Program-made: the position numbers and the translations under genes
The notes under the pieces: generated by a model
What the model saw: the letters and a program-made list of their open reading frames with translations, nothing else
Databases searched by the model: none
Told to the model about the DNA's origin: nothing
Source of the DNA: a virus
Virus record (IMG/VR): IMGVR_UViG_3300047471_000386
Coordinates: 1-34,576 of that record
Length of the DNA: 34,576 bases
Direction: 5' to 3' (one strand)
Shown: one piece after another, positions 1 through 34,576 of the stretch
Layout of the letters: each line of letters opens with the position of its first letter
Numbering within the stretch: the stretch's first letter is position 1

Positions 1-75
1 GGCACAGGCCCGCAGCACGTAACGCGTAGGGATCAAGCGTCGCTGGCGGGGGACCTTTTTTATGCGTCGCCTTAA
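1..75 (+). CDS. C-terminal end of an upstream gene (partial)
   Basis: Only one + strand frame is open from base 1; it ends at TAA 73-75 after 24 codons (residues ending in LAGDLFYASP). The other two forward frames stop within the first 27 bases. The next gene starts at 62 inside this frame, the same overlapping layout seen throughout this arm. The fragment is too short to recognise a family. It could be non-coding leader, so the call rests on frame openness and context. Confidence 0.35.
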   Translation, partial: GTGPQHVTRRDQASLAGDLFYASP

Positions 76-214
76 AACCACTAAGCGGCGTAAAGACAGG
101 CAATTCAAGCAAGTCCGAAACGAAACAGAGGGCCTTGAGGACAACCAGTCCTGGATGGTCGGCACTATCACTGACTCTGAAACTACCAACTTACCCACGG
201 GAGTAACTAAATGA
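62..214 (+). CDS. Small basic hypothetical protein (50 aa)
   Basis: This is an ATG-started 50-codon frame preceded by a G-rich stretch (GGGGGA) at a plausible ribosome-binding distance. Its stop TGA (212-214) overlaps the ATG of the next gene (211) as ATGA, so translation is probably coupled. The N-terminus is strongly basic (MRRLKTTKRRKDR) and the C-terminus is acidic/polar, ending LPTGVTK. The last codons contain a copy of the dispersed palindrome (191-207). No family is recognised; the basic N-terminus would suit nucleic-acid binding, which is inference. The tight overlap is the main reason to believe it is real. Confidence 0.6.
   Translation: MRRLKTTKRRKDRQFKQVRNETEGLEDNQSWMVGTITDSETTNLPTGVTK
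191..207. repeat. Dispersed palindrome copy 1
   Basis: TTACCCACGGGAGTAAC sits at the junction of the 50-aa gene and the DUF4406 gene, read L-P-T-G-V-T. It is one of the more degenerate copies. Confidence 0.55.
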
Positions 215-591
215 GATTGTACCTGGCCGGCCCAATGCGCGGCATTCCATTTTTTAATTTCGCTAGGTTTCGCGCTGCAGCATCAGACTTGCGCTCAGCG
301 GGGCATACAGTGTTCTCCCCTGCAGAGGATGCAGAATATAAGTTCGGCCCTGAGCTGGCTAAGCACGGCAATGGGGACGAATACGCGCTAGCGAGCACGC
401 TCGGTATTACAGCGCAGGCGTTTAGGCGGCGGGTATTCACTGATCATTGTTGGTGGATCTGCACCGTCGCTGACGGCATGGCGCTGCTACCTGGCTGGGA
501 TAAAAGCAAGGGGGCCGCCGCCGAGAAAGCGCTAGCTGACGCGCTAGGGTTACACGTTATGTATTTGAACGATCCTTACCCGAAGCTATGA
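211..591 (+). CDS. DUF4406 / nucleoside deoxyribosyltransferase-like protein
   Basis: This 126-aa protein opens with YLAGPMRGIPFFNF, the signature start of DUF4406, a phage family with the fold of nucleoside 2-deoxyribosyltransferases. A second family block, around residues 75-110, reads DHCWWICTVADGMALLPGWD followed by SKGAAAEKALA, matching the usual substrate-loop and helix region. Its likely role is nucleotide or base metabolism in the cytoplasm, but the biochemical activity of most phage DUF4406 proteins is not established. The ATG overlaps the previous stop by four bases. The family call is firm; substrate and reaction are unknown. Confidence 0.8.
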   Translation: MRLYLAGPMRGIPFFNFARFRAAASDLRSAGHTVFSPAEDAEYKFGPELAKHGNGDEYALASTLGITAQAFRRRVFTDHCWWICTVADGMALLPGWDKSKGAAAEKALADALGLHVMYLNDPYPKL

Positions 592-600
592 GTAAAATCG

Positions 601-1296
601 ATGACCGCCAAACCATTTTCGTTTTCGTATTCCAAACTAAAAAACTACGAATCATGTCCGAAGAAATGCTGGCATCACGATTATGCTCCGAAGGACCACC
701 CCGACAAGCTTGAGATGGAGAAGTCCGACGAGCTTACGGCGGGCAACCGCGCCCACAAGGCGCTGGCTTCCCGCTGCAGTGTCGGGGCGTCCTTACCCAA
801 AGACTTGGAACAGCACGAGCCGTGGTGTACGCGTATTACTTCGGGAGTAACCCCCGGGGCGAAGCTGCTTGTCGAGCAGCAGCTCGCCATCACCGAGGAT
901 TTTGGGAAGACGACTTGGTTCGGCAAGGACGTGTGGTTTAGGGCCATCGCTGACGTGCTCAAGATCGTTGGGCCGGTGGCGCTGATCGTGGATTGGAAGA
1001 CGGGCAAGATAGTCGAAGACAGCGTGCAACTGGCGCTCGCTGCAGCGTGCGTGTTCGCGCATTACCCCGAAGTCCAACGCGTGCGCAGCGTGTTCGTGTG
1101 GCTCAAGTACGACTGCGAGACGCCCGAAACGTTCGACCGCAATAACATGGCCACGATGTGGCGCGGGCTGTGGCCCCGCATCGAGAGCCTCAAGCAGGCG
1201 TATGAAACCAATAACTTCCCCCCTACGCCAAGCGGGCTTTGTAAGAAACACTGCGATGTAACGACTTGTCAGTTTTGGGGAAAGGGATCGCGATGA
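601..1296 (+). CDS. PD-(D/E)XK nuclease (RecB/Cas4-like)
   Basis: This 231-aa protein resembles phage PD-(D/E)XK exonucleases of the RecB/Cas4 group. Visible elements are the N-terminal YSKLKNYESCPKKC (residues 10-23), GNRAHKALASRC, a motif with D118 (RAIAD), the catalytic pair D131-W-K133 (LIVDWKTGK) and a following helix DSVQLALAA that supplies the QxxxY-like motif. Cysteines at 19 and 23 plus 214, 218 and 223 could hold an iron-sulfur cluster, as in Cas4 and AddB; this is inference from spacing. It lies in a recombination/replication block with a VRR-NUC nuclease and a helicase, suggesting DNA-end processing. The stop overlaps the next ATG (ATGA). A copy of the dispersed palindrome is in the coding sequence at 836-851, read T-S-G-V-T. 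Confidence 0.8.
   Translation: MTAKPFSFSYSKLKNYESCPKKCWHHDYAPKDHPDKLEMEKSDELTAGNRAHKALASRCSVGASLPKDLEQHEPWCTRITSGVTPGAKLLVEQQLAITEDFGKTTWFGKDVWFRAIADVLKIVGPVALIVDWKTGKIVEDSVQLALAAACVFAHYPEVQRVRSVFVWLKYDCETPETFDRNNMATMWRGLWPRIESLKQAYETNNFPPTPSGLCKKHCDVTTCQFWGKGSR
836..851. repeat. Dispersed palindrome copy 2
   Basis: TTACTTCGGGAGTAAC lies inside the PD-(D/E)XK nuclease gene, read T-S-G-V-T in the + strand frame. Confidence 0.75.
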
Positions 1297-1418
1297 CACG
1301 CCATCACTATGCTCAGCTCCTACTGGTTATGAGTTTGGTGCTTCTAGGGGGGTTGGTGGGGTATTTAGCCGGTGCGATAGTGGCGGAGGCGTTTATGCAC
1401 GGCGCGTTTCCGCTATGA
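1293..1418 (+). CDS. Tiny one-helix membrane protein 1 (41 aa)
   Basis: ATG at 1293 overlaps the nuclease stop as ATGA and is preceded by AAAGGG about six bases upstream. The 41-residue product has a basic N-terminus (MTRHHY), a long hydrophobic stretch from about residue 9 to 31 (LLLVMSLVLLGGLVGYLAG is its core) and a short tail. A single membrane helix with cytoplasmic N-terminus is expected. It is the first of three consecutive tiny membrane frames linked by four-base overlaps, which argues against chance. The function is not recognised. Confidence 0.6.
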   Translation: MTRHHYAQLLLVMSLVLLGGLVGYLAGAIVAEAFMHGAFPL

Positions 1419-1495
1419 ATTGCTTTCCGCTAATAGTGCTAGGTGTGTGTTTGGCGGCAGTTCTAGTCGCATACATAGCCACGAGCCGGCGATGA
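1415..1495 (+). CDS. Tiny one-helix membrane protein 2 (26 aa)
   Basis: ATG at 1415 overlaps the previous TGA (1416-1418). The 26 residues are almost entirely hydrophobic (PLIVLGVCLAAVLVAYIA) and end in the basic tail TSRR, the pattern of a single helix with a cytoplasmic C-terminus. There is no separate Shine-Dalgarno sequence, so expression would depend on coupling to the upstream frame. Support comes from the chain of overlaps on both sides. A frame this short could be chance; no family is recognised. Confidence 0.5.
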   Translation: MNCFPLIVLGVCLAAVLVAYIATSRR

Positions 1496-1575
1496 AAAGG
1501 CCCGACCTTTGGCTTGAGGCTATTGTGCTAGTGGGTGTTCCCCTCGGAATGTTGGTGCTCTGGTGGCTGCGGTAG
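1492..1575 (+). CDS. Tiny one-helix membrane protein 3 (27 aa)
   Basis: ATG at 1492 overlaps the previous TGA (1493-1495). The product is 27 residues: a charged start (MKRPDLWLE), then a hydrophobic helix (AIVLVGVPLGMLVLWWL) and a final Arg. It ends five bases before the VRR-NUC ATG, keeping the block compact. It could be a small membrane effector or a modulator of the neighbouring nucleases, but nothing in the sequence shows this. Confidence 0.5.
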   Translation: MKRPDLWLEAIVLVGVPLGMLVLWWLR

Positions 1576-1579
1576 GCTG

Positions 1580-1996
1580 ATGGCTACCCCAGAAGGTAAG
1601 GTCAAAGCCAAGGTCAACAAGATACTCGCCGCCCACGGGGCAAACGTATACTCGTACATGCCGGTCAAATCCCAGTTCGGCGCCACGACTATTGATTACC
1701 TAATATGCGCATACGGGTATTACCTCGGTATAGAAACCAAAGCCCCCGGCAAACACCCGACGCCCCTACAATGGCAGCATATTAGACGCATAGTCTCTTC
1801 GGGTGGTCTGGTGTTTGTTATCGACGGCGACACAACAGAGTTGGAGAAATTCCTTGCAAGTGCACGTATCGGCCAAGCACAAACTCCTAGGGGTTCCGTA
1901 TTCGGAACAGATCAAAAACCTGTTTCCCTCTGCGCCGGTGATGGGCAAATTCCTCCTGGTGCCGCACGCTCCCGACGCAAGCTTCCTGCTGCGTAG
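1580..1996 (+). CDS. VRR-NUC domain nuclease
   Basis: This 138-aa protein begins MATPEGKVKAKVNKIL and continues with FGATTIDYLICAYGYYLGIETKAPG and TPLQWQHIRRIVSSGGLVFVI, the pattern of VRR-NUC nucleases (PD-(D/E)XK superfamily, Holliday-junction-resolvase-like). The key residues D (TIDY), E and K (IETKA) and Q (LQWQ) are visible. Its role would be cleavage of branched or replicative DNA, often alongside phage SNF2 helicases. I chose the ATG at 1580, with TAGG just upstream; the frame extends further upstream but would overlap the tiny genes. The last ~45 residues (after ELEKFL) look like an unconstrained tail because the helicase gene starts inside this gene in another frame. Confidence 0.8.
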   Translation: MATPEGKVKAKVNKILAAHGANVYSYMPVKSQFGATTIDYLICAYGYYLGIETKAPGKHPTPLQWQHIRRIVSSGGLVFVIDGDTTELEKFLASARIGQAQTPRGSVFGTDQKPVSLCAGDGQIPPGAARSRRKLPAA

Positions 1997-4301
1997 GCTT
2001 GGTTACGACGTGCCCAGCCCGATCCTGACACACTATGATTGGTGCGGGGGAAAGCCGTTCGAGGCACAGCGTCAGACTGCGGCGATGCTGACTATGAATA
2101 ATAGGGCATACGTATTGAACGGCATGGGATGTGTTGATGCAGACACAGAATATCTGTCGCCTACTGGGTGGAAGCGCATTGCTGATTACTCCGAAGGTAA
2201 TGTTGCTCAATATCATCCGGACACGGAGACAATCGAGTTTGTGCAGCCGACGCAATTCGTCAAGCTGCCATGCTCAGACATGATACGGTTTAAAACTACC
2301 CGCGGTATAGACCAACTTCTATCGCCAGAGCATAGAGTGTTGTTGGCTGACGGCACTGTTGTTCCAGCGACCACAGTAGAAGAGACGTATGGCAGCCGCG
2401 CTGCGAGGGGGAAGAATAGGTTCCGAACCACCTTCCGAGTATTAGGTACGCCTGGTATCGCGCTAACTGATGAACAAATCCGTGTTCAGGTAGCCGTAAA
2501 CGCTGATGGGCACGAACGTAAAAGCGGTAGTGTGGCAGTACGCCTTAAAAAGGCGCGCAAGATCGAGCGTATGCGCCACTTACTGGTCGCTGCAGGTATA
2601 GCTCACGATGAACGCCCTTGCCCCCCTGCGGGTTTTGTTAGATTTACGTTTTCTCCGCCGGCGTGGAAGGGGTTTGGGCCACATTGGTGGGGGGCGACTC
2701 AGGCACAGCTTTGTGTAATAGCGGACGAACTTACACACTGGGATGGTACTGTTCATAAAAAGGACGGCCACACGTTCTCTTCGTATGAACGCGCCGACGC
2801 AGATTTTGCGCAATACGCATATAGCGCCTCCGGCCGTAGGGCCTCGCTTAATGTACCTAACGGCGTTGAATACGTCGTGCACGCAAAGGCCGGCGACCCA
2901 GTCATAGGGCTGCATCAGTTGCGTAATAACGTGCGTAGAGAGCCATCTACGGACGGATTTAAGTATTGCTTTATGGTGCCAAGCACGTTCCTGTTACTTC
3001 GCCGTAACGGCTGCATCTTCGCCACCGGGAACACCGGCAAGACGAAGGCAGCGCTGTGGTGGTGGGATTACCTTAGAAGTAACGGTCTATGCGGCAAGCT
3101 GCTGGTGTCCGCGCCGCTAAGCACGCTGGAGTTCGTGTGGGCGAAGGAAGTGTTCGCCACCCTATCGCATAGGAAGTGCGTCGTGCTTCACGGCACGCGC
3201 GATAAGCGCCTCAAGCGCGTAGCTGAGTCCGACGCCGAGATCTTCATCGTCAACCACGACGGCCATAAAATCATCGACGAGGCTGTGCTCGCGCGGGGCG
3301 ATATCGATGCGTTGGTGATCGACGAGTTGCGCGCGTTCTCCAACGCGGCAAGCGCCCGCAGCAAGGGTATGGCTAAGCTAGCATCAAAGATGAAGTGGGT
3401 GGTCGGCATGACAGGTAGCCCGATCCCGGGTGGACCGCTTGATGCTTACGGTCAATGCCGGATCGTCACGCCGCACACTGTGCCGAAGTATTTCTCGCAC
3501 TTCCGTGAACAGCTATGTACGCGGGACGGCCCCTACGACTGGACGCCGCGCGATAACGCGGTCGAACAAGTCTACAAGGCGATGACGCCACACGTCAGGT
3601 ACACGCTGGACGACGTGGTGGAGCTGCCCGAATGCGTCGAGCGCACCATGGACGTGGGGATGGGGGCGCAGCAGGCCCACATCTATAAAGAACTCAAAAC
3701 CAAGTGCTTCGCAGCTGTGCAGTCGCAGCAGATAACAGCGCTCAATGCTGGGGCGGTCATGATGAAGCTACTGCAGGTGGCATGCGGCTGGGTCTACGCC
3801 AAGGATGGGTCCATCGTGGCGCTGGACAACAACGAGCGCATGAAGGCTTTGTTAGATGCCATCGAGAGCACTGATCGTAAAGTGTTGGTGTTCGTGCCGT
3901 TCAAGCACGCCCTCGAAGGATTATGCAGCGCACTCACAAAAGAGAAGATAGATTTCGTCCCTATGTCCGGGGACACGCCGCCCAACAAGCGCGCAGAGAT
4001 ATTTAATCTGTTCCAGGGCACGACAAAATACAAAGTCATGCCGGCGCATCCAGCATGTATGTCGCACGGGGTCACGTTGACCGCGGCTGCAACAACTATC
4101 TGGTTTACGCCGATCCTAAGCCTCAACACATACGAACAAGCCAACCACCGCATGCGCCGTGTTGGGCAGCAGCACAAGCAGTTACTTCTGAAGTTACAAG
4201 GCACGCCAGTCGAGAAGAAGATCTACAGCATGCTCGACGGCCATCAGCGCGTGCAGGACAAGCTGCTTGAGTTGTTCGCCGATGGCACATCGCGTGAATA
4301 A
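1854..4301 (+). CDS. SNF2-like DNA helicase interrupted by an intein
   Basis: The extein is a phage SNF2/DEAD-type helicase: PFEAQRQTAAML (Q-motif-like), P-loop GMG^TGKT split by the intein, Walker B VIDELRAFSNA near 3316, motif III MTGSPIPGGPLDA near 3408 and motif VI QANHRMRRVGQ near 4138. I place the start at TTG 1854: GGAG at 1843-1846 is seven bases upstream, and homologues begin with a strand like VHVSAKHKLLGVPY. ATG 1941 is an alternative but would remove this conserved part. With the TTG start the precursor is 815 aa and the spliced helicase about 514 aa. It overlaps the VRR-NUC gene by 143 bases out of frame. It presumably remodels DNA during replication or recombination. A palindrome copy (4181-4197) lies in the coding sequence. 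Confidence 0.85.
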   Translation: MQVHVSAKHKLLGVPYSEQIKNLFPSAPVMGKFLLVPHAPDASFLLRRLGYDVPSPILTHYDWCGGKPFEAQRQTAAMLTMNNRAYVLNGMGCVDADTEYLSPTGWKRIADYSEGNVAQYHPDTETIEFVQPTQFVKLPCSDMIRFKTTRGIDQLLSPEHRVLLADGTVVPATTVEETYGSRAARGKNRFRTTFRVLGTPGIALTDEQIRVQVAVNADGHERKSGSVAVRLKKARKIERMRHLLVAAGIAHDERPCPPAGFVRFTFSPPAWKGFGPHWWGATQAQLCVIADELTHWDGTVHKKDGHTFSSYERADADFAQYAYSASGRRASLNVPNGVEYVVHAKAGDPVIGLHQLRNNVRREPSTDGFKYCFMVPSTFLLLRRNGCIFATGNTGKTKAALWWWDYLRSNGLCGKLLVSAPLSTLEFVWAKEVFATLSHRKCVVLHGTRDKRLKRVAESDAEIFIVNHDGHKIIDEAVLARGDIDALVIDELRAFSNAASARSKGMAKLASKMKWVVGMTGSPIPGGPLDAYGQCRIVTPHTVPKYFSHFREQLCTRDGPYDWTPRDNAVEQVYKAMTPHVRYTLDDVVELPECVERTMDVGMGAQQAHIYKELKTKCFAAVQSQQITALNAGAVMMKLLQVACGWVYAKDGSIVALDNNERMKALLDAIESTDRKVLVFVPFKHALEGLCSALTKEKIDFVPMSGDTPPNKRAEIFNLFQGTTKYKVMPAHPACMSHGVTLTAAATTIWFTPILSLNTYEQANHRMRRVGQQHKQLLLKLQGTPVEKKIYSMLDGHQRVQDKLLELFADGTSRE
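2130..3032 (+). mobile_element. Intein with LAGLIDADG-type endonuclease in the helicase P-loop
   Basis: The 301-residue insert starts at Cys (CVDADTEYLSPTGW, block A), carries block B (LLSPEHRVLL), and ends in a C-terminal block FLLLRRNGCIFATGN, with Thr of TGKT as the +1 residue. It splits the Walker A motif exactly between GMG and TGKT. Between the splicing blocks are two LAGLIDADG-like motifs, VAVNADGHE and IADELTHWDGT, each with its aspartate, so homing endonuclease activity is possible. The penultimate residue is Gly instead of the common His, a known variation. The helicase cannot bind ATP until splicing occurs. Splice borders follow from motif logic and are not experimentally shown. 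Confidence 0.85.
4181..4197. repeat. Dispersed palindrome copy 3
   Basis: GTTACTTCTGAAGTTAC lies in the helicase gene near its end, read Q-L-L-L-K-L, a different frame from copy 2. Confidence 0.65.
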
Positions 4302-4325
4302 CCTTCACCACGCGTGAATAACCTT
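4291..4325 (+). repeat. Two-copy direct repeat at the helicase stop codon
   Basis: The 15-mer CGCGTGAATAACCTT occurs at 4291-4305 and 4311-4325, with 20-base periodicity. The first copy includes the helicase stop TAA (4299-4301); the second lies in the short gap before the next gene's GGAG ribosome site. It looks like a local duplication of the gene end. Confidence 0.8.
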
Positions 4326-4345
4326 ACCCATAGGAGAAGGAGTTT

Positions 4346-4771
4346 ATGAACGCCGTAACCAAGCCGCAACCGTTCGATATCGGCAAACGTGTCTCGCAAT
4401 ATGTTCAATTGCGTGATATGATCGCCGCCAAGAAGAAACAACAAAAAGAAGAACTCAAACCCTGGCAGGACGCACTCGATAAACTCAACAGCGTACTCCT
4501 AGGGTATCTGAACGCAACCAACCAAAACAGCGCCAACACTGACGGCGGCACGGTATACCGTACGCCGGACGAAAGCGTGTCGCTCGCTGATCCAGATGCG
4601 TTCATGCGCCATGTCATCGGCACCGAGAGCTGGGAGCTGATGGATCGCAAGGCCAATAAGACCGCCGTAAAGGCGTATATCGAAGAGCACAAGCACGCCC
4701 CTCCGGGCGTGAACTATTCCAGTTCGTATGTGGTGGGCGTGACGCGCCCGGCTAAGGAGAAGAGCAAGTGA
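4346..4771 (+). CDS. Conserved phage protein next to SSB (141 aa)
   Basis: The start has a strong leader (GGAGAAGGAG) at 4333-4342. The N-terminal third is charged and helical (QLRDMIAAKKKQQKEELKPW), followed by ALDKLNSVLLGYLNATNQNS, then a block TVYRTPDESVSLADPDAF and a C-terminal APPGVNYSSSYVVGVTR. This pattern is common in phage genomes next to single-strand-binding genes and is usually left as hypothetical or compared with the Gp157 group. The GTG of the next gene overlaps its stop (GTGA), so the two are coupled. A role helping the replication machinery is inference from position. Confidence 0.7.
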   Translation: MNAVTKPQPFDIGKRVSQYVQLRDMIAAKKKQQKEELKPWQDALDKLNSVLLGYLNATNQNSANTDGGTVYRTPDESVSLADPDAFMRHVIGTESWELMDRKANKTAVKAYIEEHKHAPPGVNYSSSYVVGVTRPAKEKSK

Positions 4772-5778
4772 GCAATTCAGTGACTGTAATCCCCCAAAAC
4801 TTCGGGGCAGTTTCCACCGTGTTCGCCAACGCGCCTGTCGAGAACGATCTCGGCGCCGGCGTATCCCAGGGCTTCGGACTGGTTGGCTACAAGGGAAAAG
4901 TCTGGAGCATCCGCCATCGCGGTGAAGAGCACCAGTTGATGCGCGACGACGGCGACGGACCAAGATCTTCCATTGAAGTGGTTATCGTCAAGGCATCGCC
5001 CGTCATCGGCAAGATCTGGTACGAGAAGGGCTACGTCGAGGGCTCCAACGAAGCGCCTGATTGCTTTTCCGCCAACGGCGTTGTACCTGACAACTCATCG
5101 CCCAAGAAGCAGTGCGATACTTGCGCGCTGTGCGATAAGAACAAGTGGGGATCGGCGCCGACCCGGGCTGGGCAGCCCCCATCCAAGGGCAAGGCGTGCA
5201 GTGACTCGAAGCGCTACGCCGTGGTTCCGCTTGGCGATATCCAGAACGAGCTGTACGGTGGGCCTCTTTTGTTGCGCGTGCCGGCCGCGTCTATGGGCGC
5301 CGGAGCCGACTACGGCACGATGATGGCCAAGCTGGGGTATCCGTACTACGCCATCGGGACGCGCATCCAGTTCGACCCGAAAGAGTCATACCCGAAGTTC
5401 CTGTTCAGCGCCATTCGTCCACTTAATGACGAAGAGGCGTTGATGGTCAAGGAGCTGCAAAACGACGTGCGTACGGCACGGGTGCTGGCCGACGACCAGG
5501 TTACTCCGCCCGCCCAAGCGGCCGCTCCTACTGTGCATAGCGTGTTCGAACAGCCGCCCGTTAACGCACTGCCGGCTCCCGCGCCCGCTCCCAAGCAGGA
5601 ATCACCCAAGCAGGAAGCTCCCAAGCAGGAAGCGCCCAAGGCCGCCAAGCCGAAGCTAGAAGTGGTGAAGGCGGCACCTGCTGTTGTTCCCGACGAGCCT
5701 GACTCTGGGGATATTGGCGAAGCCTCGCAGTTCGAAGCCGACCTGGACGCGCAGTTGGACGCATTACTTCCGAAGTAA
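4768..5778 (+). CDS. Zinc-binding SSB-like protein
   Basis: This 336-aa protein starts at GTG overlapping the previous TGA. It has a globular N-terminal part with cysteines at 99, 116, 119, 122 and 144 (QCDTCALCDKNKWGS and GKACSDSKR), a probable zinc site, then a Pro/Ala/Lys-rich linker with PKQE repeats, and an acidic end (FEADLDAQLDALLPK). An OB-like core plus flexible linker plus acidic tip is typical of single-stranded-DNA-binding proteins, whose tails recruit partners. Proteins of this pattern sit next to helicases and primases in many phages. SSB function is inferred from layout and position. The stop codon lies in a palindrome copy (5764-5779). Confidence 0.65.
   Translation: MSNSVTVIPQNFGAVSTVFANAPVENDLGAGVSQGFGLVGYKGKVWSIRHRGEEHQLMRDDGDGPRSSIEVVIVKASPVIGKIWYEKGYVEGSNEAPDCFSANGVVPDNSSPKKQCDTCALCDKNKWGSAPTRAGQPPSKGKACSDSKRYAVVPLGDIQNELYGGPLLLRVPAASMGAGADYGTMMAKLGYPYYAIGTRIQFDPKESYPKFLFSAIRPLNDEEALMVKELQNDVRTARVLADDQVTPPAQAAAPTVHSVFEQPPVNALPAPAPAPKQESPKQEAPKQEAPKAAKPKLEVVKAAPAVVPDEPDSGDIGEASQFEADLDAQLDALLPK
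5590..5634 (+). repeat. 15-bp tandem repeat encoding PKQE units
   Basis: Three 15-base units beginning CCCAAGCAGGAA occur in tandem at 5590, 5605 and 5620, with a partial fourth. They encode P-K-Q-E-S/A repeats in the flexible linker of the SSB-like protein. Copy number probably varies by slippage. Confidence 0.85.
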
Positions 5779-5779
5779 C
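5764..5779. repeat. Dispersed palindrome copy 4
   Basis: TTACTTCCGAAGTAAC spans the stop codon of the SSB-like gene (L-L-P-K-stop). Its arms TTACTTC and GAAGTAA are perfectly complementary. Confidence 0.75.
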
Positions 5780-5784
5780 GTGTG

Positions 5785-5813
5785 GGGGCCAACCACTCCA
5801 CACGGTTGGCCCC
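5785..5813 (+). terminator. Intergenic hairpin after the SSB-like gene
   Basis: A perfect 10-bp stem (GGGGCCAACC at 5785-5794 with GGTTGGCCCC at 5804-5813) encloses a 9-base loop. It lies in the 64-base gap between the SSB-like and primase genes, right after a palindrome copy. There is no T-run after it (AATTACC follows), so full intrinsic termination is doubtful. An attenuator or mRNA-end stabiliser is as likely. Confidence 0.5.
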
Positions 5814-5842
5814 AATTACCTACCCACGATAAAAGGCAGCAC

Positions 5843-8833
5843 ATGAGCTTCGAGGAAGCGCGAGAATACCTCGCCAAGGTAATCCCTTGGCCGCAGTCCG
5901 GTCAGGCGGGCTACGTAAATATTATGTATACCGTCAAATTGCCAAACCGCGACAAGCCGGTTTGGCGTGGATCACCATGCACCACACTCGACGCAGCTGT
6001 CAACGCTATACAATACGCACAGCGTAAACCCGACACGCGCGACATATACCTCTGCATGTCGTTGCAGAGTAAGTGCGAAGAGAAGGTGAACCCCAAAACT
6101 GGCAAATCTTTCAAGGCTGCCGTCCGTAATCAGGAGAACGCCATTGCGCTCAAATCGCTATTCCTCGACATCGACGTGCGCCCCGGCGAGCCACACAAAG
6201 GCTACGAAACACTGGCGGACGCAACAACTGCTCTTGGAAGTTTCCTCGCGGCTACAGGCCTGCCGAAGCCTAGTGTCATTGTCGAATCGGGAGGCGGGTT
6301 ACAGACCTATTGGACGCTTGCTAGGGTTCTTGCGCCGGAAGATTGGAAGCCGCTTGGGTTTGCGCTCGCGGAAGCCACCAAGCGCCACGGGCTCAAGTGC
6401 GACAGCGGCTGCAGTATCGACAGCGCGAGAGTCCTTCGCATACCCCAAACGGAGAACTGCAAGCGGGAGCCCCGGCGACCGGTTAGACTGGCCGGTGCAA
6501 GAACAGACTTCGACTACAGTGTTGATCGTCTCTGGAAATCACTGGAAGCCTACCGAGTCGCAGTGCCAGTACGAGCAGCAAGTGCAAACGGTGCACTACC
6601 AGGCTTCCCGCAACTCACCCCAATCACCGGAATAAACGACCTTGCCGCTGGCGTAGACACCCGCGGTGCGCTGGTGGATATACTGACGGTGGCGCCAGAG
6701 TGCGGGTTCGTGCGTGACGCGCTCGCCACCGGCGGCATGACGATAGGCAATGCGCTATGGAACATATCAACACTGCTGGCAACGTTCTGCGAGAACGGAC
6801 GCGCCCAGGCCCACGCTATGGGCCACCAACATCCCGAGTATTCCCCGGAGTCAACAGATGAGCTATTCGACCGCAAAGAACGAGAGCGTCAAGAGAAAAA
6901 TCTCGGCTGGCCAGCTTGTGCCACTATCAGCGGGCAAGGCTGCACCGCTTGCAACTCCTGCAAACACTTTGCAGCTGGAAAGTCGCCTCTCAACCACAGA
7001 GTTGCCCCGCCTGCTAGCCAAGTTGGAAATGCACCTGCACCTGCAAGCAACCAACCCGCTCAACAACCGAGTGTTGGTAACAGTCCAAGTGCTGTAAACG
7101 ACTTACCCCCGGGGTATAGTCGCGATGCGGCCGGGTTCATATTCCGATCAGAGACCGACGATCAAGGGGTGACGGTTCAGAAGATACTGTGCAAATACCC
7201 CATGAAAGATCCGTGGATGCAGCAAGATCCGTGGATCTTACACTTCAAGACAAACCTCACCGGTGGCCGGGACGAACAAATCGCTGTCCCCTTTGAGGAA
7301 GCGCACGCGCCCGACACCCTGCGCAAATGTTTGTGGGGTCAGGGAATAACCTTCGGTCAAGAAGCAAAAGCAATAGGTGAATTTATGACAAGCTGGATAC
7401 AGAAACTACAATCTACCAAAGGTTTGGTTGTTAGCTCCGCCCCGTTCGGGTGGATCGAAAAGGGCGGCAAGCTGGAAGGGTTCTGTTACGGCGACAACGT
7501 GTGGACGCCCACCGGCAACCGCCCCGCTGCCAGCACCGATCATGTGCTAGCCAAGCAGTACCGTCCTTGTGGCGATATGCAGCCGTGGGTGGACGCGGCA
7601 TTGCTAGTTACCTCGCAGGGTAGGAGCGATCTGGACGCCGTGGTGGCCTCGTCGTTCGGCGCGCCCCTTGTGCGGTTCACCGGCATGACCGGATTGCTTA
7701 TGAGCATCTACTCGATGGAGAGCGGCATCGGCAAGAGCACGGCGTTGAAGGTCGCCCAGTCGGTGTGGGGTAACCCGATTACCGCCATGCAGGGGCTCAG
7801 CGACACGAGCAACAGCGTCATCAATAAGATCGGCGAGATCAAGTCTCTGCCGTTGTATTGGGACGAGCTGAAGACGGAAGACGACACAAGGCGGTTTGTT
7901 AATCTGGCGTTTCAGCTATCGCTCGGCAAGGAGAAATCCAGGCTGCGTGCGGACGCATCTCAGAGGGATCCGGGTACATGGCAGACGATCATGGTGTCGG
8001 CATCCAACGAGAGCCTGCTGGACTTTGTGCTGAGCCGCACGAAGATGACTACTGCTGGGTTGTTTCGAGTATTCGAATATGTAGTCATGAAGCCCACTGC
8101 CTCTGTAACTATGGGACTGGCAAAGGCCCAGAGTATTCTCGGTCAGTTACATGGGAACTACGGGAACGTGGGTCTGGAGTATGCGAAGTTCCTCGGCTCG
8201 AACTTTATGCGTGTGGAAAGCGAAACCCAGAAGTATTTCGACGACGTGCTTAATGAATGCGGCGGCACGCCGGACGAAAGGTTTTGGTTTGCGTTGGTGG
8301 CGTGTATCTGCATGGGCGCCAAATACGCTAACGAGCTGGGCTTTACGGCATTCAACGAAGCAGCGTTGAAGAAGTTCATGATCGGCTCGCTGACTGGTAT
8401 GCGGCGCGAGCGTAACTCCCAGCCCGTCGATATGGACAAGACCGAGAACGTGTCGAACATCCTGGCGCAGTTTCTTAATGCCATGCGCGGGCGGCACACG
8501 CTGTTCACTAACCGCATCCATATCAGCGCCGGCAAGCCCCACAAGGGCTCCATACAGGTCAAGCGCGACGCTACCAAGATGGACGGGGTGTACGTACAGG
8601 TAGGATTGGACGACAAACTCATTCGCATGAGCAGCTTCAAGATGAGCGAATGGTGCCGCGAGAAGGAAGTGTCTCGGCATATGTTCACGAAGGCCCTCGA
8701 AAAAGAGTTCGGCACGAAGCTGGTGCACGGAAGACTGGGTGGCGGCACGGACTTCGGCACGGGCGCTACCGAGTATTTGATCGAGATTAACCTCGCAGGG
8801 TTAAACGCTGCGAAGTTTATTGATGGGGAATGA
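5843..8833 (+). CDS. Primase-helicase (AEP prim-pol plus DUF927-type ATPase)
   Basis: This 996-aa protein starts at ATG 5843 with AAGG upstream; the longer frame upstream lacks support. The N-terminal half looks like an archaeo-eukaryotic primase: LFLDID (D109, D111), ESGGGLQTYW (residues 148-157) and SARVLRIPQTENCK (residues 194-207). A Cys cluster near 357-376 (CATISGQGCTACNSCKHF) is a probable zinc site. The C-terminal half is a DUF927-type helicase with P-loop SGIGKST near residue 627 and Walker B LPLYWDEL near 669. Fused prim-pol/helicase proteins start and drive replication in phages and plasmids. Because no DNA polymerase is seen in the window, this is the likely centre of the replication module, feeding the host replisome. 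Confidence 0.85.
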   Translation: MSFEEAREYLAKVIPWPQSGQAGYVNIMYTVKLPNRDKPVWRGSPCTTLDAAVNAIQYAQRKPDTRDIYLCMSLQSKCEEKVNPKTGKSFKAAVRNQENAIALKSLFLDIDVRPGEPHKGYETLADATTALGSFLAATGLPKPSVIVESGGGLQTYWTLARVLAPEDWKPLGFALAEATKRHGLKCDSGCSIDSARVLRIPQTENCKREPRRPVRLAGARTDFDYSVDRLWKSLEAYRVAVPVRAASANGALPGFPQLTPITGINDLAAGVDTRGALVDILTVAPECGFVRDALATGGMTIGNALWNISTLLATFCENGRAQAHAMGHQHPEYSPESTDELFDRKERERQEKNLGWPACATISGQGCTACNSCKHFAAGKSPLNHRVAPPASQVGNAPAPASNQPAQQPSVGNSPSAVNDLPPGYSRDAAGFIFRSETDDQGVTVQKILCKYPMKDPWMQQDPWILHFKTNLTGGRDEQIAVPFEEAHAPDTLRKCLWGQGITFGQEAKAIGEFMTSWIQKLQSTKGLVVSSAPFGWIEKGGKLEGFCYGDNVWTPTGNRPAASTDHVLAKQYRPCGDMQPWVDAALLVTSQGRSDLDAVVASSFGAPLVRFTGMTGLLMSIYSMESGIGKSTALKVAQSVWGNPITAMQGLSDTSNSVINKIGEIKSLPLYWDELKTEDDTRRFVNLAFQLSLGKEKSRLRADASQRDPGTWQTIMVSASNESLLDFVLSRTKMTTAGLFRVFEYVVMKPTASVTMGLAKAQSILGQLHGNYGNVGLEYAKFLGSNFMRVESETQKYFDDVLNECGGTPDERFWFALVACICMGAKYANELGFTAFNEAALKKFMIGSLTGMRRERNSQPVDMDKTENVSNILAQFLNAMRGRHTLFTNRIHISAGKPHKGSIQVKRDATKMDGVYVQVGLDDKLIRMSSFKMSEWCREKEVSRHMFTKALEKEFGTKLVHGRLGGGTDFGTGATEYLIEINLAGLNAAKFIDGE

Positions 8834-8836
8834 GCT

Positions 8837-8977
8837 ATGTGTGAAAGGGAAAACGAGCCGACCTACGAAGCAGAAGATTGCGGGTGCGAGTGCACTGAAG
8901 ACGGTATGGCGTCGGAGTGGAACTGGGACCCTGAGCAAGAATGTTACGTGTGCGAAGGGTGTGGAGAGGTACAGTGA
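8837..8977 (+). CDS. Cys-rich acidic microprotein, zinc-ribbon-like (46 aa)
   Basis: ATG 8837 has GGGGA upstream, and the stop overlaps the next GTG as GTGA. The 46-aa product holds cysteines at 2, 15, 17, 19, 36, 39 and 42 (CGCEC and CYVCEGCGEVQ) and many Glu/Asp. The CxxCxxC end is a zinc-knuckle pattern. Small zinc-ribbon proteins are frequent in phage early operons, with mostly unknown partners. The overlap chain and Cys pattern support a real gene. Confidence 0.65.
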   Translation: MCERENEPTYEAEDCGCECTEDGMASEWNWDPEQECYVCEGCGEVQ

Positions 8978-9195
8978 AGCCCTCCCGTCTTGCAGCATGC
9001 CCCCGGCGCGGTCTCAAACACGAAGAGGCCGCGCTGTATATAGGCATCAGCGTATCCACGTTCGACCGCCTACGAGCCGCTGGTCGCATGCCGGGGCCTA
9101 ATCCGATTGGTGTATGGGACATCTCGAAGCTTGACCGGGCGTTTGACTTGCTGTCTGACTCGTCAGATGAAGAAATCCTCGCCCAGGTTGGTTGA
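8974..9195 (+). CDS. Excisionase-like HTH protein
   Basis: This 73-aa protein starts at GTG 8974, overlapping the previous TGA. The segment LKHEEAALYIGISVSTFDRLRAAGRMPGP (quoted here in parts: residues 14-24, 25-35 and 36-42) is a winged helix-turn-helix of the HTH_17/AlpA/excisionase type. VWDISKLDRAFD forms the wing-to-helix end. It immediately precedes the tyrosine recombinase, whose ATG lies within it (9167). By position and size it is the likely recombination directionality factor, and may also regulate transcription. A purely regulatory role cannot be excluded. Confidence 0.7.
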   Translation: MKPSRLAACPRRGLKHEEAALYIGISVSTFDRLRAAGRMPGPNPIGVWDISKLDRAFDLLSDSSDEEILAQVG

Positions 9196-10066
9196 TCTCG
9201 TCAGAGGCTACTACGCCTCTCCGGAGTTCCGCGCGCTTAGTTACAGCACGCGCTATGTGAGGCGGCTGCAGCTAGACCGCATATTACGCGAACCAATAGG
9301 TCCTGAGAACCCATCTCTTATAGAAACGCTACCGGCGGAGCTTACCCCAAAGGTAATCCGCAAGCTGCGTGACAGACGCGCTGCCAAAGTAGAAAGTGCT
9401 AACGGCCTGCTTAAGTCGTTGCGCGCTGTCTACAAGTGGGGCACCGAGCAGGAACTTGTAAACATAAACGCGGCACGCGACGTTCCATATATAAAACACA
9501 AGACGGCTGGCTTTCATACGTGGGCAGCTGACGAAGTTGCAACCTACGAGAAACATTGGCCACTTGGAACCCACCAACGCGTAGCCTTGGCGGTGCTTCT
9601 ATATACTGGTTTGCGCCGTAGCGATGCTGTGCGTGTGGGCTACCACATGGTGAAAGACGATTGGCTGCGCGTGCAGACAATTAAAACCGGCAGTGTGGTT
9701 GAGCTTCCGGTTCTGGAGGATCTAAAGACCGTGCTTGCTGCTGGGCCTCTTGGTAAAGAGACTTGGATAGCCGGCCTTCGTGGTAACCCAATACAGGCTG
9801 ACAGCTTCGGTAATATGTTCCGCGAGTGGTGTAACAGCGCGGGTCTGACACATTGCACGGCACACGGCCTGCGTAAGGCGGGGGCCTGCCAAGCTGCGGA
9901 GCGAGGCGCCACCGAGCAGCAACTTATGGCGATCTTTGGGTGGGTGACCAGCCAAGAGGCGATCCTCTACACCCGTGCTGCCAACCGTCGCAAAATGTCG
10001 GGCGAAGCGGGCAGGTTTTTAGGGCGAAAAGAAGTGGCTCCCAGCCCCCCAGAAAACGACTTATAA
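9167..10066 (+). CDS. int: Tyrosine recombinase (phage integrase)
   Basis: This 299-aa protein starts at ATG 9167 inside the HTH gene. The N-terminal SAM-like DNA-binding part is followed by the catalytic domain: Arg150 in YTGLRRSD, a beta-hairpin Lys in IKTGSVVELPV, the H233-x-x-R236 box (HGLRKAGA) and the nucleophile Tyr268 in AILYTRAAN. The usual second His/Trp position is Trp in FGWVTSQ. It should integrate the phage DNA at an attachment site. No att site or tRNA-derived sequence could be recognised in the 122 bases that follow. A palindrome-like variant (TTACCCCAAAGGTAA, 9342-9356) is in the coding sequence. Confidence 0.85.
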   Translation: MKKSSPRLVDLVRGYYASPEFRALSYSTRYVRRLQLDRILREPIGPENPSLIETLPAELTPKVIRKLRDRRAAKVESANGLLKSLRAVYKWGTEQELVNINAARDVPYIKHKTAGFHTWAADEVATYEKHWPLGTHQRVALAVLLYTGLRRSDAVRVGYHMVKDDWLRVQTIKTGSVVELPVLEDLKTVLAAGPLGKETWIAGLRGNPIQADSFGNMFREWCNSAGLTHCTAHGLRKAGACQAAERGATEQQLMAIFGWVTSQEAILYTRAANRRKMSGEAGRFLGRKEVAPSPPENDL

Positions 10067-10067
10067 C

Positions 10068-10096
10068 TTGTTGTTTTTGCTGCTTTGTGGTAGAAC
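10068..10096 (+). promoter_or_regulatory. Candidate sigma70-type promoter
   Basis: TTGTTG (10068-10073), a 17-base spacer and TAGAAC (10091-10096) form a fair -35/-10 pair in the gap after the integrase gene. It would drive the T5orf172 gene at 10189. The -10 overlaps interleaved inverted repeats. Called by eye only. Confidence 0.4.
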
Positions 10097-10122
10097 TCGC
10101 AGGGGAGACACAAAGTCGAGTT
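10083..10122 (+). promoter_or_regulatory. Interleaved inverted repeats between int and the GIY-YIG gene
   Basis: CTTTGTG (10083-10089) pairs with CACAAAG (10109-10115), while AACTCG (10094-10099) pairs with CGAGTT (10117-10122). The two pairs are interleaved, so only one hairpin can form at a time unless a pseudoknot forms; the one-base gap at 10116 makes a classical pseudoknot unlikely. Possible roles are an RNA switch, a protein-binding site, or part of attP. Confidence 0.45.
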
Positions 10123-10188
10123 ATCATATGGTTATGGTAGGAATGTAACCCTAGTGATACCTCTAACGACCCCACTCAGGAGCAACAG

Positions 10189-10584
10189 TTGAGAACCACA
10201 ACCAAGAATCACATCACCTCCATTTACTTCCTGTCCGGCGGCGACCTGATAAAGATAGGTCGGTCTGCAGATGCTGACACACGCATTAGAAAGTTGCGAG
10301 CATCCTCGCCTTACAGACTAGAGGTGTTGTGTGTTAGGCACAACGTACGCGCCTGTGTAGAGGTCTACCTACACACCAAGTTCGCCAAGTTCAGAAGGCA
10401 CGGCGAATGGTTCTCGGATGCTCCGGAGATTCGCGCGGAGATCGACCTAATCCTGAAAGGCCAAGCGCCCTACATGCGCAAAAACTTCAGGTTCGTACCA
10501 AATTGGCATCTGGCCGACCCGATGGTAGCTGCCACCGTATCTGAACGAGAAGCAGACAGGCAGCTTATGGCCTGCGTCGGTTAA
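10189..10584 (+). CDS. T5orf172/MUG113-type GIY-YIG superfamily protein
   Basis: This 131-aa protein starts at TTG 10189 with AGGAG at 10178-10182. IYFLSGGDLIKIGRS corresponds to the GIY and YIG strands, followed by TRIRKLRASSP (catalytic Arg region), VEVYLHTKFAKFRRHGEWF (Glu and the conserved GEWF) and EIRAEI. This is the T5orf172/MUG113 branch of GIY-YIG nucleases, often free-standing in phages and possibly a homing or DNA-processing enzyme. It is separated from the early operon by 122 bases with its own candidate promoter. Its stop shares bases with the stop of the converging late gene. Confidence 0.8.
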   Translation: MRTTTKNHITSIYFLSGGDLIKIGRSADADTRIRKLRASSPYRLEVLCVRHNVRACVEVYLHTKFAKFRRHGEWFSDAPEIRAEIDLILKGQAPYMRKNFRFVPNWHLADPMVAATVSEREADRQLMACVG

Positions 10585-10790
10585 GCCGGCCGACCACCAA
10601 CCATCTCAACAAGGCACCCCGCAAGGTACGAAGCGGGGGCTTCGTCATTCTTGCCCTCGTCGGTAGCTTCTTTCAACTTGTCGCCAGCTAGTGCTTGGCA
10701 CGTCTCCATGTCCGGCATCTCGATGCGGTGCGGCGCCTGCGGCTTCACCCCGACTTGCGACATCCACAGAATCAAAAACACCTTAATCAT
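10581..10790 (-). CDS. Small exported or membrane-anchored protein (69 aa)
   Basis: ATG at 10790 overlaps the HNH stop (ATGA). A short hydrophobic N-terminus (MIKVFLILWMSQVG) looks like a signal or anchor. It is followed by a polar part with two cysteines (METCQALAGDKLKEAT and YLAGCLVE), which could form a disulfide outside the cytoplasm. It is the last gene of the late operon, and its TAA (10583-10581) interlocks with the + strand TAA. Comparable small secreted proteins occur in many phages without known function; a lysis or exclusion role is a guess. Confidence 0.6.
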   Translation of the reverse strand: MIKVFLILWMSQVGVKPQAPHRIEMPDMETCQALAGDKLKEATDEGKNDEAPASYLAGCLVEMVGGRPA

Positions 10791-11062
10791 TGGTCGCGCT
10801 CCCATCCCCTGTTCACGTGGACTGATCGCACGCGCAGGTTTCTTCTGTTGTTGGACCCGCCCGAGCGGACAGGCCGTATGTGGTCTACGTCTTTGCCTTG
10901 GATTGCGGTCGCGCCCAGGTCTTTACGCACAGTGGCCCGGGCCTCGTTGCGCATCTCACGCTTGTGTATGTTAGTAGGGGTATGATTATACCCCGCATCC
11001 ATGGCATGGATCTGCTCCGGTGTCCGGTGCGAGCTGGGATCGCGCTTGCCGTATTCACGCAT
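10787..11062 (-). CDS. HNH endonuclease (91 aa)
   Basis: The start at ATG 11062 overlaps the upstream stop by one base (TAATG). The C-terminal half has the HNH core: KDVDHIRPVRSGGS (D60, H61), NNRRNLRV (Asn75) and HVNRGW (Asn84). The N-terminus is basic. Small free-standing HNH proteins are often homing nucleases or packaging-associated nickases; here it sits at the end of the late operon, near the GIY-YIG gene. There are no zinc-binding Cys pairs. Longer upstream frames in this phase have no ribosome site. Confidence 0.75.
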   Translation of the reverse strand: MREYGKRDPSSHRTPEQIHAMDAGYNHTPTNIHKREMRNEARATVRKDLGATAIQGKDVDHIRPVRSGGSNNRRNLRVRSVHVNRGWERDQ

Positions 11063-11241
11063 TACTGCACCGAGCCCTTCTCCAGCTCGCCGGCGTAGAC
11101 TACGGACGCCATAAGCTTCCCATCCGGGAACTGCGCCACCACAACAATGGCTTCGTCCGGGCATGCGGTTTCGTCACCGATCCTGTCGAACATATGTGAC
11201 ACGGGCAGCGGTCCTAGCTGCGGATGATTGAAGATTATCAT
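11062..11241 (-). CDS. Small hypothetical protein (59 aa)
   Basis: This frame runs from ATG 11241 to TAA at 11062-11064. It overlaps both neighbours (ATGA upstream, TAATG downstream), strong evidence of a coupled gene. The product begins MIIFNHPQLGPLPVSHMF and has a beta-rich middle (EAIVVVAQFPDGKLMASVVY). No family is recognised and no membrane segment is seen. Confidence 0.6.
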   Translation of the reverse strand: MIIFNHPQLGPLPVSHMFDRIGDETACPDEAIVVVAQFPDGKLMASVVYAGELEKGSVQ

Positions 11242-11393
11242 CTCGCCCTCTTGGGTTTTTTACGCTTTGCGTTGGATACGATGCGCCCCTTAGTGAAGCC
11301 GTCCGTGGCGTAATACGCGACTACCTGTTTCTTGGTGAACTTGCGCCCAGACGGCGACACGTACTTGTCTGGCGCCACCTTCTGGAACGGCAT
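11238..11393 (-). CDS. Small basic protein (51 aa)
   Basis: ATG 11393 to TGA 11238-11240. The product reads MPFQKVAPDKYVSPSGRKFT, then KKQVVAYYATDGFTKGR, then a very basic tail NAKRKKPKRAR. The start is two bases from the previous stop, and the end overlaps the next ATG. The high Lys/Arg content suggests nucleic-acid binding or packaging in the virion, as an inference. Similar tiny basic proteins are common beside phage ejection-protein genes. Confidence 0.6.
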   Translation of the reverse strand: MPFQKVAPDKYVSPSGRKFTKKQVVAYYATDGFTKGRIVSNAKRKKPKRAR

Positions 11394-11394
11394 A

Positions 11395-11538
11395 TCATTT
11401 CACCCGCTTAAGTTTGGGGTTAGCCTTCTTCGCTGCAGCTGAGGCATTGCGCGTACTCTTGGCGAGGATGGCACCCGCTGCCTTGGGGGACACGCCTTCC
11501 TTGGCTGCGATCTTCTTCTGCACAGACTTAAACGACAT
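11395..11538 (-). CDS. Small basic Lys/Ala-rich protein (47 aa)
   Basis: ATG 11538 is preceded by ACGAGGTAACT, giving a GAGG ribosome site that lies inside a palindrome-like element shared with the end of the 2168-aa gene. The product is MSFKSVQKKIAAKEGVSPKA, then AGAILAKSTRNASAAAKKAN, then PKLKRVK: a basic, helical, alanine-rich peptide of a type frequent in phages of this kind. The function is unknown; DNA or virion association is inferred from charge. Confidence 0.65.
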   Translation of the reverse strand: MSFKSVQKKIAAKEGVSPKAAGAILAKSTRNASAAAKKANPKLKRVK

Positions 11539-11553
11539 AGTTACCTCGTGGGG

Positions 11554-14500
11554 TTAGTAATTGTAGACTGAGGTTCTTGCGATAATATCCTTGGTCTGCT
11601 TGGTGTTCCTAATCCCGCCCACTGCAGTGGCGTTGGTTTTGGCTTGCGAGCGCACGAAGCTATCCAGCTGCGAGCGCGTTAGCTGGTTCTCGCGCGGACG
11701 ATCTTTGTTCCACTGCTCGATGCGCCCCCAAAGCAACATACGGTCGTAGGGCTTGGCGGCTGCCCACTTGGTTTCGAAGTCCTGGCGCTCCTGGCGCTGC
11801 TGCGCACCCATGCGGCCGGCTTGCGCGCGTCGTTCGCCCTGCTCTGCAATGGCAGCAGGCGTGAAGCCTGCGGCCCGAACACCAATCTCGTACGGCGTCA
11901 TAGCGCGCTGCGTTTCCATACCACGGTCGTTAGTCGTAGGCGTTGTTCCTCGTGCAGCCTTTATCACATCCGACGCTGCCTTGATCGGGATCGCCAGCTC
12001 TGCAGCCTGGGCAAAGTCGCCCTTCATAAGGGCCTGGGACATCTTGACCTGATCCAGCAGCAGCCCAGCCGGTGCACCTGCGACCGTGTCGAACAGCCAC
12101 GCCTTAAGATCGTTGGGCTTGTTGGAGCGCGGGGCGCCGAACGTCAGCAAGCTATCCAAGCCTTGGCGGGCGCCGGACTCGATGCCAATCGCACGCGGCA
12201 GGCCGTGGGAGAAAATCTCGCCACCTTTCTTGCCTAGCACCGCTGCGGTCTTCTCGCGGATAACCTGCTCGAAGTCCTGCCAGCTGAACCCTGTCAGCCC
12301 GAACATGTTGGCTGCCATCAGCGCCACCTTGAATGGCTCCAACGGCAGACCCATAGCGCCCGCCACAACAGCGTGGGTAACCATCAGCCCAGCGAACTGC
12401 TTAGCTGCCTCACGGTCGCCTGCTATAGCGCCCCTGAAGGTGCTACCCAGGAGGTAGTAGGTTTTCTGCGCGAACTTCTTGAACTGCAGCGCCAGCGCCC
12501 CTACCGGGGTCTTGAACGCCCGCGCCGCGTTCCACGACGAGTAATCACCCATCGTCTTGTCGGTAGTTTCCAGCGCGTAGTGCATCGAGGCTTCGTGGTT
12601 GCCGGTGCGGCGATATTCCAGTTCGTACGCAGAGAGTGCCGTTACCGCGCGGTTGATACTTTCAATCGCCGTGCCGACCTGGTTCGCCATCAGGTCGGCA
12701 CGATCCAACCCGCGCCCCAAGGCGTTCGAGCTAGGATCGACGTGGCGCCCCACCTCGTAGATCGCGTTATGGCTGAGCAATCCGCGGTCGCGGATGTAGT
12801 CCAGCATCTCAGAGTATCTCCTTGCTTTGTCGCCACCCAGCGATGGTGACTTTGCAAGGTTATCCTTCATGTCCTTGATGTAGTCCGTGAATCCAAAGTC
12901 CTGGCTCCACGCCTTGGCGGTGTCACGCAGCGAGTTCATCATAGCGCCGCGCGCGCCGATGGCGTTATACGCTTCGCTCATGACGCGGGCAGCGGAGGCA
13001 AACCCGTGTCGACCACCTATCACCGGCAGGGCAGTCGTCCAGGGCTCCTGAGCGTTGATCACATGGAAGCTGACGCCAGCGAGCTTATCCAGGCGCGATA
13101 CCTGCAGCAGGCGATTGGCGATGGTTGAGCCTACGCCGGGCGCTTCTTGCGACGGTACGTCGTGTAGCGCTTTATCAAACGCCTGACGCAGCTCAGTGCG
13201 GCGTAGATGCTGTCCGTTGTTCTGATGCTTGAGGTCTTCGATGGTCTTGTCCATCGCGGCAAACGCCGCGTCGATCTTGGACTGCCACCGTAACTTCGCA
13301 AGGTAACGCGCCGAGGTCTTGGCGTACTCGGCAGTGACTTTGCCGATATCCTGCGAGAAGCCGGAAACATTTCTACGCTGCAGGAACCTGCCTTGAATCT
13401 TGGTAGCACCGCGTGCGATGATGCTGGCCTCGTTCAGGGCCTGGTGCATTGCATTCTTCACGGTGTCGGGTGCGTTCTTAAATCGATCCTGCCGCTCCAG
13501 CGCGTGCATCACCAATGCAATATCCCCGGCCATCATGCCCGGGCTCTTGGCGTTTAGCTCCCTACGCAGCGAAGTGCTCACGTCTTTAAGGCCGGCAGCG
13601 CGCAACTCTTCGGCACGGTTAAGGGCGCTGCTCTCGCTGGTGTGAAACTCCGTGTGCTGATCCTGCAGGCGTATCGCGTACGCCGGGACGGCGTTTACAT
13701 CGTCCTTGGGGAGGATCTTAGTGTGATCGTTCTTATCGACGAAGATCTTGTTCGTATCGGTGTGTGTTAGGTCGTGAGTTTTTGCCCAGGCCAAGGCTGC
13801 GTCTCTACCGGGCTTATCACCCCCGTTGTTGGCGGGGTCGGCGAACACGACCCTTCCATCGTCCAGCCGCGTAGCAGATTTTGGTACGTCGATTTCGTGG
13901 CGTCCGTTGACGACGAAGTCACCGTATCGCCTGAAGGGGAGATACAGTCCTTCGAGTCGCTTAAACTCGCGGATGCGATTGATCGCGCGTACTGGGGTGT
14001 CAGTCGCAAACTTCTCCCTGTCAGCATCGGTAAGCCCATCCATGTGTATGCGCTCGGCCAAGCCGGGCTCGTGGACACCTGCCGCTTCCAGCACGTTCTT
14101 GATATGCTGCAGCGACAGCTTGTTCTGCATATCGCGGAAATATGTTCCGACCTTCTGCAGCAGCGCTTGGCCCTCTTTGGGCAGCGCGTCGAACTGTTTC
14201 TGCAAGTCAGGCAGGCGATGTTTTGCTTGGACGTTGTTCGCCACGTCCTTGCCCAGGTGTGTGTTGTCAGCGGTCTTGCCCAGGTTAACGTTTAGATTGC
14301 TGGCTTCGAACCCAACCTCGGCAACATCCGCCAGCTTCTCGTTTCCGAAGTCACGTTGAAACTCAGCGATATCGCGCACGATCTTCTCGCCACCGTGGTC
14401 GCCCAGTATCTTGGTGGCTTCCTGGTTCTGACGCGATAGCGCCTCGACTAGATCCTTCGCGTTGCCGTGGAACTGTTCGCCAGCGCGTGCAGACTGGTAG

Positions 14501-17500
14501 CCTAGCTGGCGTACGCTGGACAGCGTATCCATACCCCGGCGTAGTTTGCCGGCAAGATCTATACCAGTGTTCCTTACCCCGGAAGTAACTTCCTCTCGGG
14601 TCGGCGTCCTAAGCGCGCGAGTTCCCGGCTTCCAATCGCCGCGCGGCTCCACACGACCTTGGGAAATCAACCAGTCGCCCTGCGCCAGTGCCCCTTCCAA
14701 AAGGGTATGTGCGCCATCCGGCATACCCAACCACTTACGAATAGAAGCAACTAGCGCGTCCCACATAGAGCGGCGCTCGCCCATCTTCATGGAGGCAGCC
14801 AACTCGGGCGACATGTCAATGCGAGCGAGAAGCTTCTGGAACTCCGGGTTGGATAGCGCCTCCGAAATAAACTCGTGCTCGTCCGTCAGCGCATAGTGCG
14901 CCACTCGCAGTGCGTCTTCGTCGCCTGTATCCGTTAGGTACTTATCCACCTCGGCGAGCATACGTTTCGTTTGTTCGGCAGCGGCGGTGGATTTTTCCAG
15001 TGCGTCGTTGGCAGCCTCATGCAGCAGCTCGTGCAGCACGACGTGACTGTATTTTTGCTTGTCTTCGAATACATCCTTGCGGATATACACAGCCCTGGTT
15101 TTGCGGCTCCATAGTCCTTCAGCAGAACTATAAGACGGTCGCCCGTCCATGCGGGCCATATCCTCTAGCGAAACAACATGGATTTTAGTATCGCCGATAA
15201 GGCTCTTCAGGCGCGCAGATACAGCAGTGTAGATTGCGCGAGACACCACGCCGTGGGGCAGCGCATTGGAAGACAGTGCTTCCCGTGCAGTGGTCGTGTG
15301 CACGGGTCTGAAATATGCACCACCGGGGGCCTTCTCTATGCGTGGTCCGCCGCCCTTGGCGCGCACGTCTTCTGGGATCGGCAGCTCGTGCTGATCGGAA
15401 GCTTCCTTCTTGGTGTTACCCTCTTTCAGCCACTCCTGGAACTTGTCCTTCGACATCGACACGATGTTGCCGATGCGGTCGAAGCCCCTGCCATCGGAGA
15501 AAGACTTCTCATAGGCTTCCATGGCGGCGGGGCCGTCCTTGTAGCCGTACATGACTTTGTGTTCGTCGAACTTCCCGGTGTCGGGATCGATCTGGTCAAT
15601 GACGAAGACATGCTCGCCCTTGCCGCTGTAGGTGATATCTACGTGGTCGCCGTCCGCACCCTTGGTACGCTTAATGTAGCCGTAGTGGTCCGGCATGACC
15701 ACTTCCCACGGCTTACCATCCGGGCCGATACCCTTGCGTGTTGAGCCCTTCTCATTCTCGATGGCAATATCTAGACCGTCAACACTGAGATGTGTTTTCT
15801 TATAGTTGCCCGCTTCCTTCTGGGCGGGCGTAGGCTCAGTGTTTACTTTGGCGGCTACCTTCTCCTTTATCGCAGCTACTTTTTCTGTAACCTTTGGGGT
15901 AACTTTGGTTTCGTATTTGGCGCGCTCTTCGGCAGTAACTTTGACGTGGCGTAAAGCCGAAGCTGCCTTAGCCCCCACCGCTTTCACCACGGTGCCGGCC
16001 TTGGTAATGAGGCGGCGCTCTTCTGCTGCATCTTCTATATGCACGCCGCTGGTTGTCTTGGCGGTTTCGGGCTCGCCTCGGCTAACATGAGCAGCGGCTT
16101 CGCCAGCGGACTTGCGCTCGCTGCGCATAATGCTGAAGTCGCCACCGTAGGCAGCTCGCTCGCGGCCGGCGAAATCGATGATATGCGCCTTTACCCCGCT
16201 GCTGGAATATCTGCCCAACAGGTCCTTAACCTCACGCAGCCAAACGACGTGGTCGGGCGTGGTGTCAGTTACTTTCTGGGGGATCGTAACCCCGGCCTCT
16301 TCGGCGGACTTTACGATCCCTTGCAGACGGTCAAGCAGTGCCCTCTTATCCTTCATACTGGTGGGGTAGACGAACTTGTCGGGCTTGCTCGCGTCGAAAA
16401 TGGCCTTCGCCTTGTCAGCGTCGCTGACTAGCTTTTCCTTCTCCGCCTTGGTGCGATGCTTCTCGCCGGGCTCTACCGGCTTCTCGGCGGCACCTGCTTC
16501 TTTGAGGGCTGCAGCTTGCTCAGCCCTAGCCTTGGCTACGATCTCCTGGGCGCGCGGAGTCAAGTCCTCCAGTACGCGGGGCTTGGTAGGAACTTCCGGC
16601 TTAGGTGCTACAGGCTCTACAGCGCGAGGCTGGGGGGCCGCCTGGGCGACCGGCTCGGGCTGGGGTACTTCGGGCGGCCTAACCTCGGCAGCGCGCTGTA
16701 CGGGCTCTACAGCTATGGCTGGAGGCTCCTGGCGGATAGGTTGGGGGGCTAGCTGTGCAGCCTCAGGCTGCGGGGGAGGGACGTGCGGCTGCGCCACCTC
16801 GGCAGCGGTCTGGCGGTCAGTGATTACCTCGGGGCCTGGACTGTGCGCAGCGATGGCTACAGCCTGGTCTGGCGCAATCGTCGCGACGACGGGCTCAGTT
16901 GTGGGGGGTGGCTTGTTCTTCTTGCCTTTGGCGACGGCCTTGGCGGCTTCAGCCTTTGGGTAGGTACGCTCCGATCCCGTGTGCGTGATCTCGCTACCGA
17001 CCGGGATAGTTTCGTCCGGGGCCGGGGCCGCACCGGTGCGCCCTGTCTTTAGGACTGAGCCAACGTCGGCAGGTGTGCTGGTCGGGGTAGGTTCTTTGGC
17101 AGTTACTTCGGGAGTAACTTCTCCCTCTGCCGGTCTTCCTTTAGCTTTGCCCGCCCGTACCCCAGCAAGGCTGCCCAGAGCGCCAGCGAGAACAGTGGGC
17201 TCAAGGATAGCATTAACAAGCGCCTGCCTATCGAAGTCCTTTGCAAGGCCCCCCTCCATCTCGGCATGTTGTTCGGTGTAGTTAGCGACACCACCTTGTA
17301 GGCCACCCGTGCCGCCAGCTTCGAGCGCGCCCATGCCCATACGCTTGGCAGCGCCTTGCTCGGCAGCGCCCAGCACCGCACCTTCGCCACCGCGGGCCAG
17401 CATGCCCGCTGGGCCTACGGCATTCGCGATAGCCCCAATCGCGAAGTTGATGGCGGGCTTGGCGCCCATGATCTGGTGGTTGTACTGCTCGCGAGCCTGC

Positions 17501-18060
17501 GGCTCGTCGAACATCGTACGCAGGCCCCTGTAGAGTTCGCTCTCTTTCTGAAGGGCCTTATCGGATAGCGCGTCAGTCTTGGCGTAGATATCGTCTACGA
17601 ACTGCCCGGTGTTGACCGCACCGCCAGCTGCAGCAGCAGCTACAGTAGCGCGCACCGCGCCACCCACAACGCCACCGGGGAGCGCGCTCGCCAAGAGTTG
17701 CGCCGACATGCCCGTGGTCTTTAGGGCACCAGCGCTAAACGGGTGGCTCAAGAAGTCGCCCGATGTGATGCTCGATTCAAGGCGCTTATGGGCTTCATCG
17801 GACAAGCCACTAAGCGTCTGCTCCTTGCCGATGTTGGAGATTTGCTCTTGGGTCTTGTCTAGCGCGGCGAGATCCTTGGCGCCGATCAGCTCGTGGACGT
17901 ACCTGGCGCCGGCCGACATCTGGGCGTCGAGGCCCTGCACGCTGGACGCGGCAACGCGACCGTAGTCAGCCCAGGTGGGCGACTGCTGGTCCGTTACGGG
18001 TGCTTTCTCTGAGCCTAACGACCAATCATCAGCCATTGACACCGTGGCATTTTCCGCCAT
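11554..18060 (-). CDS. Giant ejection protein with InPase-like and HELLH metallopeptidase domains
   Basis: At 2168 aa this is the largest gene here. Residues ~1-310 are helical with Gly/Ala-rich hydrophobic segments. Residues ~310-545 are a Pro/Ala/Glu linker. Around 745-880 is an inorganic-pyrophosphatase-like domain (GLDIAIENEKGSTRKG, MPDHYGYIKRTKGADGDHVD, DPDTGKFDEHKVM). Near 1010-1014 is the zincin motif HELLH (VVLHELLHEAAND). The last ~1000 residues are mostly helical, with a PLxRFG-like stretch (VGALALQFKKFAQKTYYL) and a coiled end. This layout fits the polyvalent proteins that phages inject with their DNA, merged with the largest podovirus internal core protein. The two enzymatic domains probably act in the host after entry. 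Three palindrome copies lie in its linkers (14574, 15887, 17102). Confidence 0.8.
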   Translation of the reverse strand: MAENATVSMADDWSLGSEKAPVTDQQSPTWADYGRVAASSVQGLDAQMSAGARYVHELIGAKDLAALDKTQEQISNIGKEQTLSGLSDEAHKRLESSITSGDFLSHPFSAGALKTTGMSAQLLASALPGGVVGGAVRATVAAAAAGGAVNTGQFVDDIYAKTDALSDKALQKESELYRGLRTMFDEPQAREQYNHQIMGAKPAINFAIGAIANAVGPAGMLARGGEGAVLGAAEQGAAKRMGMGALEAGGTGGLQGGVANYTEQHAEMEGGLAKDFDRQALVNAILEPTVLAGALGSLAGVRAGKAKGRPAEGEVTPEVTAKEPTPTSTPADVGSVLKTGRTGAAPAPDETIPVGSEITHTGSERTYPKAEAAKAVAKGKKNKPPPTTEPVVATIAPDQAVAIAAHSPGPEVITDRQTAAEVAQPHVPPPQPEAAQLAPQPIRQEPPAIAVEPVQRAAEVRPPEVPQPEPVAQAAPQPRAVEPVAPKPEVPTKPRVLEDLTPRAQEIVAKARAEQAAALKEAGAAEKPVEPGEKHRTKAEKEKLVSDADKAKAIFDASKPDKFVYPTSMKDKRALLDRLQGIVKSAEEAGVTIPQKVTDTTPDHVVWLREVKDLLGRYSSSGVKAHIIDFAGRERAAYGGDFSIMRSERKSAGEAAAHVSRGEPETAKTTSGVHIEDAAEERRLITKAGTVVKAVGAKAASALRHVKVTAEERAKYETKVTPKVTEKVAAIKEKVAAKVNTEPTPAQKEAGNYKKTHLSVDGLDIAIENEKGSTRKGIGPDGKPWEVVMPDHYGYIKRTKGADGDHVDITYSGKGEHVFVIDQIDPDTGKFDEHKVMYGYKDGPAAMEAYEKSFSDGRGFDRIGNIVSMSKDKFQEWLKEGNTKKEASDQHELPIPEDVRAKGGGPRIEKAPGGAYFRPVHTTTAREALSSNALPHGVVSRAIYTAVSARLKSLIGDTKIHVVSLEDMARMDGRPSYSSAEGLWSRKTRAVYIRKDVFEDKQKYSHVVLHELLHEAANDALEKSTAAAEQTKRMLAEVDKYLTDTGDEDALRVAHYALTDEHEFISEALSNPEFQKLLARIDMSPELAASMKMGERRSMWDALVASIRKWLGMPDGAHTLLEGALAQGDWLISQGRVEPRGDWKPGTRALRTPTREEVTSGVRNTGIDLAGKLRRGMDTLSSVRQLGYQSARAGEQFHGNAKDLVEALSRQNQEATKILGDHGGEKIVRDIAEFQRDFGNEKLADVAEVGFEASNLNVNLGKTADNTHLGKDVANNVQAKHRLPDLQKQFDALPKEGQALLQKVGTYFRDMQNKLSLQHIKNVLEAAGVHEPGLAERIHMDGLTDADREKFATDTPVRAINRIREFKRLEGLYLPFRRYGDFVVNGRHEIDVPKSATRLDDGRVVFADPANNGGDKPGRDAALAWAKTHDLTHTDTNKIFVDKNDHTKILPKDDVNAVPAYAIRLQDQHTEFHTSESSALNRAEELRAAGLKDVSTSLRRELNAKSPGMMAGDIALVMHALERQDRFKNAPDTVKNAMHQALNEASIIARGATKIQGRFLQRRNVSGFSQDIGKVTAEYAKTSARYLAKLRWQSKIDAAFAAMDKTIEDLKHQNNGQHLRRTELRQAFDKALHDVPSQEAPGVGSTIANRLLQVSRLDKLAGVSFHVINAQEPWTTALPVIGGRHGFASAARVMSEAYNAIGARGAMMNSLRDTAKAWSQDFGFTDYIKDMKDNLAKSPSLGGDKARRYSEMLDYIRDRGLLSHNAIYEVGRHVDPSSNALGRGLDRADLMANQVGTAIESINRAVTALSAYELEYRRTGNHEASMHYALETTDKTMGDYSSWNAARAFKTPVGALALQFKKFAQKTYYLLGSTFRGAIAGDREAAKQFAGLMVTHAVVAGAMGLPLEPFKVALMAANMFGLTGFSWQDFEQVIREKTAAVLGKKGGEIFSHGLPRAIGIESGARQGLDSLLTFGAPRSNKPNDLKAWLFDTVAGAPAGLLLDQVKMSQALMKGDFAQAAELAIPIKAASDVIKAARGTTPTTNDRGMETQRAMTPYEIGVRAAGFTPAAIAEQGERRAQAGRMGAQQRQERQDFETKWAAAKPYDRMLLWGRIEQWNKDRPRENQLTRSQLDSFVRSQAKTNATAVGGIRNTKQTKDIIARTSVYNY
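14574..14589. repeat. Dispersed palindrome copy 5
   Basis: TTACCCCGGAAGTAAC in the 2168-aa gene is read V-T-S-G-V-R on the - strand, at about residue 1158. Confidence 0.7.
15887..15903. repeat. Dispersed palindrome copy 6
   Basis: GTAACCTTTGGGGTAAC in the 2168-aa gene is read V-T-P-K-V-T, just before the InPase-like domain. Confidence 0.7.
17102..17118. repeat. Dispersed palindrome copy 7
   Basis: GTTACTTCGGGAGTAAC in the 2168-aa gene is read V-T-P-E-V-T at the start of the Pro-rich linker (about residue 315). Its core is identical to copy 2. Confidence 0.8.
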
Positions 18061-18063
18061 CTT
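18036..18063 (+). promoter_or_regulatory. Possible promoter for the small + strand gene
   Basis: A perfect TTGACA (18036-18041) is followed after 16 bases by CATCTT (18058-18063), a weak -10. It would serve the 49-aa gene at 18090. It lies antisense to the start of the 2168-aa gene. Confidence 0.25.
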
Positions 18064-18089
18064 GTTGCCTGCTGCCGCAGGAGGGTTAC

Positions 18090-18239
18090 ATGGGGCAGGT
18101 ACTTCGTTACTGGGCGCTAGCCCTACTGTTTATCTTGCCTATCGTCGTGGTCGGAGTAGGTTGGGTGGCCTACCAAAAGCTAACCGGTCCTAGCTGCGTT
18201 ATCGAGCCCGGCACGTTGGGCTGCGAGAAGCATTACTGA
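18090..18239 (+). CDS. Small membrane protein encoded against the late operon (49 aa)
   Basis: ATG 18090 is preceded by AGGAGG (18079-18084) at an ideal five-base distance, the best ribosome site in the window. The product has Arg6, a hydrophobic helix at about residues 8-27 (WALALLFILPIVVVGVGWVA) and a short tail with two cysteines (GPSCVIEPGTLGCEKHY), suggesting a single-pass protein with its Cys pair outside. It fills a 172-base gap that has no - strand gene and ends seven bases into the converging 653-aa gene. It could be a moron-type gene expressed independently, such as an exclusion protein; the function is not shown. Confidence 0.6.
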   Translation: MGQVLRYWALALLFILPIVVVGVGWVAYQKLTGPSCVIEPGTLGCEKHY

Positions 18240-20194
18240 GGTGGTCTGTTTAGCTCCGGTATATACGCCCCCCTCCCAATCGCTCCGGGTGTCATAACCT
18301 TGCTGCGTTGTTTGTCGCGCTCAGCGGCTTGCTGCGTTTGTAGATCCGAAATAAGCCCCTGCTTTTTCTTCTCCTGAGCCTGCTCTTCCGCAGTCTTAGC
18401 GTCGGCTGCTTCCTTGCCCTTCTGAGCACTGGCCCGGGCGAGCGCGATCTGCGCTAGTGCGTTGCGTGATAGTTTGATTACACTACCGTCCTTGAACTCG
18501 GCAGTGGCGCTGCCGTCCTGGCTGGGTGTCAGCTTGTAGTCCGGCGCGTTCTTGGCGTCGGTAAGCTTGAGCGCAGCGCGTATCGACATGGCCGGGTCCG
18601 CGTCGTTGGAGACGTGGATCTGCGATGCGATGCTCTTGACGGTGCCTTCGGTTTCCTTGCCCAACTCGAACCCGCTAGCCGCATCCTCGATGTTCTTAGC
18701 TGCGTTGGTGCGGTCGCTAAGCTTAGGCACGCCCATGGGCTTTGGTTGTTGGGTGGGTTTGTCCGGCTTCATGCCGGCAATCTGTGACATGGTCTGCCAG
18801 TACGTAGAGCCGTTGGCCACGCCGGTCGCCAGCTTCACAAGCTGCGGGCCGCCGAACTTGCCAAGGTCCTGTGCGTTGCCGTCCGAATCAATCGTGCGCG
18901 CATGCACCAGATTATCGGGTCCGATGAACGCTTCGATCTTCTTGCCATCCGGCATCACGTCGTATGCCTTCTGCAGAAACGTAACAGCGCCCTGAGCGTC
19001 GCCCTTCTGCATCAGCTCCATCGCGTAGCGCCCAAACTTCTCGCTGTTGATGGCGCTCATCTCCACCATGCCAACAGCCAGCGCCTTGGCAGACTTTACG
19101 TCACCCTTAGACAGGGCGTTCTTCACGCCGGCGTTGAGGCTCGCAATCAGTCTTGCGTTTTCAGTAAGCTCGTCGTGGGGATCGACTACTTTGGCGATCT
19201 GCTGGTATTGCGCATCGCTCATGGCGTTGGGCTTCTTGGTGACAGCCTCAACCATTGCCGAATGCCCCTTGTCCAGGGCGCTTGCACCTTTGCTTGTGCT
19301 ATAAGCTTCCTGCATCGCCGCAAGGCCGAACCGAACCGGGTTTACATCCGTGGGGTCCTTCTTCGGCGCTTCACCAACGGCACCCTGCTTGCTCCAGCCC
19401 TCGGGCTCCGGGGCGTTCTTCCAGCTATCGATCACTTCGCTGGTGTTGAACCCGATGCTGTTGTTCCAGCCTTTTTTAGATGCTGAAGCCGCAGGAGGAG
19501 GAGGCGGAGTAGGTGGAGGCGATGCGGGAAGGGGTGCAGGGTCACCCACGGCCGGCTGCGAAACGGCAGTCTGCGATGCATCATTGTCCTGCACCGGCGG
19601 GAACTGCTGCGCCGTACCACCATCTGCGTAATACCCAACAGCCGGCCTGCTGGCCATACCACCAGCCGCCATCTTGGGCGTCTGTTCGGTATCGTCAGTA
19701 TCGTCAGTCGTATCGTCTTCTTCCTCTGTCTCGTCCGCCTCTGCGGGTGCTTCCGTGTCCTCTGGGGCCGGCACAGCCGAAGTGTTAATGTCGTTAGTGG
19801 CGCCTACAGCGGGCGTGAACGAACGCGTCGCCGGCGGGGGCTGGCTACCCCCGAAGTTATACGCGGAGTCGACGCTGGGGATCTGAATAGCGCCACCCGT
19901 CGTACGACCAGACGGATTCCACTTGCCCTGCTTCTGCAGCTCGAACTTGTCAGCTTCGCGCTGTGCTTTTGCGTGCCGATCTCCAAGCATGGCGCGCTGG
20001 TATTCGGTCATAGGCTTAGCGGCGCTACCCTTGCCGCCGGACATGATCTTGTAAATCTGGGCCTGCGTAAGGTCGTGCTTATCCTGGGCTTCACCGGTCT
20101 TGAGTTTTAGAAGGGCGTCAGCGGTCTGTTGCTTCTTGACCTTATCATATTCGTTTACGAAACCAGCAACCGCGGCAGATAGATTAAACGACAT
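18233..20194 (-). CDS. Internal virion / DNA-ejection protein (653 aa)
   Basis: Start at ATG 20194 (MSFNLSAAVAGF) with GAGG six bases upstream; the six-codon longer frame lacks a site. The N-terminus is a charged helical region (EYDKVKKQQTADALLKLKTG). The middle is low-complexity: an acidic run (EEEDDTTDDTDDTE), MAAGGMAS, YYADGG and a Pro-rich stretch. The C-terminal ~350 residues are helical with many Ala/Lys. Position between the 433-aa and 2168-aa proteins and composition match the middle ejection protein of podoviruses (gp15-type role). No enzymatic motif is seen. The first codons overlap the endonuclease VII gene. Confidence 0.65.
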   Translation of the reverse strand: MSFNLSAAVAGFVNEYDKVKKQQTADALLKLKTGEAQDKHDLTQAQIYKIMSGGKGSAAKPMTEYQRAMLGDRHAKAQREADKFELQKQGKWNPSGRTTGGAIQIPSVDSAYNFGGSQPPPATRSFTPAVGATNDINTSAVPAPEDTEAPAEADETEEEDDTTDDTDDTEQTPKMAAGGMASRPAVGYYADGGTAQQFPPVQDNDASQTAVSQPAVGDPAPLPASPPPTPPPPPAASASKKGWNNSIGFNTSEVIDSWKNAPEPEGWSKQGAVGEAPKKDPTDVNPVRFGLAAMQEAYSTSKGASALDKGHSAMVEAVTKKPNAMSDAQYQQIAKVVDPHDELTENARLIASLNAGVKNALSKGDVKSAKALAVGMVEMSAINSEKFGRYAMELMQKGDAQGAVTFLQKAYDVMPDGKKIEAFIGPDNLVHARTIDSDGNAQDLGKFGGPQLVKLATGVANGSTYWQTMSQIAGMKPDKPTQQPKPMGVPKLSDRTNAAKNIEDAASGFELGKETEGTVKSIASQIHVSNDADPAMSIRAALKLTDAKNAPDYKLTPSQDGSATAEFKDGSVIKLSRNALAQIALARASAQKGKEAADAKTAEEQAQEKKKQGLISDLQTQQAAERDKQRSKVMTPGAIGRGAYIPELNRPPQ

Positions 20195-20690
20195 TGGTGG
20201 CCTCACAAGCATATGCGGCTAGTCGATGCAGCGTATTCTTATTCTCGCCCACTAGTCCTAAAGCGGTGTTGCAATTGCTACACAGCAGCCCACGTATTTT
20301 GCCAGTCGTATGGCAGTGATCTACGCATAACCTCTTCTTAGCGGTAGGTTGGCGCCCGCACCCAACACATGCACCGCCCTGCGCTTTAAGCATCTCGGTG
20401 TATTCTGCCAAGGTGATGCCATATGCCCTCTTCAGTCTGAAATTCAACATACTATCTGGGTTTGCATCCCGCCATGCCTTATTGCGCGCTCGCATAAGCT
20501 CAGGGTTCTCTTTGCGGAGCTTAGCTTGTCGTTCCCTAGCTTTTGCTCTAAAATATTCAGTGTTTTTCTCGCGATATAGATCGTTCTTTTCCTTCATCCG
20601 TTTCGGATTTTTTAGCCGATATTTTTTCTCATTAGCGCGAGCCGTCAGCCGCCTGTCCTCAGCCAAATATAAATCTACAGCGGATAGCAT
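20184..20690 (-). CDS. Recombination endonuclease VII family (HNH/His-Me finger)
   Basis: The 168-aa product has a long basic N-terminal helix (about residues 15-75, rich in Lys/Arg/Glu), then a His-Me finger: GACVGCGRQ (C108, C111), LCVDHCHTTGKIRGLLCSNC (D124, H125, C137, C140) and NTALGLVGEN. This is the Endonuclease_7 pattern. The start overlaps the stop of the 433-aa gene (TAATG), and the end overlaps the next gene's start. Endonuclease VII-type genes can resolve branched DNA, but free-standing copies inserted among structural genes are often homing-type elements. Its insertion between two ejection-protein genes favours the latter. Confidence 0.8.
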   Translation of the reverse strand: MLSAVDLYLAEDRRLTARANEKKYRLKNPKRMKEKNDLYREKNTEYFRAKARERQAKLRKENPELMRARNKAWRDANPDSMLNFRLKRAYGITLAEYTEMLKAQGGACVGCGRQPTAKKRLCVDHCHTTGKIRGLLCSNCNTALGLVGENKNTLHRLAAYACEATNVV

Positions 20691-21991
20691 TAGATTGCTC
20701 CCGCTTGCTGGGGCCTACCGCCAATCGCTCCGTTGGGGGTAACGGGACGCGACTGGAATGTAGGTGCTTGTGGGCGAGCTGGCCCAACAGCCGGCTTCGC
20801 AACAGCACCTTGTCTGTCCTGGCGGGATTTTTGAATCATCTTCTGTAGTTTTTCTTCGCCCATCCAGCTGGTGACATCCTTTGGCATAACGAACTCGCCC
20901 GCAGTGAGCCTCGCGCTCACGTCGTCAGTAGCTTGGCCGCGAGACGGGGAAGCACCGGCCGGGATCGCACCGCCCGGCGTAGGCACATCCCCGCCAGAGG
21001 CGGAGAACACAAACCTGCTCTGTGGCGCTGCCGGCGTTGCCATAGCTGGGGCTGATGCGGCTGGCCCTACGGCTGGAGCTGCGGCGGCGGAAGTTGGCGC
21101 CATGGACGGGATCGCGCCGCCATCAGCCGCAAATAAGAACGGGCTCTTCAGCGCGGCAGCGCCAAGCGTTGTAGCGCCCCCGAATAACGTTGCGCCCAAT
21201 GCACCCCACGCCTGAGATGACGCCTGATTCGCCTGATATTGATCCTGATAGTTAGTCTGCTGGTTGGCGAACTGCTGCCCCTGCAGCGCTCCAGCAGTAT
21301 TCAACGCTGTGTTGCTCAGACTACCGAACTGCGAAGGGGTGCCCATCGTGGACGCACCGCTCGCGGTCGTAGCCAATCCAGTGTTGGCGCCGGCAGCGTT
21401 GCCCTGGAGCGCAGTGTTATACTGCCCGCCAACTTGACCCTGAGTAATCTGCCCGTTCTGGATGGCTTGTTGGATAAGCGCACGCCCCGTGGCATCGACC
21501 TGAAGCCCGGCTTGGTTCTCGGCGCCGGCAGTGGCAGCCGCCTGCTGCATACGCACGCCAAGGTCCAGCGCACCATAACGCGTCGAACTTGGATCGATCC
21601 CATAGCTCTCCAGGTCGCGCGTGGCGTTATCCCGCGCTGCATCAAACGACTGCCCCACGGCAGCGCCGGCAGCGCCCATCTGCTGTTCGCGGAACGCCGG
21701 GTTGTTATACTGTTGGGCCTCCTGCGCCTGCTCATTGAGAAGAGGCACAGTGGTGGCTTCGTATTGCGCTCGGTCCTGCGCGGCGTTCGCAGCGTTGGTC
21801 TTCGCTATCGCCAGTTGCTGATCGATGATCGGCTGGTTCTGAGCAAGGTTCTGGGCATAGGCGGTCTTGGCCCAGTCGAGCTGCTGTTGCTCTAGCGCAT
21901 ACTGCTTGTTAGAGGCGTCAGTAGACGCTTTAATAAGCCCGCTGTAATCCGGTGCGGGAGGGGGAGTTGGAGTGGAACTACTACCGCCCAT
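20690..21991 (-). CDS. Internal virion / ejection-type protein (433 aa)
   Basis: It starts MGGSSSTPTPPPAPDYSGLI and is rich in Ala, Gln and Asn, with predicted long helices (KQYALEQQQLDWAKTAYAQN, AQDRAQYEATTVPLLNEQAQ). A hydrophobic glycine-rich stretch around residues 258-285 (AWGALGATLFGGATTLGAA) could insert in a membrane. The C-terminal third is disordered, with repeated ADGG/SGGD/GGAIP motifs. This matches the smallest podovirus core/ejection protein (gp14-type role), which forms a pore in the host envelope; this is inferred from composition and gene order. Confidence 0.65.
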   Translation of the reverse strand: MGGSSSTPTPPPAPDYSGLIKASTDASNKQYALEQQQLDWAKTAYAQNLAQNQPIIDQQLAIAKTNAANAAQDRAQYEATTVPLLNEQAQEAQQYNNPAFREQQMGAAGAAVGQSFDAARDNATRDLESYGIDPSSTRYGALDLGVRMQQAAATAGAENQAGLQVDATGRALIQQAIQNGQITQGQVGGQYNTALQGNAAGANTGLATTASGASTMGTPSQFGSLSNTALNTAGALQGQQFANQQTNYQDQYQANQASSQAWGALGATLFGGATTLGAAALKSPFLFAADGGAIPSMAPTSAAAAPAVGPAASAPAMATPAAPQSRFVFSASGGDVPTPGGAIPAGASPSRGQATDDVSARLTAGEFVMPKDVTSWMGEEKLQKMIQKSRQDRQGAVAKPAVGPARPQAPTFQSRPVTPNGAIGGRPQQAGAI

Positions 21992-22421
21992 GCTGGCGCC
22001 TCTGTACGTTTCTGGGCTTCAAATCAAGCCAGCGACACTGGGCGCGGTACATGCCCATTACAACCGCATCACCATCCGGGAAAACGTCGCGGATACGCGT
22101 CTCTACAGTAAAACCCAAATGCTGCGCAAAGTCAAAAGCTTTGAGGTTACTCGAACGTTGCATACCGATAATCTTCTTTACGCCTAGTTGGTTAAACGCA
22201 TAGTCGAAAACTAGCCACAGCCCATCCCTGGAGATCCAGCGTGTGTTGAAGCTAGCTACGTGCATTTTGATGCTGCAGCCGGTGTACTCGGTATAGATCA
22301 CGCCACCCAGTAGCTCGTTACCTCGAAGGTTACTTATTACGATGTCACGTACGGGGTCGAACGTGCATCGCGCTTGTCTGGATAGCTGGCCGCCGTGCTG
22401 AATATTGTTAAATTCTATCAT
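21981..22421 (-). CDS. GNAT-like acetyltransferase (146 aa)
   Basis: The protein has the order of a GNAT fold: a strand with LLGGVIYTEYTG, HVASFNTRWISRDGL, LWLVFDYAFNQLGVKKIIGM and RSSNLKAFDFAQHLGFTVET, the last corresponding to the acetyl-CoA-side N..A..F...LGF motif. It lies between the tailspike and the first ejection protein, a place where many podoviruses keep a GNAT gene. The target is unknown: virion protein, host protein or surface sugar are all possible. No clear ribosome site is seen, so it may be coupled to the tailspike gene nine bases upstream. Confidence 0.65.
   Translation of the reverse strand: MIEFNNIQHGGQLSRQARCTFDPVRDIVISNLRGNELLGGVIYTEYTGCSIKMHVASFNTRWISRDGLWLVFDYAFNQLGVKKIIGMQRSSNLKAFDFAQHLGFTVETRIRDVFPDGDAVVMGMYRAQCRWLDLKPRNVQRRQHGR
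22317..22333. repeat. Dispersed palindrome copy 8
   Basis: GTTACCTCGAAGGTTAC in the GNAT gene is read S-N-L-R-G-N, a frame different from the V-T-P-E/K-V-T copies. Confidence 0.65.
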
Positions 22422-22430
22422 GTGGTTAGT

Positions 22431-23924
22431 TCATTGGTTTTCGTACACACCCGAAAATGAAGTTCGATCATTGAGAGCCCAGTTGGCAAGCGCACTTTGC
22501 ACACAGTTAGCTGTTGTATTACCAGTTTTGATAGAGCATCCAGCCAACGCTGCAGTGTTATAATTAATCCCGGGTAAAGCCCCACCAGAGTTCGGAACAC
22601 TGGGCAACGTAAAGCTTATTAGGTTTGACAAAGTACCTGCGGCCGAGATGGAAAAATCAACCTCTATGTAGGTAGATTTTCCAATCATTTTGTATTTTGC
22701 AGAATTTACTATAAATGTAGCGGTACCGGTCCACGAAAAGCCTGGCGTAAATGTCTTCCAAACCCCGTCTACTGCATATGTGTTCGCCATAGTTGGCGCG
22801 GGGGCGGTGTTAGCTTCTACGAGGCCATAAAACTTGTTTGCAGTCGCAAACCCACCTGGCGCTCCAGCGTTAGCAAAGGACCCCACTTCGTATTGAAAAA
22901 AACTATTGCTCGACGGAAAACTATTGTTAGACGAGTAATCTAGCTGCATACCGACTCCGCCGCCGGAAAATCCAGATACAGCTAAATTATCAAAGGCATT
23001 GCTGTCACACACAGCAAGGTAAACACCAAAGTTTGCTACGCCGCCGGGAGTACGCACAAACACGTTGGAGAACGTATTATAATCGGTATCGGAAGTTCCA
23101 CCGGCATCTCCCGTCAGCACTATACCTTTAGCCGCAGCGATGGCGGGAACTAAGATCGATAGGTTTGTCCAATTATTGTGGAGACTATCGACCTTGCCAA
23201 CTCCACTATACCCTCCTATTGGATTAGAGGTAGAAGCAATTGCATTTCCTCCGAAATTCTGCAATGTCAAGTCCGAACAGCTACCAAACGAAGCTGAGGT
23301 AACAAGGATTCCATTTAGGCCCGCTGTGGATACCCCATCAAGAAACAGGTTTCGAATACCCCAGCCGGATAGGGGTCCATTGATCAAAATCATACTTGTA
23401 GATGTTCCGCCGGCCCACGTTAATTTAGGGCCGTTCGTGGTGGTATAACCGTTGAAGAATGGAGATGCTGTAGAAGCGTTTGGGTCGCCTGCCCCGAGTA
23501 AAACAACGCCGCTACGTGTCGAGACAGCTGAAGTCGTTCCGTTTCCTATGCTAAGCGGAGAACTAACCTTATAATTACCGACAGGAAACAACACAGTGCC
23601 GCCACTGGCGGTTAGTGAGTTTATAGCATTTTGAATCGCAGTGGTACTATCCGAAACCCCGGTAGGATCTGCTCCAAAATCCTTAACATTTACCGCAAAA
23701 TCGTTGATGTTGGTGCTGGTGGTGATCGTCGATACCCGTACATATTGCGAATCAATCACCCCCATTGAAATCAAATCAGCGAACGTCACAGCCCCCGCCG
23801 GCTTGTTCACCGCACCGCGTTGCTGGGTAAGTGTCTCAAGCATCTGCTTCATGGCCTGGCACGCATCGCGCAAGCTATCGACTGTGTTTCCAATATCCGG
23901 GATCGCGGCGAATTTATTAGACAC
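22431..23924 (-). CDS. Tailspike with beta-helix (pectate-lyase-like) domain
   Basis: The 497-aa product starts at GTG 23924 with AAGGAG seven bases upstream. The N-terminal ~65 residues (MSNKFAAIPDIGNTVDSLRD, ETLTQQRGAVNKP, VTFADLISMGVID) form the virion-binding part. Then VKDFGADPTGVSDSTTAIQN and GGTVLFPVGNYKVSSPL mark the start of a Pectate_lyase_3 type right-handed beta-helix. Later repeats are rich in Asn, Gly and Ser. Such spikes bind and often cleave capsule or O-antigen. Base composition here is more AT-rich than in neighbouring genes, in line with exchange of receptor-binding modules. Confidence 0.8.
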   Translation of the reverse strand: MSNKFAAIPDIGNTVDSLRDACQAMKQMLETLTQQRGAVNKPAGAVTFADLISMGVIDSQYVRVSTITTSTNINDFAVNVKDFGADPTGVSDSTTAIQNAINSLTASGGTVLFPVGNYKVSSPLSIGNGTTSAVSTRSGVVLLGAGDPNASTASPFFNGYTTTNGPKLTWAGGTSTSMILINGPLSGWGIRNLFLDGVSTAGLNGILVTSASFGSCSDLTLQNFGGNAIASTSNPIGGYSGVGKVDSLHNNWTNLSILVPAIAAAKGIVLTGDAGGTSDTDYNTFSNVFVRTPGGVANFGVYLAVCDSNAFDNLAVSGFSGGGVGMQLDYSSNNSFPSSNSFFQYEVGSFANAGAPGGFATANKFYGLVEANTAPAPTMANTYAVDGVWKTFTPGFSWTGTATFIVNSAKYKMIGKSTYIEVDFSISAAGTLSNLISFTLPSVPNSGGALPGINYNTAALAGCSIKTGNTTANCVQSALANWALNDRTSFSGVYENQ

Positions 23925-25665
23925 TGGCCAGCTCCTTAGCGGTGGTGGCCATCTGCACGGAGTAGATATCCAGCTTGGATGTAATCACGATCTGGTGGAA
24001 GTCAGCCGTATACCCCGAGGGCAGCTTCATGAGTTCGCCCGAAGTAACAATATTTCTTGTGAAGACTAAGTTACCATCGGCGTAGAGCTGCACCGTTCCG
24101 TAGTCCACGCCGGGGCCGCCCAACACCACACCTACCGGAACTCCGAAGTATATCCTGAGCGCCTGGAAATTCTTTTTTTGGCTCGTCTGGATTATTTTGG
24201 ACTTCCAAATGTAAGTGTCAACGGCTGGGGGGACGCCGGAAATATCGAACCAATTAAGGTTACCATTTCGTACGATGAGTACTTCACCGGTCCACGTATC
24301 GTTATAAACGTTCTGCGCCGGCTGGGCGTTCGTAAGGATGCTCAGCGCTAGGCGTTGATCCTTGGGGTATATGAGCATGCCAGTTGTAGCACCGGCGTTG
24401 TCCGTCTGAGCGAATGCGGTAGTCTCGAACGCGGTTGTTTCGAATACGCCAGAGCGCTGGCTACCGAACGCATAATACGCATCGCCAAGCTTGGCAGCGC
24501 GCAAGGTGCTGGTATTAAACAACGTATTCCACTCGTCCTTGCGGATCATGGCGCGGGTGACGTTCACCGCCACGCCCTGCGCTACAAGGATCAGGCCATT
24601 AGGCGATGTGTAGTACACGCCATCCGTAGTCGAGACTATGCTGGCTCGCGACGTGCAGGGCTCCAGCGCCGATAGCTTGGCGCTGGTTACGACAGTCGGG
24701 TGCGAGCCCGTCATCGCTACCGGGTATCCCTGCGTACACACAATAAGCGTTTGGCCTACAACGCCTAGCCCTACCACTGTGAACTCGACAGCGACGGTAT
24801 AAGCGGCAGGCCACGCATGCGGCCTGTAAGGCTCACAAAACCAAACTTCGTTCTTCCTAAACCCGGCAATCATGCCGTTGGGCATTTGAGTCAAGCCTTG
24901 GAGGTCCGTAGGCGGCGCTGTCCATGTAGTGCTTGGTAGTATGGGTTGAAGGACTGCAGCTGAGTCGGGGGCTGTGTCTGCGAATGTCAATGTGCCGATG
25001 GATAGCCCCGTCCAGACGTTATAAAAGCTTGTTACACCATTGGACGCAGTGACGGTACGGTAGACATTAGTGCTAGCTAGATTGCGATCAGTGCCGTTGG
25101 TGTCGTTGGCCGCAGCGGCAGTCATCGTCAGCGTCCACGTGCCATCTGGGTGGCCCGTAGCAGTCACCGGCGGAGCCGGCGGCCCTTCTTCGCCGTAAGC
25201 ACTAACCCATGTATACGTATAGCTTCTGGTAACGTTTGCGGCGGAACCGCCAGAAATACCTAGTGTTCCAGCGACCGGCGACGGAATACCCAACTTCAAC
25301 GCGTTAGTGGCAGCTATAATTCGCGCTTCGGTGTTGTATTGCGGCACCTGGGTAGGCGACGCGAAATAGTACCTCTTGAACGTATCGTTTACTACAGGCG
25401 CTTTAATAATGTCCGTATCAGCGTCCGCAAACTCCAACCAATATGACACCGAAATATGCTGAATGTCCGGCTGGCTGATCGGTATACGGTAGACTTTTAA
25501 AGTGCCACCAGAGTTAGCACGTAGCACCTTGGGGGTGTGCGTCGCCGTAAGCGCGCCGTTGTTTAGCCAAGTGTTTTCCGCATACGCAGAGTTGGGGTCC
25601 GGCAAAAGACGGTCGTCAATTGCCGGGACCATACCCCCAAACGACGTAGTGCGGAAAGCGACCAC
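23917..25665 (-). CDS. Phage tail/neck structural protein (582 aa)
   Basis: Start at GTG 25665 with AAGGA eight bases upstream. The N-terminus (FGGMVPAIDDRLLPDPNSAY and AENTWLNNGALTA) matches a podovirus protein type placed just before tailspike genes. It includes fibronectin-like stretches (RSYTYTWVSAYGEEGPPAPP) and many beta-strands. Its role is probably the tail tube/nozzle or hub that connects adaptor to spike; I cannot name the family. Its end overlaps the tailspike start by eight bases. A half palindrome (VTSG) occurs near 24040-24052. Confidence 0.6.
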   Translation of the reverse strand: MVAFRTTSFGGMVPAIDDRLLPDPNSAYAENTWLNNGALTATHTPKVLRANSGGTLKVYRIPISQPDIQHISVSYWLEFADADTDIIKAPVVNDTFKRYYFASPTQVPQYNTEARIIAATNALKLGIPSPVAGTLGISGGSAANVTRSYTYTWVSAYGEEGPPAPPVTATGHPDGTWTLTMTAAAANDTNGTDRNLASTNVYRTVTASNGVTSFYNVWTGLSIGTLTFADTAPDSAAVLQPILPSTTWTAPPTDLQGLTQMPNGMIAGFRKNEVWFCEPYRPHAWPAAYTVAVEFTVVGLGVVGQTLIVCTQGYPVAMTGSHPTVVTSAKLSALEPCTSRASIVSTTDGVYYTSPNGLILVAQGVAVNVTRAMIRKDEWNTLFNTSTLRAAKLGDAYYAFGSQRSGVFETTAFETTAFAQTDNAGATTGMLIYPKDQRLALSILTNAQPAQNVYNDTWTGEVLIVRNGNLNWFDISGVPPAVDTYIWKSKIIQTSQKKNFQALRIYFGVPVGVVLGGPGVDYGTVQLYADGNLVFTRNIVTSGELMKLPSGYTADFHQIVITSKLDIYSVQMATTAKELASV

Positions 25666-25677
25666 TTATGATTTCCT

Positions 25678-26019
25678 TTACACCGACCTGGCGTTCTGCT
25701 GCGCCGGCGTCCAGTTGAACCCCGGAACGTGCGTGGAGTCGCGCTTCACGATCTCTTCGGGGGGCTCAGTAGGAGCCGGGGGGTTGCCCGCTAGCGCGGC
25801 AGCTCTGCTTTCGGCGTGACGCCTCAATGCCTCGCGACCGGCTTCCATCTCCAGGAGGGTTTCCTTGGGGAGGATAGGCGGCGGCGGGACTGGGCCAAAG
25901 TAATCGTCCTCGATCATGCTAAGCTGCTTGGGCTCCGCACGCGTGACGATAGTAACCTTCGGGGTTACTTCTTTGTCGGTGGGCGTAAACGTCTTTTGTT
26001 TGATCGGCGCGTTAGCCAT
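25678..26019 (-). CDS. Hypothetical Pro-rich late protein (113 aa)
   Basis: ATG 26019 is preceded by CACGAGGTAAATA, giving GAGG as ribosome site, and overlaps the previous stop (TAATG). The N-terminus (KQKTFTPTDKEVTPKVTIVT) contains a palindrome copy (25952-25968) read as V-T-P-K-V-T. The rest is Pro/Glu-rich with a short helix (ETLLEMEAGREALRRHAESR). It looks largely disordered. It is probably a minor virion or assembly protein; no family recognised. Confidence 0.6.
   Translation of the reverse strand: MANAPIKQKTFTPTDKEVTPKVTIVTRAEPKQLSMIEDDYFGPVPPPPILPKETLLEMEAGREALRRHAESRAAALAGNPPAPTEPPEEIVKRDSTHVPGFNWTPAQQNARSV
25952..25968. repeat. Dispersed palindrome copy 9
   Basis: GTAACCTTCGGGGTTAC in the 113-aa Pro-rich gene is read V-T-P-K-V-T near the N-terminus. 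Confidence 0.75.
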
Positions 26020-26201
26020 TATTTACCTCGTGGTTTTGAGTTAGTGGACGATGTGGCAGCCGGCTTTGCGCCGGCATCTTTTCTGCTTGATCCCCCTTGG
26101 GTAACGCCCAACACAGGGTGTTTCTCGCTGTGCTTGATAGCTGCGCCAAACGTAACAAACGCACTTTCATCTCTGGGCCAACCGAACGGCTTCGTATTCA
26201 T
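26019..26201 (-). CDS. Small hypothetical protein (60 aa)
   Basis: The start at ATG 26201 overlaps the preceding TAA (TAATG) and has GGGGG five bases upstream; an in-frame ATG four codons earlier (26213) is possible. The product begins MNTKPFGWPRDESAFVTFGA and ends in a Ser/Lys/Pro-rich polar tail. No membrane segment is seen and no family is recognised. Confidence 0.5.
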   Translation of the reverse strand: MNTKPFGWPRDESAFVTFGAAIKHSEKHPVLGVTQGGSSRKDAGAKPAATSSTNSKPRGK

Positions 26202-26491
26202 TAATGCCCCCATAACGGTTTTAGCATATCACGTCCAATAGATAACATCATGGCCGCTAAACCCCCTAACATAGTCAATACCCACACAGCGCCTTTACCC
26301 TTGGATAACAATTCTCTTGTTTCTTGCTGGCTAACACTTATGACTGCCATATCAATCGCGTGTTTTTCCCGCATCTCCTTAAGCTTGTCCGTAGTTTCTT
26401 TCTTATGCTCTTCCAATCGCCCAGCCAAATGGCTTACGTCGCTTTTAAGCTCTATAACGAGATCGCTTAAGCGACGTATATCCTCAGTCAT
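26201..26491 (-). CDS. Coiled-coil plus one-helix membrane protein (96 aa)
   Basis: Residues 1-60 form a charged coiled coil (RLSDLVIELKSDVSHLAGRL, EEHKKETTDKLKEMREK). Residues ~69-86 are a membrane helix (VWVLTMLGGLAAMMLSIG). This N-in coiled coil with C-terminal anchor resembles XhlA/holin-accessory proteins. It directly abuts the holin candidate (TAA-ATG, no gap), supporting a lysis role. It could instead be an inner-membrane spanin-like component, but no partner lipoprotein is seen. Confidence 0.65.
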   Translation of the reverse strand: MTEDIRRLSDLVIELKSDVSHLAGRLEEHKKETTDKLKEMREKHAIDMAVISVSQQETRELLSKGKGAVWVLTMLGGLAAMMLSIGRDMLKPLWGH

Positions 26492-26842
26492 TTATCCGAC
26501 CATTTTCGCAGCGGGAACGTACACAACCAGCGAAAGCAGTATATACACCTCGTTCTGATCCATCGGCATCATGTCAAAGTTGATAAGGTGCATTCTGCCT
26601 AGCTCGATACCTCCAGCATGGAGCAGCGGTGGCAGATATAGGATAAACATAAGCCACTTCGCCCACGGCAACGCAACAATCGCCGCCTTGGCGTTATTAG
26701 CTGCCGTGACCGAGTTCAGATGTGCAAGCGCCACGTCCTTGTCGGCACCGATCTCGGCTAGCTGTGCGTTACCGCGCGCACTGATCCACGCCGCTAGCGT
26801 GTTTGCCAAACCAGGTAATAGCCCAAGGAGCAGGCCGAACAT
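26492..26842 (-). CDS. Holin candidate (GTA/3-TM holin type)
   Basis: The 116-aa protein has an N-terminal hydrophobic segment (MFGLLLGLLPGLANTLAAWI), an Ala-rich amphipathic middle, a second helix around WAKWLMFILYLPPLLHAGG and a third at EVYILLSLVVYVPAAK. Three helices and the W..W....Y.PP pattern fit the 3-TM holin family described from gene-transfer agents. It would form the lesion that lets the endolysin act. It overlaps the previous gene by one base (TAATG) and abuts the next. Confidence 0.7.
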   Translation of the reverse strand: MFGLLLGLLPGLANTLAAWISARGNAQLAEIGADKDVALAHLNSVTAANNAKAAIVALPWAKWLMFILYLPPLLHAGGIELGRMHLINFDMMPMDQNEVYILLSLVVYVPAAKMVG

Positions 26843-27024
26843 TAGGTGCTCTTCTCGGGCATGAAGAAGCCGGCAGCGCCTGCAACACCAGCAACGGCGA
26901 ACATTACGTACTGTACTAAGCCAGCGTCTACGTGGACGCCCAGCCCGACTAGCATCGCCGAGATACTGGCCGCGGTGGAGGGTTCTCGCAGTCGTTCGGC
27001 CACGTACACGAAAGCCAGTTTCAT
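26842..27024 (-). CDS. Small membrane protein, holin-like (60 aa)
   Basis: ATG 27024 overlaps the upstream TGA; a GTG one codon earlier is also possible. The product has an N-terminal polar half (VAERLREPSTAASISAMLVG) and a hydrophobic C-terminal helix (LVQYVMFAVAGVAGAAGFFM) with a charged end PEKST. It may be a second holin or an antiholin, given its place in the lysis block. That role is inferred from position only. Confidence 0.6.
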   Translation of the reverse strand: MKLAFVYVAERLREPSTAASISAMLVGLGVHVDAGLVQYVMFAVAGVAGAAGFFMPEKST

Positions 27025-27197
27025 CACAGCACCTTTTTTACTTCTTTGGTAATAGCGTCCTCGGCCTTAGCCACGGTGTTCTTAGCCCCGGTGATAAGCA
27101 CCTTCTCTTCGCCTACAAAAACGTTTTGGATCTTGGGCCAAAAATACAAAAGCGCCGCACCACACACGACGCCAGCAACGAAAAACACCGGTTCCAT
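27024..27197 (-). CDS. Small one-helix membrane protein (57 aa)
   Basis: Start at ATG 27197 (MEPVFFVAGVVCGAALLYFW), with AGGAG six bases upstream; it begins one base after the endolysin stop. After the N-terminal helix comes a polar, Lys/Glu-rich helical tail (AKNTVAKAEDAITKEVKKVL). It could be a pinholin, antiholin or inner spanin-like subunit. Its place directly after the endolysin gene argues for a lysis role. Confidence 0.65.
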   Translation of the reverse strand: MEPVFFVAGVVCGAALLYFWPKIQNVFVGEEKVLITGAKNTVAKAEDAITKEVKKVL

Positions 27198-27198
27198 A

Positions 27199-28005
27199 TT
27201 ATGCTCCTGCTTTAACTGGCACGGGCATCGTGCCCGGCATGGGTTCGGTCTGGCGCTTCTCGTGCCAGGCACTGATTCGGTTTAGGGCGTATATCGCCGC
27301 AGCAATGACCGCTAGCGCTATTGCAATCGATAGGGCCGGGTGGGTCCCGATCCAATTGGCTACGCTGCCAGAAGCTACAGCTCCGCCGGCACCGGCACCC
27401 TTGATGACGTTCTTGGCGCCGGTGGGGGCTGGATGCTGCGCTTTGCCGCGGGATTGGGCGCCCTCGTCGGACGGCTGAGTGGGGGCGCCGATAGCCATCT
27501 TCTGGCTGGCTAGCTTGCCGCGCCGACAGCGGGAGCCCCAGCCGCCGCCAAAACGCGACCACGTAGATAGGCTCTTAAGGAACCGTAGGCGCTCGTCCCA
27601 AACTGCGTCGCAAAGTTGTTTCGTGTCCCGCTTACGCATCGCGGTAAGCACGTCGGTCGTAACACGCCAGTCGGTCGTGGGCATGTCACACAGCCGACGG
27701 ATGACTTTACCGGCGCGGGCTACACCGCTGTTAACGCCGTAGTCGAACAGCGCATAGTCCAACCCCGCGGGTTCGTCGTAGCCACGAGTCACGTTCCAAT
27801 AGCGTTCTTGGAAGATCTTCTTAGCCTGGTCGACTGTTAGCGCCCGCACGTCGGCTGCGGTAGCGTTAGCCTTGATGTACTGGCGCACGTCGCCAATCGT
27901 GATCCCGTATTTGGTGGGGCCACCCGGATCGCCGGCGTCGTTGCTGTAGCCGCCCTCGTCGGCCAGCACCCGCGCTAATGCATTGGGATAGTTGACTGCA
28001 GTCAT
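27199..28005 (-). CDS. GH108 endolysin with C-terminal membrane helix
   Basis: The 268-aa enzyme begins YPNALARVLADEGGYSNDAG with DPGGPTKYGIT, the glycoside hydrolase 108 (N-acetylmuramidase) signature; Glu17 is the likely catalytic residue. FDYGVNSG and WDERLRFLK match the following peptidoglycan-binding-3 region (to about residue 170). After a Gly/Ala linker, residues ~223-242 (PALSIAIALAVIAAAIYAL) form a membrane helix and then a basic tail. A membrane tether at the C-terminus is unusual for a soluble lysozyme and suggests anchoring or controlled release. The ATG overlaps the fibre stop (ATGA). Confidence 0.85.
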   Translation of the reverse strand: MTAVNYPNALARVLADEGGYSNDAGDPGGPTKYGITIGDVRQYIKANATAADVRALTVDQAKKIFQERYWNVTRGYDEPAGLDYALFDYGVNSGVARAGKVIRRLCDMPTTDWRVTTDVLTAMRKRDTKQLCDAVWDERLRFLKSLSTWSRFGGGWGSRCRRGKLASQKMAIGAPTQPSDEGAQSRGKAQHPAPTGAKNVIKGAGAGGAVASGSVANWIGTHPALSIAIALAVIAAAIYALNRISAWHEKRQTEPMPGTMPVPVKAGA

Positions 28006-28889
28006 AGCTTAATCATCATGTTGATAGTGGCACTTGGTTGGATGTTGTTGTGGGCGCCGCCGCTACCAGCTGAACCGATGCTGGTGGAGGTGGAGGTAGT
28101 GGTGACAATGTTGGCGAACCCTATGCCTGTGGCGATGTTACCGACACTGGAAGCACTCTCGGAAAGCTGAAGGCCGGGGGAGCCCGATGCCCCCGCCGCA
28201 ATATTATGGATGTGCCCAGTATCGCCAGAAGACGATACCGATACCGACGATGCCGAGTGGCTATGACTCGGCATTTCCGTCGATGTCAAAACGTGAGTCT
28301 CTTCACCAAGAGTTCCGGCTGCTCCATACGAAGTTAACCCGGTACCGGCACCGGCTATTACTAACGCGCGACTCGAAACCTTAGGTAGTTGTAGTGTTTT
28401 ACCGTTAGTGAAGTCGTTAAAAGCGTTGCCAGTACGGCCGCCACTCACCGGACAGTTAGCATCTAGGTAGATGCTATAAAAAAGCAAAAATAGCGCCTGA
28501 CAATCCGCATTTGCGCGAATGGTAGCCCCAGATCCAGCCTTTCCTATAGTGCCGTCGTTAGCGCTAATAATCCAGCCGGGATCGGCAACAGACTTATAGG
28601 TAAGTTTAACATCACCGGTAGAAGCCACAGGTATGCCGGCTGCTATGAGGGCAGCTATATCTGCAGCGGCGAGAATACTCAGCCCCTGCGTAGAAGCCGC
28701 CAGCTCCGTGGGCACGCCAGTGCCAGCAGTCGTTCGCCCAAGCACATTGCCGCCGCCCACCATGTTCAGCGTGTGCGTAGAGTTGGCCGCATTCGTCGCG
28801 GCCGTGCCCCAGTTGGACGGCTGCACGAGCGTATTGTCCACGCCGTCAGACTTGGCCGAAACGAAATTATGGGTAATCGTTACAGTCAT
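28002..28889 (-). CDS. Collar-type tail fibre protein (295 aa)
   Basis: AAGGA precedes ATG 28889. The N-terminal ~100 residues are Ala/Thr-rich (VGGGNVLGRTTAGTG) and probably bind the tail. DVKLTYKSVADPGWIISAND leads to a phage tail-collar domain: GKTLQLPKVSSRALV, then EETHVLTSTEMPSHSHSAS and HIHNIAAG, ending GGAHNNIQPSATINMMIKL. His-rich tips of this type bind iron and form the distal fibre end. It is probably a receptor-binding or short tail fibre in addition to the tailspike. Confidence 0.8.
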   Translation of the reverse strand: MTVTITHNFVSAKSDGVDNTLVQPSNWGTAATNAANSTHTLNMVGGGNVLGRTTAGTGVPTELAASTQGLSILAAADIAALIAAGIPVASTGDVKLTYKSVADPGWIISANDGTIGKAGSGATIRANADCQALFLLFYSIYLDANCPVSGGRTGNAFNDFTNGKTLQLPKVSSRALVIAGAGTGLTSYGAAGTLGEETHVLTSTEMPSHSHSASSVSVSSSGDTGHIHNIAAGASGSPGLQLSESASSVGNIATGIGFANIVTTTSTSTSIGSAGSGGAHNNIQPSATINMMIKL

Positions 28890-28898
28890 TGGTCGTCC

Positions 28899-29525
28899 TT
28901 ACACCGGCCCTAGCCAGGGCTGCGTACGTCTTGTTTGGAATCCGCGGGGGTACTTCCAGCGCTGCCCGCCGTATATATTCTGGTGCCGCACCTCAACAGA
29001 CGCCTTGGCTATGGCGGCCTGGAAGCGCTTAAGGAAGTACACCGCCAGCGTAGTGTTCGAGTACGGCTTGGCATTCTGTGCCATTAGCCGCCCAGTCACA
29101 CCCTCGGTAAGATCGTTGTTATATTTAGACGCGATCCACGTAGGGAACTGCGGGTTGGCATCAGCATCGGTGGGGTCGGTGAGGACAGTGACAACAGTTA
29201 CAGTGTATGTGTCGGCCTGCTGCGGGTTTACATCCAGCGTTATAGTGCCGATAGTCTGCATATTCCCATTGCGCTGAGTTTTGTCGCTAGCCTTAATATT
29301 AATAAGGCGATGTATACTGCATGGTGTTACGGGAGGCGCAGGAAGCGTATAAATATTTGTCGTGCTAACAACAGGTAGTGCGATATCCTGCTGCCATATA
29401 TTCGATTCCTGCAGAAACTCGTTTACAGCGCCGTAGTATTCCCAACGAATGGCATTATCCAAGGCGCCGGGGCAGCGCACCCGCACTGTGTTCAATAGCC
29501 TAGTTACGTCGGGGCTATCAGTCAT
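28899..29525 (-). CDS. Head-tail adaptor-like protein (208 aa)
   Basis: ATG 29525 overlaps the previous stop (TAATG). The protein has alternating helix/strand with VRCPGALDNAIRWEYYGAVN, a Thr/Val-rich middle (TYTVTVVTVLTDPTDADANP) and a conserved-looking end (QNIYGGQRWKYPRGF). By order after the capsid protein and the 116-aa protein it is likely part of the neck (adaptor or tail-tube A role). No firm family assignment. Confidence 0.6.
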   Translation of the reverse strand: MTDSPDVTRLLNTVRVRCPGALDNAIRWEYYGAVNEFLQESNIWQQDIALPVVSTTNIYTLPAPPVTPCSIHRLINIKASDKTQRNGNMQTIGTITLDVNPQQADTYTVTVVTVLTDPTDADANPQFPTWIASKYNNDLTEGVTGRLMAQNAKPYSNTTLAVYFLKRFQAAIAKASVEVRHQNIYGGQRWKYPRGFQTRRTQPWLGPV

Positions 29526-29875
29526 TATGCCTTAACCCCGGTTAGGTGTTCGTGCCACAGCCCCATGAACTCCGCAGCGCGCGGGTCCTGCGTGTTCTCT
29601 TCGTCTCGGATTTGGGCTTGGGCGCACATGTAATACACGAACGCCATACGAAACATGTTATCGACCGGCACGGAGGTGCTATCGTTGGCTACGAAAAACG
29701 GCAGTGTCGCAAAAGCAGGAAGAAACAGATCCGGCCGAAGCCGGCGCGCATCAAGGAACGCGCTGTTTAGGGCGTCCAGCAAATCCGCGTCGGGGTAGCG
29801 GAACGGGACTACCGCATCCTGAAGGAGTACCCGGGCGCGCGATATGTAGTTGGCGACAGTATCGAGCGCGGCCAT
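29525..29875 (-). CDS. Adaptor-type protein resembling DUF6682 (116 aa)
   Basis: ATG 29875 is preceded by TTTCGAGGTAAC, so the ribosome site (GAGG) lies in a palindrome copy (29876-29892). ISRARVLLQDAVVPFRYPDA and DLLDALNSAFLDARRLRPDL form the helical start typical of a small phage connector family (DUF6682-like). YYMCAQAQIRDEENTQDPRA near the end is also family-like. It probably docks under the portal. Confidence 0.65.
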   Translation of the reverse strand: MAALDTVANYISRARVLLQDAVVPFRYPDADLLDALNSAFLDARRLRPDLFLPAFATLPFFVANDSTSVPVDNMFRMAFVYYMCAQAQIRDEENTQDPRAAEFMGLWHEHLTGVKA

Positions 29876-29892
29876 GTTACCTCGAAAGTAAG
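29876..29892. repeat. Dispersed palindrome copy 10 (at a start codon)
   Basis: GTTACCTCGAAAGTAAG lies immediately before the ATG of the 116-aa adaptor gene and supplies its ribosome site (CGAGGTAAC). Confidence 0.65.
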
Positions 29893-29953
29893 TTTAGGAG
29901 GGACTGGCCTTGGCATCCAGCTGTACCAGCCCCAACAACTTCTCAAGGACTAC

Positions 29954-34576: not shown

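Follow-up and report, generated by a model that had tools for sequence, protein, structure and literature searches.

A giant phage protein of the polyvalent type with a near-constant zincin domain and an exchangeable pyrophosphatase-like domain, probably an ejection protein

Analysis of a 34,576-base viral sequence (the window, which is the whole of the virus record) pointed to a giant protein that we think is reasonably likely to be the largest of the ejection proteins encoded by a temperate phage with a short tail, to be of the polyvalent type, and to work through the whole of the mechanism proposed below. Two catalytic domains were recognized in it, a pyrophosphatase-like (InPase) domain and a zincin metallopeptidase domain. 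Judging from comparisons among relatives, the zincin appears to behave as a near-constant part of a delivery frame that carries the InPase as a cargo open to exchange.

The protein of 2168 aa is encoded by a single, ATG-started open reading frame on the minus strand (11554 to 18060), which matches phrog_37402 (E = 1.7e-225). Its N-terminal domain (residues 1 to 310; 17131 to 18060, minus strand, as for all parts of the gene) is rich in Gly and Ala, has mildly hydrophobic stretches, and is kept in relatives according to blastp and profile matches. No strong membrane span was predicted in the giant protein, the Kyte-Doolittle peaks of the N-terminal domain reaching just 1.3 to 1.5. Next come a linker of 18% Pro and 19% Ala (residues 311 to 530; 16471 to 17130) and a conserved middle segment of no known family (residues 531 to 700; 15961 to 16470), which is 40 to 44% identical in three relatives (L002, L085, and L098). 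The InPase domain (residues 746 to 879; 15424 to 15825) and the zincin domain (residues 905 to 1125; 14686 to 15348) follow. Beyond them, a region at about residues 1182 to 1396 (13873 to 14517) appears related to LPD39; the Pfam match (E = 0.029) was below the cutoff, and the region's profile matched the LPD39 of L040 (E = 3.8e-24) and that of L008 (E = 1.4e-18). From about residue 1150 to 2168 the protein is mostly helical by prediction, ending in a modeled and conserved helical region (residues 1509 to 2168; 11557 to 13536) with 80 related loci. An RNA polymerase domain was absent from the Pfam matches of the giant protein. The original prediction had set both enzymes between a Pro-rich linker and a long helical end, an arrangement that composition and structure prediction bear out, and its residue ranges for the InPase domain and the HELLH motif were accurate. 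Relatives that match over the full length include L002, with 34%, and the protein of Rhizobium phage RHph_TM27A, with 32%. The close relative L098 has about 240 extra C-terminal residues (L098:13287-14021) that contain a second HExxH motif (HESMH) and have no Pfam match.

Assignment of the InPase domain draws on profiles, structure, and conserved residues. The protein scored 158.2 bits against PF18823 (cutoff, 26.8; E = 1.3e-46), covering profile positions 2 to 135 of 135. The score against the cellular type I pyrophosphatase family PF00719 was below the Pfam cutoff (12.3 versus 23.5 bits), so the domain is a relative rather than a member of that family. We modeled residues 735 to 1245 from 31 natural sequences, and confidence was high over both enzyme domains (pLDDT mostly 85 to 95 at about residues 755 to 880 and 950 to 1110). 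When the two-domain model was searched with Foldseek, type I pyrophosphatases ranked at the top with a probability of 1.00 but an E value of only about 0.002. VIA-align placed the InPase part on pyrophosphatases from the PDB with a Z of about 7, which is middling by the program's own warning; the sequence evidence therefore matters. Among 87 InPase sequences, D803, D808, Y793, and the FDEHK motif (residues 831 to 835) were invariant, and D805 was kept in 85. Together, D803, D805, D808, and FDEHK constitute a conserved acidic metal site. We take the three aspartates to be the equivalents of D65, D67, and D70 of Escherichia coli pyrophosphatase, based on an alignment in which only the stretch from 51 to 74 of the E. 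coli sequence aligned well. With a strong family match, a confidently predicted fold, and active-site residues that are invariant or nearly so, the InPase-like domain expected at about residues 745 to 880 is well founded, and the structure prediction and profile searches proposed for the enzyme regions recovered both folds.

The zincin domain was likewise supported by more than its motif. By composition, about 0.1 HExxH motifs are expected; HELLH is present at residues 1010 to 1014 (15019 to 15033) and would supply two zinc ligands and the general base. A second stretch, from Y1056 to E1067 (14860 to 14895), carries the putative third zinc ligand, E1063, within an HEFxxEA motif. Across 24 aligned zincin relatives, HExxH and E1063 were invariant and Y1056 was kept in 22. 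In VIA-align comparisons, the best match of this domain was the PhiM1 tetrameric ejection protein (TEP; 8vb2, residues 268 to 503; Z = 7.4), and the next was a solved zincin metallopeptidase (Z of about 7) whose zinc ligands have been published and whose Y-x6-E spacing is the same as that of the giant protein. Within EFxxEA, we considered the second Glu for the role of ligand and rejected it: the zincin of known ligands points to the first Glu, which is kept in the giant protein, PhiM1, and N4, and the alternative would make the PhiM1 and N4 proteins look degenerate. The HELLH zincin anticipated at about residues 1010 to 1014 thus gained a third ligand, a flanking tyrosine, a confident fold, and invariance among relatives.

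Profile comparisons connected this domain to known ejection proteins. With the zincin profile, hhalign gave 97% for PhiM1 TEP (E = 8.9e-11) and 92% for the N4 virion RNA polymerase (vRNAP; E = 8e-7), and hmmsearch matched the former at E = 6e-10. In the PDB, a profile containing the zincin recovered three structures of ejection or internal virion proteins (8vb2, 9sfn, and 23sg). The zinc ligands were invariant across PhiM1-, N4-, and giant-protein-type zincins. These matches indicate homology of the zincin with part of the PhiM1 ejection protein and with the domain of N4 vRNAP that contains HExxH, and they back a modeled fold whose Z values are middling. In PhiM1 gp48 itself (L118:7198-10986), HEAAH, Y442, and E449 lie within residues 268 to 528 and are invariant in nine relatives. 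Those residues have been labeled endolysin/exotransglycosidase-like (PMC11440229); our alignments indicate that, contrary to the published label, they appear to be a zincin.

The gene neighborhood places the giant gene among virion genes. The window contains capsid, tail, endolysin, and integrase genes, which identifies all or much of the genome of a temperate phage, presumed from its relatives to have a short tail. On the minus strand, the late block runs from a 582-aa head/tail protein (23917 to 25665; phrog_511, "internal virion protein," E = 8e-110) through a 146-aa acetyltransferase (21981 to 22421), a 433-aa virion structural protein (20690 to 21991; phrog_8003, E = 1.2e-50), and a 659-aa protein (18233 to 20212) to the giant gene, which is last. 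The 659-aa protein, the upstream neighbor of the giant gene, is a possible gp15-like ejection protein whose position is kept in relatives. Most relatives with enough flanking sequence have the same order, as does Burkholderia phage JC1, in which gp61 (E = 2e-49), gp63 (E = 6e-16), and gp64 (E = 5e-11) match the 582-aa, 146-aa, and 433-aa proteins. JC1 gp68 occupies the position of the 659-aa protein and has no sequence match to it. Virions of JC1 purified with CsCl contained the giant protein of the block, gp69, which was represented by 51 unique peptides, and also gp61, gp64, and gp68 (PMC9144972). BLASTP of the giant protein against JC1 gp69 gave no match, and we treat the two as equivalents by position rather than by direct alignment. 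The shared gene block, with gp69 detected in virions, supports the presence of the giant protein in the virion. The gene order in JC1 and the zincin held in common with the PhiM1 ejection protein also agree with the proposal that the enzymes sit in the same chain as the core ejection protein.

Elsewhere in the window, an HNH endonuclease VII-like gene, perhaps a homing gene, lies between the 433-aa and 659-aa genes (20184 to 20690, minus strand). On the plus strand, an SNF2-type helicase (1803 to 4301) has its Walker A motif broken by an intein-like insert (NGMG, then C-VDADTEYLSPTGWKRIAD ... CIFATGN, then TGKT). Rfam and tRNA searches of all 34,576 bases returned nothing.

By structure, the helical end shows only a weak likeness to T7 gp16 and PhiM1. 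Its model aligned over 200 to 239 residues with T7 gp16, PhiM1 TEP, and the core protein of phage E1004 (Z = 5.0 to 5.6), including T7 gp16 at a Z of 5.6 over 234 residues and the helical core of PhiM1 TEP at a Z of 5.5, the latter by structure only. These matches stand among unrelated ones of similar Z, mostly with shorter alignments, and Foldseek with the helical end returned nothing convincing. Sequence-profile comparison with T7 gp16, represented by a single T7 sequence, did not reveal homology (hhalign probability, 0.1%), and a gp16-like function is for this reason an inferred one. Homology of the far C terminus to N4 vRNAP was also considered and dropped. A colinear hhalign match of 58% between full-length alignments fell to 1% for the region alone, where the score (29.1) did not exceed what column shuffles reached (maximum, 29.1) and was lower than that of the reversed control (31.7); we therefore do not claim it.

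To distinguish frame from cargo, we relied on a sample chosen without regard to either enzyme. Viral contigs searched with the C-terminal 660 residues alone yielded the 80 loci mentioned above, and 35 of these C-terminus relatives, which also have the N-terminal domain, formed the comparison set. HExxH was present in 35 of 35, a zincin profile match in 33, and InPase in 18; some loci are near-duplicates, and these counts are of sequences, not independent lineages. Five changes of InPase state were needed on the C-terminal tree, and at least four gains or losses are required by the branches with good support. The close relatives L201, L206, and L207 differ by entire blocks, with the InPase and a GNAT-like segment each either there or missing within otherwise alignable sequence. 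Pfam scans of the enzyme bay in relatives lacking InPase yielded mostly nothing, the exception being an ART domain in L096. The giant open reading frame of L206 has an extra insert in the bay that has no Pfam match and looks ART-like by eye. Farther C-terminus relatives have no recognized HExxH. Near constancy of the zincin, set beside an InPase found in about half of the same relatives, is what suggests that the former belongs to the delivery frame and the latter to its cargo.

Several steps make up the mechanism that we favor. The giant protein would be packed into the head along with the 433-aa and 659-aa proteins, as gene order suggests, and during infection it would exit via the tail and fill the role of T7 gp16. 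Its N-terminal domain and helical C-terminal part would anchor it in the inner membrane, and the flexible linker would allow the InPase to reach the cytoplasmic side. There, with the conserved metal site described above, the InPase would hydrolyze a diphosphate bond, most likely that of pyrophosphate (PPi) released near the entering DNA or of a nucleotide substrate at the entry site. The zincin, as a standing part of the frame, would most likely cut the giant protein itself, freeing or trimming the cargo. Behind this proposal are the two predicted folds with their conserved active sites, a gene order kept among relatives, the homology of the zincin to domains of ejection proteins, and InPase exchange. 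Counting against it are structural Z values of 5 to 7, the lack of a T7 gp16 profile match, the failed control for homology of the helical end to N4, the equivalence of JC1 gp69 by position rather than by BLAST, and the lack of a strong membrane span. Known precedents for processing differ: P1 DdrB, a polyvalent protein with a metallopeptidase (MPTase) domain, is processed before packaging, and N4 vRNAP is packaged unprocessed despite its zincin domain (PMC5512222), which weakens the self-cutting step.

Other roles for the InPase deserve consideration. It could clear PPi and so help incoming phage DNA to undergo early transcription or replication, as Iyer et al. proposed (PMC5512222). A metal-binding motif the same as that of cellular pyrophosphatases fits this role, as does the RNA polymerase that N4 carries in a comparable layout. 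We nevertheless regard PPi clearance as somewhat unlikely, given that half of the relatives have no InPase and that pyrophosphatase is normally abundant in the host. The original prediction and Iyer et al. instead raised an injected counter-defense enzyme that destroys nucleotide alarm signals of the host. Exchange between relatives is what an arms race would produce, and polyvalent InPase relatives adjoin NUDIX, GNAT, and TmrB genes (PMC5512222); but exchange does not single out defense, and the metal site is of the PPi hydrolase type, making this role unlikely.

As for the zincin, Iyer et al. offered the cutting of host proteins after injection as one option (PMC5512222), and the complete active site and a fold common to a host-directed zincin would suit such an effector. 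The related expectation that the protease was an added weapon against host or defense proteins fared poorly. The domain occurs in 35 of 35 relatives regardless of InPase, nearly constant while cargo varies, and in ordinary ejection proteins, a distribution that better fits a built-in frame or processing role and leaves a host-cutting effector quite unlikely. Both domains might even be noncatalytic building blocks used, for example, in head packing or DNA binding, given that InPase is fused to portal C termini in Pa193 and E217, in a region without density. Little or no variation occurs at the metal site and in FDEHK, however, the portal copy included, and the zinc ligands are invariant in PhiM1-, N4-, and giant-protein-type proteins, so that building blocks are very unlikely. 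Least credible is late production of the protein in the infected host, outside the virion, which is highly improbable in view of the virion gene block, the detection of JC1 gp69 in virions, and the zincin and helical likeness to ejection proteins.

Extending the favored reading, we tentatively suggest, with somewhat less than even confidence, that the largest ejection proteins of several short-tailed phage groups (N4 vRNAP, PhiM1 TEP, and the giant-protein family) share a zincin-plus-helical delivery frame in which the protease matures or releases cargo, and that phages exchange the contents of a front enzyme bay, among them RNA polymerase, InPase, and acetyltransferase, with the "endolysin-like" domain of PhiM1 being that zincin. 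In the literature that we consulted on polyvalent proteins and ejectosomes, we did not find the link between frame and ejection protein, this rereading of the PhiM1 domain, or a counted exchange of cargo. The giant protein joins those two literatures, one built on sequences and the other on structures. If the zincin is constant and the enzymes exchangeable, then each cargo becomes a candidate for an activity in early infection, open to testing singly, and for solved ejectosomes such as that of PhiM1 there is a definite hypothesis of catalysis.

The giant protein adds a further example to a fusion type that was put forward in 2017. Iyer et al. named polyvalent proteins, described InPase and MPTase domains in them as well as InPase on portal proteins, and suggested for such domains both processing of their own chain and action on host targets (PMC5512222). 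The combination of InPase and metallopeptidase in injected phage proteins is not new. The fusion is in fact the usual state: in the present sample, HExxH or HExxxH lies downstream in 51 of the 55 InPase proteins that are 1400 aa or longer. LPD38-type InPase proteins (L018, L033, L011, and others) have HExxxH (HEVLAHYG) rather than HExxH after the InPase, a variant described for one MPTase set (PMC5512222). With predicted unrelated enzyme domains in one chain and a late virion gene context, the giant protein would be polyvalent; it has the InPase family, the zincin motif pattern, the gene context, and the several unrelated domains in common with the proteins of Iyer et al., and differs in having a C-terminal frame that we can connect with ejection proteins. 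The same InPase family occurs in a virion protein of Pbunavirus Pa193 (gp19, 9b41; E = 5.5e-19), which is a portal and not an ejection protein. JC1 gp69, DarB-like and from the Bcep22-like phages, has the same block position as the giant gene but is more than twice as long (PMC9144972), and BcepMigl gp69 has transglycosylase, methylase, helicase, and LPD38 domains and no InPase match. The full-length relative QIG66915.1 (phrog_37402) of RHph_TM27A, a cultured phage whose host is Rhizobium phaseoli, is annotated only as a hypothetical protein and has the same N-terminal domain, InPase, zincin, C terminus, and gene order. N4 vRNAP (gp50) has a similar layout of N-terminal domain, low-complexity linker, enzyme, HExxH domain, and helical C terminus (PMC12633501), with RNA polymerase where the giant protein has InPase and with a homologous HExxH domain. 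PhiM1 TEP (gp48, 8vb2) is without InPase and, at 1263 aa, is shorter (PMC11440229), yet its homologous zincin is followed, in the same order as in the giant protein, by a helical part that aligns over 200 residues.
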